Of a DNA stretch of 64,000 nucleotides, positions 1 to 64,000 are shown piece after piece; within the stretch, counting starts at the first letter, position 1, and each line of letters begins with the position of its first letter. The stretch is from Halosolutus halophilus (lineage in GTDB: Archaea; Halobacteriota; Halobacteria; Halobacteriales; Natrialbaceae). The notes beneath the pieces were generated by a model. That model saw only the letters and a program-made list of their open reading frames with translations, made no database searches and was not told the origin of the DNA. The DNA lies in NCBI RefSeq assembly GCF_022869805.1, contig NZ_CP094974.1, forward strand, positions 4,340,001-4,404,000, in the 5' to 3' direction. The position numbers and the translations under genes were made by a program.

Positions 1-114
1 GAGCCTGTCGGCGTACTCCTCGTCGTCTGCGATATGGATCACCGGCTGCTCGTCGGTTGCGTCGATGAGTTCCGGAATTCGATCGCGAACGAGTTTGTCG
101 TATTCAGTCGGCAT
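1..114 (-). CDS. Nucleotide pyrophosphohydrolase-like protein, partial (C-terminus outside window)
   Basis: Only the first 38 codons are present, starting at the ATG whose complement is 112-114. The protein begins MPTEYDKLVRDRIPELI, which is the characteristic opening of a family of small archaeal and bacterial phosphoribosyl-ATP pyrophosphohydrolase-like (MazG-like) proteins. From family knowledge these hydrolyse a nucleotide to a monophosphate and pyrophosphate through an all-alpha fold with acidic metal-binding helices. Those helices are beyond the window edge, so the catalytic residues cannot be checked. It runs off the left edge in the same direction as the next gene, which ends about 50 bases upstream. 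Confidence 0.7.
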   Translation of the reverse strand, partial: MPTEYDKLVRDRIPELIDATDEQPVIHIADDEEYADRL

Positions 115-163
115 GGAATGTCGTGTTCGGCCGGCATGGGGTCGAGTCCGGTGGAACGGCCGC

Positions 164-742
164 TCAGAACTCGGCGTCGACGTTCCCGTCCTCGTCGAGG
201 TCGATCACGCCGTCGAATAGACCGCGGAACTCGTCGACCAGCGCCTCGTCGTGGGGTTCTTCGGAGAGATGGAAGAGACCGATCGCGTCGTACTCCTCGA
301 GCAGGACGAGTATCCGCTCGACGGCTTCCAGTGCCCGTTCGTCGCCGGCGTAGTAGGCGAGTTCGGTGACGGAATCGAAGCTGATTCGGAGTTTGCCGTC
401 GTGGTCGTCGAGAAAGCCGTCGATGTGGTCGACGATGCCGTCGACGTCGTCGGGCGCAGCGACGTAGTGGACCGTATCGCTCGTGCGCCGGGAGTAGCCG
501 CGTTCGATGCTCAGCGTGTCGAGAATCTCGGCGCGTTTTTCGTCGACGTCGTAGTACTCGAGTTTCTGCTTGACTTCGCGGGCAGTGGTTCGGGTGGAGA
601 CGACGAGGAAGTTGTCCGTGTCCGTCTTGAGGAAATCGGTGTCGATCCGATCGGTCTCACCGGTGCTGGGATGTAGAAGGAGGACGCCAGTCCCACCTGG
701 CACCGTCTCGGGAGTGCCGTCGATTTCGAGCGTGTACTCCAT
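164..742 (-). CDS. RecA/KaiC-fold haloarchaeal protein with degenerate P-loop
   Basis: A 192-residue acidic protein. The start is the ATG at 742, chosen because a TATA-like TTAA element (771-776) lies about 30 bases upstream, which fits a leaderless transcript; the longer open frame up to 973 has arginine-rich, non-halophilic composition. The middle of the protein has the shape of a RecA/KaiC core: a strand followed by TRTTAREV, then a RISFDSVTELAYY segment like a Walker B strand and an LFHLSEEPHD strand. The N-terminal loop PGGTGVLLLHPSTGE sits where a P-loop would be but lacks GKT, so ATP binding is doubtful. This resembles a haloarchaeal family (possibly DUF7090) whose function I do not know. 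Confidence 0.85.
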   Translation of the reverse strand: MEYTLEIDGTPETVPGGTGVLLLHPSTGETDRIDTDFLKTDTDNFLVVSTRTTAREVKQKLEYYDVDEKRAEILDTLSIERGYSRRTSDTVHYVAAPDDVDGIVDHIDGFLDDHDGKLRISFDSVTELAYYAGDERALEAVERILVLLEEYDAIGLFHLSEEPHDEALVDEFRGLFDGVIDLDEDGNVDAEF

Positions 743-1191
743 ATTGGAGAGAACAACTTTCGGCACTGACTTAAGAGTGGGGATGTGGGTCCCGACGCAA
801 TCGTGCGATCGATTCTCGTGTGCGATCGTCGTTGCTCCTGTGCGATCGGGGGCCGGGCGAGGACGTCCGGTGGCCGGTGCGATCCGTAGCCCGAGATCGA
901 GTCCGGACACCGTCAGCGTATCGTAAAGGGGACGAGAGGACGAAACGACGGTCGGCGTTCGATCGGCCTCCATCCGATGCCCACGGATCGTGGCCCGCCT
1001 GGTCCTCTCCGGACGTACGTTTTTTAGGCAAACCTAAAAATATGTCGATGTCGACTCCCTTCGTGGGAGTCCCCCGAGGTCAGTGGTTCCGGAAAGTCGG
1101 TCATTCCTGGAGCCGACGACCGATCGCGTAGCCAGTGGCCGATCGGCGTCGAGTCGAATCCATTTTGGCTCCCGGGGCTGATCCTCCACGT
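743..1191. other. Non-coding stretch with an iron-repressor-like palindrome
   Basis: About 450 bases without a convincing gene. The reading frames here are arginine- and serine-rich and lack haloarchaeal codon bias. It contains the promoter of the leftward RecA-fold gene near 771-776 and, at 1024-1037, a DtxR-like palindrome followed by an A/T-rich stretch and an ATG at 1042. The 29-codon frame from that ATG (1042-1131) matches nothing I recognise. Confidence 0.6.
1024..1037. promoter_or_regulatory. DtxR/SirR-type palindrome TTAGG-N4-CCTAA
   Basis: The sequence TTAGGCAAACCTAA is a perfect 5+5 inverted repeat with a 4-base spacer, embedded in T- and A-rich flanks. It closely resembles the operators of DtxR-family metal regulators (IdeR and SirR/Idr in haloarchaea). 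No iron-uptake gene is next to it; the nearest rightward gene is the methyltransferase starting at 1192. Confidence 0.5.
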
Positions 1192-1872
1192 ATGAGCGTA
1201 CGTGAGGAGTTCGACGAGTGGGCCGCGAGCGGTCGCGACAAGGGCATGGAGGAGCGTCACTGGCACACCGCCAAACACGCCCTCGCACGGATGCCCGTCG
1301 AACCGGGCGATACCGTCCTCGATCTCGGTTGTGGGAGCGGCTACGCCGGTCGCGCGCTCCGGGACACTAACGATGCCGGTCGGGTCTACGGACTCGACGG
1401 CGCACCCGAAATGGCTCGCAACGCGGGCGAGTACACCGACGACGATCGGGTCGGCTACGTCGTCGGCGACTTCGGCGCGCTGCCCTTCGCCGACGACTCG
1501 ATCGACCACGTCTGGAGTATGGAAGCGTTCTACTACGCCGCGGATCCCTCCCGGACGCTAGAGGAGATCGCCCGAGTCCTCCGACCGGGCGGCACGTTCT
1601 ACTGTGCGGTGAACTATTACGAGGAGAACGTCCACTCCCACGAGTGGCAGGAGTTCATCGCCATCGATATGACTCGCTGGAACCGCGAGCAGTATCGCGA
1701 GGCCTTCCGCGATGCGGGCCTGTACGTCGTCGAACAGGACAATATCCCCGATCGGGAGATCGCCATTCCGGGCGAGGCCGAGTTCCCCACCGAAGACTGG
1801 GACACCCGGGACGACATGGTCGAACGGTACCGCGAATTCGGCACGCTGCTTACCGTCGGGGTCGTGCCCTGA
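1192..1872 (+). CDS. Class I SAM-dependent methyltransferase
   Basis: A 226-residue protein starting at the ATG at 1192; the 19 extra codons upstream are not haloarchaeal in composition. The Rossmann methyltransferase motifs are clear: VLDLGCGSGYAGRALRD (motif I, SAM glycine loop), VYGLDGAPEMARNA (acidic residue after strand 2), VGDFGALPFADDSIDHVWSMEAFYY (motifs II-III) and LRPGGTFYCAVNYYEEN (post-III). It belongs to the broad UbiE/Methyltransf_11 group. The substrate cannot be inferred, because neither neighbour suggests a pathway. Confidence 0.9.
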   Translation: MSVREEFDEWAASGRDKGMEERHWHTAKHALARMPVEPGDTVLDLGCGSGYAGRALRDTNDAGRVYGLDGAPEMARNAGEYTDDDRVGYVVGDFGALPFADDSIDHVWSMEAFYYAADPSRTLEEIARVLRPGGTFYCAVNYYEENVHSHEWQEFIAIDMTRWNREQYREAFRDAGLYVVEQDNIPDREIAIPGEAEFPTEDWDTRDDMVERYREFGTLLTVGVVP

Positions 1873-2084
1873 TTCTCGGAGCGTCACTCGGCGATTCGCG
1901 ATCGGCGTCCACTCTCGAGTCCGGCGATCGGCGCAACCCCTACGTTTCAACTGCACCGACCGGATCCACGTGGGTACTTCGGGATCGTCCGGTCCGGCGT
2001 TCCAACCCCCTCGTTTCCACTCGAGTCGAAACGAAAGCGCAGTTTTCGCGCGTTCGGGCGGCTGTCGCGATCGATCACGGGTCG

Positions 2085-2675
2085 TCAGTTCGACTCGAAC
2101 CGCTCCCCCGCGGGGATGGCGATCTCGAGCCAGTTCTCCTCGGGCGGTAGCGGACAGTCGAAGGTCTCGCTGTAGGCACAGAACGGGGTGTACGCGAGGT
2201 TGAAGTCGAGGACGATCGCGTCGCCCGTTTCGAGGTCCCGATCGGCCGCGAGTTCCATGTACCGTCCGCCCTGGTAGGTCTGCTGTCCGGTCGTCTTGTC
2301 CCGGAACGGAACGAAGTAGGGTTCGTCGTTCGGGCTCTCGAGCCGGTAGGCCGCCAGTTCGAAGCTGCCGTCCTCGAGGTCCGGATCGTCACGGGTTAAC
2401 TTGAACGCAAGCGTCGCGGTCCGGAGGTAGCGCATCTCCCGGCCCGCAGTCGTGTCCATCAACACGACCTCGGGATCGTCGTGGACCGCGGCGGTCGCGG
2501 TCACGCGGTAGTCGGGGTCCGGATTGAAGTAGTCGAGGCCGGAGAACGCCTCGCGCTCTTCGGGCGGGATCGGTGACTGTGGATGCTCGGCGAAGAACTC
2601 GTCTTTCTCGGCGCGTTTCGATTCGAGGTCCTCGCGCCAGCGATCGACGTCGACGGCGTCGTCGGACTCGGTCAT
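2085..2675 (-). CDS. DUF1684 family protein
   Basis: A 196-residue acidic protein. The diagnostic DUF1684 features are present: an N-terminal helix ending in HPQSPIPPEEREAFSGLDYFNPD, the central beta-rich segment with FVPFRDKTTGQQTYQGGRYM, and the C-terminal LDFNLAYTPFCAYSETFDCPLPPEENWLEIAIPAGE. The cluster NPYCAYS-like (here TPFCAYSE) followed by CPLPP..N is the conserved core of the family. The biochemical function of DUF1684 is not established. The gene is followed by about 210 non-coding bases before the end of the convergent methyltransferase. Confidence 0.9.
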   Translation of the reverse strand: MTESDDAVDVDRWREDLESKRAEKDEFFAEHPQSPIPPEEREAFSGLDYFNPDPDYRVTATAAVHDDPEVVLMDTTAGREMRYLRTATLAFKLTRDDPDLEDGSFELAAYRLESPNDEPYFVPFRDKTTGQQTYQGGRYMELAADRDLETGDAIVLDFNLAYTPFCAYSETFDCPLPPEENWLEIAIPAGERFESN

Positions 2676-2766
2676 ACCCCACGTAACGCGGGGGGAGGGG
2701 AATGGCTTGCGTTTCGGGGACGAAGCGTGGCTCTCGTGTCGGTATCGACGAACTCCCGAGCGAGCG

Positions 2767-3006
2767 TTACTCCTCGATCGTCAGGACGCCGTTCTGCGCG
2801 GACACGTCGCTGGCCTCGGGCGGCAGTTCGAACTCGAACTGCTCGTCGTCAGTGACGACGATCGCCGTCGATCCGACGACGTCGACCATGAGGTCGTCGC
2901 CCGCGTGGCCGAAGTCGATCGCGATGACGCTGCCATCATCGTACTCGATGGTTCGGACGACCGCACCGCTGCGATCGACGTTCTGGAGGGACTTGGGGAC
3001 TTTCAT
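2767..3006 (-). CDS. Small beta-rich haloarchaeal protein (HSP20-like fold possible)
   Basis: A 79-residue protein starting at the ATG at 3006. A TTTAA box (complement of 3031-3035) lies 27 bases upstream, so it is probably leaderless. The sequence alternates strand-like segments (VVRTIEYDDGSVIAIDF, LMVDVVGSTAIVVTDDEQFEFELP) and resembles a haloarchaeal family possibly named DUF7127, in which an HSP20-like beta sandwich has been suggested. No catalytic residues are evident. It is upstream of and in the same direction as the DUF1684 gene, 91 bases away. Confidence 0.8.
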   Translation of the reverse strand: MKVPKSLQNVDRSGAVVRTIEYDDGSVIAIDFGHAGDDLMVDVVGSTAIVVTDDEQFEFELPPEASDVSAQNGVLTIEE

Positions 3007-3130
3007 ACCTTCCGGTAGGCGCTCACGCAGTTAAAGCAACACCCCTACAGGTTTCGGCCGGCCGACTCGGACCGCGGGACCGTCGGATCCCTGCCGGGAT
3101 CGATCGCGCTCTGGTCGCGGGGTCTCGACT

Positions 3131-3181
3131 GGTTTCGTGTCCTCATCGAACCGGTTTCGTGTCCTCATCGAACCGGTTTCG
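3131..3181. repeat. Tandem repeat, 22-bp unit, about 2.3 copies
   Basis: Two perfect 22-base copies (3131-3152 and 3153-3174), beginning GGTTTCGTGTCC and ending ATCGAACC, are followed by a partial third copy GGTTTCG. They lie in the intergenic space upstream of the helicase TATA box (3211-3217) and upstream of the leftward 79-residue gene. Confidence 0.9.
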
Positions 3182-3210
3182 CCTCCCTCTCGATCGCGAC
3201 CCGGCCGTAC

Positions 3211-3283
3211 TTTAAATCGGATGGGGCGACCAGTCCAGTCCGTCAACGCTATGGACGACGACCGCCGAGTACGGCATCCATGA
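3211..3283 (+). promoter_or_regulatory. Helicase promoter with 10-codon upstream ORF overlapping the start
   Basis: A strong TATA box TTTAAAT lies at 3211-3217, placing transcription start near 3241. The first ATG (3251) opens a 10-residue frame ending with TGA at 3281-3283, which overlaps the helicase ATG at 3280 in an ATGA arrangement. This could couple initiation of the helicase to translation of the short peptide. Confidence 0.5.
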
Positions 3284-5652
3284 CGAACTGGCGGCCGGTG
3301 TTCGGCCACGACGAGCCCTACGACGCGCAGGTCGACGGCATCGAGACCGCCATCGACACCGCTCGCGACGGTGGCTACACCGTCATCGAGGGCGCCTGTG
3401 GCACCGGGAAGACGATGATCGCACTCACCGCGGGGATCGACCTCGTGCGCGATCCGGACACCGACTACGAGCGCGTGTTCGTGCTCACGAGCGTCAAACA
3501 GCAACTGCGCCAGTTCGAAGCGGACCTGGAGACGATAAACGAGACTCTCCCCGACGACTGGACTCCGGTCTCCGGGCTCACCCTCGTCGGGAAGGCCGAC
3601 GTCTGTCCGTACAACCGCGAGAACGCCGGCGGGATCGACGACGGCAACGTTTACGATCGCTGTGAAACGCTGCGCGATCGGACGCGCGACCTCACGGGGG
3701 AGGGCGGCGACACGACCGCCGGCAGTCTGACCGCGCGCGCCCGCCAGCAACAGACCGGGCTCGCAGACAGCGGCCGGACGGGGACCACCGCCCGATTCCT
3801 CGAGACTGCGGACGAAACGGCCCCGTACCCGCTCGAGATGCCCACCTACTCGGACGGCGGCGCGGTCGGTGCGGAAACCGAGTACTGTCCGTTCTACGCG
3901 CAGTACCTCGAGGACCTGCCCGACGAGGGCGACGAGGGTGACGCCGCGGAGGCCGTCCCGTTCGACTTCACCGGGGCCGGTATGGTCACGCCCGACAACC
4001 TCGTCGCCAGATCGGTCCGCCAGGGCACCTGTCCCCACTCGGTGATGGGCGCGCTGCTGGGCCACGCCGAGGTCGTCATCGGGAACTACTACCACGCGTT
4101 CGATCCGACCACGACCACGGCGTTCACCGGCGCATTGCTCGACGACTCGACGTTCGTCGTCTGCGACGAGGCCCACATGCTGGAACCGCGCGTGCGCGAC
4201 CTCGTCAGCGACGGGGTCGCCGACGCCACGCTTCGCGACGCCGAGACCGAACTCTCGCGGGTCATCCAGCCGATCAGGTTCGAACGGGAGGGCCGCCGGG
4301 CCGAGGGCGGGTCGAAGACCGCCGACGCCGACCTCGTCCGGGCGGAACTGAACGACAGCGACGTCTCCTACGAGGAACTCGAGCGCACCCTCGAGTTCGT
4401 CCGGGACCTCCGGGCCGAACTCGATCGGCGGGTGACGGCCTACCTCGATCGGAATTACCGGGGCTGGGAGTCGGACCTCACCGATCTCGACGACGAGGAG
4501 ATTCCGCTCCGGGATCCGGGAGAGCCGGCCGAAGACGAGATTTCCGTGTGGGCGGAGGAAGCCGGCTACAGCGACGTCGACTGGGTCCGCGTCGAGGCCG
4601 TCGGGGCCGTCGTCGCGCGCGTCCTGAACGAAGCGGAGGAGGAAGAGCGGACGCGGGCTACCCCTACGGTCGGCCGGGTCCTCGGCGAGTGGTATCGCTG
4701 CGGTCACACCGACTACTTCCGGGAGATCGAACTCGAGCGCACGTGGGACGAGACCGAACCGCCGGACTCGTGGCGGCGGGCCTACACCGCCAGACTCGCC
4801 CTGCACAACTGCGTCCCCAGCGACGCGATCGGCGAGCGACTCGGCCAGTTCGGCGGCGGCGTGTTGATGAGTGCGACCCTCGAACCGATCGAGGCCTTCA
4901 CCAAGGTGACGGGGCTCCGGTACCTCGAACGCGAGGACGACAGGCCCGTCGTCGAGCGCCGCTACGGATTGCACTTCCCGGAAGAGAACCGCGAGAGTTT
5001 CGCCGTCGCGGCTCCCAAGTTCACGTACGACAACCGGGGTGGCCCGGGCGAAACAACGCCGACCCGTACCCACTACGCAGACGCGATCGCGAAAGTCGCT
5101 CGCCTGCCCGGCAACGTTCTCGTCGGGATGCCCAGCTACGCGGAGGCGGACTGGGCTGCGGGTGTCCTCGAGGACCGCGTCGACAAACCCGTCCTGCTCG
5201 ACGCCTCCAGCGACGACGAGACGACCCAGTCGCTCAAGACGGCGTTTTTCGCCGGTGACGGGAAGGTCCTCGTGACGAGTCTGCGGGGAACCCTGACCGA
5301 GGGCGTCGACTACAGCGGCGATCGACTCGCGGCCGCGGTCGTCTGTGGCGTCCCGATCGTCAACACCTCGAGTCCCCGAACCGAGGCGGTCCGCCGAGCC
5401 TACGACGACGCGTTCGGCGACGGCTTCACCTACGCGCTGACGATCCCCGCAGTACGAAAAGCGCGCCAGGCGATCGGTCGCGTCATCAGGAGTCCCGAGG
5501 ACGTCGGCGTTCGGGTCCTGCTCGACGAGCGCTACGCCCGCGACGGCTGGGACTCCGTTCGTCCCTATCTCCCCGACGACGACGAGTTCCAGGCCGTGAG
5601 CCCCGATATGCTCGAGCACGGGCTCAATCGAATCCGATCGCGGCTCTCCTGA
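3280..5652 (+). CDS. XPD/Rad3-type (DEAD_2) ATP-dependent DNA helicase
   Basis: A 790-residue superfamily 2 helicase. Walker A is GACGTGKT at residues 38-45 and the DEAH box is at 296-299. C-terminal motifs include SATLEPIEAF, a phosphate-loop region LLDASSDDETTQSL, motif V VTSLRGTLTEGVDYSG and motif VI QAIGRVIRSPEDVGV. Cysteines at 109, 128, 203 and 251 lie between Walker A and the DEAH box, where XPD-family enzymes carry a 4Fe-4S cluster, though the spacing is much wider than in Sulfolobus XPD because of acidic insertions. A role in nucleotide excision repair or replication-associated unwinding is expected from the family. It is a single-gene unit, convergent with ribL. Confidence 0.93.
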   Translation: MTNWRPVFGHDEPYDAQVDGIETAIDTARDGGYTVIEGACGTGKTMIALTAGIDLVRDPDTDYERVFVLTSVKQQLRQFEADLETINETLPDDWTPVSGLTLVGKADVCPYNRENAGGIDDGNVYDRCETLRDRTRDLTGEGGDTTAGSLTARARQQQTGLADSGRTGTTARFLETADETAPYPLEMPTYSDGGAVGAETEYCPFYAQYLEDLPDEGDEGDAAEAVPFDFTGAGMVTPDNLVARSVRQGTCPHSVMGALLGHAEVVIGNYYHAFDPTTTTAFTGALLDDSTFVVCDEAHMLEPRVRDLVSDGVADATLRDAETELSRVIQPIRFEREGRRAEGGSKTADADLVRAELNDSDVSYEELERTLEFVRDLRAELDRRVTAYLDRNYRGWESDLTDLDDEEIPLRDPGEPAEDEISVWAEEAGYSDVDWVRVEAVGAVVARVLNEAEEEERTRATPTVGRVLGEWYRCGHTDYFREIELERTWDETEPPDSWRRAYTARLALHNCVPSDAIGERLGQFGGGVLMSATLEPIEAFTKVTGLRYLEREDDRPVVERRYGLHFPEENRESFAVAAPKFTYDNRGGPGETTPTRTHYADAIAKVARLPGNVLVGMPSYAEADWAAGVLEDRVDKPVLLDASSDDETTQSLKTAFFAGDGKVLVTSLRGTLTEGVDYSGDRLAAAVVCGVPIVNTSSPRTEAVRRAYDDAFGDGFTYALTIPAVRKARQAIGRVIRSPEDVGVRVLLDERYARDGWDSVRPYLPDDDEFQAVSPDMLEHGLNRIRSRLS

Positions 5653-5694
5653 TCGCGGGCGCTTTTCGGATCAGATCGCGGCTCGATCGCTCGC

Positions 5695-6159
5695 TCAGTC
5701 GTCGTCCCCGATCGCCGCTGTCCGATCGCGACGGTTTCGAATCCGCTCTTTGATCGCGCTACTCGAGAGCAGTTCGTCGTCCGTCGGCTCGCGAGCGCCC
5801 GCCCGCTCGACCCGGCAGTCGATCCCCCACGAGTCGAGCATCGCTTCGACTTCCGCCTCGCCGTGGTGCTGGTCGTGACCGAGCACGAGCACGTCGGGAT
5901 CGATCGCGCGAATCGGGACCGAGAAGTCTTCCGGGTGACCGACGCGGGCGTGATCGACGGCCTCGAGCGCTTCGACGACGTCTCGCCGTTGCTCGTCCGG
6001 GACGATCGGTGCCGGTTTGTGCGTGACGGTCGCCGAATTGGCGACGACGACGTGGAGTTCGTCGCCCATCGACGCCGCCTCCTCGAGATAGTGGACGTGG
6101 CCGGGATGGAGCAGGTCGAAGGTCCCCATCGCGACGACCCGCGTCGCGTCCCGGCTCAT
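5695..6159 (-). CDS. ribL: FAD synthetase, archaeal RibL type (FMN adenylyltransferase)
   Basis: A 154-residue nucleotidyltransferase of the cytidylyltransferase-like family. The start is the ATG at 6159, which overlaps the upstream gene in ATGA. It begins [21 protein letters not shown], with the HxGH nucleotide-binding motif as HPGH at residues 18-21, and ends with SSSAIKERI (132-140), the counterpart of the ISSTxIR motif. Archaeal RibL transfers AMP from ATP or CTP to FMN to form FAD in the cytoplasm. Glycerol-3-phosphate cytidylyltransferases share the fold, but length and motif pattern match archaeal FAD synthetases. Translational coupling to a small membrane protein is clear. Confidence 0.88.
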
Positions 6160-6467
6160 CCCGACCACCGCATCGAGACGGTCTCCGTGGTCGATCGATC
6201 GACGAACAGCGAGTACAGCAGGACCGCGAACCCGCCCGCCGTGGCCAAACTCTGGGCGGCGACGCCGAGGGCCACGTTGTTGCCGAGCAAGTGGATGGCA
6301 CCGCCGACGACCGAGCCGAGGACGATGCAGGCGAAGCCGAGCGCGAGCGCGCGAAGTGCGGGCGAGCCGGTGCGCCGGAAGGCCCTGTAAGCGAGCGTCG
6401 CCACGGCCCCACCGGTGACGAGCGTCGCCGTGTTCCCTGCTGCGATGAGGAGCGTGTATTCGTTCAT
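6156..6467 (-). CDS. Small membrane protein (DUF7521-like)
   Basis: A 103-residue protein with three hydrophobic segments (about residues 4-27, 36-60 and 65-88) separated by short polar turns such as [13 protein letters not shown], so it is an integral membrane protein. Its stop codon overlaps the ribL start by 4 bases, which implies one operon with this gene first. Similar three-helix proteins are common in haloarchaea, but I know of no assigned function. Confidence 0.85.
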
Positions 6468-6692
6468 GGATCGTCGTTCCGCCGTGCCTCCCCGGCGGCT
6501 TCCGACGCCGCCAGCGAGCGATCGTGCTACTGACTAGGCCTCCTCCGTGGTCCTTTAGTACCGTTCCGATTTCCCACGCCGACGGAATTGGACCGAACGT
6601 GTTCGTGAGATAGTCGCCGATCGGTGCGGTGGGCCCGCCGCGGGGAGTCCGCTCTCCGAAAACTCCGTAATTCTGGATCGCGCGACGAGCCG

Positions 6693-7004
6693 TTATCGGG
6701 TGCCGATCCGTCGGCGGGGCCGAAGTGACGCTTCGTTCGGGACCACTCGAACGAGCGTCGACACCGGATTGTAGGCCACGCGATCGGTCGGCGCTTTCGC
6801 CGCGGTGAGCTTCCAGAACCCGGGCGAGTCGAACCGGAGCTGGCACAGCCCCCGGCTGTCCGTCCGCGCCGATTTCGTTTCGGTGTCGACGAGCGCGTTC
6901 TCGATCGGCCGTCCCTGGGAATCGCGGACGCGAATCGTGATCGGCGTTCCAGCCGCTAGTTCCCGTCGTTCGACCTCGAGCCGGAGCTGACGGCTAACGT
7001 GCAT
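6693..7004 (-). CDS. Carboxypeptidase-regulatory/transthyretin-like beta-domain protein
   Basis: A 103-residue protein taken from the ATG at 7004; a GTG five codons earlier (7019) is also possible. The segment [49 protein letters not shown] has the pattern of a CarboxypepD_reg or bacterial Ig-like domain: G.P...A.V......TD..G......PG.....A. No signal peptide or lipobox is visible, so it is probably cytoplasmic. The C-terminus is basic (RPRRRIG), which is unusual for this genome. The function is unknown. Confidence 0.75.
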
Positions 7005-7086
7005 GCGGGTTGCTACCACGCCAACGTGGAAAAGGCGTCACCTGCAGGCTCCGGTTCGACCGCACGTCGCGCCGACGCTGGACACC

Positions 7087-8154
7087 TCACTCCAGATCGA
7101 CGACGTGTGCGTCCTCGGGTGCGAACCCGACCGTCAACTCGTCGCGCTCCGGAACGTCCGGCAACTGGAGGACGATTTCGGTGCCGTTCCACCGGCCGTT
7201 GACCCGGACCGTCTCGCCGAGGAACTCGCTGGTCCCGACGGTGACGGCGATCCGGTTCCGATCGGCCGTCTGCGAGAGTGCACCCGGCCGCACGCAGAAC
7301 GTCGCCCGATCGGTTCCGTCGGGAAGGGCGGGCAGCGTGAACGTCTCGCCCCCGACGGCGATCCGTGCGTAGTCGCCGTCCCGACCCTGCACGTCGCGGT
7401 CCCGAACCGTGCCGTCGAAGACGTTGTTGTCCCCGACGAACTCGGCGACGAACCGCGTCGCGGGTTCGCGATAGAGCTCCTGCGGGGTCGCGACCTGTTC
7501 GACCCGGCCGTCGTTCATCACCGCGACCCGATCGGAGATCGCCAGTGCCTCCGCCTGGTCGTGGGTGACGTAGACGGTAGTGATCCCGAGTTCGGACTGG
7601 ATCCGGACGATCTGCCGGCGAAGCGACTCCCGGAGTTGCGCGTCGAGCGCGCTCATCGGCTCGTCGAGCAGGAGCAGGTCGGGGGCCGGTGCGAGCGCCC
7701 GGGCGAGCGCGATCCGCTGGCGCTGCCCGCCGGAGAGCTGGTCCGGGCTGCGATCGCCCGTGCCCGCGAGGTCGACGAGGTCGAGCAACTCGGCGACGCG
7801 CTCGTCGGTGGTCGTTCCCGCGGGTGGCTCCCGGAAGCGCAGGCCGTAGCCCACGTTCTCGGCGACGCTCATGTGCGGGAAGAGCGCGTAGCTCTGGAAG
7901 ACGACGCCGACGTCTCGATCCTCGGGCGGGACGTCGGTCATCTCCTCGCCGTCGAACCGGACGCTCCCGGCCGTGGGCTCCTCGAACCCCGCGATCGTCC
8001 GCAGCGTCGTCGTCTTCCCGCAGCCGGAGGGGCCGACGAGGGTGAAGAACTCCCCGTCGCGGACGGTGAGGTCGACCTCCCGGAGCGCAACCGTCTCCGT
8101 CGCTCCGCGGCCGCCGTACCGCTTCGAGACCCCCTCGAGACTGAGTTCGGTCAC
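7087..8154 (-). CDS. thiQ: Thiamine-type ABC transporter ATP-binding subunit
   Basis: A 355-residue ABC ATPase starting at GTG 8154, whose GTGA overlaps the permease stop by 4 bases. Walker A is GPSGCGKT (41-48), the Q-loop Q87 is in VVFQSYALFPHMSV, the signature LSGGQ is at 140-144 and Walker B is LLLLDEP with D164/E165. After the ATPase core, the C-terminal 100 residues (FVGDNNVFDGTV to the end) form a TOBE/MOP-like domain as in the spermidine/putrescine/iron/thiamine (PotA/FbpC) group. It energises import by the permease encoded immediately upstream. The substrate is inferred from the binding protein. Confidence 0.92.
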   Translation of the reverse strand: MTELSLEGVSKRYGGRGATETVALREVDLTVRDGEFFTLVGPSGCGKTTTLRTIAGFEEPTAGSVRFDGEEMTDVPPEDRDVGVVFQSYALFPHMSVAENVGYGLRFREPPAGTTTDERVAELLDLVDLAGTGDRSPDQLSGGQRQRIALARALAPAPDLLLLDEPMSALDAQLRESLRRQIVRIQSELGITTVYVTHDQAEALAISDRVAVMNDGRVEQVATPQELYREPATRFVAEFVGDNNVFDGTVRDRDVQGRDGDYARIAVGGETFTLPALPDGTDRATFCVRPGALSQTADRNRIAVTVGTSEFLGETVRVNGRWNGTEIVLQLPDVPERDELTVGFAPEDAHVVDLE

Positions 8155-10034
8155 CGTTCGAACCTCCCGCCGACCCGATCGACGACGACGAAGCTCGCGG
8201 CAGTAACGACCAGCAGGACGGTCCCCATGGCGATCGCGGGCCCCGATCGGCGTCCGAGATAGCGTTCGACGGCCACCGGCATCGTGTACGAGTCGGTCCC
8301 GCTGGCCAAAATCACCGTCGAAGAGAACTCCCCGATCGAGATGGCGAAGGCGAAAGCGGCGCCGGCGACGATCCCGCTCGCGACGAGCGGGAGTTCGACG
8401 TCCAGCAGTGCTCGGTACCGCGAGGCACCGAGCGCCCGTGCGGATTCGACCATCGCTGGATCGAGGTTCGCGAGCAGCGGGGAGACGTTGCGCGTGACGA
8501 AGGGGTAGGCCGCGACGGCGTGAGCGGCGACGATGGCGACCGCACCGGTCACCTGGAGCCGCCAGCCGCCGGGCAGGGAGATTCCGAAGACCAGCCCCTG
8601 CAGGAGCCCGATCCCGAAGACGATCCCGCTGACCGCGAGGGGAACCATCGCGAGCGTGTCGACGATCGTCCCGGCGCGACCCGCACGCGCGGTCAGCACC
8701 GAGATCACGACACCCATCGGGACGGCGATCGCGAGCGTGCCCACCCCGAACAGCAGCGAGTTTCGGATGGCCGGCAGCGGCTTGGTCTGGAACGATTCGC
8801 CCTCGAGCTGGCGCTCGAGCAGGAACGAGAAGTGGCGAAGCGTGAGCCCGCTCCCGTCCGTGATGCTCCCGATCACGAGACTCGCCATGGGTCCGACGAA
8901 GACGATCAGGGCGACGACGCCGTAGCCGACGATCGCGAGTCGGCGGGGAGTGAGCGCCGTCCGAACGGTCGGAAAGAGCGGCTCCTTCGGCGGCGGGGAC
9001 GCGGCCCGGGCCAGCCCGGACTGGGCGGACTCGTACCGGAGGTAGGCGTAGGTCAGCCCCAGCGAGAGGATCGTCTCGAGGACCGCGAGCGTGGCGGCCT
9101 CGGTGTAGGCCAGCCGCTGAACCCGATCGTAGATCCAGACCTCGACCGTCGCGAGCTGGAGGCCGCCGAGCGCGAGCACGATCGGGAACGTCATGAACGT
9201 GAAGATGAACGTGAGCAGCGCGCCGGTGAGGACGGCCGGCCGGAGCTGCGGGACGACCACGTCGAGGAACGCGCGCCGTTCGCTGGCCCCGAGGCTGCGG
9301 GCGGTATCGACCGTTCGCACGTCGACGGACTCCCAGGCGGCGACGGTGACCCGGGCGACCAGCGGCGCGTTGTAGAAGGCGTGAGCGACGATCACGATCG
9401 CGAGCGGATTCCACTCGATGAAGGGGAACGGGCCGACGCCGGCCGGCCCGACCAGGGAGTTGAGCGTCCCAGTCCGGCCGAACATCGCGTAGAAGCCGAC
9501 CGCGACCATAATCCCGGGAAGGACGAAGGGGAGGATCGTCAGCGATCGGAGGGTACGCCGGCCGCGGAACTCGAAGTTCGCGAGCACGTACGCGGCGGGC
9601 AGTCCGAGCGCGACGCTCGCGATCGTCGAGAGCGCCGCCTGGTAGGCCGTAAAGCCGAACAGCCCCGTGCGGACGCCGGGTGCGTCGATCCGGAGCCACG
9701 GGACCCCCAGTCCGACGCCGGGGATCGGGTACTCGATCGACAGGGAGATAGAGACGGCCCCGAGCCAGCCGAGCAGCGCGCCGAGGTGGCTCCCGATCGC
9801 GAGCGGGTCGGCGAAGACGTCCGCGAGGACCCCGAAGTAGAACGGATCGGTCAGCACCTCGTGGAACGCCGCGAGCGTCGGCACCCCGTCGTCGACGACG
9901 GCGTCGACGAAGACGACGCCGACCGGGAGATACAGCATGACGCCGAGGACGCCGGCCGTCGCGATCGCCGCCAGCGAGAGCACGTGTCGCGCGAGCCAGG
10001 TGCGGCCCCCGGCGAGTCGACCCGATCGTGACAC
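8151..10034 (-). CDS. thiP: Thiamine-type ABC transporter permease, two fused permease domains
   Basis: A 627-residue membrane protein starting at GTG 10034, 4 bases after the binding-protein stop. Two BPD_transp_1 domains are fused in tandem, as in ThiP and FbpB: the first has its EAA loop as ARSLGASERRAFLDVVVPQLRP and the second as ARALGASRYRALLDVELPLV. Around twelve hydrophobic segments are visible, with a hydrophilic joint SAQSGLARAASPPPKEP. Each EAA loop contacts the ATPase. The single long chain replaces the usual two permease subunits. Confidence 0.93.
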   Translation of the reverse strand: MSRSGRLAGGRTWLARHVLSLAAIATAGVLGVMLYLPVGVVFVDAVVDDGVPTLAAFHEVLTDPFYFGVLADVFADPLAIGSHLGALLGWLGAVSISLSIEYPIPGVGLGVPWLRIDAPGVRTGLFGFTAYQAALSTIASVALGLPAAYVLANFEFRGRRTLRSLTILPFVLPGIMVAVGFYAMFGRTGTLNSLVGPAGVGPFPFIEWNPLAIVIVAHAFYNAPLVARVTVAAWESVDVRTVDTARSLGASERRAFLDVVVPQLRPAVLTGALLTFIFTFMTFPIVLALGGLQLATVEVWIYDRVQRLAYTEAATLAVLETILSLGLTYAYLRYESAQSGLARAASPPPKEPLFPTVRTALTPRRLAIVGYGVVALIVFVGPMASLVIGSITDGSGLTLRHFSFLLERQLEGESFQTKPLPAIRNSLLFGVGTLAIAVPMGVVISVLTARAGRAGTIVDTLAMVPLAVSGIVFGIGLLQGLVFGISLPGGWRLQVTGAVAIVAAHAVAAYPFVTRNVSPLLANLDPAMVESARALGASRYRALLDVELPLVASGIVAGAAFAFAISIGEFSSTVILASGTDSYTMPVAVERYLGRRSGPAIAMGTVLLVVTAASFVVVDRVGGRFER

Positions 10035-10038
10035 GGCG

Positions 10039-11169
10039 CTACTGGCTGGCGAACTCCCGCGCCCAGTCGTCGACCCACCCGTCGAGGTTGCCCCGAAGGC
10101 GGTCGTAGCCGAGCGTCACCGCTTCCGGCGGCTCGTGGGCGTACTGGTCGAACGCCTCGTCGAGATCGACGAACTCGTCCTCCACGGCGGGGAACTGGAC
10201 GTTCCGCTGGGCGATCTCGGCCTGGGCGTCGTTCGAGAGGACGAAATCGAGGAACTCGTAGGCGAGATCGACCTTCGAAGCGCGCTCGAAGATCCCCATC
10301 GTCTCGGGGTTCGCGTACCCCTGATCGTCCAGGAACGCGACCTGGTGGCGACTCATATCGTACCCCTCGTCCGCGGCGAACACCTGGTCGGTCGAGTAGG
10401 AGACGACCATCGGCCGTTCTTCCTGCATGTAGGCCCCGTAGTAGGATTCGCTCCAGTCGTCGAGGATGCGGACGCCGTTGTCCGCGAGGTCCCGCCAGTA
10501 GTCGAGGTAGCCGTCCGCGCCGTAGGCGTCGATCGTCCACAGCAGGAACGCCTGCCCGGGATCGGAGGTCTGGGCGTTCTGGGCGAGCAGCGCGTCCGCG
10601 TACTCGGGGTCGATCAGGTCGTCGAACGTCCCCGGTTCGTCGACCACGGTCTCGTCGTACACGAGGCTGATGTAGCCCGTGTCGTAGGCCAGCACGCGGC
10701 CGTGCGGGTCCCCCACGTCGAGCCCGTCGCGGATGCGATCCGATCGATCGATCCGATCGGCGTTGAGTTCGCGAAAGAGGCCGCCCGCCGAGAGGCTATC
10801 GTCGATACGAGCGAGATCGTCGACGTTGATCCCGAGGTAGAGGTCGGCGTCGAGATCCGCCTCCTGCCGTTCGCGCTGGATGTAGTGATTGATCCCCGAT
10901 TCGGGGACCGTCCACTCGAGTTCGGCGTCGGGAAACTCCGCCTCGAACTGCTCTTTGAGCCACGGGCCCGCGGGGTTCTCGCCGTCGACCATCGACTCGT
11001 AGGTTGCGACCCGCAGCGTCCCCTCGAGGTCGGGATCGTCGGGCTCCGGATCCCCGTCCGCCGTGTCGTTCCCCGGCCGTTCCTCGTCCTCGTCGTCGCG
11101 AGTGAGACAGCCGCCGAGGCTCGCGACCGCTCCCGCACCGACAGAACCGATGACCGTTCGCCGTTTCAT
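10039..11169 (-). CDS. thiB: Thiamine ABC transporter substrate-binding lipoprotein
   Basis: A 376-residue protein starting at the ATG at 11169. A CTTAAG box at 11193-11198 lies about 27 bases upstream, consistent with a leaderless transcript. The N-terminus MKRRTVIGSVGAGAVASLGGCL is a twin-arginine signal with a lipobox ending at Cys, so it is a lipid-anchored extracellular protein. The mature part (GTLRVATYESMVDGENPAGPWLKEQFE, then DADLYLGINVDDLARID) follows the ThiB/TbpA pattern. It is the first gene of a three-gene import operon. Iron-binding FbpA-like proteins are related, but the ESMVDG and GLDN-like segments favour thiamine. Confidence 0.88.
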   Translation of the reverse strand: MKRRTVIGSVGAGAVASLGGCLTRDDEDEERPGNDTADGDPEPDDPDLEGTLRVATYESMVDGENPAGPWLKEQFEAEFPDAELEWTVPESGINHYIQRERQEADLDADLYLGINVDDLARIDDSLSAGGLFRELNADRIDRSDRIRDGLDVGDPHGRVLAYDTGYISLVYDETVVDEPGTFDDLIDPEYADALLAQNAQTSDPGQAFLLWTIDAYGADGYLDYWRDLADNGVRILDDWSESYYGAYMQEERPMVVSYSTDQVFAADEGYDMSRHQVAFLDDQGYANPETMGIFERASKVDLAYEFLDFVLSNDAQAEIAQRNVQFPAVEDEFVDLDEAFDQYAHEPPEAVTLGYDRLRGNLDGWVDDWAREFASQ

Positions 11170-11369
11170 TACTCGGTTGTTCCACTGTGTGATCTTAAGC
11201 GTCGTGGTCGGTCGCAGCCGTTCCGATCGTTCCGGGCCACGAGCCGACAGCACCGTCGTGACCGATCGAGGAGCGGTTCCAGCCGATCGAGCGACCGTCC
11301 CCGTTCTCAACTCGAACTGATGGGTCACCGAGTCCGAAGGGTTTTACTCGCCGGGTGAGACCCACGTGT

Positions 11370-12530
11370 GTGACGGCGAATACGATCGATCCTGCGGGCG
11401 GTGATCCCGACCCTGCGGGCGGCGACGCACGTGCCGATGCGACCCGCCGGTACGTCCTGGCGGGCGTCGTCGCGCTGCTCGGACTCGTCACCGGGGTGAT
11501 CCTCCTCGAAGTGCTCGGGACGATCCTGATCGCGCTGACGGTCGCGTACGTCCTGATGCCGGTCCACGGGTGGCTCGTCAGGCGCGGTCTCACCGAGTGG
11601 ACGGCTGCCGTGGCGGCTACCCTGCTCGGGTTCGTCGGCGTCGTCGCCGTCTTTTCGCCGATCGCGGCGACGCTGTACTTTCGGATCGACGAGATCATCG
11701 CCGTCGTCGACGAACTCCCCCGGGAACTCCCGATCACGGTTCTCGACGCGACCTACACGATCGAGGCCGGACAGGTCCAGACGCTCGCGATCGACAACCT
11801 GAGCGGGGCTGCGGTGTCGTTCGCGTCGGCACTGCCGGTCCTCGCGATCAAGTTCGCACTGTTCGTCATCCTGCTGTTCGCGCTGTTGCTGAAAGGTGAC
11901 GCCGCCGGGCGGGCCGCCGTCGCTCCGGTCCCACACGGCTACCGCGACGTCGTTTACGCGCTGGCGAAACGCGCCCGCGAGACGCTGTACGCGATCTACG
12001 TCCTTCAGCTCGCGTCGTCGGTCGCGACGCTCGTCGTCGGCTATCCGGTGTTCTTCGCCCTCGGCTACGACATGGCGTTCAGCCTCGCGCTCATCGCCGC
12101 GATCCTGCAGTTCGTCCCGATCATCGGGCCGAGCCTGCTCGTCGTCCCGATCGCGATCTATCACGTCACCGCCGGCGAACTGGTCGCGGCGACGCTCGTC
12201 GGGGTCTTCGGACTCGTGCTCGTCGGCTGGCTCCCCGACGTCGCCGTCCGCCCTCGGCTCGCCCGTCGCTCCGCTGGCCTCCCGGGAAGCCTCTACTTCG
12301 TCGGCTTTACCGGCGGCCTGTTCACCCTCGGTCCGATCGGGATCGTCGTCGGTCCACTGATCGTCGCCGTCTTCGTCGAAGCCGTCGATCTGCTCGCCGA
12401 CGAGGTCAACGGCGAGGTGACGTTCACGGAACTCGCCGAAACCGGGGGTCCCGACCCGCCGGCCGACGCCGGTGAGGCGGCTCCCGCGACCCAGTCAGAG
12501 GAATCGGGCTCGCAGTTCGCTGACGACTGA
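11370..12530 (+). CDS. AI-2E family (PerM/TqsA-like) membrane transporter
   Basis: A protein of about 386 residues. GTG 11370 was chosen because TTTTAC at 11342-11347 is 27 bases upstream; GTG 11355 would add five residues. It has the eight-helix AI-2E exporter architecture: two N-terminal helices (VLAGVVALLGLVTGVILLEV, then LTVAYVLMPVHGWLVRRG), a soluble middle with TLYFRIDEIIAVVDELP, and C-terminal helices containing the conserved LALIAAILQFVPIIGPSLLVVP and YFVGFTGGLFTLGPIGIVVGPLIVA. The C-terminal 45 residues are acidic and disordered. Relatives include autoinducer-2 exporters and Na+/H+ antiporters, so the substrate is open. Confidence 0.9.
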   Translation: MTANTIDPAGGDPDPAGGDARADATRRYVLAGVVALLGLVTGVILLEVLGTILIALTVAYVLMPVHGWLVRRGLTEWTAAVAATLLGFVGVVAVFSPIAATLYFRIDEIIAVVDELPRELPITVLDATYTIEAGQVQTLAIDNLSGAAVSFASALPVLAIKFALFVILLFALLLKGDAAGRAAVAPVPHGYRDVVYALAKRARETLYAIYVLQLASSVATLVVGYPVFFALGYDMAFSLALIAAILQFVPIIGPSLLVVPIAIYHVTAGELVAATLVGVFGLVLVGWLPDVAVRPRLARRSAGLPGSLYFVGFTGGLFTLGPIGIVVGPLIVAVFVEAVDLLADEVNGEVTFTELAETGGPDPPADAGEAAPATQSEESGSQFADD

Positions 12531-12616
12531 CTCGGCGGCTGGCGAGCACGACTGCTGGTGCTCCCGAATCTGTGGGAACACCGTTACTTTTCACGCTGCC
12601 CGTCCTTTCGTCCACC

Positions 12617-13174
12617 ATGGCCACCGAACGAACCGTCATCAACGCGATCATCGGTGCCGTCGTCGGCGTCGTGCTCTCGTTCATCCCCTTCTCGACCGTC
12701 GTCGGCGGAGCCGTCGCGGGCTTTCTCGAGGGGCCGAATCCGCGCGAGGGAGCCATCGTCGGCGCACTCGCCGGCGTGATCACGTTCCTCCCGATCGCTG
12801 GAATCGCGGTCATCGCGCTCGGCGTGCTCGGCTTCGGGATGGGCGTCGCAACCGCCCCGATCGAGGGGTTCGTGGTCGCGACGTTCGTCGTCCTCGTGCT
12901 GGCGTTCGTCGTGTTCCTCTACACCGTCGGTCTGTCGCTGCTGGGCGGCTACCTGGGCGCGTACCTCGCACAGGAGTATCCGGACCAGCGCACCCGGACC
13001 CGCGATACGATCGGACTGTCGCCGGCCGATCGATCGCGTCCGGTTCGGTCCGGGTCCGTCGACCCGACCCGGCCGCCAGGCCCGTCGGGAGACTCGCCGT
13101 GGGATCGCGATAGCGAACGGGACCAGTCTCGCGAGTCCGAACCCGATCGCGATAGCGATCGGGAACGGACCTGA
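12617..13174 (+). CDS. DUF5518 domain membrane protein
   Basis: A 185-residue protein starting at the ATG at 12617. The first 125 residues contain four hydrophobic segments rich in glycine and alanine (INAIIGAVVGVVLSFIPFSTVVGGAVAGFLEG, GAIVGALAGVITFLPIAGIAVIALGVLGFGMG), with the AGFLEG...GAIVGALAG pattern typical of haloarchaeal DUF5518 proteins. The last 60 residues are a charged, disordered tail of Arg/Asp/Ser repeats (SERDQSRESEPDRDSDRER), partly generated by reiterated CGATCG-type hexamers. The function is unknown. Confidence 0.85.
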   Translation: MATERTVINAIIGAVVGVVLSFIPFSTVVGGAVAGFLEGPNPREGAIVGALAGVITFLPIAGIAVIALGVLGFGMGVATAPIEGFVVATFVVLVLAFVVFLYTVGLSLLGGYLGAYLAQEYPDQRTRTRDTIGLSPADRSRPVRSGSVDPTRPPGPSGDSPWDRDSERDQSRESEPDRDSDRERT

Positions 13175-13421
13175 CGAGTCCGGGCGGACCCCACATAGTT
13201 TGGGATCACTCGTATGTTCGTTGCGGTGATACGAAAGAGTACGGCAGGGCACCACGCCACGGCTCACTCGACGCCACGTCATCACCTGTGACAGAACCGT
13301 GGTGCTCTGCCAGGTACCCCTTTTACGCGGCCGAAATCGGCGACCAGCGCTCTCGCTCTCTCGTAGATCCGTCGTCGGTCGCGAGTGCGACCGTGAGAAC
13401 AGTGGAACTACCTGGAACGGT

Positions 13422-13784
13422 TCAGCGACCGGTGGACCGATCGCCCGAGACGTACCAGTCGGTCACCGGCCGATCGGCCCGTCGGCGACTGATCACGCGC
13501 CGGAGGTTACGGACGAACAGCGCCGGACTGTCGACCGGGAAGAGCCGCTTTGGCGAACGGAACGTCGCGATCAGCGTCCACATCGACCCCGCGGCGAGCG
13601 CACCGGCGGCGGAGAAGGTCATCCCGAGCGTGAAGAACGTTGCCGCGTAAACGAATCCGATCGCCATCGACGGCAGGCTCGTCCCAAGCGGCACGTTCGC
13701 ACTCGTATCGCGGAGCGTCGGCGCGAGAAAGACGATCGAAAGACTGCTCCCGATCATGAAGACGAGGTCTTGCCACATCATCAA
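13422..13784 (-). CDS. Small membrane protein with TrmB-type operator in its promoter
   Basis: A 120-residue protein. The start is ATG 13784 or 13778 (MMMWQDLVF or MWQDLVF). Three hydrophobic segments (about 5-22, 35-60 and 62-78) and a basic C-terminal tail (RNLRRVISRRRADRP) predict a membrane protein with the tail in the cytoplasm. Haloarchaeal homologues starting MWQDLVF are familiar to me, but their function is not. The A/T-rich stretch just upstream carries a palindrome (13791-13808), and TATTTA at about 13805-13812 lies about 27 bases from the start, so the palindrome overlaps the core promoter. Confidence 0.8.
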   Translation of the reverse strand: MMMWQDLVFMIGSSLSIVFLAPTLRDTSANVPLGTSLPSMAIGFVYAATFFTLGMTFSAAGALAAGSMWTLIATFRSPKRLFPVDSPALFVRNLRRVISRRRADRPVTDWYVSGDRSTGR

Positions 13785-13790
13785 AACAGC

Positions 13791-13808
13791 TTACTCGATT
13801 CCGAGTAA
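13791..13808. promoter_or_regulatory. Palindrome matching the TrmB motif TACT-N7-GAGTA
   Basis: TTACTCGATTCCGAGTAA is a perfect inverted repeat with 7-base arms and a 4-base spacer. It contains TACT-N7-GAGTA, the published consensus of the haloarchaeal sugar-metabolism regulator TrmB. It lies between the TATA-like element and the start of the leftward membrane-protein gene, a position that suits repression. The same half-sites and spacing recur at 58260-58277. Confidence 0.65.
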
Positions 13809-13866
13809 ATAACTCTCTCGGTATCACCAACGGTCGGGCCTCCGGACGGTCACGGACCGGTGACCG

Positions 13867-15237
13867 TCACTCGTACCGGAGCGCGTCGATCGGGTCCGTA
13901 CGCGCCGCGCGCCAGGCTGGATACAGTCCCGAGAGCACGCCGACGAGGATCCCGACGACGATCGCGAGGGCGACGTACTCGTAGGGGTAGACCAGCGGGA
14001 GTCCGATGTACCACGCGCCGAGATATCCCCCGACGAGTCCGAGCGCGGTCCCGAGGATCGCCCCGACCGTGCCGAGGATCACCGCTTCCGCGAGAAAGAG
14101 TCCGAGGACGGCCCGGTTCTGCGCACCGACGGCCTTCATGATGCCGATCTCGCGGGTGCGTTCCGTGACGCTCACGAGCATGATGTTCGCGATGCCGATC
14201 GAGCCGACCAGCAGCGAAATCGCGGCGATGCCGACGATGAAGTTCTGGAGCAGGTCGAGGACGTCCTGGAGTTGCTGGAGGAGTTCCGCGCTCGTCTGCA
14301 GGGTGACCTCGAGTCCGGCCTCGTCCATCAGCGTCCCCGCGTCGGACTCGTCGCTCTCGAGGTAGGTCGTCGCGCGCTCGCGGGCCCGCTCGACGTCCGC
14401 GTCGTCGGCCGATTCGGCTTCGACGACGATCGCGAGGAAGAGCGCGTCGTCGGCGCCGGTGTCGGGTGCCACGGTGGATCCGTTCGCTCCGGTGCCGGGT
14501 GCCGCGGTGGACCCGTTCGCTCCAGTGCCGGGTCCGAGTCCGGGACCGCCTCCGTCCCCCGCGATCGGGCCTGCAATCGCACCGCCGACCTGCTCGGTGT
14601 AGAACGGGTCCGTCGGCACGTAGACCCGCGGCGAGGGTTCGAACCCCTCGAACGGGCTCAACCCCTCGGAGGACTCGGTGATTCCGACGACGGTGACGGT
14701 GGTCCGCTGCCCTCCCTGCAGGACGATCGTGAGTTCGTCGCCGACGGAGACGTTTTCCTCGAACTGGTTCGCCACGGCGGGGTTGACCACCGCCTCGCGT
14801 TCGCCCATCTCGAACTGCCGGCCCTCGTCGAGGGAACTTTCCCTGATGTACGACGGGCCGGCCGCGACCAGCGCCTCGCTCTGGGGTGAGATTTCCTCCT
14901 CGTACACCAGCGCCTGCGTCGACAGCGGCATGTAGCCGTAGGCGGCCTCGATGTCGTCGCTCTCCTCCAGGGTGTCGAGGTCGTCCTGACTGAAGACCGG
15001 CTGGGCCCCGGCGAGCGGACCGCCCTCGGTGTCGGGTTCGGACGCCCAGCCGTAGACGTTGCGCTGGTCGTCGGGGCTGATGTCGCCGATGACCCCCGCC
15101 TGGAGGCTCGCCCCCAGCGTCACGAAGGCGATTACCGCTGCAATCCCGATCACGATCCCGAGCGTCGTCAGCGACGATCGGAGTTTGTGGCCGCGGATCG
15201 AGCGCCACGAGAGCCGGAGACTCTCGACGGGGTTCAT
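13867..15237 (-). CDS. MacB/FtsX-type ABC transporter permease
   Basis: A 456-residue protein from ATG 15237, whose ATG overlaps the ATPase stop codon by one base. It has the MacB/LolE layout: an N-terminal transmembrane helix (SSLTTLGIVIGIAAVIAFVTLGASLQ), a large extracellular domain of about 270 residues, then three C-terminal helices starting at LLQNFIVGIAAISLLVGSIGIANIMLVSVTERTREIGIMKAVGA, a classic FtsX signature. The extracellular domain contains a short Gly/Thr/Asn repeat insertion. Such exporters act mechanically to move lipids, lipoproteins or small molecules. The cargo is unknown here. Confidence 0.92.
   Translation of the reverse strand: MNPVESLRLSWRSIRGHKLRSSLTTLGIVIGIAAVIAFVTLGASLQAGVIGDISPDDQRNVYGWASEPDTEGGPLAGAQPVFSQDDLDTLEESDDIEAAYGYMPLSTQALVYEEEISPQSEALVAAGPSYIRESSLDEGRQFEMGEREAVVNPAVANQFEENVSVGDELTIVLQGGQRTTVTVVGITESSEGLSPFEGFEPSPRVYVPTDPFYTEQVGGAIAGPIAGDGGGPGLGPGTGANGSTAAPGTGANGSTVAPDTGADDALFLAIVVEAESADDADVERARERATTYLESDESDAGTLMDEAGLEVTLQTSAELLQQLQDVLDLLQNFIVGIAAISLLVGSIGIANIMLVSVTERTREIGIMKAVGAQNRAVLGLFLAEAVILGTVGAILGTALGLVGGYLGAWYIGLPLVYPYEYVALAIVVGILVGVLSGLYPAWRAARTDPIDALRYE
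14456..14534 (-). repeat. In-frame 33-bp tandem repeat inside the permease gene
   Basis: Two 33-base units (14456-14488 and 14489-14521) and a partial third encode two near-identical 11-residue blocks of the type PGTGANGST(A/V)A within the extracellular domain. The two units differ at a few positions, mostly synonymous. The unit length keeps the frame, so copy number could vary without breaking the gene. Confidence 0.85.
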
Positions 15238-16025
15238 CACCGATCGCCCCCGCTTTCTCCAGTACCGCTGGTTTCGCTTTCGCCAGTACTGTCGCTCTCG
15301 ACCGCCGGCGTCGCGTCACCGCTCGGCCCGACCGCCTCGAGTTCCTCGATCCGTTCGATCCGCCCGTCGAGCAGGTGGACGATCCGTTCGGCACGCTCGG
15401 CGACGTGGCGTTCGTGCGTGACGACGACCATCGTCGTCCCGGCGTCGTGGAACTCGGCGAAGAGATCGAGAATCTCCGCCTCGGTGTCGGTGTCCAGATT
15501 GCCCGACGGTTCGTCGGCCAGCACGATCGCGGGATCGTTCACGAGCGCGCGGGCGAGGGCCACCCGCTGGCGCTGGCCGCCCGAGAGTTCGTTCGGCATG
15601 TGGTCGACGCGGTCCCCGAGGCCGACGCGTTCGAGCAGCGTCCGGGCCCGCTCGCGGCGTTCGGTCCGATCGACGCCCTGGAACAGTTGCGGGAGGGCGA
15701 CGTTCTCCAGTGCGTTCAGTCGGGGCATGAGGTTGAACGTCTGGAAGACGAACCCGACTTCGGTCCCGCGGAGGTTGGTCCGCTCCCGATCGTCGAGTCC
15801 GCCGACCTCGCGACCGTCGACGACGACTTCGCCCTCGGTCGCGGTATCGAGACAGCCCACGAGGTTCATCAGCGTCGACTTTCCGGAGCCGCTCGGTCCC
15901 ATGATCGCGGTGTAGGAGCCCCGCGAAATCTCGAGACTAACCCCGTCGAGGGCGTGGACCGGCTGGCCGACGTGGTAGGTCTTGCGGACGTTCGAGAGGG
16001 AGACCGCCGTCTCCGACTTCACCAT
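15237..16025 (-). CDS. MacB/LolD-type ABC transporter ATP-binding subunit
   Basis: A 262-residue ATPase starting at the ATG at 16025. Walker A is GPSGSGKS (43-50), then VFQTFNLMPRLNALENV (Q-loop), ELSGGQRQRVALARAL (signature) and IVLADEPSGNLD (Walker B and D-loop). The segment GFVFQTFNLMPRL and the NLD D-loop are typical of the LolD/MacB/FtsE group. The last 30 residues are a Ser/Gly/Glu-rich disordered tail. Its stop overlaps the permease start, so the two subunits are made as a coupled pair. Confidence 0.93.
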   Translation of the reverse strand: MVKSETAVSLSNVRKTYHVGQPVHALDGVSLEISRGSYTAIMGPSGSGKSTLMNLVGCLDTATEGEVVVDGREVGGLDDRERTNLRGTEVGFVFQTFNLMPRLNALENVALPQLFQGVDRTERRERARTLLERVGLGDRVDHMPNELSGGQRQRVALARALVNDPAIVLADEPSGNLDTDTEAEILDLFAEFHDAGTTMVVVTHERHVAERAERIVHLLDGRIERIEELEAVGPSGDATPAVESDSTGESETSGTGESGGDR

Positions 16026-16162
16026 GGAGGGTGGGTCCACAACCGGATGGAAAAAGGTTCTTCCAACAGCCGTAGTCGTCCTGGTCTCGTTCGATTGACT
16101 CGCGATCGATCGACCACCTCGGAGGTGCAACGTTTTTACCGTCGCCGCTCGCTCGTCGAAGC

Positions 16163-16870
16163 ATGAAGACGGAGGGCGGATCGGACGCAGCGAAGCGCCG
16201 TGCGGGCGAACGCGCGGCCGAAGACGTCGAGGACGGCTTCGTCGTCGGGCTCGGGACGGGGTCGACGACCGCGTTCGCGATCGAGGCGATCGGCCGTCGG
16301 GTCGCGGACGGCCTCGCGGTGCAGGGGATCCCGACCTCGTTCCAGTCCCGCCAGCTCGCTCTCGACGTCGGCATCCCGCTCACGACGCTCGACGCGGTCG
16401 AGTCGATCGACCTCGCGATCGACGGTGCGGACGCGGTCGTCGACGCTCCCGGTTCGGACGCCCACGGCACGCTCGTCAAGGGCGGTGGCGCGGCCCACAC
16501 CCGCGAGAAACTCGTCGACGCGACGGCCGACCGGTTCGTCGTCGTCGCCGATCCGTCGAAACTGACCGAGCGACTCGAGCGGTCGGTTCCGCTCGAAGTG
16601 CTCCCCGCCGCCCACACCGTCGTGGCCGATCGCGTCCACGACCTCGGCGGCGAGCCGACGCTTCGGGACGCCGAACACAAGGACGGCCCGGTCGTCACCG
16701 ACAACGGGAACCTGGTGCTCGACTGTGCGTTCGGGGGAATCGAGGAGCCGGCGGCGCTCGCCGATCGGCTGTCGGCGCTCCCGGGAGTCGTCGATCACGG
16801 CCTGTTCGTCGGGCTGGTGGACACGACCTACGTGGGAACCGACGACGGGGTCGAGAGCCGTCAATACTGA
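16163..16870 (+). CDS. rpiA: Ribose-5-phosphate isomerase A
   Basis: A 235-residue RpiA that interconverts ribose 5-phosphate and ribulose 5-phosphate in the cytoplasm. Family motifs are present in order: VVGLGTGSTTAFAIEAIG (phosphate loop), GIPTSFQSRQLA, LAIDGADAVVD (catalytic Asp), LVKGGGAAHTREKLVD (Lys of the active site) and DNGNLVLDCAFG near the C-terminus. TTTTTA at 16132-16137 sits about 27 bases upstream of the ATG, so the transcript is leaderless. It is a single-gene unit convergent with a zinc-ribbon gene. Confidence 0.96.
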   Translation: MKTEGGSDAAKRRAGERAAEDVEDGFVVGLGTGSTTAFAIEAIGRRVADGLAVQGIPTSFQSRQLALDVGIPLTTLDAVESIDLAIDGADAVVDAPGSDAHGTLVKGGGAAHTREKLVDATADRFVVVADPSKLTERLERSVPLEVLPAAHTVVADRVHDLGGEPTLRDAEHKDGPVVTDNGNLVLDCAFGGIEEPAALADRLSALPGVVDHGLFVGLVDTTYVGTDDGVESRQY

Positions 16871-16922
16871 CGACGGCGTCGAGCCCGGCCCGTCCCGATC
16901 GCGGGACCCCGTTACGACCTCC

Positions 16923-17171
16923 TCAGAGCGATTCCCTGAAGCCACACGCCGGACAGGACATACTCCCGCCTTTGACGATCGTATAGCTTCGTTGACAGCG
17001 AACGCACGGACAGCCGATCGAGACCCCTGCTTCGCGGCTTACGGCCTCGACCGTCCGTTTCAGCTGCTGCTGTTGCTGTTCGAGTGCTTCGATCCGGTCG
17101 GTCAGCGCGGCGACCTCCGCGAGCAATGGCTGGTGGCGTCGCTTCGAACCGAGGGTGGAACGTGGGGACAT
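16923..17171 (-). CDS. Coiled-coil zinc-ribbon protein
   Basis: An 82-residue protein. Residues 15-45 form a short coiled coil (LLAEVAALTDRIEALEQQQQQLKRTVEAV, with a run of five glutamines), followed by a zinc ribbon whose ligands are the cysteines in GCPCVRCQRSY and SCPACGF near the C-terminus. The first Cys pair is CxxC in PCVRC. Small proteins of this kind often act as nucleic-acid or protein adaptors, but no specific role can be assigned. Confidence 0.8.
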   Translation of the reverse strand: MSPRSTLGSKRRHQPLLAEVAALTDRIEALEQQQQQLKRTVEAVSREAGVSIGCPCVRCQRSYTIVKGGSMSCPACGFRESL

Positions 17172-17349
17172 ACGTGGACTACGGCGGCGGCGGAGATAAC
17201 CGTCTCTGTCCGGGTACTGTCGTGACAGCCGGCTCGATTCTCGGGTCGGGAGCTAGTTTCGACGCGCCTGTCGCGGGTCTCGATCGGTCGGTGACGGTGG
17301 ACGTGCGGTCGCGTCGGTCGGTGAGCGAGGGCCCGACCCGTGGCGGCGT

Positions 17350-17772
17350 TCACCGGGTCGATCGGACGGTCCGTTCCTCGTCTTCGGGCGCGTCGGCGCG
17401 CCGCGAGAGGGCGACGACGGTCAGGTAGAGCACGCCCAGCAGCCGGGCCGCGGGTTCGATCCACGGCTTCAACTCGAGGTCGTCGGTGTTCTCGTAGACG
17501 AGATGCTGGCTGAGCGTGATGATCGGACGTGGCAGGAGCGCGAGCACGACCCCGGTGACCCCGAGCAGGACGCTGACGATCGTCGAGCCCCGCCGACCGC
17601 GAGCGAGCAGCCAGACGAACACCAGTCCCTCGAGGCGGGCCCCCCAGAGCGCCCACGGGCGAAACTGGGCTTCCGACGGATTCGCGAGCCCGATCCGCTC
17701 GCAGGCGTCGATGACCGGTCGGGGCTTCGCGACCTCGACGATCCCGAAGGCGATCAACAGTTGGCGCAGCAT
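17350..17772 (-). CDS. Integral membrane protein of unknown function
   Basis: A 140-residue protein starting at the ATG at 17772. Hydrophobic segments are LLIAFGIVEVA at the N-terminus, then ALWGARLEGLVFVWLLARG, STIVSVLLGVTGVVLALLP and ARLLGVLYLTVVALSRR, with an acidic region LVYENTDDLELKPWIEP between them. The C-terminus is acidic and disordered. It is divergent from the type 2 IPP isomerase gene, with 121 bases between the two starts that hold both promoters. I do not recognise a characterised homologue. Confidence 0.78.
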   Translation of the reverse strand: MLRQLLIAFGIVEVAKPRPVIDACERIGLANPSEAQFRPWALWGARLEGLVFVWLLARGRRGSTIVSVLLGVTGVVLALLPRPIITLSQHLVYENTDDLELKPWIEPAARLLGVLYLTVVALSRRADAPEDEERTVRSTR

Positions 17773-17893
17773 ACGCGAGCTACGGCGTCGATCGGCAAAA
17801 ACGCGATCCTCCGTTCCAGCGATCGCGTCTCCGGCCGGATCGAATGGACACCTTTTCAACGGGTTCAGCCGATCGTTCCGGTAGAGCGATTCG

Positions 17894-18958
17894 ATGCCCG
17901 AGACAGCCGATCGCAAAGACGACCACATTCGCATCATCGAAGAAGAAGACGTCGAGACGTCGGGAACCGGCTTCGCCGACGTCAACCTCGTCCACGAGGC
18001 GCTTCCCGAGATCCATCGCGACGAGATCGACACCACGACGACCCTGTTCGGCCACGAACTGGCCGCGCCGATCGTCATCGAGAGCATGACCGGCGGCCAC
18101 CCCAGCACGACGAAACTCAACCGGGCGCTCGCCGAAGCCGCCCAGCGGACGGGCGTCGCGATGGGCGTCGGGAGCCAGCGGGCCGGCCTCGAACTGGACG
18201 ACGAGGACCTCCTCGAGTCCTACACGATCGTCCGGGACGTCGCCCCCGACGCCTTTCTCTACGGCAACGTCGGCGCGGCCCAGCTCCTCGAGTACGACGT
18301 CGCCGACGTCGAGGAGGCTGTCGAGATGATCGACGCCGACGCGATGGCGATCCACCTCAACTTCCTGCAGGAGGCGGTCCAGCCGGAGGGCGACGTCGAC
18401 GCCCGCGGCTGTCTGGCCGAAATCGAGCGGGTCGCGGACGCGCTCTCGGTGCCCGTGATCGTCAAGGAGACCGGCAACGGCATCTCGCGGTCGACGGCGA
18501 AGCGACTCGCCGACGCCGGCGTCGACGCGATCGACGTCGCCGGCAAGGGCGGCACGACGTGGTCGGGGATCGAGTCCTACCGGGCGGCCGCCGTCGGCGC
18601 CGACAGACAGGAACACGTCGGCAGGCGATTCCGCGCGTGGGGGATTCCGACCGCGGTCAGCACGCTCGAGGCGGGCGCAGTCCACGATTGCGTCATCGCG
18701 AGCGGCGGGGTTCGATCGGGACTCGACGTCGCGAAGGCGATCGCACTCGGCGCGCGAGCGGGCGGTCTCGCGAAGCCGTTTCTCGGGCCAGCGGGCCAGG
18801 GAACGGACGCGGTCGTCGACCTGATCGAGACGCTCACGCTCGAACTCAGGACCGCAATGTTCGTGACGGGATCGGCGTCGGTTACCGACCTCCGGGCGGT
18901 CGACCCCGTCGTCCTGGGTCGAACCCGGCGGTACCTCGACGAACGCGGATCGCGGTAG
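17894..18958 (+). CDS. fni: Type 2 isopentenyl-diphosphate delta-isomerase (FMN-dependent)
   Basis: A 354-residue TIM-barrel flavoenzyme that interconverts IPP and DMAPP for isoprenoid lipid synthesis. Characteristic segments: RKDDHIRI at the N-terminus, [69 protein letters not shown] (FMN phosphate region) and [21 protein letters not shown]. Length and order fit the family fully. Archaea usually use this type instead of the zinc-dependent type 1. It has its own promoter in the divergent gap with the membrane-protein gene. Confidence 0.96.
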
Positions 18959-19074
18959 GGCTCCGGCGATCGACGCTTTTTCGACCGCGATCGGACCGGC
19001 ATTATCACTCGGAAAGGTTATTTGTTCCACAAAAGAACTTAATATACGGCACTACCTCGTGCGAGACGATAGAG

Positions 19075-19836
19075 ATGAGGGAGTCGCTCGATGGAGAGGA
19101 CGGCTCGGAGGGGTCCCGGGCCGACGAGGCGGACTCGATCGAGTCGGTGCTGGAGTCGGCGGAGGACACCGAAACGGTCGTCGAGAAACTCCGTGAGAGC
19201 GGCACCCGATATCACGTCTCGGAGTCGAACGTCGACGACGTTATCGACTCGATCGGGTCGACCGAGGACGGCGATACCGACCCGGATCCGTTCACCCTCG
19301 ACGGGGGACCGACGCGAACCGTCTCCTCGGAGGGAATCGACGAGGTGTTCGAGAAACTCGAGGCGGAAGTCGACGACCGCGACGAGGAGCCGATCGGGAC
19401 GTCGGCGACCACCGAACGGCGACCCGAGGACGGGGAGCCCTCACCGTTCGCCGCGGCCGCCGAAGAACCGGACTTCGAAGAACTGAAGCGGGAGTACGGG
19501 TCGCTGTCCGGTCGCCCGCCCGCGAAGACGGTCTCGGACGAGAGCGTCGACGACATTCTCGCGCTCGCCTCCGGCGACGACGGGCGGGCGACCGCGGACG
19601 GAGACGGCGAGACGGCCGATTCGGCGACGGCTCGGAGGTCGCCGTCGCGGCGGTCGCCTGCCGGTGGGTCGTCCGGCCAGGACGACGTCGCGAACGGGGC
19701 CGGCGATCGGTCGCCGAGCGGAACCGCCGTGGAGGCGATCCGGCCCGACGATCCGGAGGCGGCGATGACCTCGCTGCTCGACGACGCGGCGGCTCCCGAC
19801 AGATCAGAACCGGCAGACGAGTCGACCGGGGAGTAG
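19075..19836 (+). CDS. Highly acidic, disordered protein with four short helical repeats
   Basis: A 253-residue protein starting at the ATG at 19075. The TATA box TTAATATA (19039-19046) is about 30 bases upstream. Almost the whole chain is low-complexity acidic sequence. Four spaced blocks share the pattern S-x-x-[IV]-[DE]-x-[VI]-[LIF]: DSIESVLESA, SNVDDVIDSI, EGIDEVFEKL and ESVDDILALA. Three of these follow a T-V-S-[DE] or similar cap. This looks like a scaffold displaying short amphipathic helices. I do not recognise a family and assign no function. Confidence 0.75.
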   Translation: MRESLDGEDGSEGSRADEADSIESVLESAEDTETVVEKLRESGTRYHVSESNVDDVIDSIGSTEDGDTDPDPFTLDGGPTRTVSSEGIDEVFEKLEAEVDDRDEEPIGTSATTERRPEDGEPSPFAAAAEEPDFEELKREYGSLSGRPPAKTVSDESVDDILALASGDDGRATADGDGETADSATARRSPSRRSPAGGSSGQDDVANGAGDRSPSGTAVEAIRPDDPEAAMTSLLDDAAAPDRSEPADESTGE

Positions 19837-20038
19837 TTCGCCCGGGTTCTGTCTCGCTCGACTGGAACGACGCCATTTCTGCCGTCACTGTGCGATCTAC
19901 TTGCCCGGCAGCCGCCACGTACCGTCGCTGGCGCGTGCCCGGAACTGGTGTACGTGCCCGTCGGACCGGACTCACGGCTCACGGACACAGCCGCGGCTGG
20001 TCGCGTGGCGCCCGAAAAAATGGTGTACGTGGCGTACC

Positions 20039-20206
20039 TTACAGGTCGCGAGGCTGGACCGTCTTTCGGTCGTTCGCTTCGGCACGGCGGGCGGCGTCCT
20101 CGAGCAGCTCGTCGACTTCCTCGTCGAGTGCGTCGTAGAAATCCGAGGCGACGTTCTTGTCATCGAGCGCTTCCTTCACGGCGGCTTTGACGATAAGGTC
20201 TGCCAT
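20039..20206 (-). CDS. Single histone-fold protein (DUF1931-like), 55 residues
   Basis: A 55-residue protein. It starts MADLIVKAAVKEALDD and ends NDRKTVQPRDL, with a long central helix VASDFYDALDEEVDELLEDAARRAEA. The two-helix plus final T-V-x-x-x-D-L pattern is that of a histone fold, matching a small haloarchaeal family related to DUF1931. A very strong TATA (TTTTTATATGG, complement of about 20230-20240) is 27 bases upstream, so it is leaderless and probably highly expressed. The acidic charge argues against simple DNA wrapping. Confidence 0.88.
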   Translation of the reverse strand: MADLIVKAAVKEALDDKNVASDFYDALDEEVDELLEDAARRAEANDRKTVQPRDL

Positions 20207-20485
20207 ACGATTTACCCGTTTCCCTTACCCCCATATAAAAACTTTGGTTACACACCGAAATACGGTGGCTGCAGCCCCCAATTCGTCCGTTTCGGAACGT
20301 GGGGCCACCGGAAAGTATATGTCGGATGAGCTTCTATCCGCGCGATCGGCCCGCCGATCGGGTGAAATCTGGCTCGCGCGCGGTCCTACGGTCGGTCGCG
20401 CGCGGTTCGGTTGCGTCGCTCGCGCGGGTCGAACCGTGGCCGATCGGGTCGACGGATTCGAGTACGTGCACCCCCGACACCGAGT

Positions 20486-21244
20486 ATGCGCGAACTCCTC
20501 GAGGCCGTCGCCGACGGCTCGCTGTCGCCGGCCGAGGCCGAAGCCGAGCTCAACGGGTACGTCACCGGCGACGCGGGCCGGTTCGACGCGGCCCGACCGC
20601 AACGTCGGGGTATTCCCGAGGGCATCTTCGCGGCGGGGAAGTCGGCCGAACAGGTCGTCGCACTCGCCGAGACCGCACTCGAGACGACCGGGCGAGCGCT
20701 CGTCACTCGCGTCACCGATCGACAGGTCGCTGCGCTCGAGTCGGCGCTCGACGATTCCTTTCCGGACGCCACCATCGATCGGCGGAGTTCGACCCTCTAC
20801 GTACGGACGCCGGCGTACGAACCGCCGGCGCTCGACGCGACGATCGGGATCGCCACCGGCGGCACCGTCGACGGCCCGATCGCGGACGAGGCCGAACTCG
20901 TCTGTGAGGACGCCGGCGCGTCCGTCGACCGAGTCGACGACGTCGGCGTCGCCGCGCTCGACCGGATCCTGGACCAGCTCGATCGGCTTCGGGACGCGGA
21001 CGTGCTGATCGTCTGTGCCGGCCGTGAAGGGGCGTTACCTACCGTCGTCGCCGGACTCGTCGATACGCCGGTCATCGGCGTGCCCGTCTCGAGCGGGTAC
21101 GGTTTCGGCAGCGACGGCGAAGCCGCGCTGGCCGGGATGCTCCAGTCGTGTACGGTGCTGTCGGTGGTCAACGTCGACGCCGGCTTCGTCGCGGGCTCTC
21201 AGGCGGTTCTGATCGCGCGAGCGATCGACGACGCACGGGGCTAG
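20486..21244 (+). CDS. larB: Nickel-pincer cofactor biosynthesis protein LarB (NaMN carboxylase)
   Basis: A 252-residue protein starting at the ATG at 20486. The C-terminal half is an AIR-carboxylase (PurE-like) domain: [77 protein letters not shown]. The N-terminal 90 residues contain [21 protein letters not shown], a segment diagnostic of LarB versus PurE. LarB carboxylates and hydrolyses nicotinic acid adenine dinucleotide on the way to the nickel-pincer cofactor of lactate racemase-like enzymes. larC and larE are not in the window. Confidence 0.92.
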
Positions 21245-21267
21245 AGTGTCGAGACGAGAAAGATATG

Positions 21268-21354
21268 TTGTGGTACACAAAAATCCAAACGGCGTTTGGG
21301 AAAGACTTTTTAAATTCGTACTGGGTAGGTACGCATACCGGCTTGTGCCGGTAT
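21268..21354 (+). promoter_or_regulatory. Promoter and leader with three consecutive inverted repeats
   Basis: Upstream of the small zinc-ribbon gene there are TTGTG-GTA-CACAA (21268-21280), CCAAAC-GGC-GTTTGG (21285-21299), a TATA box TTTTTAAATT (about 21307-21316) and ATACCGGC-TTGT-GCCGGTAT (21335-21354). All three repeats are perfect. The third lies after the likely transcription start and only four bases before the ATG at 21359, so it can form an RNA hairpin next to the start codon or act as an operator. Confidence 0.6.
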
Positions 21355-21358
21355 ACCC

Positions 21359-21508
21359 ATGCCCACATGTGACCACTGCGGCGCGCACGTTTCCGAGCGG
21401 TTCGCACGCGTCTTCGCCGACGAACGCGGGAAAATCCACGCGTGTACGAGTTGCTCGGCCAACGCAGGGATCGCAGAAGTCGCCAAAGAGCGCGCACGCG
21501 GGACCTGA
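21359..21508 (+). CDS. Small zinc-ribbon protein, 49 residues (DUF7563-like)
   Basis: A 49-residue protein. It begins [15 protein letters not shown] and continues [16 protein letters not shown], so four cysteines in two CxxC pairs (residues 4/7 and 29/32) form a zinc ribbon. The TATA box lies about 45 bases before the ATG, which gives a short leader rather than a leaderless start and places a hairpin just before the start codon. Similar proteins are widespread in haloarchaea; their function is unknown to me. Confidence 0.85.
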
Positions 21509-21590
21509 ACCCCTTCGAACCGCCTTCAAAGACCACGCGCCCCCATCGCAGACGAGTCGCTTTTTGTCCACCCGTTCGTATCGACGGCCG

Positions 21591-21857
21591 ATGGCAACGC
21601 GCCCCGTCGACGGCGACCACGTCGTCTACGTCCTCGAGTGTGCCGACGGTACCTTCTACACCGGCTACACGACCGACCTCGATCGACGGCTCGCCGAACA
21701 CAACGACGGCGCGGGCGCGAAGTACACCCGCGGTCGGACGCCGGTCGAACTCCGGCACGCGGAGCCCTTCGAGACGCGATCGGCGGCCATGTCCCGCGAG
21801 TACGAGATCAAACAGCTGACGCGAGCGGCGAAAGAGCGGCTGGTCGACGGCGACTAA
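21591..21857 (+). CDS. GIY-YIG nuclease superfamily protein (UPF0213/YhbQ-like)
   Basis: An 88-residue protein starting at the ATG at 21591. It contains a single GIY-YIG domain: [30 protein letters not shown], with Tyr pairs in YVL and FYTGYT and the catalytic Arg in DLDRRL, then [27 protein letters not shown] with the metal-binding Glu. Stand-alone proteins of this size match the YhbQ group, for which nuclease activity on DNA has been proposed. It follows the zinc-ribbon gene by 82 bases. Confidence 0.92.
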
Positions 21858-21881
21858 AACTGCCCGTGAACCGCCGGCGAT

Positions 21882-22478
21882 TCAATCATCGACTGCAGCT
21901 TCCGTCCGCGGCGAACTCACGTCCGGTTCGATGAACGCGTACTCGACGAGCATCCGGCCGAGTTCCTCGACGCGCTCCCGGAGGACCGGATCGCGAAAAC
22001 GGCGGCCGTCGATCGCGGCGGGATCGGCCTCGAACTTCTCGCGGGCGCTCCGGAGGCCGACCTGGTGGGGGAGGACCCAGCCGTGGACGCCGCGAACGGT
22101 GATCCGCAGGTGATCGAGCGTCGACCCGTAGCTGCCGCCGCCGGCGGTCGCCAGCAGGCCGACGGTCGTGTCCTCGTACTCGTCGAATCCGCAATAGTCG
22201 TGGAAGTTCTTCAGCGCGCCGGAGTACGAGCCGTGGTAGACCGGCGTCCCGAGCGCGACCGCGTCGGCCTCGCGAACGAGTCCGGTGACCGTCCCGGCGT
22301 CACCCTGCTCGTCGACGTCGGGATCGTAGACGGGGAGGTCGTACTCGCGCAGGTCGAGCAGTTGCGTTTCGGCACCGGCCTCGTCGGCGGCCGAGAGGAC
22401 GTACTGGAGGGCCGTCCGAGTGTAACTCTCCTCGCGGAGACTCCCGCTGACGGCGAGCACGGAGGGGATGTCGCTCAT
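21882..22478 (-). CDS. NAD(P)H-dependent FMN reductase
   Basis: A protein of about 198 residues. ATG 22478 is preferred because a TTTTTCGG box near 22502-22509 lies 27 bases upstream; ATG 22487 would add three residues. The flavodoxin-like fold is shown by VLAVSGSLREESYTRTAL (FMN phosphate loop), LLDLREYDLPVYDPD, LVREADAVALGTPVYHGSYSGALKNFHDY (conserved P-x-Y-x-x-S...LKN) and VGLLATAGGGSYG. It reduces FMN or quinones with NAD(P)H. It is divergent from the phosphosugar mutase gene. Confidence 0.92.
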   Translation of the reverse strand: MSDIPSVLAVSGSLREESYTRTALQYVLSAADEAGAETQLLDLREYDLPVYDPDVDEQGDAGTVTGLVREADAVALGTPVYHGSYSGALKNFHDYCGFDEYEDTTVGLLATAGGGSYGSTLDHLRITVRGVHGWVLPHQVGLRSAREKFEADPAAIDGRRFRDPVLRERVEELGRMLVEYAFIEPDVSSPRTEAAVDD

Positions 22479-22660
22479 ATCGGTCATGGAGGCCGCTATC
22501 CGAAAAACGTCACGGGCTCCGTACGTCGGGTGTCTCGATCGGCGCTCGATCGTCTCGTGGTGGCCGTGCTCGGTCGGGACCGCGATCGAGGTCCGGGTTT
22601 CGGTCGCGGATACCAGCATACCAGCGCCGCCTTTTTCGCGGCAGGCGATGACGAACGCGT

Positions 22661-24058
22661 ATGGACGTGATCTCGTTCGGGACCGACGGCTGGCGGGCAC
22701 CTCTCGAAACGTTCACCGCACCGCGCGTGCGCATGGTCGGGCAAGCGGTCGCCTCGTACCTGCGAGACGAGGATCTCGATGGACCCGTGGCGATCGGGTA
22801 CGACGCCCGCGAGAGTTCCCGCGGCTTCGCGGAGGAACTCTCGCGCGTGCTCTGTGCGAACGGGTTCGACGTGCTCCTCCCGGAGCGCGATCGGCCGACG
22901 CCGCTGTTCGCCCACGCCATCGTCGAGCGCGACCTGGCCGGCGCGCTCGTGATCACCGCCTCGCACAACCCGCCGGAGTACAACGGCGTGAAGTTCATCC
23001 CCGACGACGGCGCACCTGCGCTGCCCGAGGTGACCGACGCGATCGCCGATCGACTCGCTGATCCCGACCCGCTCCCCGAGGACGAGCACGGTACGGCCCG
23101 GCCGGTCGACTTCGTCACCCCACACGCCGACGCCGCGATCGACCTCGTCGCGGAGATCACGGGGGACGCCGACCTCTCCGACGCCGACCTGACGATCGCC
23201 TACGACGCCATGCACGGCAGCGGCCGGGACACTACGGACGCGCTGCTCGAACGCGCGGGCGCGACCGTCGAGCGGATGCGCTGTGACCGGGACTCCGACT
23301 TCGGCGGCGGGGCACCCGAACCCGCACCCGAGAACCTCACAGCACTCCGGGATCGCGTGACTGGGGCCGGCGACATCGGCCTCGGAATCGCCAACGACGG
23401 CGACGCCGATCGAATCGCCATCGTCACTCCCGATCGGGGATATCTCGACGAGAACCTCTTTTTCGCCGCGCTGTACGACTACCTGCTCGAGAGCGAGTCC
23501 GGCCCCGCGGTCCGATCGGTCTCGACGACGTACCTGATCGATCGGGTCGCCGAGGCCCACGAGGAGGCCGTTCACGAGGTGCCGGTCGGCTTCAAGTGGG
23601 TCGCGCAGGCGATGGCCGACCACGACGCGCTGATCGGCGGCGAGGAGTCGGGCGGGTTCACCGTCCGGGGCCACGTCCGCGAGAAGGACGGCGTCCTGCT
23701 CGCACTGCTCGCGGCGACCATGCACGCCGCGGAGCCGGTAGACGATCGGGTCGATCGGCTCCTCGCGGAGCACGGGACCGTCGTCCAGGACAAGATCAGC
23801 GTCGACTGTCCCGACGACCGGAAGGAGCGGGTGCTCGCCGATCTCGAGGACGAGATTCCCGAGGCCGTGGCGGGGACCGACGTCGAAGACGTGAACACGG
23901 CCGACGGGTTCAAACTCCTGCTCGCGGACGGCTCGTGGGTGCTCATCCGGCCCAGCGGCACCGAACCCGTGTTGCGGGTCTACGCCGAGGCGACCGACGA
24001 GGAGCGGGTCCGGCGGTTGCTCGATGCGGGCGAGGAACTGGTCGAACCGCTGATCTGA
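22661..24058 (+). CDS. Phosphoglucomutase/phosphomannomutase/phosphoglucosamine mutase family
   Basis: A 465-residue alpha-D-phosphohexomutase. The phosphoserine loop is TASHNP (99-104, Ser101), the metal loop is DGDADR (246-251), the sugar loop GGEESGG is at 326-332, and the C-terminal phosphate loop is RPSGTEPVLRVYAEA. All four domains are present, so it should be active. It interconverts hexose 1- and 6-phosphates for glycan or nucleotide-sugar synthesis. Archaeal members act on glucose, mannose or glucosamine phosphates, and motif differences here do not let me choose. There is no partner gene next to it. Confidence 0.93.
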   Translation: MDVISFGTDGWRAPLETFTAPRVRMVGQAVASYLRDEDLDGPVAIGYDARESSRGFAEELSRVLCANGFDVLLPERDRPTPLFAHAIVERDLAGALVITASHNPPEYNGVKFIPDDGAPALPEVTDAIADRLADPDPLPEDEHGTARPVDFVTPHADAAIDLVAEITGDADLSDADLTIAYDAMHGSGRDTTDALLERAGATVERMRCDRDSDFGGGAPEPAPENLTALRDRVTGAGDIGLGIANDGDADRIAIVTPDRGYLDENLFFAALYDYLLESESGPAVRSVSTTYLIDRVAEAHEEAVHEVPVGFKWVAQAMADHDALIGGEESGGFTVRGHVREKDGVLLALLAATMHAAEPVDDRVDRLLAEHGTVVQDKISVDCPDDRKERVLADLEDEIPEAVAGTDVEDVNTADGFKLLLADGSWVLIRPSGTEPVLRVYAEATDEERVRRLLDAGEELVEPLI

Positions 24059-24147
24059 CCGGTGTGTGACTGATCGTCACACTCGACTCGCCCCGGGTTG
24101 CGTACTCCGGGCCCCCCTTTACCCACGTCGGACCCGAGTATCCGGAT

Positions 24148-24516
24148 ATGAGTGGACGGAACGAGGACGCGGCCTACACCGAACTGACGCCCGACTCGTG
24201 GCACCAGAACGACGAGGGCAACTACTACATCGACTGTCCGGAGTGTGGCTCTGCGGCCACGCTGATGAACGTCGTCAAACACGGCCGCTGTAACGGCTAC
24301 CTCGACCAGCAGGAGGACGAGACCGAACTCGACGAGGAAGACATGACCTGCACGGCGAAACTCTGGTTCGAACTCGGCTACACTTCCGATCCCGACCCGT
24401 CAGCGACGGGGTCGGACGCCGAGCAGTCTTCGGAGAGCGTCACGACGGGCGAGGGCGTCCCGGCGTCTGACCAGCCGCCGGGCACGGACGGGACGGTCAG
24501 CGACGAACAGCAGTAA
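24148..24516 (+). CDS. Putative zinc-binding haloarchaeal protein
   Basis: A 122-residue acidic protein. An N-terminal zinc-binding module contains IDCPECGSAATLMNVVKHGRCNGYLD, then MTCTAKLWFELGY, giving Cys in CPEC, one in RCNG and one in TCTA. The C-terminal 50 residues are disordered Ser/Asp/Gly. It resembles a haloarchaeal family (possibly DUF7837) of unknown function. It is transcribed in the same direction as the mutase, 89 bases downstream, and is convergent with cysE. Confidence 0.82.
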   Translation: MSGRNEDAAYTELTPDSWHQNDEGNYYIDCPECGSAATLMNVVKHGRCNGYLDQQEDETELDEEDMTCTAKLWFELGYTSDPDPSATGSDAEQSSESVTTGEGVPASDQPPGTDGTVSDEQQ

Positions 24517-24552
24517 AACGTCCCCTCGAACCCCGCCGAGCGCCCCGTCTTC

Positions 24553-25062
24553 TCAGTCGACCCGCGTCGCCGGGACGCCGGCGACCGTCGCCCCTGCCTC
24601 GACGTCCTTGCTGACGACCGATCCCGCACCGACGACCGCGTCTTCGCCGATCGTGATATCTCCCAGGAGCGTCGCGTTCGCACCGATCTGGACCCCGTCC
24701 TCGATCGTGGGGTGGCGCTTGATCGGCTCGTTCGTGTCGCCGCCGAGCGTGACGCCGTGGTACATGTGTACGTCGTCGCCGATCTCGGCCGTCTCGCCGA
24801 TGACGACGCCCATCCCGTGATCGATCGTCACGCGCCGGCCGATCGACGCGGCGGGGTGAATCTCGACGCCGGTCAGCCATTGCACGACGTGCGAGAGCAG
24901 CCGTGCGGTGAGTCGGAAGTCCCGGTTCCAGAGCCGATGTACGATGCGGTGGCTCCAGACGGCGTGAAGCCCGGGATAGCACAGCAGGACCTCGAGCCAC
25001 CCCTTCGCGGCCGGGTCGCGATCGAGCATCGCCGCGATATCCTCGCGAAGCCGTCCGATCAT
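24553..25062 (-). CDS. cysE: Serine O-acetyltransferase
   Basis: A 169-residue left-handed beta-helix acetyltransferase that makes O-acetylserine for cysteine synthesis. It starts [40 protein letters not shown] and continues with hexapeptide repeats: [43 protein letters not shown], with the conserved [11 protein letters not shown] active-site segment. It lacks the long N-terminal domain of E. coli CysE, as short bacterial and archaeal forms do. The ATG at 25062 overlaps the stop of a 48-codon upstream frame. Confidence 0.94.
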
Positions 25063-25205
25063 CGGTGTTCGTGGCCGGCCGCCGGGGTCCGATCGGTCCG
25101 CGTGACTGCCACCGAACGCCGGTCCAGCACCGACGGCCGACAACCGGCCACAGCGTGGCGGGATCGGTTCCTGTCGATGCACGCGGAATGGCCGGATCGT
25201 ACCAT
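25059..25205 (-). CDS. Possible leaderless upstream ORF overlapping the cysE start (48 codons)
   Basis: From the ATG at 25205, a 48-codon frame with [15 protein letters not shown] at its start ends in a TGA at 25059-25061 that overlaps the cysE ATG as ATGA. A TTTTTATG box (complement of 25231-25237) lies 27 bases upstream, so this ATG would be the first codon of the transcript. The peptide is rich in Arg and His with two Cys, unlike typical haloarchaeal proteins, so it may be a regulatory leader rather than a functional protein, or chance. Confidence 0.35.
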
Positions 25206-25223
25206 AATTGACAGTACTGGTAC
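25199..25223. promoter_or_regulatory. Inverted repeat GTACCA-N13-TGGTAC at the cysE transcription start
   Basis: The two 6-base arms (25199-25204 and 25218-25223) are perfect complements and flank the predicted start site near 25207 downstream of the TATA box at 25231-25237. The position suits a repressor operator for the cysE unit. Confidence 0.45.
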
Positions 25224-25244
25224 GGATATCATAAAAAGGGTCGC

Positions 25245-25910
25245 TTACTGCCCGCGGGCGAGTCGGCTCCCGATCCGATCGGGCAGGCCGGCCTCGGCGA
25301 CGGCTTTCCGGACGGCGTCGATATCGTACTCGACGCGGTGGGTCTCGACGGTCAGGGCGTCCAGGTCGACGACGGCGTAGGCCGCCCGCGGATCGCCGTC
25401 GCGTGGCTGCCCGACGCTTCCGGGGTTGACCACGATCCCGTCGGCGTACCGTTCGACGTGCTGGACGTGGGTGTGGCCGAGCACGAGGACGTCCTCGTCG
25501 CCGAGCAGCCGGGCCGAGAACTCGTGCGGCCGGGTGTACCGCGTGTACCGATCGGGGTCGTCGGGGTGGCCGTGGACGACTTTGAGCCGCCCGTCGTACT
25601 CGCGTCGCTCGAGGGGCAGGTCGGCGAGCCACGCGCGCTGGTCGTCCGAGAGTTGCTCCCGTGCGTGTTCGACCCCCGCCTGGGCCATCCGGTTGAAGCG
25701 GAACGCGGACCCCTCGACGGCGGCGTCGTGGTTTCCCATCACCGTCGGCACCGCCCGTTCGCGGAGTTCGGCGACGCACTCCCCGGGCCAGGGGTTGTAG
25801 CCGACCACGTCGCCCGCACAGACCAGTCCGTCCACCGGCGGCATGGCGTCGAGGACGGTCTCGAGGGCGACCCGGTTCCCGTGAATGTCGGAGACAAGCC
25901 CGATCTTCAT
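25245..25910 (-). CDS. Calcineurin-type metallophosphoesterase (YfcE-like)
   Basis: A 221-residue phosphoesterase starting at the ATG at 25910. The metal ligands are in order: SDIHGN (Asp8, His10), [15 protein letters not shown] (GD at 33-34), MGNHDAAV (GNH at 59-61), KVVHGHP and [10 protein letters not shown]. The following [24 protein letters not shown] is the family's conserved C-terminal strand pair. It hydrolyses phosphodiesters or phosphomonoesters with two metal ions; the natural substrate is unknown. It is the gene upstream of the cysE promoter on the same strand. Confidence 0.92.
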
Positions 25911-26156
25911 ACGGACGGCTAACAGGTGCCAGCGATTTGTAGGTTGCCCGCGATCGATGTCGCCCCGTCGAACGCGCCCCACAGTCGGTGTCACAAGCGT
26001 TAGCACCACACCATCCGGAACGCTCCGGACAACCCGGACGGCAGTCCCGATATCCGACGCGGGGATTCCGATCCGGGATCCGTCGATAATCGCGGCTGTG
26101 GTCCTACCGATTTCCGGCATCCGATCCCTTTTTGGACAGATCTACGTTCCTAGTGT

Positions 26157-27311
26157 ATGCCTACACCGACGGATCGAGTTCGGCGAGCCGAGCGGTCGAG
26201 TATCCGCGTCATGTTCGATCTCGCGGAACGCCACGAGGACGATCTCGTTCGACTCGAGGTCGGCGAACCCGACTTCGACACGCCTGCACACGTCGTCGAC
26301 GCGGCTGCGCGCGCCGCTCGCGAGGGTGCGACACACTACACCTCGAACGCGGGACTTCCAGAGTGTCGGCGTGCGATCAGCGACACGCTCGACGCCGAGT
26401 TCGGCGTCCGACACGGCCCTGACGAGATCGTCGTCACCGTGGGCGGAATGGAGGCGCTCCACCTGGCGATCCTGGCGACGGTGTCCCCCGGAGAGGAACT
26501 CGTCGTTCCGGGGCCGACCTGGCCGAACTACGAGACGCAGGCGATCCTCGCGGACGGGTCGTTCCGCGAGGTGCCGATGCCGGCCGAGTCGGGGTTCGAT
26601 CTCGACGCCGATCGCATCGTCGATGCGATGGATGACGACACCGCAGCGGTCGTGCTCACGACGCCGTCGAATCCGACCGGTCGCGTGTTCGATCCGGACG
26701 AGTGTCGTGCGATCGTCGAGGCCGCCGCCGATCGCGACGCGTACGTGATCGCCGACGAGGTGTACCTCGGACTCACCTACGATAGAGCGCCCGAGGGAAT
26801 CGCGGCGTACACAGACCATCCCGATCACGTGTTGACGGTCGGTTCCTGCTCGAAGGCGTACGCGATGACCGGCTGGCGGCTGGGCTGGCTCGCGGGCGAC
26901 GGCCACCTCGTCGACGAGGTGGTCAAGGTCCACGAGGCGACCACGGCCTGTGCGTCGAGCGTGGCCCAGCACGCCGCTATCGCCGCACTCACGGGACCAC
27001 GAGAGCCGTTCGAGGACATGTACGACGAGTTTCGACGTCGTCGAGACCTCGTCGTCGACCGCGTCGCGGAGATCGACGGGCTCTCCTGCCCCCGTCCGGA
27101 GGGTGCGTTCTACGCGTTTCTCGACCCGGGGATCGACGACGACAGCCTCACGATCGCAAAATACCTGCTGGAGGAACACGGCGTCGTGCTCGCCCCCGGG
27201 GACGGCTTCGGCGACACGGCCCCGGGACGGCTGCGACTCTCGTTCGCGAACTCCGTCGACCGCCTCCACGAGGGGTTCGATCGGATCGAGGCCGGACTAC
27301 GGGAGTACTGA
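26157..27311 (+). CDS. Class I/II PLP-dependent aminotransferase
   Basis: A 384-residue fold-type I aminotransferase. Key segments: LEVGEPDFDTPAHVVDAA, THYTSNAGLPECRRAI, VTVGGMEALHLAILA (PLP phosphate pocket), VLTTPSNPTGRVF (Asn), VIADEVYLGLTYD (Asp and Tyr) and VGSCSKAYAMTGWRLGW, with the Schiff-base lysine at 233. The C-terminal Arg in GRLRLSFANS binds the substrate carboxylate. It is in the aspartate/alanine/kynurenine aminotransferase group, and the amino donor cannot be fixed from sequence. It is convergent with the SDR gene. Confidence 0.94.
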   Translation: MPTPTDRVRRAERSSIRVMFDLAERHEDDLVRLEVGEPDFDTPAHVVDAAARAAREGATHYTSNAGLPECRRAISDTLDAEFGVRHGPDEIVVTVGGMEALHLAILATVSPGEELVVPGPTWPNYETQAILADGSFREVPMPAESGFDLDADRIVDAMDDDTAAVVLTTPSNPTGRVFDPDECRAIVEAAADRDAYVIADEVYLGLTYDRAPEGIAAYTDHPDHVLTVGSCSKAYAMTGWRLGWLAGDGHLVDEVVKVHEATTACASSVAQHAAIAALTGPREPFEDMYDEFRRRRDLVVDRVAEIDGLSCPRPEGAFYAFLDPGIDDDSLTIAKYLLEEHGVVLAPGDGFGDTAPGRLRLSFANSVDRLHEGFDRIEAGLREY

Positions 27312-27334
27312 GGATCGGCCACCGGAGCGCCCCG

Positions 27335-28063
27335 TCAACGCATCAGTTCGCCCCCGTTCACGTTCAGCGTCTCACCCGTGACGAACGTGGCGTCACGGAG
27401 GTATGCGATCGCCTCGGCGATATCCTCCGGCTGACCGTATCGGTCGACGGGGATCCGGGCCAGTTCCTCGCGTTTTTCGTCGGCCGTCCGATCGGCGGTC
27501 ATCGCCGTCTCGACGTGGCCCGGAGCGACCGCGTTCACACGAACGTCGGGTGCGAAATCCCGTGCGTGGCTCCGGGTGAGCGAGAGGAGTGCTCCTTTCG
27601 AGGAGGCGTAGTGACACTCGATCGCTGCGCCGGTGTGAGCGAGAATTGAGGAGACGTTCGTCACCGAGGGGTCCGCGTCGGACGCTCGAAGATGCGGGAG
27701 TGCCGCCTTCGTGACGTTGAACGCGGAGTTGACGTTGACGTCCATGATCCGATCGAAGTCGGCTGGATCGAGGGTCTCCGTGTAGACGTGCTGATCGATC
27801 CCGGCGTTGTTGACGACGTGGTCGACGCTCCCGAACGCGTCGGCGGCGGCATCGACCAGTCGGGCAGCGGCGTTCGCATCCGAGACGTCCGCGCCGACGA
27901 CGATCGCCTCCTGTCCGCGGTCGCGGATCTCGGCTGCGACTCGCTCCGCGGCGTCCTCGCTCGTGTGGTAGTTCACGGCGACGTCGTACCCGTCGGCAGC
28001 GAAGCGAAGCGCGGTCGATCTGCCGATGCCCCTGGAGGATCCAGTCACGAGTGCTGCTGGCAT
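27335..28063 (-). CDS. Short-chain dehydrogenase/reductase (FabG-like)
   Basis: A 242-residue classical SDR. The cofactor loop is TGSSRGIG (7-14), NNAG is at 85-88, the catalytic Ser is near 138-139, and Tyr152 and Lys156 are in HYASSKGA; VNAVAPGHVETAMT and the FVTGETLNVNGGELMR ending are typical. Asn31 in VAVNYHTSEDAAE suggests NADP over NAD. It probably reduces a 3-oxoacyl or sugar substrate. It lies 41 bases downstream of purO on the same strand and may be co-transcribed, though there is no obvious functional link. Confidence 0.93.
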   Translation of the reverse strand: MPAALVTGSSRGIGRSTALRFAADGYDVAVNYHTSEDAAERVAAEIRDRGQEAIVVGADVSDANAAARLVDAAADAFGSVDHVVNNAGIDQHVYTETLDPADFDRIMDVNVNSAFNVTKAALPHLRASDADPSVTNVSSILAHTGAAIECHYASSKGALLSLTRSHARDFAPDVRVNAVAPGHVETAMTADRTADEKREELARIPVDRYGQPEDIAEAIAYLRDATFVTGETLNVNGGELMR

Positions 28064-28104
28064 AGACGAACCACGTGCCGGTATCGACTTTGTAGTTCCG
28101 CCGT

Positions 28105-28695
28105 TCAGTCGCCGTTCTCGATCGCGGTCTCGAACCCGTCGCCGGTCCGGGCGACGCCGGCGGCACAGACCGCGTGTTCGAACTCGTGGTCGTAGGCCTC
28201 GCTGGCCGCGTCGTCGGCACTCTCGGCCGCGAACTCGATCGTCTCGGGCGCGTTCTTTTCGTACGTCGCCACGAGCGTCGGTTCGTCGACGGTCTCGACC
28301 AGCAGCGCGTCCTTTCGGACCGTTCCGATCAGCGCCTCGCCGGCGGCACCGATCGTCGCCGCGATCCGGGGCGTGTCGTAGTCGTCTTTCTCGTAGTCCA
28401 GCGCCAGCAGGCTCTCAGCGACGGCGTCCCGGGCCGGGTAGCCGAGTTCGAGTTTCTCAGCGATCGGGTCGACGTGCGAACCGTTGCCGAACGCGGCCGT
28501 CTCGCCCGTCGGGGTGTCGACGACGCGCAGGCAATTGTAGGAGACGTACGGGTTGTCCGTTTCCGGGGCGTCCTCGGTGGGACCCACGGTGAGCGCGTCC
28601 TCACGGGCGGTGATCTCGCGGTTCGGGAACGATCGGGACGACACCCGGTACGCGCCGACGTCGGGGCCGACGACGACGAACCGTCCAACGTACAT
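28105..28695 (-). CDS. purO: Archaeal IMP cyclohydrolase
   Basis: A 196-residue PurO that closes the FAICAR ring to IMP in the last step of archaeal purine synthesis. It begins [26 protein letters not shown] and contains [34 protein letters not shown], with the conserved Y-N-C-x-R and GNGSH segments. PurO has the same fold as Ntn hydrolases and replaces the bacterial PurH domain. Bacteria lack it, so it is a good marker of archaeal origin. Confidence 0.95.
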
Positions 28696-28828
28696 ACTCG
28701 GGGGTGCGCGAGAGAAGGGAAAAGGGATGTCGGTTCGGCGGCGTCCGCGATCGGGTGTCGATGACGCGAGGCTCGTGCCCGATCGGGGGGGCCGAGACTT
28801 TATACCAACTCACGCGGTGAACGGGGGT

Positions 28829-29388
28829 GTGACGACCGATACGGACTGTCTCGAGGCGTTACGGGAGGCCGCCGATCGGCTCGGCGAGTCGCCCGCGAAA
28901 GCACAGTACGAGGAGCTGGATTAACTCCTGCCTCTGCGACGATCATGAAAACGTTGGGCGGCTGGAACGCGGCCAAAGAGCGTGCGGGATTGGAAACGTT
29001 CGATCGGGCCGTGACGGGTGGTTAGCCGATCCAACCGAAACCTGACTGGGTCGACATTCCTGGCGGCGTCGAGTGGGAGGAACCCACCGGTCAACAGCGC
29101 TGGTACTACAAGAATCGGGAGGAACGAATCGAGCGCAAGGACCGTCGCCGGAAGAAAATCCGTCGATGGCTCTACGGGTACAAGGATCAGTACTGTGAGT
29201 GTGCCCGATGTAGCGAAGACAGGCCCCCGTGCCTCGATTTTCACCACCCCGCCGAGAAGGACCTGGATATCTCGAAGATGGTCGTCGACGGGTATTCGAG
29301 GCAGAGCATTCGCGAGGAAATCGATCGCTGTGTGGTCCTCTGCGCGAACTGCCATCGAATGGAACACTCCGAACCTCCGAAACGCTAA
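28829..29388 (+). pseudogene. Decayed homing-endonuclease-associated-repeat/HNH protein gene
   Basis: A TTTATA box (28799-28804) is 27 bases before GTG 28829, giving a start TTDTDCLEALREAADRLGESPAKAQYEEL. One G is missing at 28918-28919: adding one G would continue as GLTPASATIMKTLGGWNAAKERAGLETF, the homing-endonuclease-associated repeat. A TAG at 29023-29025 stands where CAG would continue the frame. Beyond it the frame stays open to 29388 and encodes an HNH-like module: CECARCSED, CLDFHHPAEKDLDI and CVVLCANCHRMEH. The two lesions with an otherwise preserved protein indicate a recent pseudogene. Confidence 0.85.
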
Positions 29389-29534
29389 TCCAAACCTGGC
29401 CAAGCCAAGGCTACAGACTCGGCTACCTGTCCATCCGACCGGAGCTAAATCGCGGCCGAGTTCGTAACACTCTAATATGGACACCCACTACAGACTGGTA
29501 CGTCGTCGGTAATCGAGACCGGCGAAGCATGTCA

Positions 29535-29607
29535 AGTCCATTAGGGTAGCGGCCAATCCTGAAGCCTTCTGGGGGCTTCGACGCTGGTTCGAATCCAGCA
29601 TGGACTA
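29535..29607 (+). tRNA. tRNA-Gln (anticodon CTG)
   Basis: A 73-base cloverleaf. The acceptor stem AGTCCAT pairs with ATGGACT and is followed by the discriminator A. The anticodon arm is AAGCC-TTCTGGG-GGCTT, giving CTG after the conserved T33. The T arm is GCTGG-TTCGAAT-CCAGC. The D arm contains AGCGGCCAA with the conserved GG. No intron and no encoded CCA are present. A decayed HNH gene lies just upstream. Confidence 0.93.
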
Positions 29608-29620
29608 CTCCTCACGTTCT

Positions 29621-29667
29621 TTCGACTGGAACTTCTTCCCAGTCACTGCTATCGATCTCCAGTCGAA
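29621..29667 (+). repeat. Perfect 10-bp inverted repeat downstream of tRNA-Gln
   Basis: TTCGACTGGA (29621-29630) and TCCAGTCGAA (29658-29667) are perfect complements separated by 27 bases, extended by one T-A pair outside. They begin 13 bases after the mature tRNA end. They could be a processing or termination hairpin, or the trace of an element end. Confidence 0.6.
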
Positions 29668-29737
29668 ACGAAGGGGTCTATCGCCGATCGTCCCCGCACC
29701 AGAAACCATATTTCCCCGTCTCTACTACCGATCACGT

Positions 29738-30481
29738 ATGAATCGACGGACGTTCCTGGCGATCGGGGGTGTGGCGACGCTCGGCGGCGTCGCCGGTTGC
29801 CTCGGCAGCGACGACAGCGAACCCGACGGCTACGGTCCGGAACCGGAGACGGTCCCCGAAGAGCGATCGATCGACACCAGTAGCTACCGGACGCAGACGT
29901 TCAACGGCGTCGCGGTGCCGCTGGCACCGATCGACGACGTCTTTTACTGGTACCAGCGCCAGGAGGCGCGGGTGGCCGACGCGCGCGGATCGGCCCAGTA
30001 CGAGCGGGCCCACATCGTCGGTGCACCGCTGAGCCCCGCCCCGGACGGCGAGTCGGACGATCCGATCGAGGACTGGGCCACGGACGAACGGATCGTCACC
30101 TACTGTGGCTGTCCGCATCACCTCTCCGGGTTGCGTGCCGCGTCGCTGATCGACGACGGCTACGAAGAGGTGTACGCACTCGATGAGGGGTTCGGCGCGT
30201 GGATCGAGCGCGGCTATCCGCTCGCGGGGTCGGAGGTTTCGGAGGACCGGGCGACCTACGAGATCCGGGGACAGTCCGACGCCGCCTACGCCGGCGAGAT
30301 GGTCATGTTAGAGCAGGTCGACGCGGATCGGCGCGAAGCGGCACCGATCGCCGACGACGGTTCGTACACGCTGCAACTCCACTACGCGGGCTCGACCGAC
30401 TCCCGATTCCGGGTCGAGGCACCCGACTACACGGTCGAGGGGACGCTCGCGGATCTCACGAGCGACACCGTCACGGCCTGA
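29738..30481 (+). CDS. Rhodanese-domain lipoprotein
   Basis: A 247-residue protein starting at the ATG at 29738. MNRRTFLAIGGVATLGGVAGCLGS is a twin-arginine signal with a lipobox ending at Cys, so the protein is exported and lipid-anchored. Residues 50-150 form a rhodanese domain: ADARGSAQYERAHIVGAPLSP, then DERIVTYCGCPHHLSGLRAASLIDDGYEEVYALDEGFGAWIERGYPL, with the active Cys in VTYCGCPHH. The C-terminal 80 residues are a beta-rich domain with repeated strands. Sulfur transfer outside the membrane is plausible but unproven. Confidence 0.9.
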   Translation: MNRRTFLAIGGVATLGGVAGCLGSDDSEPDGYGPEPETVPEERSIDTSSYRTQTFNGVAVPLAPIDDVFYWYQRQEARVADARGSAQYERAHIVGAPLSPAPDGESDDPIEDWATDERIVTYCGCPHHLSGLRAASLIDDGYEEVYALDEGFGAWIERGYPLAGSEVSEDRATYEIRGQSDAAYAGEMVMLEQVDADRREAAPIADDGSYTLQLHYAGSTDSRFRVEAPDYTVEGTLADLTSDTVTA

Positions 30482-30510
30482 TCCCTGACGGGTCAGTTAC
30501 GGCCTGAACG

Positions 30511-31881
30511 CTACGATTCGGAAGATTCGTACGCACCCGATCGCTCGAGTTCGCCCCGTTTTCGAAGTACGTCCGGCGTTCGGCAGATTCCCGGCGCGCC
30601 CGTCACCTGCGGTACCGTACAGTTGTTACAGCTCTCACAGAGCACCCGCGTCGTCGCGTCACCGGCGTCGAGTAGTCGGGTGCCGAGCCGGGGTTCGGCG
30701 TAGAACGGTCGGGCCATTCCGACCGCGTCGCAGGCCGGTGTAGGGCCGTCCCCGCTGTCCTCGCCACCCCCGTCGTTCCCGCCGTCTCCGAGCAGCCGGT
30801 CGATCGTTCCGCGCTCGCGGATCCCGCCCTCCGCGAGGACCGGGATCGCCACCTGCTCGCGAACCCGTCGACAGAAGTCCTCGTTCCACGCGGGTTGGAA
30901 GTCGTACTGCAGGGATTGCACGCGGTTCCCCCAGGCGACGAGTCGCTTCCGGCCCGATCCGCCGAAGGCGACGTCGTACTCCTCCTGCAGGGCCTCGTTC
31001 GACCAGGCCCGATCGGGGTACGCCCCGCGGACGATGCTCATGTCCCAGACGACGGACGTCTGGACCGGAACCACCGCGTCGTAGCCGATCCGCTCGAGTC
31101 GACGGGCGATCTCGACTCCGTCGTCGAGCGAGAGCTTCCGCCGGACGATCGGCGCGGGCGGCGCGGGCGTCTCCGCGGGAACCTTGGTCATCAGGGGGAC
31201 GTCGCCGGCCCGGTCGCGGATCTCGTCGTGGACGAGCGCGAGGAATTCGAGTCTGGCGTCCGGCGAGCCGCCGAACTCGTCGCCGCGGCGGTTGTAGAAG
31301 GGCGACAGGAACTGCTGGACGATGCCCATGTTCGCCCCCGCAAGGTGAATCCCGTCGTAGCCCGCGTCGACGGCGCGGGCGGCCGCTCGGCCGAAGTCCG
31401 CGGCGAGGTCGTACACCTCGTCGGTCGACAGGACGCGGGGGTCGTACGAGAGGAAGCCGAGCCGATCGAGGGCCCGTAACTGCCACGGCGGTTTCGATAC
31501 CGCGAGTTGCTCGAGGTCCGGGTGCTTCCGGCGGTACTCTGCGTGCCACGTCTCCATGCTCCGCAGCCCGCCGTGTTCGAGCTGGACGAAGATGCGGCCG
31601 CCGTGCTCGTGGATCCGATCGGTCAGCCGCGACAGTCGCGAGACGAAGTCGGGGTCGTGGACGCGGGTCATCCCCGGTGCGGCACAGCCGCCCTCGCCGC
31701 GGACGATGGTCGCGCCCTGGCAGACGAGTCCGACGCCGGACGCGGCGGCGGGTTCGAGATCGTCGATCAGCGTGTCGACGGCGTCCGGTCCGTTGCCCGC
31801 GCACTCGAGCAGGGGCGCGCGATAGAGTCGGTTCGGGACCGTCAGCCCGCCGATCTCGATCGGATCTTCGAGGCTGGCCAT
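30511..31881 (-). CDS. NADH:flavin oxidoreductase with Fe-S motif (Old Yellow Enzyme/DCR-like)
   Basis: A 456-residue flavoenzyme. The N-terminal TIM barrel is of the OYE type: IGGLTVPNRLYRAPLLECAGN, IFVQLEHGGLRS, YDGIHLAGANMGIVQQFLSPFYNRRGDEFGGSPDARLEFLALVHDEIR, and IPVLAEGGIRERGTIDRLL. Near the C-terminus CESCNNCTVPQVTGAPGIC gives C-x2-C-x2-C-x11-C, the 4Fe-4S signature of the 2,4-dienoyl-CoA reductase/trimethylamine dehydrogenase branch. It lacks the C-terminal NAD-binding half of those enzymes, so electrons must come from another partner. The substrate is probably an unsaturated carbonyl compound. Confidence 0.9.
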   Translation of the reverse strand: MASLEDPIEIGGLTVPNRLYRAPLLECAGNGPDAVDTLIDDLEPAAASGVGLVCQGATIVRGEGGCAAPGMTRVHDPDFVSRLSRLTDRIHEHGGRIFVQLEHGGLRSMETWHAEYRRKHPDLEQLAVSKPPWQLRALDRLGFLSYDPRVLSTDEVYDLAADFGRAAARAVDAGYDGIHLAGANMGIVQQFLSPFYNRRGDEFGGSPDARLEFLALVHDEIRDRAGDVPLMTKVPAETPAPPAPIVRRKLSLDDGVEIARRLERIGYDAVVPVQTSVVWDMSIVRGAYPDRAWSNEALQEEYDVAFGGSGRKRLVAWGNRVQSLQYDFQPAWNEDFCRRVREQVAIPVLAEGGIRERGTIDRLLGDGGNDGGGEDSGDGPTPACDAVGMARPFYAEPRLGTRLLDAGDATTRVLCESCNNCTVPQVTGAPGICRTPDVLRKRGELERSGAYESSES

Positions 31882-32074
31882 GCAGGGCGTATCACGCGGC
31901 CGTACAAGAGCGTAGTGCCGGTCGGGGATCGGAGATTCCCCTCCTCGGAGTCGGGACGTATCTCGACGACACGATCGCTCCCTTCCCCCGTTCTGTCCCG
32001 TTCGCGACTACGACCTGTTCACGTCACGTCCGGGCGGCGGTGTGAGCCGAATCGGAACCCCCGGAGCGGCCGCG

Positions 32075-33118
32075 TCAGGGCGGGAGCACGACCGCACGCC
32101 CCTCGATCTCGTTGTGTTCCAGTCGTTCCGCGACCGTGTTGATCTCGTCGAGATCGTTTCGTTCGGTGCGCAACTCGACCTCGTCGCGATCGACGAGGGC
32201 GACGAGTTCCTGGAGTTCGGCGTACTTGCCGACCAGGGTCCCCCTGAAGGCGAACTCGCCGTTGACCAGGGCCTGACTGGGTTCGTGGATGTGCCCGCCG
32301 TAGCCGACGACGTGGTGGTCGCCGCCGGCGGCGACGATTTCGGGTGCCAGTGCGGTCGTCTCGTCCCCGCCGACGAAGTCGACGACCTGCTGGGCCCCCA
32401 CGTCGTCGGTCAGGTCCGCGACGACGTCGGCGAGGTCCTCCTCGGCGGAGTTGACCGTGTGGCGAGCCCCCACCTCTTCTGCGAGTTCGAGCGCCTCGTC
32501 TTTGATGTCGGCGGCGACGATGTTCGCGCCGCTCATCGCGTCGAGACACTGGAGACCGATGTGGCCGAGGCCGCCGATGCCGATGACGACGCAGGTGTCG
32601 CCGGGATTGAGTTCGCGGACCGCCTTCTTCGCGGCGTGGTAGGCCGTGATTCCAGCGTCGGCGTGGGGTGCGATCTCGGTCGGGTCGACGCCCTCGGGAA
32701 GCGGGATCACCGCCCGCTCGTTCGTCTGGAGGTACTCGGCGAAGCCGCCGTCGGTTGTGAGGCCGTTGAACGCGCTGTTCTCGCAGTACATGTCCTCGCC
32801 GAGTCGGCAGGGCCGACAGATGCCGCAGGTCTGGACGGGGTGACAGATCACCGGATCGCCCTCCTCGACCAGCGTTACCTCGTCGCCGACCTCGGCGACG
32901 ACGCCGGCGTTCTCGTGGCCCAGCGTCATCGGCAGATCCTGTGGCGCGTACTCTTCCCACATTCCCTCGATGATGTGGTTGTCCGTCTGGCACCAGCCCG
33001 CGCCCTCGACCTCGACGAGGACGCCGTCCGATCGATCGATCTCGGGTCGATCGATCTCGTCGATCGAGAGTGCCTCGCTCATGTCGTCGGTGTACTCGTG
33101 GAGTCTGGCTGCTTCCAT
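32075..33118 (-). CDS. Zinc-dependent NAD(P) alcohol dehydrogenase
   Basis: A 347-residue medium-chain dehydrogenase from ATG 33118 (GTG 33133 would add five residues). Catalytic zinc ligands are Cys43 and His68/Glu69 (WCQTDNH, TLGHENAG), and structural zinc ligands are C98, C101, C104 and C112 (C-x2-C-x2-C-x7-C). The NAD loop is VVIGIGGLGHIGLQ. It oxidises alcohols to aldehydes or ketones. It is divergent from the amidohydrolase and DUF59 genes; all three resemble the accessory genes of actinobacterial propane monooxygenase operons. Confidence 0.93.
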   Translation of the reverse strand: MEAARLHEYTDDMSEALSIDEIDRPEIDRSDGVLVEVEGAGWCQTDNHIIEGMWEEYAPQDLPMTLGHENAGVVAEVGDEVTLVEEGDPVICHPVQTCGICRPCRLGEDMYCENSAFNGLTTDGGFAEYLQTNERAVIPLPEGVDPTEIAPHADAGITAYHAAKKAVRELNPGDTCVVIGIGGLGHIGLQCLDAMSGANIVAADIKDEALELAEEVGARHTVNSAEEDLADVVADLTDDVGAQQVVDFVGGDETTALAPEIVAAGGDHHVVGYGGHIHEPSQALVNGEFAFRGTLVGKYAELQELVALVDRDEVELRTERNDLDEINTVAERLEHNEIEGRAVVLPP

Positions 33119-33246
33119 GGTAACAACGTGCACATCACCGTACTAGGTGAAAACGTTCGCCCGAGTTATCGTTCGCTGTGACTGTCAGGTGATCCTCGAC
33201 GTCGCTGGGACCGCGATCGAACCGGTCGTTCTTCGATACCTGAAAG

Positions 33247-33260
33247 TCAGACTCGTCTGA
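33247..33260. promoter_or_regulatory. Perfect palindrome TCAGAC-TC-GTCTGA in divergent promoter
   Basis: A 14-base perfect inverted repeat with a 2-base spacer lies just before the amidohydrolase start (33270) in the 151-base gap between the two divergent units. Position and symmetry suit an operator shared by both. Confidence 0.45.
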
Positions 33261-33269
33261 AAAAGAATA

Positions 33270-34364
33270 ATGGGGGTTGCTACCGATTCACACGATGGGA
33301 TGTATCAGCAAAACGGCGAGGATGTCTTCGTCATCGACGCTCACGTCCATCTGTGGGACGCCAGGGAGGACAACATCGTCCACGAGGGTGGCGAAGAGTT
33401 CATCCAGTGCTTCTACGACTATCACACGACGTTCACGCCGGACGAGCGCCAGTGGGACATGTCGGAGTATCGCCACTACGGGGCCGATCGGATGGTCGAG
33501 GACATGTTCGGCAACGCCGCTGCCGACATGGGAATCTTCCAGCCCACGTACCTGACCGACTTCTACGACGAGGGGTTCAACACGACCCACCAGAACGCCG
33601 AACTGGCGACCGAGTACCCCGAACGGTTCGTGCTCAACGGAACCTTCGATCCGCGCGACGGTGACGAGGGAATCGAGTATCTCGAAGAACTCCACGAGAC
33701 GTACGACATTTCGGGGGTCAAGCTCTACACTGCCGAGTGGCGTGGCGACTCGAAGGGGTGGCGACTCGACGACGAGGAGGCGTTCCGGTTCTTAGAGAAG
33801 TGCCAGGAACTCGGTATCGAGAACGTCCATCCGCACAAAGGGCCGACGATCCGGCCGCTGAACCGCGACGCGTTCGACGTGAAAGACGTCGACGACGCGG
33901 CGTCGTCGTTCCCCGAACTCAACTTCGTCGTCGAACACGTCGGCCTCCCCCGACTCGACGACTTCTGCTGGATCGCCGCCCAGGAGCCGAACGTCTACGG
34001 CGGACTCGCAGTCGCCGCCCCGTTCGCCCAGAACCGCCCCGGCAAGTTCTCCGAGATCCTCTCGGAACTGCTCTGGTGGCTCGGCGAGGACCGTGTGCTG
34101 TTCGGCTCGGATTACGCGATCTGGAACCCCGACTGGCTCGTCGAGGAGGTCATGGAGGCCGAACTCACCCCGGAACACCGCGCGGAGTACGGCGTCGAGT
34201 GGGATCTCGAGACGAAACGGAAAGTGATGGGCGAGAACGCGGCCGACCTGTACGACATCGACATCGAGGAGAAACGCCGGACGTTCCAGGACGACGAGAT
34301 CAGCCAGCAGTTCGATCTCGGCGACCACTACGCGAGCGAGGAACCGGCGGCGGCGGACGACTGA
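33270..34364 (+). CDS. Amidohydrolase (COG2159) of the type linked to propane monooxygenase operons
   Basis: A 364-residue metal-dependent hydrolase/decarboxylase. The metal motif is HVH at residues 25-27 (VIDAHVHLWDAR), with further conserved segments GVKLYTAEWRGDSKGWRLDDEEAFRFLEKCQELGIENVHPHKGPTIRPL, NFVVEHVGLPRLDDFCWIA and VLFGSDYAIWNPDWLV. ATG 33300 (MYQQNGEDVF) would match the usual family start better than 33270. This exact subfamily, followed by a DUF59 gene and near a zinc alcohol dehydrogenase, is found downstream of actinobacterial prmABCD/mimABCD. Its role there is not firmly known; a maturation or catabolic role has been discussed. Confidence 0.9.
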   Translation: MGVATDSHDGMYQQNGEDVFVIDAHVHLWDAREDNIVHEGGEEFIQCFYDYHTTFTPDERQWDMSEYRHYGADRMVEDMFGNAAADMGIFQPTYLTDFYDEGFNTTHQNAELATEYPERFVLNGTFDPRDGDEGIEYLEELHETYDISGVKLYTAEWRGDSKGWRLDDEEAFRFLEKCQELGIENVHPHKGPTIRPLNRDAFDVKDVDDAASSFPELNFVVEHVGLPRLDDFCWIAAQEPNVYGGLAVAAPFAQNRPGKFSEILSELLWWLGEDRVLFGSDYAIWNPDWLVEEVMEAELTPEHRAEYGVEWDLETKRKVMGENAADLYDIDIEEKRRTFQDDEISQQFDLGDHYASEEPAAADD

Positions 34365-35233
34365 TGTCGACTCCCGACTCCAGCGACGGCGATTCCGATC
34401 GCGGCTCCCGGTCGGATTCCGACACCGTCGGCCCCGATCGGGCGGCCGTCCGCGATCGGCTCGACCGCGTCACGGATCCCGAACTCGATCGCTCGATCGT
34501 CGCCCTCGACTACGTCGACGCGATCGAGATCGACGGCGACCGCGTCACCGTCCGGTTCACCCTGCCGACGGCGTGGTGCTCGCCGGCGTTCGCGTGGATG
34601 ATGGCGATCGACGCCCGCGACGAAGTCGAAACCCTGCCGAGCGTCGCGGACGCGCGAATCATCCTGGACGAGCACATGCACGAGCAGGAGATCACCCGCG
34701 GCGTGAATGAGGGACGCTCCTTCGCCGAGGCGTTTCCCGACGCCGACGGCGACGTCGCCGCCGTCCGGGCGGAACTCGACGAGAAGGCCCGCGTCGCACG
34801 CCAGTACGACGCGATCGAGACGTTGCTCGACGCGGGTCTCGATGCCGAGACGATCGTCGAGCTTACCGTCGCGGACCTCGAGCGATCGGCGGCCAATCCG
34901 TCGGCCGCGTCCGCGGAGACGGCGAGCGATCCCACCGACGACGATGAGCGGGAGCAGCTTTCGATCTACGTCCAGAACCGCGCGGTCGCCGTCTCGGTTC
35001 CGGCAGCCCCGATCGATCGGTATCTCGAGAAAGCCCGAGAGACGGGCGTCGTCTCCGCACCTGACGACGTGTTGTTCCGGACGCCGGAGGGGCAGCCGAT
35101 CGACGCCGACTCGTTCGACCTTGTCCACCGCCGCGGGCGACTCGCACAGGTCAACATGTCCAGTCAGGGCGGAATCTGTGAGGGGTTACAGGCGGCCAGG
35201 GAGCGCCGCTTCGAGGGGGCAGGCGACGACTGA
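34364..35233 (+). CDS. DUF59 (MIP18/PaaD-like) Fe-S or metal cofactor assembly protein
   Basis: A 289-residue protein whose ATG overlaps the amidohydrolase stop by one base. Residues 27-110 form a DUF59/MIP18 domain: RVTDPELDRSIVALDYVDAIEIDGDRVTVRFTLPTAWCSPAFAWMMAIDARDEV, with the conserved DPEL and the Cys in TAWCSPA. After an acidic linker, the C-terminal part (LDEKARVARQYDAIETLLDAG and ISV.. to the end) is an extension not found in small SufT-type proteins. The tight overlap indicates a coupled function with the amidohydrolase. Confidence 0.88.
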   Translation: MSTPDSSDGDSDRGSRSDSDTVGPDRAAVRDRLDRVTDPELDRSIVALDYVDAIEIDGDRVTVRFTLPTAWCSPAFAWMMAIDARDEVETLPSVADARIILDEHMHEQEITRGVNEGRSFAEAFPDADGDVAAVRAELDEKARVARQYDAIETLLDAGLDAETIVELTVADLERSAANPSAASAETASDPTDDDEREQLSIYVQNRAVAVSVPAAPIDRYLEKARETGVVSAPDDVLFRTPEGQPIDADSFDLVHRRGRLAQVNMSSQGGICEGLQAARERRFEGAGDD

Positions 35234-35241
35234 TAGGGATC

Positions 35242-35303
35242 GTTGTAACTTGTTACCGGCGATCGCCCGCCCGGGGCGGCGATCACCGGTAAAGAATCAC
35301 AAC
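35242..35303. repeat. Long inverted repeat (hairpin) after the DUF59 gene
   Basis: The core arms are TTACCGG-C-GATCGCC (35253-35267) and GGCGATC-A-CCGGTAA (35278-35292), which pair with a single mismatch around a GC-rich loop that can pair further. Outer arms GTTGT (35242-35246) and ACAAC (35299-35303) extend the symmetry. It begins 9 bases after the stop at 35233, so a transcription or processing stop is likely. Confidence 0.75.
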
Positions 35304-35375
35304 AGACCGTATGAGTACGCAGGTGCCGTCGAATTTCTCCGTTTCCAGTCGTTTGCGGTCCGCCCACGTACACGG

Positions 35376-36161
35376 CTATCCTCGGATTTCGTCGAGTCGA
35401 TCGCCGAGCACCTCACGGACCGAACTGATATCCCCGCCGATCCGGACGATCTGGTAGCCGGCGTCGATCGCCGCCTGTGCGTCGGCGGGATCGTTTCGAA
35501 TCCGACCGATCGGGATCTCGGCGGCAAGGCAGGCCTCGAGCGTTCGATCGATCGCGGCCGTCACGGCGTCGTGATTCTTCGCCGTCGGATCGCCGGCCGA
35601 CATCGATATCTCGAGATCCGCCGGACCGACGAACGCGAACCCGAGTTGCGGAACGGCGAGGATCTCTTCGATGTTTTCGACTGCCCGTTCGTTCTCGATC
35701 ATCGTCCCTACGAGGACCTCGTCGTCCTCGCCGGCGACGAAGCTGTCGACGTAGCCGGCCCACTCGCCCGATCGGCCGACGCCGACGCCTCTGTTGCCGA
35801 CGTCGCCGTCGTAAGCGAAGTAGGCCGCTTCGATCCCTCGGCGGAGTTCGCTCGCCGTCTCGATTCGGGGGAGCAGAACCGTCCGGACGCCGGCGTCGAG
35901 GACCTTCCTGACGAGGGGAGGCTCCGGAGCCGGCAGTCGAACCAGCAACTCGATGTCGGCCGCTTCGGCTGCTCGAGTGAACTCCTCGAAGGCGGTGCTG
36001 TCGTACGGGCTCGGGCCCCCGTGCTCGAAGTCCAGCCAGACGTAATCCAGCCCGAGGCGACCGAATGTTTCGATCACCGTCGGTGAGAACGTCTCCGAAC
36101 TCGCTCCGAGAACCGTCTCACCGTGTTCGAGCGCACGTCGGAACCCGTTTTCGGACCTCAT
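35376..36161 (-). CDS. HpcH/HpaI family aldolase
   Basis: A 261-residue class II pyruvate-dependent aldolase. Motifs: YVWLDFEHGGPSPYDSTAFEEF (metal-side loop), RLPAPEPPLVRKVLDAGVRTVLLPRIETASELRRG (conserved Arg and Glu), VGTMIENERAVENIEEILAVPQLGFAFVGPADLEISMS (metal Glu and Asp). Enzymes in this family cleave 2-keto-3-deoxy sugar acids or 4-hydroxy-2-oxo acids to pyruvate plus an aldehyde. Its ATG overlaps the stop of the dehydrogenase gene by 4 bases, so the two form one operon. Confidence 0.92.
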   Translation of the reverse strand: MRSENGFRRALEHGETVLGASSETFSPTVIETFGRLGLDYVWLDFEHGGPSPYDSTAFEEFTRAAEAADIELLVRLPAPEPPLVRKVLDAGVRTVLLPRIETASELRRGIEAAYFAYDGDVGNRGVGVGRSGEWAGYVDSFVAGEDDEVLVGTMIENERAVENIEEILAVPQLGFAFVGPADLEISMSAGDPTAKNHDAVTAAIDRTLEACLAAEIPIGRIRNDPADAQAAIDAGYQIVRIGGDISSVREVLGDRLDEIRG

Positions 36162-37135
36162 CCGGCCACCTCTCGGCTCAGATCGGCGCGGTTTTTCGTG
36201 GAGTCCGGCAGTCCACCGTCGTACACCGTGCGGACGTTTGCGGCCGCCTGTTGACTCATTCTGCTGAGTGCCTGCTCGGTCACGCCGCCGACGTGGGGCG
36301 TCAGGAGCACCTCGTCCCGTGCGTAGAGCGGGTGGTCGTCTCCTGGCGGTTCCGTCTCGAAGGTGTCGAGGCCGGCCCCGGCTACGGTCCCGCTCTCGAG
36401 CGCCTCGTGGAGTGCCGTCTCCTCGACGACTGCCCCCCGCGAGGTGTTGATCAGAACGCCGGTCTCGCCAAGCGCTGCCAGCTCCGCGGTCGAAACCGAG
36501 TGGCGCGTCCGATCGGTCAAGGGGACGTGAGCGCTCACCGTGTTCGATCGCTCGAACAGTGCCTCGAGCGACTCGACTCGTTCGACCCCTTCCAAGAAGG
36601 CGTCGTCGGGTTTCTTTGGATCGAACGCGAGGACGGTCATCCCTAGTCCCGTAGCGAGATCTGCCGTCTTCCGCCCGATGTTTCCAAACCCGTACACGCC
36701 GAACGTATCTCTGGTGAGTTCGTCGCCAGTGAACGCGGCCCGTTCCCAGTTGCCCGCACGGACGTGTCTGTCCGCCGTGTGGAGATTTCGACGAACGCCG
36801 AACAGCAGCGCTATCGCGTGTTCTGCGACCGACCGTGCGTTCGCGCCGGGCGTGTTACAGACGACGATATCCCGCCGCGATGCTGCCGGAACGTCTACGT
36901 TGTCGAGTCCGCTTCCGTGTTTCGCGATGACCTGCAACCGGTCCGCCCGATCGATGACATCGGCACCGAGCGGGGCCACTCTGACGATGACGGCATCGTA
37001 CCGATCGATATCGTCGAGTGCGGCCTCGTAACTGCCGTACTCGTCCATACCAGTACACCGCGCAAAATCCGCGATCGATTCCGGACCCGACGGATCGATC
37101 CGCATCGGGAGTAACACCTCCCAATCTGTGGCCAT
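36158..37135 (-). CDS. D-isomer specific 2-hydroxyacid dehydrogenase
   Basis: A 325-residue enzyme starting at the ATG at 37135, with an A/T-rich TATA region near 37157-37165. The NAD loop is VYGFGNIGRKTADLATGLGM, the catalytic Arg is in INTSRGAVVEETAL, the Glu is in LDTFETEPP and the His in LLTPHVGGVTEQA. It resembles 3-phosphoglycerate, glyoxylate or hydroxypyruvate dehydrogenases but lacks the ACT domain of serine-biosynthetic SerA. Coupling with an HpcH aldolase suggests a sugar-acid or hydroxy-acid degradation pathway, with the dehydrogenase acting on the aldolase product or its precursor. Confidence 0.92.
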   Translation of the reverse strand: MATDWEVLLPMRIDPSGPESIADFARCTGMDEYGSYEAALDDIDRYDAVIVRVAPLGADVIDRADRLQVIAKHGSGLDNVDVPAASRRDIVVCNTPGANARSVAEHAIALLFGVRRNLHTADRHVRAGNWERAAFTGDELTRDTFGVYGFGNIGRKTADLATGLGMTVLAFDPKKPDDAFLEGVERVESLEALFERSNTVSAHVPLTDRTRHSVSTAELAALGETGVLINTSRGAVVEETALHEALESGTVAGAGLDTFETEPPGDDHPLYARDEVLLTPHVGGVTEQALSRMSQQAAANVRTVYDGGLPDSTKNRADLSREVAG

Positions 37136-37478
37136 AGGTACCTGTCCACAGTCGCTGTAAAAAGTATGTGACCCGATACTCAGATCGGCTGAAACGTATG
37201 CGACCCGGTGATCAGAGACGGTGAACAGTACAGAATTTCTGGTGGGGTCCGCCACTCCGCCGATCGGTTCCGTGTGCCGGCACGTGACGGAAGGAACCCC
37301 AATTCAGGCGGCCACTGACGGGAGCGTCGGTAGTTTACTCCCCCCGTCTCCGTCCCCGGGCTCCGTGGACTCGCCGGAACGTGACGAAATACGACAGCCC
37401 CGTGTACTATCTTTCGGCTCCGATTGGAGCCAGCACCGATCGACGGTCGTCGGATAGACACTGTAGGACCGGTGTACC
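37136..37478. other. 343-base non-coding stretch with a tandem operator-like repeat
   Basis: No convincing gene is seen. The left end carries the promoter of the dehydrogenase-aldolase operon and two near-identical 32-base repeats (37164-37228). The remainder has no clear repeat or reading frame with haloarchaeal composition. Confidence 0.6.
37164..37228. repeat. Imperfect direct repeat, about 32-base unit, two copies
   Basis: Copy 1 begins GTATGTGACCCGATACTCAG (37164) and copy 2 begins GTATGCGACCCGGTGATCAG (37197), each ending near CGGCTGAAC or CGGTGAAC. Period 33 bases is about three helical turns. They lie immediately upstream of the TATA region of the leftward operon, where archaeal activators bind. 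Confidence 0.65.
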
Positions 37479-37994
37479 CTACTTTTCGACATCGAGCAGT
37501 GCGACTCGCTCCCGGACTAGCGCGCCGATCGAGGCGTCGGTTGCCGATCGCTCGGCGTCGGTGATTTCGAAGAAGTTACAGATTGTCGCTGACTCGCCGA
37601 CCTCGAGTGTGGGTTCGACGCCGACGACTGCGTCGAGGTCGTCGAGCGACGCGAGGGTGGCTGCTTCGGCGTCGGCATCGGCCCCATCCGTGGCGGCGAC
37701 GAGTATCACGGCCGGCCCCTCGCCCTCGTCAACCCCCATTTCGAGTGCCCGGTCGATCTGGCGGCGGCCGGCGGCGTACAGCAGGATCTCGACCGCCCGA
37801 TCCCGGGCGACGTTCTCGCCGCGATCGATCGCTCGGTCGGCCAGTTCGACGGCTCGCTCGAGGTGGGCCCGGTCGGCGACGTAGCGCGCGTCGAACGCCT
37901 GGATCGTCGTGCCGTGGCGATCGCCGATCGCGCCGAGGTCGGCGACGAACGAATCGAGGTCGTCGATCTCGAGGCGGCATTCGAGCAGTTCCAT
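37479..37994 (-). CDS. cgi121: KEOPS complex subunit Cgi121
   Basis: A 171-residue Cgi121 homologue. KEOPS makes t6A37 in ANN-decoding tRNAs, and Cgi121 recruits the tRNA. The segments DLDSFVADLGAIGDRHGTTIQAFDARYVADRAHLERAVELADRAIDRGENVARDRAVEILLYAAGRRQIDRALEMGVDEGEGPAVILVAAT match the family, including the conserved LLYAAGRRQI. Its ATG overlaps the helicase stop by one base (TGATG), so it is translated with Hel308. This Hel308-Cgi121 pair is familiar from other haloarchaea. Confidence 0.93.
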   Translation of the reverse strand: MELLECRLEIDDLDSFVADLGAIGDRHGTTIQAFDARYVADRAHLERAVELADRAIDRGENVARDRAVEILLYAAGRRQIDRALEMGVDEGEGPAVILVAATDGADADAEAATLASLDDLDAVVGVEPTLEVGESATICNFFEITDAERSATDASIGALVRERVALLDVEK

Positions 37995-40378
37995 CAGAAA
38001 TCACCCAGGCTGGACTGGCTCTCGTCCGCGTCGTCGGCCTCGTCCTGTACCGGTTCGGCGCGATCGGGTCCCTCGCCGCTGTCGCCTCGATCGCCGCTCG
38101 TTTCACCAGCCGTCGCGCTGGCAGTCGACGTGGCCGGGGCCGGTTCGACGCCGTCCATCGAGGGGTCCTCGCGGCCGGCGTTGTCGAGGATGTTCTCGGC
38201 CGTCTTCTCGCCTTTCAGCGCGCCGAGGATCACGCTCTTGTCGGCGGTTCGCAACTCGGCGGGGTCCTCGATCCCGCGCTCGTACAGTCGCCGGGCGCGT
38301 TTGCGGCCCACGTCGCCGACCGAGACGAGTTCGAGCAGTTCTTCGCCGACGCCGTGCTCGACGCGAGCCCGCGCCTCGCGGACGGCGACGGTCCACTCGC
38401 TGTCGATCTCGACCGCCAGCGACTCGGCTGCCCCGAGCAGCCACTCGGCGGTGTCGACCTTTCCGCGGAGGTCTCCGGGGCCGATCTTGTACCGCTCCGT
38501 GATCGTGTCCTCGTCCAGTTCCTCCGCCCAGTCCTCGAGCAGCCGGCCCGTCTTGAGGGCGGACAGCCAGTCCTCGAAGCGGTCGTCCTCGAACTCGCTC
38601 GGCGGATCGCCGAGCAGTTCGGCCTCGCGCTCGTAGAAGAGTTCGCCGTACCGCTCGTCCTCGCCCGATCGCAGGTAGAGTTCGTACATGTCGGGGGTGC
38701 GCGAGATAAGCTGGTAGCATCCGAGCGCGGTGGGGCGTGCGTCGGCCGACTCGAGTCCGTGGACGATTTCGGCGGCGCTCATCGGATCGAGGTAGAGCCG
38801 GGAGACGGTGTGGCCGAGGCTGGTCGCCTCGAGTTCCTCGTCTCGGCCGCCACCGTCGACGAGATCGGCAGCCGAGGTGAACGCCCCGCTGTCGTCGGTT
38901 TCCGCCGTCTCACCGCCGTTCCGTTCGACGAAATCGTTCCGCTCGAGATACGACAGCACGTCGTCGGCCACCCGTTCGAGTCGGCCCGGTTCCGTCGACT
39001 GGCTCGCGTAGAGCGTCTCCGCGAGGAAGTCGAGCAGGCCCTCGCGGGTTCTGGCGAAACCGGAGGCGATCGTCGCGAGCACGTGCGTTCGCAGGGCCGG
39101 TTCGGCGGCGAGTTTCGATCGAACTGGCTCCGGATCGGCCCAGACGTAGCGATCGAACAGTTCCTCGCTCTCGTCGTGGCTCCTGGCGAGCAGGACGGCC
39201 TCGCCGTAGGGGTCGAGGCCGGGTCGACCCGCCCGCCCCATCATCTGGTGGACCTCGAGGACGTCGAGCGGTGCCATCCCGCCTGCGGTGGGGTCGAAGC
39301 GCCGCCAGTCGCGGACGACGACCCGACGAGCGGGGGTGTTCACCCCGGCCGCGAGGGTCGGCGTGGCCGAGATCACCTTCAGCAACCGATCGCGGAAGGC
39401 GTCCTCGACGAGGCTGCGCTGGGTGCTCGAGAGACCGGCGTGGTGGAAGGCCGACCCGTTTTCGACGCACTCCGCGAGTTCCTCGCTCGTCTCGGTGTCG
39501 CTATCCCCCCGGATTTCTTCGGCGAGGTCGGCCAGGTCCGTCCGCTCGACGTCGGTCAGTTCGCGGCTCGCGACCTGCCCGAGTCGCCTGCCCGCCGCCT
39601 CCGCGTTCCGGCGGGAGTTGACGAATACGAGCGATGAGCCGCCCTCCTGCAGGATGTCGCGGACGAGCGCGGCCTCCTGTTTTTCGCTCCCGTCGACGGG
39701 TACCTCGCGCGTCGAACCGTCGTCGAAGTTCAGGGCGTTGCCGTAGTGGACCCCCATCCGGAGGTCGATCGGACGCCAGTCCGTGTCGACGAGCGAGGCG
39801 TCGAGCCAGTCGGCGATCTCGTCGGCGTTGCCGACCGTCGCCGAGAGCGCGACGACCTGTAACGCGGGATTCAGCTGTCGCAACTTGGCGAGGGTGACCT
39901 CGAGCGTCGGCCCCCGGTTCGAGTCGTCGATGAGGTGGACCTCGTCGCTGACGACGCAGGTGAGGTCGGAGAGCCAGTCGGCCCCGTTGCGCACGAGTGA
40001 GTCGACCTTCTCGCTGGTCGCCACGATGATGTCCTTCGCGGCGAGCCACTCGTCCGTGCTCTCGTAGTTGCCCGTCGTGACGCCCACCGTCACGCCGAAC
40101 CTCTCGTAGGCCTCGAACTCGGCCTTTTTTTCGCTGGCGAGCGCTCGCAAGGGGACGATGTAGAGCGCTTTTCCACCGCGTTCGACCGCCGACAGCATCG
40201 AGAGCGCGGCGATCATGGTCTTCCCGCTGGCGGTGGGGACGGCGGCGACGAGGTTCTCGCCCTCGGTCGCGCCGGCCTCGACCGCGTCGGCCTGTGGCGG
40301 GTACAGCTCCTCGATCCCCTCGCGCTCGAAGTGGTCGATCGCGCCGGGCGGGAGCCCCGACAGCTCCTCGATATGCAT
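37994..40378 (-). CDS. hel308: Hel308/Hjm DNA helicase
   Basis: A 794-residue Ski2-like superfamily 2 helicase. Walker A is PTASGKT at 48-54, DEVH is at 145-148, SATVGN is motif III, and [26 protein letters not shown] and [19 protein letters not shown] are motifs IV-VI. A C-terminal helix-hairpin-helix ([26 protein letters not shown]) is present, followed by an acidic disordered tail. Hel308 unwinds lagging strands at stalled forks. TTTAAA at 40404-40409 lies 27 bases from ATG 40378, so it is leaderless and heads an operon with cgi121. Confidence 0.95.
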
Positions 40379-40514
40379 TGTCCGCAGTTGGCACGTGCAG
40401 CGGTTTAAACTGTCGTCTCGGTGGGCGGCGATCGACGACGGCGGGATCGATCTCGGTTCAGTCGTCGTGCTGGAGTCAGGTGCCTTTTTGCGACTGTCGC
40501 CGGAACCGACGGGT

Positions 40515-41099
40515 ATGTCGACGCTGGCCAGTGCCCTTCGATCGTCGCCGCTCCGGTCGGGGACGGCCCGCGGTCGTAGCGGCAAACTCCTCGTCGGGGC
40601 CGGACTGGGCGTACTCACGCTGGGAATGACGACCGACACGCTCGGCCGTCGGGTCGCCGTTGCGGGGTGGCAGCCGTCGGTGCTCGAACTCGGCGTCCTC
40701 CTCGTCGGGGCTGCGGTCGTCGTCGCGTTCGGGCAGTACCTGCTGGGCAAGCTGAAGCGGGCCGCCGGCTACGGCCTCCTCGGCTCGATCGGGCTCGGAA
40801 TCGGCCTTCCGGGCCTGATCGCGCTCCCCGCCGTCGGCGGCATCGCTCGCCGGCTCGGATCGACGGTCTACGTCCGGATCCCGTGGATCGGCCCCTCCCG
40901 CTGGGAGCGCGCCCTCGCCGCCGTCGGCGGGCCGCGCGGACTCGTCTCCGGTGGCTACGGGACGACGCTCCTGGCGATCGGTGCCTCGACGGGCAAACTC
41001 CACGAGGTGTACGTCGTCTTCGGTAACCGGCTCTCGTTGCTCGCGGTCTTCATCCTGCTGACTGCACCGGGAATCGTCGTCTACTACCTGCGACGATAG
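40515..41099 (+). CDS. Membrane protein of unknown function
   Basis: A 194-residue protein starting at the ATG at 40515. Hydrophobic segments: [80 protein letters not shown] and [18 protein letters not shown]. The N-terminal 30 residues are Arg/Ser-rich. I do not recognise the family. A uspA-like gene follows after 30 bases on the same strand. Confidence 0.75.
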
Positions 41100-41129
41100 A
41101 TCGATGGGTGTGGCGACCGAAGCCCGCCT

Positions 41130-41561
41130 ATGATCGACCCCGATCGGGTCCTCGTCCCCACGCTCGGCCGCCCGCAGGAGGACGAGGCGCTCGCGTACGC
41201 CCTCGAGACGTTCCCAGAAGCCGACGTCACGCTGCTCGCCGTCGTCACGCCGCTGGACGCACCGCTCAGCGAGGGTGGCGTGCTCGAGCGAAGCGACGAG
41301 CGGACCGAGGCGGCACGCGATCGTGCCGCCCGACTGCGAGCGTCGGTCGACGACGCGGCGATCGATCGGGTCCGGATCGAGACGGTGGAGGGGCGGCCCG
41401 GCACGGTCGTTCCCCAGTACGCGTCCGAGGAAGACGTCGATCACGTCGTCATGTCCGGACACGACGCCAGTTCGATGGGCTTCGTGCGGCGGTTCCTCGG
41501 TCGCAGTGTCGCGACCACGGTCATCGACCGGACGCCACGACCGGTAACCGTCCTCGAGTGA
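41130..41561 (+). CDS. Universal stress protein (UspA family)
   Basis: A 143-residue single-domain Usp. It begins DRVLVPTLGRPQEDEALAYALETFPEADVTLLAVVTPLD and ends with a C-terminal core including DHVVMSGHDASSMGFVRRFLGRSVATTVIDRTPRPVTVLE. The ATP-binding G-x2-G-x9-G-[ST] loop appears as GHDASSMGFVRRFLGRS, with the first Gly replaced by other small residues, so ATP binding is uncertain. Usp proteins are small stress-associated alpha/beta proteins with no fixed pathway. Confidence 0.92.
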   Translation: MIDPDRVLVPTLGRPQEDEALAYALETFPEADVTLLAVVTPLDAPLSEGGVLERSDERTEAARDRAARLRASVDDAAIDRVRIETVEGRPGTVVPQYASEEDVDHVVMSGHDASSMGFVRRFLGRSVATTVIDRTPRPVTVLE

Positions 41562-41609
41562 CGACCGACGGTCCGTCAGTTCGCGATCGACGGAAGCCGG
41601 TGTCCGGAG

Positions 41610-42818
41610 TCAGCCGCCGAGCGCGAGTGCGAGCGCCCGGTAGAGGCCGTAGCTGACGACGGTGGAACTCCCGAGCGTCAGCAGCCAGAAGCTGATCGTG
41701 AATCCGATCTTGCGCCGGGAGACGCCGGCCGACCCCGCGGCCAGCCCGCCGCCGATGACGCCCGAGAGGATGATGTTGTTGAGCGAGATCGGGATCCCGA
41801 GCGCGATCGCAAGCTGTGCGATGACGAAGCCGGGCACGAGCGCCGCGATCGATCGGCGAGCGCCCAGTTGGGCGTACTCCCGGGAGGTCGCCTGCAGGAG
41901 TCGCGGCGCGCCCATCCACGCGCCGGCGAGGATGCCGGTCGCGCCGATCGCGAGCAGGATGATCGTCGGGAGCCCGAGTTCGATCCGGAAGAGGTTCTCG
42001 AGCGGGCCGGTCGCGAGCCCGACCTGCGAGCCGCCCGACGAGAACGCGACGATGCCGCCGAGCACGAGCAGGAACGAGCGGATGCCCCGCTCGACGGAGA
42101 CGAGGACGCGTCTGCGGATCCAGTGGAAGGCGAGAGCACCGACGACGATCGTCACGAGGACCGTCCCGAGGTCGATCCCGGCGGCCAGTTCCGGCCCGCC
42201 GCCGAACTGACGCGAGACGAACCGCGCCAGCGTCCCCTGGTCGGCGCCGGGGTCCGGGATGACCCCGAGTCTGACGTTCGCGACGATCGCGCCGACGACG
42301 CCCGCGAGCAGCGGGACGCCGATCGATTCGGGAACGTCGTCCCGGCGCAAGGTGACCGCGGTCGCGTACGCCAGTCCGCCGGACATGAACGGAACGAGCA
42401 GCCAGAAGATGCCGAGGCGACGGTAGGTCGCCAGTGCGGGGTCGCCGCCGAGCGAGAGGCCGACGCCGACCATCGCCCCCGTGGTCGCGAACGCCGCGGG
42501 GATCGGGTACCGCGTGTAGATCCCGATCGCCATGAACGACGCCGCGGTCAGCAGCCCCGCCGTGGCCGCCAGCGGCGTGATCGCGACGCCGTCGATCAGA
42601 TCAGAACCGACGGTCTCGGAGATGCTCCCGCCCTGCATGAGCGCGCCGGCGGCCGCGAGCAGGCCGATTACGAACGCGGCCTGCATCGTCGAGATGGCGT
42701 TCGCGCCGATCGCCGGCGCGAACGGCGGCGAGTTGCTGTTCGCACCCAGTACCCACGCCATGAACAGGCAGGTCAGAATTGCGGTTCCGACGAGCACCGC
42801 GAACGACAGTGCGACCAT
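41610..42818 (-). CDS. PiT-family inorganic phosphate transporter
   Basis: A 402-residue membrane protein starting at the ATG at 42818. The two inverted PHO4 halves carry the family signature: GANSNSPPFAPAIGANAISTMQAAFVIGLLAAAGALMQGG near the N-terminus, and GGSQVGLATGPLENLF with VSLNN-like ISLNNIILSGVIGGGLAAG toward the C-terminus. About ten hydrophobic segments are present. PiT carriers couple phosphate to a cation (Na+ or H+). It lacks the usual PhoU-like partner next to it. Confidence 0.92.
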   Translation of the reverse strand: MVALSFAVLVGTAILTCLFMAWVLGANSNSPPFAPAIGANAISTMQAAFVIGLLAAAGALMQGGSISETVGSDLIDGVAITPLAATAGLLTAASFMAIGIYTRYPIPAAFATTGAMVGVGLSLGGDPALATYRRLGIFWLLVPFMSGGLAYATAVTLRRDDVPESIGVPLLAGVVGAIVANVRLGVIPDPGADQGTLARFVSRQFGGGPELAAGIDLGTVLVTIVVGALAFHWIRRRVLVSVERGIRSFLLVLGGIVAFSSGGSQVGLATGPLENLFRIELGLPTIILLAIGATGILAGAWMGAPRLLQATSREYAQLGARRSIAALVPGFVIAQLAIALGIPISLNNIILSGVIGGGLAAGSAGVSRRKIGFTISFWLLTLGSSTVVSYGLYRALALALGG

Positions 42819-42870
42819 TTCGTCCCCCGAAGTTCGGCGACGTGACGTAAAAGGGTACCTCCGGTCTCGG

Positions 42871-43665
42871 CTACCCGTTCGGTCCGGATCCGCGTTTGTC
42901 GAGCACCGCCCTGTAGTACGCGCCGTCGTCGTCCCGGTGTACCGATCGCAGCCCCCACGGCGTTCCGATCGTCGCCTCGCGGAGTCGGTCGGGCGAACAC
43001 AGGAGGAACTGTAGCGTCGAACCGACTTCCCGGACTCGATCGCCGTCCGCCGTCTCCCGTTCGAACTCGAAGTGAAAACACCGGCGAGCGACTCCCTCGC
43101 GGGGATCCGGCCGGTAGCCGAAGAACTCCCGATCGAGCCGAGTCGGAGCGTAGTTGTCGACGACGGCCAGCGCCGATCCGTCGGTGACGCGGGCGAACTC
43201 GGCGAGCAGGTCGCTGATCCCGGCCAGCGACCCGCCGAGACCGAGTTGTGTCCCCACGCAGTGGACGGCCCCGAAGCGGTTCCGATCGAACTCGAGGTCG
43301 AACATGTCCATCTCCCGGAGGTCCTCGACGCCGCGCTCGCCCGCGGCCGCGACGGCACCCGGACTCGCGTCGATCGCCGTCACGTCGACGCCGCGTTCCT
43401 GCCACCACAGCGCGTGCTGGCCGGCGCCACAGCCCACGTCGAGGATCGGCTCGTGGTCGGCCAGTCGCTCCAGCAGGGCGATCGTCTCGTCGTCCCACTC
43501 CGCGGGAGGACGGAAGTAGAACTCGCGGACGCGGCCGTCCTGCGTGTCGGCACCGTCGCGGTAGCGCAGCGTGCCGGACGCGCCGCGCTGGAACGCCAGC
43601 ACGGCTCGACCGAGGGGATCGGCGGTCTCGTGCGATTCGACCGGTCGCGGGCGATCGGCTGCCAT
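42871..43665 (-). CDS. Class I SAM-dependent methyltransferase
   Basis: A 264-residue methyltransferase starting at the ATG at 43665. TTTTATTATC (complement of 43686-43697) is 27 bases upstream, so it is leaderless. Motif I is ILDVGCGAGQHALWWQERG, the acidic residue is in VTAIDASPGAV, motif II DLREMDMFDLEF and motif III FGAVHCVGTQLGLGGS. It has an extended C-terminal region (VREVGSTLQFLLCSPDRLREA) typical of methyltransferases acting on small molecules. The substrate is unknown. Direct repeats ACATATGG lie upstream of the TATA box. Confidence 0.9.
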   Translation of the reverse strand: MAADRPRPVESHETADPLGRAVLAFQRGASGTLRYRDGADTQDGRVREFYFRPPAEWDDETIALLERLADHEPILDVGCGAGQHALWWQERGVDVTAIDASPGAVAAAGERGVEDLREMDMFDLEFDRNRFGAVHCVGTQLGLGGSLAGISDLLAEFARVTDGSALAVVDNYAPTRLDREFFGYRPDPREGVARRCFHFEFERETADGDRVREVGSTLQFLLCSPDRLREATIGTPWGLRSVHRDDDGAYYRAVLDKRGSGPNG

Positions 43666-43704
43666 ACTCCGTTCGATGCGGCGACCGATAATAAAATCAC
43701 GATG

Positions 43705-43729
43705 ACATATGGTTCCGTGTAACATATGG
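43705..43729. promoter_or_regulatory. Direct repeat ACATATGG, 17-base period, upstream of methyltransferase promoter
   Basis: ACATATGG occurs at 43705-43712 and 43722-43729. Both lie upstream of the leftward TATA box. Each copy contains the self-complementary CATATG. Confidence 0.4.
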
Positions 43730-43830
43730 CACAGCTGGTGAGAAGTACGGCTCGACGGCGAGCACAGCCGGAAAGTTCGGACTCGCGCGGTCCCGTCACT
43801 GCTTTACCATCGTCAGCCGAACGTTCATGC

Positions 43831-44076
43831 ATGAAAGTGGAATTCGACGAGGACACCTGCATCGGGATGTTCCAGTGCGTCGCGGAGTGGGACGCCTTCG
43901 AGAAGGACAAGTCGAAAGGAAAGGCGGTCCTCCAGGACAGCGAGGAAGTCGAGGACGGCATCTTCGTCCGCGAGGTCCCCGATGACGCCGAACTCGACGC
44001 GAAGTTCGCCGCCCGCTCGTGTCCCGTCGACGCGATCACGATCTACGACGACGACGGCGAGCAGTTGATTCCCTGA
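43831..44076 (+). CDS. 3Fe-4S/4Fe-4S bacterial-type ferredoxin
   Basis: An 81-residue acidic ferredoxin. TTTACC at 43803-43808 lies about 27 bases before the ATG. Cysteines are C10 and C16 (TCIGMFQC) and C64 (SCPVDAI), the three-cysteine pattern C-x5-C...C-P of single-cluster ferredoxins. Asp or a fourth ligand at the middle Cys position is replaced (IGMFQ), favouring a 3Fe-4S cluster. It probably serves as electron donor to P450-like or other oxidoreductases. Confidence 0.93.
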   Translation: MKVEFDEDTCIGMFQCVAEWDAFEKDKSKGKAVLQDSEEVEDGIFVREVPDDAELDAKFAARSCPVDAITIYDDDGEQLIP

Positions 44077-44166
44077 CGGCGGTCCAACTCTCTCGACCCT
44101 CAGTGACGCAATGTTACAGATCCCGACGACGATTTGTCCCGGGCGCTGACCCGCGAACGGGAGCGA

Positions 44167-44421
44167 TGGCCGAACGCTCGGGCCCGACGGCGATCGACCC
44201 GAGTACGTCTCCGTCCCGTTTGGCGGCGGGTCACGACGCCGTCGCGGATGCGTTTTGCGGTGACCGAACTCGAACTCGCGACGATCGCCCGACGGGCCGA
44301 ATTCGATCGTATCACCGGATCGATCGAACCGTCCGTGGAAATCACGCTTCATCCCGGAGCGGTCGACGTTCGCGTTCGGGAACGGTCAGGATCGAAATTG
44401 ACCGCCGACCTGCGGGTGTGA
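44167..44421 (+). pseudogene. Possible frameshifted small gene
   Basis: The frame from ATG 44167 (MAERSGPTAIDPSTSPSRLA) and then the +1 frame from ATG 44248 (MRFAVTELELATIARRAEF, ending ERSGSKLTADLRV at 44421) both show haloarchaeal codon use, and one frame change near 44240-44250 would fuse them into a single protein of about 84 residues. The second part alone is a plausible 57-residue protein. A TTTGTC element near 44135 lies about 27 bases before 44167. I do not recognise the family. Confidence 0.35.
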
Positions 44422-44473
44422 AACCGTTCCCGCGACGGCTGACTGCGAAAAATCGGGTGACGGTGGGCAGCGA

Positions 44474-45388
44474 CTACGAAATCTTGTCGTACTGTTCCGA
44501 GAGCTTCTCGGCGGCCTCGCCGAGTTGGTTGCGCTCGAACTCGGTGAGGTCCCACTCGACGATCTCCTCGACGCCGTTCGAGCCAAGCTTGACGGGGACG
44601 CCGAAGGCGGTGTCCTCGTGGCCGTACTCGCCTTCGAGTTTGACGCTGCCGGGGAGGACTTCGCCGGTGTCGCGCAGGATGGCCTCGACCATGTGACCGA
44701 CACCGGTCGCCGGGCCCCACTCGGTCGCGCCCTTCTTCTCGATGACGTTCATCGCCGAGGTCTGGAGTTCCTCGAGGAGTTCCTCCTTCTCGTCCTCGTC
44801 GAACGCGAGGTCCTGCCCGTTGACGCGGACCTTCGAGAACACGGGGACCTGTGCGTCACCGTGTTCGCCGAGGATGGTCGCGTCGACGTTCTGGACCGGC
44901 GCGTCGAAGCGCTGGGAGATGACGTAGCGGAACCGGGCGGAGTCGAGCCGGCCGCCGAATCCGATTACTTTCTCGCGGGCCCGATCGCCCGTCTCGTAGA
45001 GGTGGCGGTTCAACAGGTCGACCGGGTTCGACGTGGTGACGGTGATGAAGTCGTCGTTGTGCTCGGCGATCGAGGAGCCGATGTCCTCCATGATCGGTGC
45101 GTTGTCGCCCGCGAGGTCGATCCGGGTCTGGCCCGGCTGGCGCGGGATGCCGGCCGTGATGACGACGACGTCCGAGCCGGCGGTGTCCTCGTAGCCGCCC
45201 TGCCGGATCGTCGTGTTCGAGTCGTACGCTGCCCCGTGGTTGGCGTCGGCAGCCTGCCCGATCGTGTCGTCTTCCTTGTCCGGAATGTCCACGAAGACGA
45301 GTTCGTCTGCAACGTCCCGAAGCGCGATGTTGTAGCCTGCGGCGGCCCCGACCGTGCCGGCCGCGCCGACCACGCTAACTTTCGTCAT
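44474..45388 (-). CDS. mdh: Malate dehydrogenase
   Basis: A 304-residue LDH-like malate dehydrogenase of the TCA cycle. NAD loop [20 protein letters not shown], adenine-ribose acid [11 protein letters not shown], substrate Arg in [16 protein letters not shown], Asn in [13 protein letters not shown], catalytic Asp/Arg in [10 protein letters not shown] and His in [22 protein letters not shown] (complement of about 45415-45420) is 27 bases from ATG 45388, so leaderless. The haloarchaeal enzymes are tetrameric and acidic. The substrate is malate/oxaloacetate rather than lactate, judging from the Arg in IPRQPGQTR. Confidence 0.96.
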
Positions 45389-45556
45389 ACCACGTAAAAA
45401 TGGACCCGCCCCTGCGTTAAATCCGTCGGATTCACCACGCACGCCTGAAAATGACGATGCCTAATACGTCGATCGTCGAACAACCCGTTCGCGATCGGTC
45501 GGGAGACCCCGTGCGGTTCCAGAACGCCTTTCTTGCCGGTTCGACTGGCGGTTCGT

Positions 45557-46771
45557 ATGCACCGGAACGATCGCACGATCGCCCGCTTCACCATGATCGG
45601 GCACGCGACGTTCCACTGTTACGAACTCACGATCCCGCTCTTCGTGGTGGTCTGGCTGGACGCCTTCGACGTCTCGCCGGCCGTCCTGGGAACGGTAGTC
45701 GCCGCGGGGTACGCGCTCGTCGGGATCGGTGCCCTCCCGAGCGGCGCGCTCGCGGACGCGTACGGATCGAAACGGCTCGTCGTCCTCTCGATGGTCGGGA
45801 TGGGCGGCGGGTTCGTGCTCGTCGGTCTCGCCCCGTCCGTCCCGGTGCTGGGACTGGCGCTGGTGATCTGGGGGGCTGCGGCGAGTCTGTACCATCCCGC
45901 CGGGCTGTCGCTCATCACCCGCGGCTCGGAGCGACAGGGAACCGTGCTCGCGTACCACGGCGTCGCGGGCAACGTCGGGACGGCGATCGGGCCCCTGGTC
46001 GCGGCGCTCCTGCTCACGGTCTTCGACTGGCGACTCGTCGCCGGCCTGTTCGTCTTCCCGGCCGTCGTCGGTATCCTCGCCGCCTATCGACTCGAGTTCG
46101 ACGAGCGGGCGGCCGTCGACCCCGGAACCGAACCGGTACCGACGGCCGCCGGCGATCGGCTCTCCGCGGTCGTCGCACGAACCCGACTGCTGTTCGCCGG
46201 CGGATTCGTCGTCGTGTTCGGCATCGCGATCCTCGCGGGCACGTACTATCGCGGCCTGTTCACGTTCCTCCCGGACGTCCTCGCCGGTCTCCCCGTCTTC
46301 GAGCCGGTCGACGTCGCGGGCGAGACGTTCGACCCGAGCCAGTACGTCTACGCGGGACTGTTACTGGTCGGCGCTGCCGGCCAGTTCGTCGGCGGGAAGT
46401 TGAGCGACAGCCGATCGCCGGAGCGCGCCATCGTCGGCGCGTTCGCCGCGCTGCTGGCCGTCACGGCGCTGTTCCCGCTCGTCACGACGGACGGGCTGTT
46501 CGCGACGGCAGCCGTCTGCGCGGCGCTCGGCTTTTTCGTCTTCATGGAGGCACCGATCCACCAGGCGCTCATCGGCGAGTACGTTCCGGCGGAGGTACAG
46601 GGGCTCTCCTTCGGCTACACCTACCTCGGCGTCTTCGGGATCGGGGCCGCGGGGGCCTCGATCGCCGGGGTCGCGCTCACTTACGGCGGGACCGTCCTGC
46701 TGTTCGCCGCGCTCGCGACGTTCCCGACGATCGGGCTCGTCCTCGCGGGCGTCCTCCTCGCACGATCGTAG
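45557..46771 (+). CDS. Major facilitator superfamily transporter
   Basis: A 404-residue protein starting at the ATG at 45557. About twelve hydrophobic segments are visible. The MFS motif A-like loop is GALADAYGSKRLVVLS between helices 2 and 3, and GGKLSDSRSPERAIVGAF repeats it in the second half. It begins ARFTMIGHATFHCYELTIPLFVVVWLDAF, with FHCYEL near the first helix, as in Fsr-type drug/fosmidomycin efflux carriers. The substrate is unknown. It is divergent from mdh. Confidence 0.9.
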   Translation: MHRNDRTIARFTMIGHATFHCYELTIPLFVVVWLDAFDVSPAVLGTVVAAGYALVGIGALPSGALADAYGSKRLVVLSMVGMGGGFVLVGLAPSVPVLGLALVIWGAAASLYHPAGLSLITRGSERQGTVLAYHGVAGNVGTAIGPLVAALLLTVFDWRLVAGLFVFPAVVGILAAYRLEFDERAAVDPGTEPVPTAAGDRLSAVVARTRLLFAGGFVVVFGIAILAGTYYRGLFTFLPDVLAGLPVFEPVDVAGETFDPSQYVYAGLLLVGAAGQFVGGKLSDSRSPERAIVGAFAALLAVTALFPLVTTDGLFATAAVCAALGFFVFMEAPIHQALIGEYVPAEVQGLSFGYTYLGVFGIGAAGASIAGVALTYGGTVLLFAALATFPTIGLVLAGVLLARS

Positions 46772-46830
46772 CTAGGGGTACACGGCTCGCGATCGAACGC
46801 GTCTTTGCGCTCGCCGCTCCGTTCCCGAGT

Positions 46831-47283
46831 ATGCGCGTCAGTGTTATCGGCGGCGGCACGATCACGGACGAGGAGACCGACGTCGCGGTCGCGGTCGGCC
46901 GCGAACTCGGTACACGCGGTCACACGGTCGTCTGCGGCGGTCGCGGCGGAACGATGGAAGCGGTCTGTCGCGGTGCCACGGCGGCGGGTGGAACGACGAT
47001 CGGAATTCTCCCCGGCGAGCACCGGGACGAGGCCAACGAGTACGTCGACACGGTGATCGCCACCGGCCTCGGACACGCTCGCAACGCACTCGTCCCGCTG
47101 AACGGCGACGCGGTCGTCGCGCTTTCCGGGGGCTACGGGACGCTCACGGAGATCGGCTTCGCCGGCATCTACGATCGACCGGTCGTCAGCCTCGGAACCC
47201 ACGACGTTCCCGGCGTCGAGACGGTCGAGACGCCCGCAGCAGCCGTCGACGCCGTCGAGGCTGCGATCGATCGGCGGAACTGA
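46831..47283 (+). CDS. SLOG/LOG-like Rossmann protein (TIGR00725 type)
   Basis: A 150-residue protein. VSVIGGGTITDEETDVAVAVGRELGTRGHTVVCGGRGGTMEAVCRGATAAGGTTIGILPGE is the nucleotide-binding half, and VALSGGYGTLTEIGFAG is the LOG-type G-G-x-G-T-x-x-E motif, here SGGYGTLTE. Relatives hydrolyse cytokinin riboside phosphates or sense nucleotides. The TIGR00725 members have no firmly assigned substrate. It follows the MFS gene closely, on the same strand. Confidence 0.88.
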   Translation: MRVSVIGGGTITDEETDVAVAVGRELGTRGHTVVCGGRGGTMEAVCRGATAAGGTTIGILPGEHRDEANEYVDTVIATGLGHARNALVPLNGDAVVALSGGYGTLTEIGFAGIYDRPVVSLGTHDVPGVETVETPAAAVDAVEAAIDRRN

Positions 47284-47391
47284 GGACGGCGGGACGGTCG
47301 GCAGCGGAACTGACGCTGCGACGACCGGCAGGCAGGACCGCGACGAACCTCGAACCGTCACTACCTTGTCCCGTCGCACGCCCCGTCCGAT

Positions 47392-47820
47392 ATGAGCGAT
47401 CGCGACCCAGAGGATCCCTACACGATCCGCGAGGAGCTCCCCGATCCCGAGACCTTCGCCGCGTTGCGCGAGGCTGCCGGGATGACGTCCCGATCGATCG
47501 AGGGGCTCGAACGGGGCCTCCCGAACTCGCTCTACGGCGTGATCGCGGTCCACGATCCGACCGACGAGGTCGTCGGCATGGGCCGGATCGTCGGCGACGA
47601 CGGTACCGTCTACCAGATTTCCGATATGGCGGTCCACCCGAAGCACCAGCGACAGGGCCTCGGTACCCGAATCATGGAGCACCTCGCGGCGTACGTCGAG
47701 GAGACGGCTCCGCCGGGCGCGTACGTCAACCTCATGGCCGACGTCGACGGCTTCTACGAGCAGTTCGGCTTCGAGGAGACCCGACCCGCATCGAAGGGGA
47801 TGTATCGCCGGATGGAGTAA
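47392..47820 (+). CDS. GNAT-family N-acetyltransferase
   Basis: A 142-residue acetyltransferase. The acetyl-CoA loop is ISDMAVHPKHQRQGLGTRIMEHL (Q/R-x-x-G-x-G/A), preceded by VVGMGRIVGDDGTVYQ and followed by YVNLMADVDGFYEQFGFEETRP, which ends in the standard FYEQFGF. It acetylates a small amine or protein N-terminus in the cytoplasm; the substrate is not predictable. Confidence 0.93.
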   Translation: MSDRDPEDPYTIREELPDPETFAALREAAGMTSRSIEGLERGLPNSLYGVIAVHDPTDEVVGMGRIVGDDGTVYQISDMAVHPKHQRQGLGTRIMEHLAAYVEETAPPGAYVNLMADVDGFYEQFGFEETRPASKGMYRRME

Positions 47821-48001
47821 GACGGTCACTGTCGGCTGTATAAGCAGCGCTGGCTCCGATCGGCGGGCGAACCGACCCGCGATCGAGGACGCGACGACCC
47901 GTAATCGAGAACTCCGACCCCCGATCGGGACCCCCGACCCGTGACCGGTCGCGATTGCACACTTCGCAGCTTTTTCGACACTCCAGCGTCTCTAGACACA
48001 C

Positions 48002-48754
48002 ATGAGCGACTTCGACAAGGAAGCCGAGCGCGAGAAACTTCGCGAGAAGTACGAGCGCGACAAGGCCGAACGGGAGGCTACCCAGCGGATGAGCGACCTC
48101 CTGCTCAAGGGGGCCACGATGACGAACACCCACTGCGGCACCTGTGGCGATCCACTCTTCCAGCAGGACGGCACGACGTTCTGCCCGAGCTGTCACGGCA
48201 ACCCCGACGCCGTCGAGGGGACGGGTCTCGAGGCCCAGCCGGCCGAGGCGTCCGGCGAGGACGACGCCGCCGGGACCGATCGGGAGAACGCTGCAGCGAC
48301 CGATCGTGACGCCGTCAGCGACGATTCGACTGCCGACGCCGCTGCCGACGATCGGTCCGAACCGCCGGCCCAGGCGGGCACGTCACCGGCCGAGGAAGCG
48401 ACGCGGCAGTTCGATTCGAACGCGGAGGCCGCTGGCGAGTCGAGCGACGGCGAGGGGTCGGAGGTCCGATCGTCGGCGGATCCGGATCGCGACGCCCGGA
48501 CGACTTCGTCGCGGCGTGACTCGACTCGACGGGACGGAACGGATCGATCGGAGCGCGGTGGGACCGCACCGTCGCGGCGATCGGCACCGACGCGCGAGTC
48601 GCCGACCGGCGACCTCGACGCCGCACACGCCTCGCTCGTCGCTGCCCTCGAGAAGTTCGCGGCCGAGGCGGCCGAGACGGACGACCCCCGCTACGCGACG
48701 GAGTGCCTCGAGGCCGCTCGCGAAGCGAGCGAGACGCTCGACGTCCTTCGATGA
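48002..48754 (+). CDS. Sjogren's syndrome/scleroderma autoantigen 1 (p27) family protein
   Basis: A 250-residue protein. Residues 5-40 are a charged helix (KEAEREKLREKYERDKAEREATQRMSDLLLKGATM), then a zinc ribbon with C45, C48, C61 and C64 (THCGTCGDPLFQQDGTTFCPSCHG), the signature of the archaeal p27 family. After a long disordered acidic and Arg-rich stretch, a C-terminal helix (AHASLVAALEKFAAEAAETDD) probably makes a dimer. The role is unknown. A Ser/Arg-rich section at about 175-200 reflects the CGATCG-rich DNA. Confidence 0.9.
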   Translation: MSDFDKEAEREKLREKYERDKAEREATQRMSDLLLKGATMTNTHCGTCGDPLFQQDGTTFCPSCHGNPDAVEGTGLEAQPAEASGEDDAAGTDRENAAATDRDAVSDDSTADAAADDRSEPPAQAGTSPAEEATRQFDSNAEAAGESSDGEGSEVRSSADPDRDARTTSSRRDSTRRDGTDRSERGGTAPSRRSAPTRESPTGDLDAAHASLVAALEKFAAEAAETDDPRYATECLEAAREASETLDVLR

Positions 48755-48776
48755 CGGCGACTCGCCGCTGTTCCGA

Positions 48777-49193
48777 CTAGTCGAGGAACCGATCCTGCAC
48801 GTCCTCGCTCGGCATCATACACCGGTCTTTCTTGCCGAACAGGCGATACCGGTTGGCGGCGACGACGTCGTACCCCCAGTCCAGGACTCGACGCGGGAGG
48901 TACGCGAACGGGCGGGCGAGCGCGTAGATCCCGCCGAGAATGCTGGCGATCCGGATCACCGCCGCGGCCTTCACGTACGCGTCGTCGCCCTCGATCAGGA
49001 CGATCGAGTCGAGGCCGTGTCCGTCGAGTCCGTGGTCGGCGAGTAACGCCTCGCCGACGTCGGATTGCAGCGACGCGAAGTGAAAGCGCCCCTCCGGATC
49101 GCGCGGAATGAGAAACTGCACGAATCCGGTACAGAGGTTACAGACGCCGTCGAAGAGGACGATCGGGTCCTCGTCGGGAATGTCCTCGCCCAT
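48777..49193 (-). CDS. DCC-family thiol-disulfide oxidoreductase-like protein (DUF393)
   Basis: A 138-residue protein. The diagnostic motif IVLFDGVCNLC has Asp15, Cys18 and Cys21 (D-x-x-C-x-x-C), then CTGFVQFLIPRDPEGRFHFASLQSDVGEALL and VKAAAVIRIASILGG, and the C-terminal RPFAYLPRRVLDWGYDVVAANRYRLFGKKDRCM. It has a thioredoxin-like fold; redox activity has been proposed. The final Cys in DRCM is conserved in the family. The gene is convergent with the p27 gene, 22 bases apart. Confidence 0.93.
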   Translation of the reverse strand: MGEDIPDEDPIVLFDGVCNLCTGFVQFLIPRDPEGRFHFASLQSDVGEALLADHGLDGHGLDSIVLIEGDDAYVKAAAVIRIASILGGIYALARPFAYLPRRVLDWGYDVVAANRYRLFGKKDRCMMPSEDVQDRFLD

Positions 49194-49374
49194 CGGATAG
49201 ATCGTGGTAAGTGGTGACGGCAGTTCACGGTTCCGGTTACGGTGCCCGGTCTCTCCGGGGGATTCCGGTCTGGCATAATCGTGTCCGGACCCGAGTGGAA
49301 ATACGACGCGACGGCCGCTCGCGGCGGCCCTGAGACTCGTATCGATCGGTTCGACCGCAGGGATCGGGTCCTCC

Positions 49375-51816
49375 TCACCCCGTATACTCGCTGCCGACCA
49401 CTTCGCGAATCCGCTCGGCCGTCACCTTGCCGACCCCCTCCGCCTCCCGTAATTCGTCCTCGCTCGCGATCATGATTTCTTCGACGGTGCCGAACTCGGA
49501 GAGTAGCGATCGCGCCGTGACGGGGCCGATTTCGGCGATCGAGGAGACGACGTACTCCTGTTGCTCCGCGAGGGTCTTCGACTGCTTCTCGCCGTGGACG
49601 GACACTTCGCGATCGGCGGTCTCCTGCTCGCGGCCGGCGATCACCGCCAGCAGTTCCATCGTCTCCGTCTCGTCTTCGGTCCGGAGGACGCTCGCGCCGA
49701 AGTCGACCGCGAGACTCGAGAGTGCCCCGCGAACCGCGTTCGGGTGGACGTCCCGCTGTTCGTACAGGCCCTCGCCCTCGACGATCACGATCGGCCGCGA
49801 GTAGTGGCGGGCCATCGCGCCGACCTGCTCGAAAACCGATCGATCGGCACCGACCAGCGAGTCCACGAAGTCGGCCACGGACTTGCGCTCGACGACCACG
49901 CGGTCCGAGGCGACGTAGTCGCCGACGTCGAGCGTCTCGAGGCGGACCTCGATCTCCTCCCGTCGCGAGAGGTCGCGGGCGATGTTGGCGTCCATCTCCC
50001 GCTGGTCGGCGACGATCTCGATCGCGTCGCCCTCGGCGTGCGGGTCGGGCGTGTCGACGTCCTCGTCCGCGGATTCGACCTCCGCATCGGTACCCGATTC
50101 CGAGTTAGTATCCCCGAATTCTTGCAGGCCGGGTCGGCCTGAAACCCCTCCGCTTCCGGTGGAACTCCCGCTCCCGTCCCTCGATTCGCCGCTCTCGTCG
50201 TCCACTTTCGCTCCGGTGTCGAACGCCGCGAGCGACTGCTGGGCCGCGTCGAGTTCGTCCTCGATCTCGTCGGCCATCCCCTTCAACTCGCGCAGTTCCC
50301 GTTCCATCTCCTTCTCGCGGCGGCGGGAGATCCAGAAGTAGGCCTCGTCGCGGGTGTCTTCCGCCATGAGGACGACGACCCGCCCCTCGGACTGGCGGCC
50401 CGTTCGACCCTTCCGCTGGATGGAGCGGATCGCGGTCGGGACGGGTTCGTAGAAGAGGACGAGATCGACCTCCGGTACGTCGAGTCCCTCCTCCGCGACC
50501 GAGGTGGAGACGAGCACCTCGAACTCGCCCGCCCGGAACTCGTCTAACACCTCCTTTTGCTGGTTCTGGGTCATCCCGTCCGATCCCTCGCGATCGCCCT
50601 GCCCGACGAACCGATTCGCGTCGAAACTCTCCGAGAGGAAGTCGGTCAGCGCCTCCGCCGTGTCGCGCGATTCCGTGAAGACGATCACGCGCTCGCCGTC
50701 GTCGAGTCCCAGCGTCTCGGCGAGCAGCATCCGGGTTTTCCGGTACTTCGGGTGCAACTCGTCGAAGCTCTCGGCCTTGCGCACGGCCTCCCGAACGCGT
50801 GGGTCCGAGACCATCCGCTGGCTCGCCTTCGACGCGCCCGACGATCGTGCCTGGTTGCGCTGGCGATCGAAGTACCGGCGCAGCGCCTCGACGCTCTGGG
50901 TCTCGACGAGCGTGACGGCCTGCCGGAGTTTCATCACCTCCGCGTGGACGGACATTCCCTCGAACCCCTCCGACTGGTCGTTGTTGATCAGTTGCTGGAG
51001 TTCGGCCCGCATCCGATTGAGGTCCTTCTGGGACTGGTCCGGCTGGGTCGAGTCCGCGACGCCCAGTTCCTTGAGTTTCTCGAGGCGGTCTTTGATGACC
51101 TCGTTCAGCGCGTCCCGGATCTCGAGCACCTCGTCGGGGAGGTCGATCCGCTCCCACTCGACGTCGGTGTCGTGGGTGAACTCGTCGACGTCGGCGTCGT
51201 CCTCGGTCATCACCTCGATCTCCTGGATGCCGAGGTTCTCGCAGACGTCGAGGATCGCCTCCTCGTCGCCGCCGGGAGAGGCGCTCATCCCCGTGACGAG
51301 GGGGTCGCTGGCGTCCGCGTGGTACCGCTCGGCGATGTAGTTGTAGGCGTAGTCGCCGGTCGCGCGGTGGCACTCGTCGAACGTGCAGTGGGTCACGTCG
51401 GAAAGCGAAATTCGGCCGCCGACGAGGTCGTTCTCGATCACCTGCGGCGTGGCCATCACGACCGTCGACTTCTCCCAGAGTGCAGCCCGATCCTCCGGGC
51501 TGACGTCGCCCGTGAAAACGACGATTTCGTCGTCCGGGATCTGCAGCGCCTCCCGGTAGAACTCCGCGTGCTGCTGGACGAGGGGTTTCGTCGGCGCGAG
51601 CATCAGTGATTTCCCCCCGACTTCGTCGAGGCGCCGTGCGGTCACGAGCAGGCTCACGGTCGTCTTCCCCAGTCCGGTGGGGAGACAGACGAGCGTGTGG
51701 TGGTTCGCGGCCGTTCCGGCGAGTTGTAACTGGTAGAGTCGTCGTTCGAGGAAGTTCGGCTTGAGGAGAGGATGCTCGATCGTGGGCTGGCTCCCGTCCT
51801 CGTCCGTCGCTGCCAT
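49375..51816 (-). CDS. hef: Hef helicase/nuclease (XPF/FANCM family)
   Basis: An 813-residue protein. The N-terminal superfamily 2 helicase has Walker A PTGLGKT (46-52), DECH (147-150), GMSASPGGDEE and SEGFEGMSVHAEVMKLRQ insert, and motif VI SIQRKGRTGRQSEGRV. A C-terminal ERCC4 nuclease has IEIVADQREMDANIARDLSRREE and VVERKSVADFVDSLV, with the catalytic D-x-R and E-R-K residues present. The last 65 residues form a tandem HhH. Hef cuts stalled forks and branched DNA and interacts with PCNA. In haloarchaea it acts beside Hjc. Confidence 0.95.
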   Translation of the reverse strand: MAATDEDGSQPTIEHPLLKPNFLERRLYQLQLAGTAANHHTLVCLPTGLGKTTVSLLVTARRLDEVGGKSLMLAPTKPLVQQHAEFYREALQIPDDEIVVFTGDVSPEDRAALWEKSTVVMATPQVIENDLVGGRISLSDVTHCTFDECHRATGDYAYNYIAERYHADASDPLVTGMSASPGGDEEAILDVCENLGIQEIEVMTEDDADVDEFTHDTDVEWERIDLPDEVLEIRDALNEVIKDRLEKLKELGVADSTQPDQSQKDLNRMRAELQQLINNDQSEGFEGMSVHAEVMKLRQAVTLVETQSVEALRRYFDRQRNQARSSGASKASQRMVSDPRVREAVRKAESFDELHPKYRKTRMLLAETLGLDDGERVIVFTESRDTAEALTDFLSESFDANRFVGQGDREGSDGMTQNQQKEVLDEFRAGEFEVLVSTSVAEEGLDVPEVDLVLFYEPVPTAIRSIQRKGRTGRQSEGRVVVLMAEDTRDEAYFWISRRREKEMERELRELKGMADEIEDELDAAQQSLAAFDTGAKVDDESGESRDGSGSSTGSGGVSGRPGLQEFGDTNSESGTDAEVESADEDVDTPDPHAEGDAIEIVADQREMDANIARDLSRREEIEVRLETLDVGDYVASDRVVVERKSVADFVDSLVGADRSVFEQVGAMARHYSRPIVIVEGEGLYEQRDVHPNAVRGALSSLAVDFGASVLRTEDETETMELLAVIAGREQETADREVSVHGEKQSKTLAEQQEYVVSSIAEIGPVTARSLLSEFGTVEEIMIASEDELREAEGVGKVTAERIREVVGSEYTG

Positions 51817-52005
51817 TGGCGGTCGTTCATCGCCGCCGCGAATAAGGGTTCCCGTACCGCGGTGAAAGTGATACTGCGGATACCGATACGGTGGGAATCC
51901 AGATCACAGCGGCCCCGATGAGCCGATTATTCCCGTTCTCGGTGACGTCTGTTTGCTCCCTCGTTCGGGTCCGTCCGTTGCTGGTGGATCGCCGACCGTC
52001 CGCGA

Positions 52006-52479
52006 TCACGGATCGCTGTACTCCGATAGCAGTGTCGCCCGTTCTGTCCGTCCCAACCGCTCGTACGCCCGTCCTTCGTAGTCGAGCGAGAGAACGGGAA
52101 TACGGCCGTTTCCTATCTCAACGAACGTTCGATGCTCCGCCACGTCGACCGGCGGTTCCCACGTGCCGTCGTCCCGGCGCTTCTGTACCGCGCCCATGAT
52201 CTCGACCCGAACGCCGTCGAGTTCGACGGCCCCGAAGTGCGAGCGGATCGTCTCCGATTCGGCGACCGAAACCGGGTCGACGACCTGCTCAGCGAACGCC
52301 GCTTCGATCGCGTACGCGCCTTCTTCGGTCGTCTGCACGTCGATATCGTTCGGCGTCAGGGGAACGCCCTGGAGGGCGAAACTGGTGCTTCCCGTAAGCG
52401 CCCACGTCACGGACCGATCGTCGAGCGTCGTCGAGAGCGTTTCGAGCGCGTCGAGGTACCGGTCGTCGAGTTCGGGCAT
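52006..52479 (-). CDS. Nucleotidyltransferase-fold (MNT-like) protein
   Basis: A 157-residue protein. VTWALTGSTSFALQGVPLTPNDIDVQTTEEGAYAIEAAF is a minimal nucleotidyltransferase core: G-S-x-S/x-(x7-10)-D-x-D, here GSTSFALQGVPLTPNDIDV. It resembles the putative nucleotidyltransferase domain proteins that protect cells from HEPN toxins or modify small substrates. It is divergent from the VapBC pair, with the 91-base gap holding the VapBC operator, so it might belong to the same module; no HEPN partner is nearby. Confidence 0.8.
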   Translation of the reverse strand: MPELDDRYLDALETLSTTLDDRSVTWALTGSTSFALQGVPLTPNDIDVQTTEEGAYAIEAAFAEQVVDPVSVAESETIRSHFGAVELDGVRVEIMGAVQKRRDDGTWEPPVDVAEHRTFVEIGNGRIPVLSLDYEGRAYERLGRTERATLLSEYSDP

Positions 52480-52542
52480 CGCGTCTCGGTGATACTCGAA
52501 CTGCCGCCGTAAGTGTTAGTTCGACAGCGCGGGGAAACGAAC

Positions 52543-52564
52543 TTGTATACTGGCCCGTATACAA
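52543..52564. promoter_or_regulatory. VapBC operator palindrome over the TATA box
   Basis: TTGTATAC (52543-52550) and GTATACAA (52557-52564) form a perfect inverted repeat with a 6-base spacer. The TATA-like core is inside the left arm, about 27 bases before the vapB ATG at 52571. Such overlap is the expected target for autorepression by the VapB-VapC complex. Confidence 0.65.
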
Positions 52565-52570
52565 ACGCGT

Positions 52571-52783
52571 ATGAGCAAGAGCATCCGCGTCGACGAGGAT
52601 ACTCACGCGGCACTCGCGGCGCTGAAAGGCGACGACGAGACGTTCGACGATCTGCTCTCGCGTCTGGTCAGAGAGCGGCGAGAGTCGATCAGAGAGGGTG
52701 CAGGGCTCTGGGAGGGAACCGACGCGGCCGAGAAGGCGCGATCGATGCGGACGGAGATGAAAAAGGGAGTCGGGGAACAGTGA
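52571..52783 (+). CDS. vapB: VapB-type antitoxin
   Basis: A 70-residue protein. The N-terminus MSKSIRVDEDTHAALAALKGDDETFDDLLSRLVRERRE is a ribbon-helix-helix-type DNA-binding domain of the haloarchaeal VapB group, and the C-terminal EGTDAAEKARSMRTEMKKG is a toxin-binding tail. It neutralises VapC and represses its own operon. Its TGA overlaps the toxin GTG in GTGA, so toxin translation depends on it. Confidence 0.9.
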   Translation: MSKSIRVDEDTHAALAALKGDDETFDDLLSRLVRERRESIREGAGLWEGTDAAEKARSMRTEMKKGVGEQ

Positions 52784-53175
52784 CAGTCTACGATAGTAGC
52801 GTTCTCATCGACTATCTCGACGGCGTCGACGACGCGATCGCGTACGTCGACGACCACCTCGACGAACGGGCAGTCGCACCGCCGCTGGTACTGTTCGAGA
52901 TCTACCAGGGAGAAGTGTTCAAGAGCGGACCGACGAATTTCGCCGCCGTCGAGGGCGCGCTCGAGTGGGTGACCGTCGTCGACGAGACGGCGGACGTCGC
53001 ACGTGCTGCAGGCGAACTGCAGGACGAACTGCACCGACGCGGGCAACCGCTCGCCGCTCGTGATGCGTTCATCGCGGGCACCGCACGCGCAGTCGGTGAT
53101 CGACTCGTCGTCTCCGATTCGGATTTCGACGTTGCGGGACTTGCTGACGTCGCCGACGTCGATTTTCTCGACTGA
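52780..53175 (+). CDS. vapC: VapC-type PIN-domain ribonuclease toxin
   Basis: A 131-residue PIN toxin starting at GTG 52780. The catalytic acids are Asp5 (TVYDSSVLIDYL), the Glu in LFEIYQGEVF, the Asp in AARDAFIAGTARAVG and Asp in VVSDSDFDV. VapC cuts tRNA or rRNA in the cytoplasm. The 4-base GTGA overlap with vapB ensures coupled synthesis. Confidence 0.93.
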   Translation: MTVYDSSVLIDYLDGVDDAIAYVDDHLDERAVAPPLVLFEIYQGEVFKSGPTNFAAVEGALEWVTVVDETADVARAAGELQDELHRRGQPLAARDAFIAGTARAVGDRLVVSDSDFDVAGLADVADVDFLD

Positions 53176-53217
53176 TACCGTCCCCACTGTCAAGACGCTT
53201 CACCGCCTATTGGAGGT

Positions 53218-53718
53218 ATGGAATCCCCCACGCTCGGCCACCGTCTTCCGGACGGAAAGTCGATCGGCACCGCGATCGGGTTCGTCCTCCTGATCAACGT
53301 CGTCGGCGCGCTGCCGGCGACGGTCTCCTCGCCCGACACGCCCTGGTTCCGCGCGCTCGAGAAGCCGTCGTTTTACCCACCCGGAATCGCCTTTCCGATC
53401 GTGTGGACGCTCCTCTTCACTTTGCTGGGCGTCGCGCTGTGGCTCGTCTGGCGCAGCGACGCCGACGGCCGCGGACTCGCGCTCGGCCTGTTCGTCGCCC
53501 AGATGCTGTTCAACGTGGCCTGGACGCCCGCCTTTTTCGGACTCGAGAGACCGCTGCTCGGCCTCGCCGTCATCGTCGTCCTCTGGGTACTCGTGCTCGG
53601 AACGATCGCCGCCTTCCGTCGGGTCGATCGTCGTGCAGCGGCGCTCCTCGTACCCTATCTCGCCTGGATCACCTTCGCGGCGGTCCTCAATTTCGAACTC
53701 TGGCGGCTGAACGCCTGA
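53218..53718 (+). CDS. tspO: TspO/MBR family membrane protein
   Basis: A 166-residue five-helix TspO homologue. The signature elements are WFRALEKPSFYPPGIAFPIVWTLLFTLLGVALW, LFVAQMLFNVAWTPAFFGLERP and PYLAWITFAAVLNFELWRLN. Conserved Trp and Pro residues (KPSFYPP, AWTPAFF, PYLAWITFA) are all present. TspO binds porphyrins and acts in stress or light responses; in haloarchaea its role is not settled. It follows VapC by 42 bases, but on its own rather than in the module. Confidence 0.93.
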   Translation: MESPTLGHRLPDGKSIGTAIGFVLLINVVGALPATVSSPDTPWFRALEKPSFYPPGIAFPIVWTLLFTLLGVALWLVWRSDADGRGLALGLFVAQMLFNVAWTPAFFGLERPLLGLAVIVVLWVLVLGTIAAFRRVDRRAAALLVPYLAWITFAAVLNFELWRLNA

Positions 53719-53761
53719 TGAACCGGTTCCTCTCAACCATGGTTCAGTCGTCCCCGGCGGC

Positions 53762-54349
53762 TCAGATCGGGACGAATTCGATCGCGAACCACGCGAGCAC
53801 GGCGGCGTAGATCGGGATCGTCAGGTTGTCGTCGACGATGTAGGTGCGGATCTCGAGGGTCACGCCGTCGGCGAGCGTCGCGCCGAGGGCAGCGATCAGG
53901 GCCGCCACGAGCGGCAGGAACGGGATCGCGATAACCGTCGAGACGAGGAACATCGTGATGAGGACCTTCGGCGGCTTGATCCGCTGCAGGCTGTTGTCCG
54001 AGACGGCCCCGCTGATCGGATCGCCAAGCGAGAGCATCAACATCGCGGGGAGGGCGATGTCCTGCTGGAAGAGCACCACCACGACGGCCATGCTGATCAT
54101 GTACAGCGCGTATCCGGCCGGATTGTTCTGTTCGTACTCGCGGGTGAGGACCTCGTAGAGCCGCCAGTCGAGTCCGATCCGGAGTCGGATGAACTCGAGG
54201 ACGAGCGCACCGGTCGCGAGGAGGACCATGAGGATCCTGAATCGGGCCCACGTCAGCCCGAGCCCGAGATAGTTGGCGAGTAGATAGAGGGCGACCAGTC
54301 CAGAGCCGCTGGCGTGGACGAGTCGCCGCTTCAGTTCGTCGGCCATCAT
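53762..54349 (-). CDS. Dolichol kinase/cytidylyltransferase-like membrane protein
   Basis: A protein of about 195 residues. ATG 54346 fits the upstream GAGGTGA better than ATG 54349, which is only one base from it. About six hydrophobic segments; the signature LMLSLGDPISGAVSD is the metal/CTP loop of the dolichol kinase/phosphatidate cytidylyltransferase group (G-D-x-x-x-[AS]). It is probably an isoprenol kinase or lipid CTP-transferase in membrane lipid or glycan synthesis. The gene lies 75 bases downstream of glyS, separated by a leader that can form two alternative hairpins. Confidence 0.87.
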   Translation of the reverse strand: MMADELKRRLVHASGSGLVALYLLANYLGLGLTWARFRILMVLLATGALVLEFIRLRIGLDWRLYEVLTREYEQNNPAGYALYMISMAVVVVLFQQDIALPAMLMLSLGDPISGAVSDNSLQRIKPPKVLITMFLVSTVIAIPFLPLVAALIAALGATLADGVTLEIRTYIVDDNLTIPIYAAVLAWFAIEFVPI

Positions 54350-54350
54350 C

Positions 54351-54415
54351 TCACCTCTCGGAGGTGCGAACCTTCAGTTCGTCGGTTGTCTTCGAACGGG
54401 GCCGACCGCACCTCC
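54351..54415 (-). promoter_or_regulatory. Possible bistable leader hairpin controlling the downstream gene
   Basis: In the leftward transcript, CGGAGGTGCG (complement of 54407-54416) can pair with CGCACCTCCG (complement of 54359-54368). The same CACCTC (complement of 54361-54366) can instead pair with GAGGTG (complement of 54352-54357), which is the Shine-Dalgarno sequence just before ATG 54346. The two pairings exclude each other. An inner hairpin GTTCG/CGAAC lies in the loop. Confidence 0.5.
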
Positions 54416-54424
54416 GCTCGATCG

Positions 54425-56203
54425 TCACTCCTCGAGATCGTCGAATTCGACGTCTCCGCCGCGCAGTGCCGCCAGCGTCTCGGGGAGGTCCGCGATCGGC
54501 AGGCGCTTCTGGTCGGTCGAGTCGCGCTCGCGGACGGTGACGGCACGGTCGTCGAGACTCTCGTAGTCGACGGTCACGCAGAACGGCGTGCCGACCTCGT
54601 CCTGGCGGCGGTAGCGCCGACCGATGTTGCCCGAGTCGTCGTACGTAACCGCCAGCCCGGCTTCGCGAAGTTCCGACGCGATTTCCTGCGCCTCGGCTTC
54701 GAGTTCCGCCTCGCTCTGGAGCGGGAAGACGCCGACGAACGTCGGCGCGACCTCGGGATCGAGCGCGAGGTACGTCCGCTCCTCGCCGTCGACCTCGTCC
54801 TCGCGGTAGGCGTGGTGGAGGACGGTGTAGACGAGTCGATCGACGCCGAAGGAGGGTTCGACGACGTGGGGGACGATGTGCTCGCCGGCTTCCGTCTGCT
54901 CTTCGACGCTAAAGCCGGTCTTCTCGACGGGGAGTTCGTGGGTTTCGCCCTCGAGAGTGATCTCGACCGCGTCGCCGCCGAACGCGGATCGATCGCGGGC
55001 CGCGAGATCCTCGAGTTCCTGCACCACCGCTTGCGCGTCGCCGCCGAACTCGGGACCGAGGTAGCTCATGTCCGGGTCGACCGTCGCGCGCTCGACCGTC
55101 TTCGGCTCGTCGTACTGCTTGAAGATCGTGAACCGATCGCCGGAGTGCTCGGCGTGTTTCGAGAGGTCGTAGTCGCTCCGGTAGGCGAAGCCGGCCATCT
55201 CGATCCAGTTGCCGTCGATCTCGCTCTCGGCGTCCCAGCAGTCCGCGGCGTAGTGGGCCCGCTCGCCCGAGAGGTGCTGGCGGAACCGGAACCGGTCCAT
55301 GTCGACGCCGACCGCGTCGTACCACGGCTTGGCGACGCCGAGGAAGTACGCGACCCACGGGCTGGCGATGATGCCCTCCTCGACGGCTTCGCCGATCGTC
55401 GTCTCGAGTTCCTCGCCGTCCTCGGCGTTCTGCTCGCTGGCGGGGTAGAGCGTCATCTCCACGTCTTCGACCGCCTCGAGGTCCGGTTCGTCCTCCTCGG
55501 GGTCGATGAAGTACTCGAGTTCGGCCTGCGTGAACTCCCGCGTGCGGATGATCGATCGTCGCGGACTGATCTCGTTGCGGTAGGCGCGGCCGATCTGGGT
55601 GACGCCGAACGGCAACTGGTTGCGGGCGTACTCCTTGAGTCGCGGGAACTCGACGAAGATGCCCTGGGCCGTCTCGGGGCGCAGGTAGCCGGGTTGGGAG
55701 TCGCCGGGGCCGATGTTGGTCTCGAACATCAGGTTGAAGGCCTCGACGGCCTGGCCCGCGAGACCCGCACCGCAGTCGGGGCAGACGAGTTCGTACTCGG
55801 CGATGACCTCCTCGACTTCCGGAATGGGGAGGCTCTCGGCGTCCTCGTACTCCGTGTTGTCCTCGACGACGTGGTCCGCGCGGTGGCTCTCGCCACACTC
55901 GGGACACTCGACGAGCATGTCGTCGAAGCCGTCGAGGTGGCCCGACGCCTCGAAGACGGGTTCGGGCATGATCGTCGGCGCGTCGATCTCCATGTTGCCC
56001 TCGGCGACCGCGAACCGATCGCGCCAGGCGTCTTCGACGTTCCCCTTCAGCGCGGCCCCCTGCGGGCCGAAGGTGTAGAAGCCGCCGACGCCGCCGTACG
56101 CGCCGGACGACTGGAAGAAGTAGCCGCGCCGCTTGGCCAGTTCGACCAGTTTCTCGCTCGTCACCTCGCTCGTATCCGCCGGTGTCTCTCGCTGTTCACT
56201 CAT
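54425..56203 (-). CDS. glyS: Glycyl-tRNA synthetase (alpha2 type)
   Basis: A 592-residue class II synthetase that charges tRNA-Gly. Motif 1 is in the N-terminal GYFFQSSGAYGGVGGFYTFGPQG; the zinc module has CPECGESH and CPDCGAGL; motif 2 is RNEISPRRSIIRTREFTQAELEYF; motif 3 is PHVVEPSFGVDRLVYTVL. The C-terminal anticodon-binding domain runs from LALDPEVAPTFVGVFPLQ to the end. Its ATG 56203 overlaps the CBS gene stop (56196) by 8 bases. It is the homodimeric archaeal/eukaryal form. Confidence 0.96.
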   Translation of the reverse strand: MSEQRETPADTSEVTSEKLVELAKRRGYFFQSSGAYGGVGGFYTFGPQGAALKGNVEDAWRDRFAVAEGNMEIDAPTIMPEPVFEASGHLDGFDDMLVECPECGESHRADHVVEDNTEYEDAESLPIPEVEEVIAEYELVCPDCGAGLAGQAVEAFNLMFETNIGPGDSQPGYLRPETAQGIFVEFPRLKEYARNQLPFGVTQIGRAYRNEISPRRSIIRTREFTQAELEYFIDPEEDEPDLEAVEDVEMTLYPASEQNAEDGEELETTIGEAVEEGIIASPWVAYFLGVAKPWYDAVGVDMDRFRFRQHLSGERAHYAADCWDAESEIDGNWIEMAGFAYRSDYDLSKHAEHSGDRFTIFKQYDEPKTVERATVDPDMSYLGPEFGGDAQAVVQELEDLAARDRSAFGGDAVEITLEGETHELPVEKTGFSVEEQTEAGEHIVPHVVEPSFGVDRLVYTVLHHAYREDEVDGEERTYLALDPEVAPTFVGVFPLQSEAELEAEAQEIASELREAGLAVTYDDSGNIGRRYRRQDEVGTPFCVTVDYESLDDRAVTVRERDSTDQKRLPIADLPETLAALRGGDVEFDDLEE

Positions 56204-57047
56204 AGAGTGCCTCCAATAGATCGACGTCGCGGGCGATACCCACCAGTTGCTCGCCCGTGACCATCGGGATCTGTTCGATGTCGTTGTTGATCATCCGCTG
56301 TGCGGTCTCCCGGATCGACGCCCCACCCGAGACCGTCACCACGTCGTCGCTCATGAACTCGCTGACGGGACCGGTCGGGATCTCGATGTCCCGCGTCGGG
56401 AGGTACCGACTCCCGACGCCCTTGATCCCCTCCCACGACCACTCGGAGTCCTGATCGGGGAAGTTGTCGCCCGTCTCTTCTTCGCCCTCGACGATGCGCG
56501 CGACCTCGATGATGTCGACCTCCGTGAGGACGCCGCTCATCCGGCCGTCGTCGTCCAGCGCGACGGTGTAGGGGACGTTCGCGTAGTACAGTTCGCGTTC
56601 GGCGACCGGGAGCGGCGCACCCTCGAAGGTCGTGTTCACGTTCTCGCTGGCGTGGGACTCGACGTCGCCGTCGGTCTCCTGGTCGCCCGCTGCGATCGCG
56701 TGGATCACGTCCGTCACCGTGACGATCCCCTCGAACTCGCCGTCGACCACGGGGACGCGGCGAGCGCCGTCTTCGACCATCATCCGCGCGACGTCTTCGA
56801 GCGCGGTCCCGGCCGTGGTGGTCGGGACGTCGTCCATCAGCATCACCAGCTGGTCCTCGTCGGGCTGTTCGATCAGCGCGTCCCGCGAGATCAGCCCCCG
56901 GTACTCGGGCCCGTTGTCGGTCGATTTGATCACCGGAACGGACGAGAACGACTGTTCTTGCAGGTACTCGAGCACGTCCGATCGAGTGCCCGGCAGGTCC
57001 ACGGTCACGACGTCCTCACGGGGCGTCATCGCGTCGGCTACGTTCAT
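56196..57047 (-). CDS. Four-CBS-domain protein
   Basis: A 283-residue protein starting at the ATG at 57047. TTTATAC (complement of 57073-57079) is 27 bases upstream, so leaderless. The chain contains four CBS motifs: VADAMTPREDVVTVDL...FSSVPVI, LEDVARMMVEDGARRVPVVDG..GIVTVTDVIHAI, a third in the ELYYANVPYTVALDDDGRMSGVLTEVDI segment, and VSEFMSDDVVTVSGG..IRETAQRMINNDIEQIPMV..LVGIARDVDLLEAL. CBS pairs bind AMP, ATP or SAM as energy sensors. It heads an operon with glyS, perhaps linking nucleotide levels to the operon, though that is inference. Confidence 0.93.
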   Translation of the reverse strand: MNVADAMTPREDVVTVDLPGTRSDVLEYLQEQSFSSVPVIKSTDNGPEYRGLISRDALIEQPDEDQLVMLMDDVPTTTAGTALEDVARMMVEDGARRVPVVDGEFEGIVTVTDVIHAIAAGDQETDGDVESHASENVNTTFEGAPLPVAERELYYANVPYTVALDDDGRMSGVLTEVDIIEVARIVEGEEETGDNFPDQDSEWSWEGIKGVGSRYLPTRDIEIPTGPVSEFMSDDVVTVSGGASIRETAQRMINNDIEQIPMVTGEQLVGIARDVDLLEALYE

Positions 57048-57156
57048 GTCCCCACGATAGGGCAAAAATGAGTATAAACCCAGTGCTTCACGGGCCGCCG
57101 AACTGGTCCGGGAGCCGACCCGTCTGCGATCTGGATAGTCCGATTCGACGAGTTTA

Positions 57157-57177
57157 TATGTGGTTGGTAGTCACATA
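57157..57177. promoter_or_regulatory. Inverted repeat TATGTG-N9-CACATA between TATA box and start
   Basis: TATGTG (57157-57162) and CACATA (57172-57177) are perfect complements around a 9-base spacer. The site overlaps the right end of the TATA box (TTTATATG, about 57153-57160) and ends 5 bases before ATG 57183. It is well placed for repression of the 53-residue gene. Confidence 0.5.
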
Positions 57178-57182
57178 CACAC

Positions 57183-57344
57183 ATGGTGCAGAACTCCCAC
57201 ACCGTGTCCGCTGACGACACGATCGTCGGCTCGATCGACTCGACGGAATCGAGCGACGAGTACGTCATCGCAGACATCTCTGCCGACGGCGCCTGGCTCT
57301 CGATGGAGGCAGATGCCGCGCCGACGCTGCCGGCGATGCGATGA
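57183..57344 (+). CDS. Small acidic haloarchaeal protein (DUF7556-like)
   Basis: A 53-residue protein. MVQNSHTVSADDTIVGSIDST is followed by EYVIADISADGAWLSMEADAAPTLPAMR. The core DEYVIADISADGAWLSM is a recognisable beta-hairpin motif of a small haloarchaeal family possibly named DUF7556. TTTATATG at about 57153-57160 is 27 bases upstream, so it is leaderless. It is divergent from the CBS gene. No function is known. Confidence 0.85.
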   Translation: MVQNSHTVSADDTIVGSIDSTESSDEYVIADISADGAWLSMEADAAPTLPAMR

Positions 57345-57446
57345 CGCTTCGGGGGGACGTGCGGGGAGCGGGGAGTCGTCTCGCGGCCTTTTTCGATCGC
57401 GACTGCCGGAGCACGGACCGTTTAGTATCCCAGCGGTGATCTTCCG

Positions 57447-57974
57447 ATGATGGTCGGGCCTCACCCACGCAACCGCGAGGAGACGGAGACGAACGCGGAC
57501 GACGAGTTCGGGTTCGAATCCGACGACTCCCGATACACCGTCGCGACGGTTCTCGATGCGCTCGTTCCCGCGACGCTCGCTCGCCGGGCGGTGGCGGTGT
57601 CCGTCGAGACGGACCGAGACCGCTACGAGCGGGACGACCCGGTCGAGATCACCGTCGACTTCAAAAATCGGCTGCCCGTTCCCGTCGAGATCCCGACGCC
57701 ACGACAGCGTCCCTGGGGGTGGACGATCGACGGCGAACTCGAGGCGACCGACGAACGCCGGTACACACGCGCCCGGCCGTCGGCGTTTCGCTTCCGCGGC
57801 AGCGAGCGCAAACAGGTCTCGGTCACGTGGAACGGCCGCCTCGAGCGCGTCAGGACCGGTGCTCACAACGAATCGATCGTTCCCGACCCCGGCGAGTACG
57901 AGGTCCGGGTGTTCGTCGCGACCCACGAGAACCGGTATCAGCCGTCCGATTCGACGACGATCACGATCGAGTAG
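57447..57974 (+). CDS. Haloarchaeal beta-sandwich protein, BsuPI-like
   Basis: A 175-residue protein. The start is ATG 57447 or 57450; TTTAGTAT near 57421-57428 is 27 bases upstream. After an acidic N-terminus, VSVETDRDRYERDDPVEITVDFKNRLPVPVEIPTPRQRPWGWTIDGE and QVSVTWNGRLERV...PGEYEVRVFVATHENRYQPSDSTTITIE form an Ig-like beta sandwich resembling intracellular proteinase inhibitor (BsuPI) domains. No signal peptide is present. The function is unknown. Confidence 0.82.
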   Translation: MMVGPHPRNREETETNADDEFGFESDDSRYTVATVLDALVPATLARRAVAVSVETDRDRYERDDPVEITVDFKNRLPVPVEIPTPRQRPWGWTIDGELEATDERRYTRARPSAFRFRGSERKQVSVTWNGRLERVRTGAHNESIVPDPGEYEVRVFVATHENRYQPSDSTTITIE

Positions 57975-58052
57975 CTCCGGGAGCGACCGTTCGGGAGGCT
58001 ACAGCGGGCGCTACGCCGAACTGCGGTATCGGTCCGAATCAGAAGTGAAATT

Positions 58053-58121
58053 CCCCGCTCGAGGCGGGGTCGAGGGAGCGACTCATTCGTGTTCGATCCA
58101 CCTCGACGGGCTTACCCCGTC
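58053..58121. repeat. Two GC-rich hairpins downstream of the small frame
   Basis: CCCCGC-TCGAG-GCGGGG at 58053-58069 and GACGGG-CTTAC-CCCGTC at 58105-58121 each give a 6-base-pair stem with a 5-base loop. The second spans the stop codon of the leftward 51-codon frame. The pair could be a terminator or a relic of an IS200/IS605-type element end. Confidence 0.5.
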
Positions 58122-58267
58122 AGGAAGCCACCCGCTGGCACCTGCCGATCGGGGCGGCCGGTATCGCTCTTCTGGACGCCCGAGAACTCGGGCGAGTGCT
58201 CGATCGTTCGCTGTACTTTCGCGCCGATGCTCGTGTACGTCGCAAGGACTGCGAGTATCTTACTCAT
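58112..58267 (-). CDS. Possible 51-residue protein behind a TrmB-type operator
   Basis: From ATG 58267 the frame encodes MSKILAVLATYTSIGAKVQ, then RTIEHSPEFSGVQKSDTGR and ends PAGGFLTG with a TAA at 58112-58114. An ACTTAAG box (complement of about 58293-58299) is 27 bases upstream, so it could be leaderless. The stop codon lies in a GC-rich hairpin (58105-58121), as a terminator would. The protein has one short hydrophobic start and no family I know. Confidence rests on the promoter, operator and terminator arrangement, not on homology. Confidence 0.4.
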   Translation of the reverse strand: MSKILAVLATYTSIGAKVQRTIEHSPEFSGVQKSDTGRPDRQVPAGGFLTG

Positions 58268-58277
58268 ACACGAGTAA
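58260..58277. promoter_or_regulatory. Second palindrome matching the TrmB motif TACT-N7-GAGTA
   Basis: TTACTCATACACGAGTAA is a perfect inverted repeat of TTACTC and GAGTAA around six bases, identical in half-sites and spacing to that at 13791-13808. It overlaps the predicted start of the leftward 51-codon frame. Confidence 0.6.
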
Positions 58278-58483
58278 ATAGTTCCCCTACGCTCTTAAGT
58301 ATTTTTGCGACGGTTCTTCACGTTGTGTAATTGTTCCTCATTGGTTGGTCAATCGCTAGCACGCGCGTTCAAAACCCATATTGTTCCTGATGCGATGGGC
58401 TCGAGACCGACCGTCGAATCGGAACCGGCGCGGAGACGGTTCGGCCGGTCGATCGAACGACCTGCACCGCGGTCGCCGATCGC

Positions 58484-59851
58484 TCACCGGCCGTCGTCGC
58501 GGTGCAGGTGACACGCCGAGATGTGATCGCCGTCCCCGTGCTCCGACTCGATTTCGTACGCGGGACGCTCGCGCGCGCAGATACTCCGCTCGGCGAAGGA
58601 CGTGAGCAGTCGCTCGGTCGCCGTCTCCCACGCGGTGTTCTCGGGGGGAGCGTCGCTCCCGTCGCGGTCCGCGGGGCCGTCGCGATCGGTCGCGAGCAGG
58701 TCGATCGCGTTCCGGACGACGTCTCCTGGCTCGCCCCGCGGGAGGTCGCCGCCGAAGAACTCGGCTTCTATCTCCGCGGCCGGCATCGGTTCGAACGTCC
58801 GGCGCTTGACCGCACGCATGAACGCCCGCGTCTGCGTCCACTCGTCGCCGGTCCAGTCGTACGCGTCGGGCGCGATCAACCGGGGACACCGCGTCCGGAA
58901 CCGACACCCCGATGGCGGATCGATCGGACTCGGGACCTCCCCCTCGAGTACCCCGCGGGCATCGGTCTCTCGCGGATCGGGGACGGGGATCGAATCGAGT
59001 AGTGCCTTCGTGTAGGGGTGCTGGGGGTTCTCGAACAGCTCTTTCTTATCGGCGACTTCGACTACGTGCCCGAGGTACATCACCGCGACCCGATCGGAGA
59101 TGTGCCGAATGACCGAGAGGTCGTGGGCGATGAAGAGGTACGTGAGCCCGAACTCCTCCTGCAGTTCCTCCATCGTGTTCAGCACCTGTGCCTGGATGGA
59201 CACGTCGAGCGCGGAGACGGGTTCGTCGCAGACGACGAAGTCGGGGTCGACCGACAGCGCCCGCGCGAGGTTGATCCGCTGGCGCTGCCCCCCGGAGAAC
59301 GCGTGGGGATACCGGTTGTAGTGGTGGGGATCGAGGCCGACCTTCTCGAGCAGTTCCTTTGCCCGCGCCTCCCGGCCCTCGTCGTCGAACATGTCGTGGG
59401 CCCGCATCGGCTCCTCGATGATCTGGCCGACCTTCATCCGCGGGTCGAGCGACGACTGCGGATCCTGGAAGATCATCTGGATCTCCGATCGCTTCTGCCG
59501 GAGTTGCTCGCCGCTCATCTCGGCCAGGTCCTCGCCCTTGAACCGGATCGTCCCGTCCGTCGGGTCGAGCAGCCGCAGGATCGTCCGTCCGAGGGTGCTC
59601 TTGCCGCAACCGGACTCGCCGACGAGCCCCAGCGTCTCGCCCATCTCGATCTCGAACGAGACGTCGTCGACGGCTTTCACGTGGTCGACGCCGAAGCTCA
59701 CCGGCGGGAACCGATCGGGTTCGAAGTTGACCGACGCGAACAGCCCGGAGTCGGACTGGAAGTACTTCGTCAGCCCGTCGACCTCGAGCAGCGTCTCCCC
59801 CTGTTCGAGATCCATGTCGCCGAAGCCGATCGGGTCGTCTGGCTTACTCAC
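58484..59851 (-). CDS. dppF: Oligopeptide/dipeptide ABC transporter ATP-binding subunit (DppF/OppF-like)
   Basis: A 455-residue ATPase starting at GTG 59851, which overlaps the dppD stop by 8 bases. Walker A GESGCGKS (78-85), Q-loop in [16 protein letters not shown], signature in [15 protein letters not shown] and Walker [14 protein letters not shown]. After the core comes the oligopeptide-transporter C-terminal extension ([17 protein letters not shown]) that contains conserved Cys residues. An additional 100-residue acidic C-terminal part with Cys ([23 protein letters not shown]) is longer than usual. It drives peptide uptake together with dppD. Confidence 0.93.
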
Positions 59852-61127
59852 GCCGATCACCTCCCTCGGGATCGGCGTCCGTCGCCGGTCGACTCGCCTC
59901 ACCGCCTTCAGACCCCCGGTCTGACGAGGATCGGCTCGCGTCGCTCGCCTCACCGCCATCCGTCGACGCCTGACTGTCCCCTGCGGGCGGTTCTGCCGTC
60001 GTCTCTGACTCCGAGTCGGTGCCCGTCGCGACGGTGCCGATCCTGTCGGGCTCCACTTCGCTCTCCGCTAACGGGACGCTCTCGTCGTAGCCCACGTCGA
60101 AGACGTCGTGTTTCACGCAGGCCGCCCGGTGCGGGTAGCCGTCGGCCCGATCGACCTCGAGCGTCTCCGGGTGGACCTGCGTACAGATCTCCCGGGCGTC
60201 GGGACAGCGGGGGTGGAACCGACAGCCCGAGGGTGGGTTGATCGCCTCGGGCATCACGCCCTCGATCGGCTCGAGTTCGGCGGCCCGATCGGGGCGGGGC
60301 ATCGAGTTCAGCAGGGCCTCGGTGTAGGGATGCTTGGTGTCGTAGAACAGGTCGTCCACCGGGGCCTGTTCGACGATCTCGCCGAGATACATCACGTTCA
60401 CGCGATCGCAGATCTCGGCGACGACGCCGAGGTCGTGGGTAACCCAGATGAAGCTCGTCCCGTACTTCGCCTGGAGTTCGTCGACGAGGTCGATAATCTG
60501 GCCCTCGACGGTGACGTCGAGCGCCGTCGTCGGCTCGTCGGCGATGATGAGGCTGGGTTCGCAGGCCAACGCCATCGCGATGAGGACGCGCTGGCGCATC
60601 CCGCCCGAGAACTGGTGGGGGTACTCGTCGTAGCGCTGTTCGGGGTCGGGGATCCCCACCTCTCGGAGCATTTCGATCGCCTCCTCGCGTGCCTCGTCTT
60701 CCGGGAGCCCGCGATTGAGTTCGATGAACTCTCGGATCTGTCCCCCGACGGTGAAGACGGGGTTGAGCGACTCCATCGGATCCTGGAAGATCACCGCGAT
60801 CTCGTTGCCCCGGATTCGGGTCCGTATCTCCTCTTTCGAGAGCATGTCGTCGCGTTCTCGAAGCTCGCCGTCCGGTCCCTCCTCGAGGCCGAAGATGGTT
60901 TCGCCCTTGTAGGTAATCTCGCCGGCGACGATCTCGCCGGGACTCTCGACGAGCCGCAGCAGGCTCATCGAGGCGACGCTCTTGCCGGCGCCGCTTTCGC
61001 CGACGAGGCCGACGATCTCGCCCTCGTAGACGTCGAACGAGATGCCGTCGACGGCGCGAACGGTGCCTGACTCTGTGAAGAACTGCGTCTTGAGATCGCG
61101 AACTTCGAGTAGTGGATCAGTGCTCAT
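59844..61127 (-). CDS. dppD: Oligopeptide/dipeptide ABC transporter ATP-binding subunit (DppD/OppD-like)
   Basis: A 427-residue ATPase. Walker A GESGAGKS (43-50), Q-loop [22 protein letters not shown], signature [34 protein letters not shown]. The C-terminal extension with [11 protein letters not shown] and [20 protein letters not shown] is the peptide-transporter hallmark. About 65 extra C-terminal residues are Ser/Glu/Gly-rich and disordered. It lies 2 bases after the dppC stop and overlaps dppF. The two ATPases form the heterodimeric motor. Confidence 0.94.
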
Positions 61128-61129
61128 TG

Positions 61130-62107
61130 TCAGTTATCAATCCGTGGGTCGAGTGCGTCTTGCAGGCCGTCACCGAACAGGTTGAAGCCGATGACAGTGA
61201 CTAGGATCGCGAGGCCGGGCCAGATACTGAACGTCGGCGCGTTGATCATGTGGTGGCGCGATCCGGCGAGCATCTGGCCCCACGACGGCGTCGGCGGCTG
61301 TGCGCCGAAGCCGAGGAAGGACAGTCCGGCGATGATCAAAATCGCGTAGCCGATCTGTAACGTCGACTGGACCAGCACCGGCGCGAAGCTGTTCGGGATG
61401 ACGTGTCTGAGGATGATGTTTCGGTCCTTGACGCCCGCGGCTTTCGCGGCTTCGATGTACTCTTCTTCGCGGACGCTCACGACGCGCGACCGGATCAGGC
61501 GGTTGAACACGGGGATGGACGCGACCCCCACGCCGACGATCGCGAACCAGATATTGTTTCCGAGAACGGCCATGATCGCGATCACGAGCACGAGGAACGG
61601 GATCGCGTACATCGTCTCCGTGATCCGCTGGAGCACGTCGTCGACCCAGCCCCCGTAGTACCCGGAGACGGCGCCGATGATCGTCCCGCCGACGAACCCC
61701 ACGGCGGTCGCAAAAAAGCCCGCGGTCATCGCGATCCGCGTGCCGTAGATGAGACGGGTCAGGATGTCCCGACCGCGTTCGTCGGTACCGAGCGGATACT
61801 GGAGTTCGCCGCCCATGCCGACCGGCGGGAGCAACCGTAACTCGTTGATATTGTTCGGGTCGCTCACCGGATCGTGGAGGAACGTCTTCGCGAACCCGTA
61901 GTCGAACACGACGGCATCGACGGTCGTGAAGACCGTCACGGCGGTCATGAAACCGATGATGTACAGGCCGATTCGAGCGGTCGTGTCCTGTTTGACCTGT
62001 TTGATCGTATACGAGAGCCCGACGTTCGCCTCGACCTCTTCACCCTCGTCCTGGATGGACTCCCCGTCCGAGGACGTGTCGTCGCGTTGGTGTTCCGTTA
62101 CTGCCAT
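61130..62107 (-). CDS. dppC: Peptide ABC transporter permease (DppC/OppC-like)
   Basis: A 325-residue permease. An N-terminal acidic region precedes six hydrophobic segments. The BPD_transp_1 EAA loop is EAAKAAGVKDRNIILRHVIPNSFAPVLVQ, and the OppC-type N-terminal segment LLPPVGMGGELQYPLGTDERGRDILTRLIYGTRIAM (G-T-D-x-x-G-R-D) is diagnostic. It pairs with dppB to form the channel. It follows dppB by 28 bases. Confidence 0.95.
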   Translation of the reverse strand: MAVTEHQRDDTSSDGESIQDEGEEVEANVGLSYTIKQVKQDTTARIGLYIIGFMTAVTVFTTVDAVVFDYGFAKTFLHDPVSDPNNINELRLLPPVGMGGELQYPLGTDERGRDILTRLIYGTRIAMTAGFFATAVGFVGGTIIGAVSGYYGGWVDDVLQRITETMYAIPFLVLVIAIMAVLGNNIWFAIVGVGVASIPVFNRLIRSRVVSVREEEYIEAAKAAGVKDRNIILRHVIPNSFAPVLVQSTLQIGYAILIIAGLSFLGFGAQPPTPSWGQMLAGSRHHMINAPTFSIWPGLAILVTVIGFNLFGDGLQDALDPRIDN

Positions 62108-62135
62108 CGTTTCTCACCTTCGTTGATTCGTGCCA

Positions 62136-63152
62136 TCATTCTTGGCCACCGTATTTGACTCGCGGATCGATGTACGCGTACGAGATGTCGGTAATGATGA
62201 CGCCGACGAGGTACGTGAGACCGAACACGATAGTCGTTCCCATCACGACCGGGTAGTCCCGTTGATGGATCGCTTGGATGATCAACCGCCCCATACCGTT
62301 TATCTCGAAAACAGTCTCGGTCAGCACCGCCCCACCGAGCGCCGTGCTCAGACCGAGCCCGATGATCGTGATGACCGGAAGCTGGGCGGGTCTGAACGCG
62401 TGTTTGCGGATGATCGTACGCTCTGGAACGCCGTAAGCCCGGGCGAGTTTGATGTACTCGTCCTGTAACGTGTCGACCATCGTCGATCGTTCGATCCGCG
62501 TTATCTGTGCCATTTGCAGCGTTCCCAGGGTGATCATCGGCAGGATCAGATGCCTGACCGAGAGAGCGATGACCTGTAGCTGGGTCTCAGTTCTGCGAGT
62601 CACCCGGCTGCCGGTTCCCGGCTCGGTCCACGGCATGACGAGTCCCCGTGACGGGAACAGGTCGAGGTGGGTGGCGAAGACGATGATCAACATCAGCCCG
62701 ATCCAGAACGACGGTGTGGAGACGCCGATCAACGAGACGATCCGTGCGACGTGATCGGTGGACTCGTTTCGTCGCTTGGCGGAGATGATCCCCAGCGGAA
62801 CGGCGGTGGCGATCGCGAACGTGAACGCCGACACGGTCAGCAACAGCGTGATCGGAAGCCGATTCATGATGAGTTCAGCCACCGGCATTCCGGAGTTGAC
62901 GTTGATACTCTCGCCGAGGTCACCCTGCGCGACGCTCCCGAGGTAATTGAGGTATCGCTCGTAGACCGGCTTGTCCAGTCCGTACTTGGCCTGCACCTCG
63001 GCGATCTGTTGTGCGCTCGGTGACGGACCGAGCATGATACTCACCGGGTCGCCGGGGATGGCGTTAACGAGGAAGAATACGATCGTTAAGATCCCGAGCA
63101 GTACCGGCACCGCTTGCACTATTCGCCACGCTGTGTACCGAAGTAAACTCAT
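62136..63152 (-). CDS. dppB: Peptide ABC transporter permease (DppB/OppB-like)
   Basis: A 338-residue permease. It begins with the OppB opening RYTAWRIVQAVPVLLGILTIVFFLVNAIPGDPVSIMLGPSPSAQQIAEVQAKYGLDKPVYERYLNYL, then EYIKLARAYGVPERTIIRKHAFRPAQLPVITIIGL (EAA-type loop) and PVVMGTTIVFGLTYLVGVIITDISYAYIDPRVKYGGQE. Six hydrophobic segments are visible. It is transcribed after the binding protein, with a 120-base gap that could hold a processing site or an internal promoter. Confidence 0.95.
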   Translation of the reverse strand: MSLLRYTAWRIVQAVPVLLGILTIVFFLVNAIPGDPVSIMLGPSPSAQQIAEVQAKYGLDKPVYERYLNYLGSVAQGDLGESINVNSGMPVAELIMNRLPITLLLTVSAFTFAIATAVPLGIISAKRRNESTDHVARIVSLIGVSTPSFWIGLMLIIVFATHLDLFPSRGLVMPWTEPGTGSRVTRRTETQLQVIALSVRHLILPMITLGTLQMAQITRIERSTMVDTLQDEYIKLARAYGVPERTIIRKHAFRPAQLPVITIIGLGLSTALGGAVLTETVFEINGMGRLIIQAIHQRDYPVVMGTTIVFGLTYLVGVIITDISYAYIDPRVKYGGQE

Positions 63153-63272
63153 GAATAATCACCCTCTCGTGTAATACTGTACTAATTCTACCGTCATTCT
63201 ACAGTCAAATCCTTAATATTCCGGGGAATCTTCCGCCGTCGACGAATACGTTTCTTTCCGGTCTCTGTCCGA

Positions 63273-64000
63273 TTACTCGACGCCGATGTTGTTGAAGTGC
63301 GTCGACAGCGGGATGATAGCGGAATCCGGATGCGACTGGAAGTCGCTGATGTAATCCGCTACGCCGTAGCTGTTTTTCATGTTGTAGGCGGGCAGGTGCA
63401 CGCGGTCCTCGAGGATCGTGTTCGTCGCCTCGACGTACATCTCGCGGCGCGTCTCCTGGTCGGGCTCTTCGCGCGCGTCCATGATCAGCTGGTCGACCTC
63501 GTCGTTGCCGTAGTACGTTCCGTTCGTGGAGCCCTCGAGTTCCTGCGCGAACAGGTAGTAGGTGAACGCTTCCGGATCGGGCGACCCGGACCACCCGAGG
63601 GTGTACATGTTGTAGTCGTCCTCGCTCCCCGTGGCGTACAGGTCGAGGAAGGTACCCCACTCGAGGCGCTCGAACGTGACATTGTTGAAGCCGACCTCCT
63701 TGAGACCGTTACTCACGGACTCGCCGATCGCTTCGCGCATGTCGTCCGGGGGAACGATGATGTTCCACTCGTAATCCATGCTGACGCCCGCGTCCTCGAA
63801 CAGCTGCGTGGCCTGGTCGATGTCGCGGTCGTGCGGGACCTCCGCCCACTCGTCCTGGGGGAAGTCCCAGGCGTCGACGATCGACTGCGGGAACGGGCTG
63901 TACTGGCGGACGCCGGCGGGCTCGACGAAGCTCTCGATCGCGTCGTCCATCGAGAACGCGTAGTCGACGGCCTCGCGCACCTGCGGATCGGCGGTCGGCC
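63273..64000 (-). CDS. Peptide ABC transporter substrate-binding protein, 5' end outside window
   Basis: The C-terminal 242 codons are present, with the frame open to the window edge (TADPQVREAVDYAFSMDDAI upstream of the first GTG). SBP_bac_5 features: YSPFPQSIVDAWDFPQ, AIGESVSNGLKEVGFNNVTFERLEWGTFLDLYATG, YNMYTLGWSGSPDPEAFTYYLFAQELEGSTNGTYYGNDEVDQLIMDAR, and the C-terminal VHLPAYNMKNSYGV. It is the first gene of the operon and should be lipid-anchored, but the signal peptide is beyond the edge. The substrate is probably a peptide, although sugar- or nickel-binding relatives exist. Confidence 0.93.
   Translation of the reverse strand, partial: PTADPQVREAVDYAFSMDDAIESFVEPAGVRQYSPFPQSIVDAWDFPQDEWAEVPHDRDIDQATQLFEDAGVSMDYEWNIIVPPDDMREAIGESVSNGLKEVGFNNVTFERLEWGTFLDLYATGSEDDYNMYTLGWSGSPDPEAFTYYLFAQELEGSTNGTYYGNDEVDQLIMDAREEPDQETRREMYVEATNTILEDRVHLPAYNMKNSYGVADYISDFQSHPDSAIIPLSTHFNNIGVE

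Follow-up and report, generated by a model that had tools for sequence, protein, structure and literature searches.

The three genes considered here raise the question of what an alcohol dehydrogenase, an amidohydrolase and a DUF59 protein, whose families also accompany the monooxygenase genes of bacterial prm and mim operons, do together in a haloarchaeon with no such oxygenase. The genes lie in a stretch of 64,000 nucleotides of the Halosolutus halophilus genome, here called the window. Open reading frames and Pfam matches agree with the divergent arrangement described in the initial annotation, with the dehydrogenase on the minus strand and the other two genes on the plus strand:

32075-33133, minus strand: zinc-dependent medium-chain alcohol dehydrogenase (ADH; Pfam ADH_N 2.6e-26, ADH_zinc_N 4.9e-21)
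33119-33299, no strand: divergent intergenic gap between ADH and the amidohydrolase, 181 bp when taken from the conserved starts of relatives
33270-34364, plus strand: ACMSD-type amidohydrolase (AH; Pfam Amidohydro_2 1.2e-44, model pLDDT 89.7)
34364-35233, plus strand: DUF59 protein (Pfam FeS_assembly_P 7.1e-15)
34436-34753, plus strand: DUF59/CIAO2B-like domain with a DPE motif and Cys72 (Z 12.2 to CIAO2B)
34754-35233, plus strand: C-terminal domain of the DUF59 protein, tyrosine-recombinase-like, with Cys272 (Z 9.8 to Cre; Foldseek)

The AH and DUF59 genes overlap by one base, as had been annotated, with TGATG forming both the stop codon of the former and the start codon of the latter, and translation of the DUF59 gene is predicted to be coupled to that of AH through this overlap. 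From the conserved starts of relatives, the true start of ADH is likely to be the ATG at 33118 (M6) and that of AH the ATG at 33300 (M11), and the conserved divergent gap suggests that a single promoter region may serve both directions. No recoding within AH is claimed, as the apparent stops in some matches precede the conserved start codon in those plus-strand cases that were read. Short words in the intergenic DNA are common to related loci, mostly close relatives, and no regulator site is claimed from them. Beside the trio, at 35376-37255 on the minus strand, lie genes for an HpcH/HpaI aldolase and a D-2-hydroxyacid dehydrogenase that overlap by four bases, and neither recurs near the trio among the relatives sampled.

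The absence of an oxygenase from the flanks, on which the initial annotation had remarked, holds throughout the window: no diiron monooxygenase alpha or beta subunit, reductase or coupling protein and no MimG-type GroEL was matched in the 64 kb, whilst the same queries matched their positive controls. The genome-wide search for soluble diiron monooxygenase subunits that had been proposed returned no PF02332 domain in the complete 5.06-Mb genome, with the same search positive in four control records. Among 292 haloarchaeal genomes, PF02332 was found in only three, all lacking the AH-DUF59 pair, and in none of the 87 that carry AH. Diiron monooxygenase subunits thus appear to be rare in haloarchaea; the three carriers (G064, G095 and G217, with loci L164-L167) include one enzyme, L164, whose translation reads as having a YHS-like tail rich in cysteines, a trait also of phenol/toluene monooxygenases.

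Within the same 292 genomes, and with AH counted at an identity of at least 65%, AH was present in 87, the DUF59 protein in 86 and ADH in 159. AH and DUF59 occur together in 86 genomes and DUF59 never occurs without AH, whilst in the sole genome with AH alone the gene lies at a contig end (Fisher p about 2e-74, a statistic that ignores phylogeny). ADH is present in all 87 genomes with AH and in a further 72 that have neither AH nor DUF59. The DUF59 gene adjoins AH in 42 of the 43 haloarchaeal loci sampled; ADH is not nearby in four of these, although those genomes carry it elsewhere. Of the 67 loci in which the arrangement was measured, 64 have ADH and AH in divergent orientation, mostly separated by 95-250 bp, and the remaining three have both genes on one strand. 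The trio stands together in many haloarchaeal genera and the AH-DUF59 pair is kept across haloarchaeal families, so that the random association envisaged as a possible refutation of the initial annotation does not apply. The flanks vary between families, offering little information on a pathway, and it is therefore the trio that forms the unit: no pathway gene recurs beside it in haloarchaea, whose flanks share only synteny at the level of families and, now and then, a regulator of the IclR type. In two loci, L067 (G137) and L065 (G187), the gap between ADH and AH is about 1.1 and 1.9 kb, respectively, as if by insertion.

The distribution of the trio is wider than the haloarchaea. Bacterial AHs, collected from plasmid records and by scanning 84,980 species genomes, are 50-63% identical to that of the window. 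In 68 of their loci some component of a diiron monooxygenase, or the associated GroEL, lies nearby, whereas 23 have none within reach. The commonest order in the oxygenase-linked loci is alpha subunit, reductase, beta subunit, coupling protein, AH, DUF59 and GroEL, with ADH before or after. Published layouts agree, namely those of the Gordonia TY-5 and i37 operons (PMC6849523), of MSMEG_1971-1978, where MSMEG_1975-1977 encode an amidohydrolase, a conserved hypothetical protein and an alcohol dehydrogenase after the monooxygenase (PMC5445863), and of gas-seep genomes, in which an 'amidohydrolase' and an 'iron-sulfur cluster assembly protein' are present (PMC9213486). Compared with the group 5 soluble diiron monooxygenase operons (prmABCD of Gordonia TY-5 and mimABCD of Mycobacterium), the window thus shares the AH family, the DUF59 partner and the ADH type, but lacks the monooxygenase and GroEL, in a genome without any diiron monooxygenase, and has its ADH divergent rather than in line. 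A separation of the three genes from the monooxygenase has also been reported in Mycobacterium AT1 (PMC6849523).

Pairing is nearly complete with and without a nearby oxygenase. DUF59 adjoins AH in 67 of 68 oxygenase-linked and 22 of 23 unlinked loci, the exceptions being contig ends, whilst no ADH was detected nearby in 10 of the 23 unlinked loci, some of which are at contig ends. Of 20 bacterial genomes with no oxygenase near the pair, eight carry PF02332 elsewhere and 12 lack it altogether: Thermomicrobium, three Poribacteria, Dehalococcoidia, three Bacillota, an alphaproteobacterial MAG, Thermogemmatispora, Chloroflexus and a Ktedonobacterales genome. These twelve are mostly draft or metagenome assemblies, so that any single absence is weak evidence, but the pattern is not. 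Flanks in the oxygenase-free bacterial loci hold transporters, regulators and unrelated genes. That AH and DUF59 remain strictly paired where the oxygenase is absent indicates that the pair has a job of its own. What the data show is a conserved pair, its linkage to this ADH and its independence of the oxygenase; AH and DUF59 are best regarded as a single functional unit, usually accompanied by this ADH, for which oxygenase operons are one setting. The occurrence of oxygenase-free genomes in more than one bacterial phylum adds weight to the earlier proposal that the genes act jointly and without need of the oxygenase.

Phylogeny is consistent with this suggestion. In a tree of 70 AH sequences, built by a quick search with SH-aLRT as its sole support measure, the haloarchaeal proteins form one clade (support 100). 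The AH of the window falls, on a branch of 100 support, in a family that also contains AHs linked to an oxygenase and AHs free of one, separated in this quick tree by 2.17 changes per column from haloarchaeal paralogues. The tree does not give the placement of AH outside the prm-associated subfamily that would have counted against the initial annotation. A sister relationship of the haloarchaeal clade to the prm-linked clade, which the initial annotation had proposed to check, holds as far as membership of the same family is concerned, but not as a specific relationship to one clade, as the base of the tree does not resolve. Oxygenase-linked AHs do not form one clade; six label changes are seen, and starred branches make at least four of them necessary. 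The tree of ADH shows broadly the same picture, and the ADH of the window is 45-52% identical to bacterial trio ADHs as against 32-36% to paralogues of its own genome. The best solved relative is the Aeropyrum pernix ADH (1h2b; 327 bits for the window ADH), which for haloarchaeal and bacterial trio ADHs alike is more than 110 bits ahead of the next.

The AH model resembles 3irs with a Z of 25.4 and decarboxylases that depend on a metal with a Z of about 19-22, and AH shares the TIM-barrel fold and HxH...H...H...D pattern of dihydroxybenzoate decarboxylase, 5-carboxyvanillate decarboxylase and ACMSD. It differs from these ACMSD-type decarboxylases in an identity of only about 12-19% over the alignments and in its obligate DUF59 partner, and a profile search of the PDB gave no sequence match. 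The ligand set H25, H27, H187, H189, H223 and D281 is kept in 131-134 of 134 sequences (132-134 when H187 is left aside) and K151 is also invariant or nearly so. With its ligands nearly invariant, the metal site is therefore intact. The literature found holds no study of AH as an enzyme, no substrate or activity for any AH of its family, and no work on the haloarchaeal trio.

The established role of DUF59 domains is in the assembly of metal clusters, and proteins of this family are best known from Fe-S assembly. In the DUF59 protein (model pLDDT 87.9), residues 25-138 match CIAO2B at the Z-score listed above and Foldseek assigns the N-terminal domain to DUF59 structures with a probability of 1.00. 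The DPE motif and an invariant cysteine are as in CIAO2B (MIP18, SufT-like) proteins of Fe-S assembly: D38, P39, E40 and C72 are kept in 129-131 of 131 DUF59 proteins, with Cys72 in all 131 and Cys272 in 129. Unlike CIAO2B-type proteins, however, the trio protein has an additional C-terminal domain of about 160 residues that is tyrosine-recombinase-like. Residues 138-268 match Cre, XerA and XerD, and Foldseek pairs the domain with XerD (probability 0.97, E 0.051). Sequence signals are weak, with PF00589 at an E of about 0.1 in one member only, Int the best natural PDB hit at an E of 1.4, and a profile comparison that recovers the recombinase at 24% probability in the expected register. As to the catalytic RHRY residues of tyrosine recombinases, the weak profile alignment of the box I segment shows another residue in place of the GLR arginine. 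The C-terminal half is thus probably a degenerate recombinase-like domain, apparently lacking the catalytic arginine. The bacterial trio DUF59 proteins seem to share this half.

Taken with the distribution, these features favour the view, to which we would give a probability of roughly 0.5, that the trio is a self-standing catabolic or detoxifying module for a small ketone or alcohol, in which DUF59 serves AH. The molecule oxidised or reduced by ADH would be a small one similar to 2-propanol or acetol, hence a secondary alcohol or a hydroxyketone. The product of ADH would then undergo another step at a carbon bond, be it decarboxylation, hydrolysis or hydration, catalysed by AH with its metal. 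DUF59 would be a dedicated partner, most likely serving the metal site or assembly of AH, a role that we infer, as we do substrate and reaction, and that is suggested by strict pairing and by DUF59 biology. In oxygenase operons the same module would then follow, in the pathway, an oxygenase from which it receives its substrate, whilst haloarchaea and several bacterial phyla would use it without one. An indication of the substrate class comes from Actinomycetospora cultures fed with 2-hydroxyisobutyrate. This compound is broken down by way of acetone, which the oxygenase is considered to convert into acetol; there the amidohydrolase-like protein of the Mim cluster amounts to 3.2% of the proteome, Adh1 to 6.1% and MimA to 1.8%, and the GroEL-like MimG is also abundant at 4.0% (PMC7176365). 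Shares of 3.2% and 6.1% are more in line with enzymes than with assembly factors, even if MimG itself reaches 4.0%, and a small ketone or hydroxyketone would therefore be the leading substrate class. The functions originally offered, maturation of a cofactor or breakdown of a small compound derived from an alcohol, both remain plausible guesses. Against the module view stand the ten unlinked loci with no ADH detected nearby, the variable flanks, the lack of association with acetone carboxylase set out below, and the fact that DUF59 proteins are known above all from Fe-S assembly.

Of the other explanations, a maturation or repair role for AH and DUF59, directed at the neighbouring ADH or another metalloprotein and not catabolic, is the least improbable, though we consider it unlikely. 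The part played by the DUF59 family in metal-cluster assembly, the two near-invariant cysteines and the constant linkage to one ADH type all speak for it. Nevertheless, the 72 haloarchaeal genomes with ADH and without the pair imply that ADH needs neither protein, and AH retains a full set of catalytic ligands. Maturation of a soluble diiron monooxygenase, encoded elsewhere in the genome or recently lost, would account for the majority of the bacterial loci found, in which the pair lies beside the oxygenase and its GroEL, and for the eight genomes that have an oxygenase elsewhere. It is, however, already largely refuted, and decidedly improbable, given the control-backed absence of PF02332 from the window's own genome, its absence from every AH-bearing haloarchaeon, the lack of the pair in the three haloarchaeal carriers, and the 12 bacterial genomes free of PF02332; the pair is also too widely kept across haloarchaeal families for a recent loss.

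A supply of acetone to ATP-dependent carboxylation, with 2-propanol oxidised by ADH and the acetone passed to acetone carboxylase, is marginally less probable again. Related bacterial operons do act on propane, 2-propanol and acetone (PMC6849523, PMC7176365), and an acetone carboxylase gamma match is present in the same genome (G000:C1:4901381-4901719), far from the trio; but the carboxylase occurs in 7 of 87 trio genomes and in 18 of 205 other haloarchaea, which is no association. Chance neighbourhood of three unrelated housekeeping genes, each from a common family, is refuted by the near-perfect co-occurrence and by an order kept across distant haloarchaea and bacteria despite unrelated flanks, and its probability is close to negligible.

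A more specific form of the module reading is tentative, and we hold it doubtful. Here AH-DUF59 would be an unnamed two-protein metalloenzyme system for an unknown small-ketone reaction, in haloarchaea and several bacterial phyla, in which the fusion of DUF59 with a pseudo-recombinase equips AH with an unusual metal site or keeps that site in order, and the monooxygenase operons would have recruited the pair and not the reverse. The literature found assigns no function to the amidohydrolase or DUF59 protein of propane/acetone monooxygenase clusters, which appear only as companions of the oxygenase. Finding a role for the pair would close this gap in the picture of how bacteria metabolise C3 alkanes and ketones, and haloarchaea without the oxygenase would be a genetically cleaner place in which to find it.

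Two observations on the surroundings of the pair may be added. IclR regulators are typical of catabolic genes and so speak for the module reading, and an IclR-type regulator of one family, assigned by Pfam through one member of its five-locus cluster, is near the trio in five haloarchaeal loci (L034, L037, L041, L049 and L065), with IclR genes near the trio in Thermomicrobium and Thermogemmatispora too. On a plasmid of Rhizobium N324 (L081), a diverged AH-DUF59 pair is followed by gloA (glyoxalase I) and a D-hydroxyacid dehydrogenase-like gene, and this arrangement may hint at methylglyoxal chemistry.
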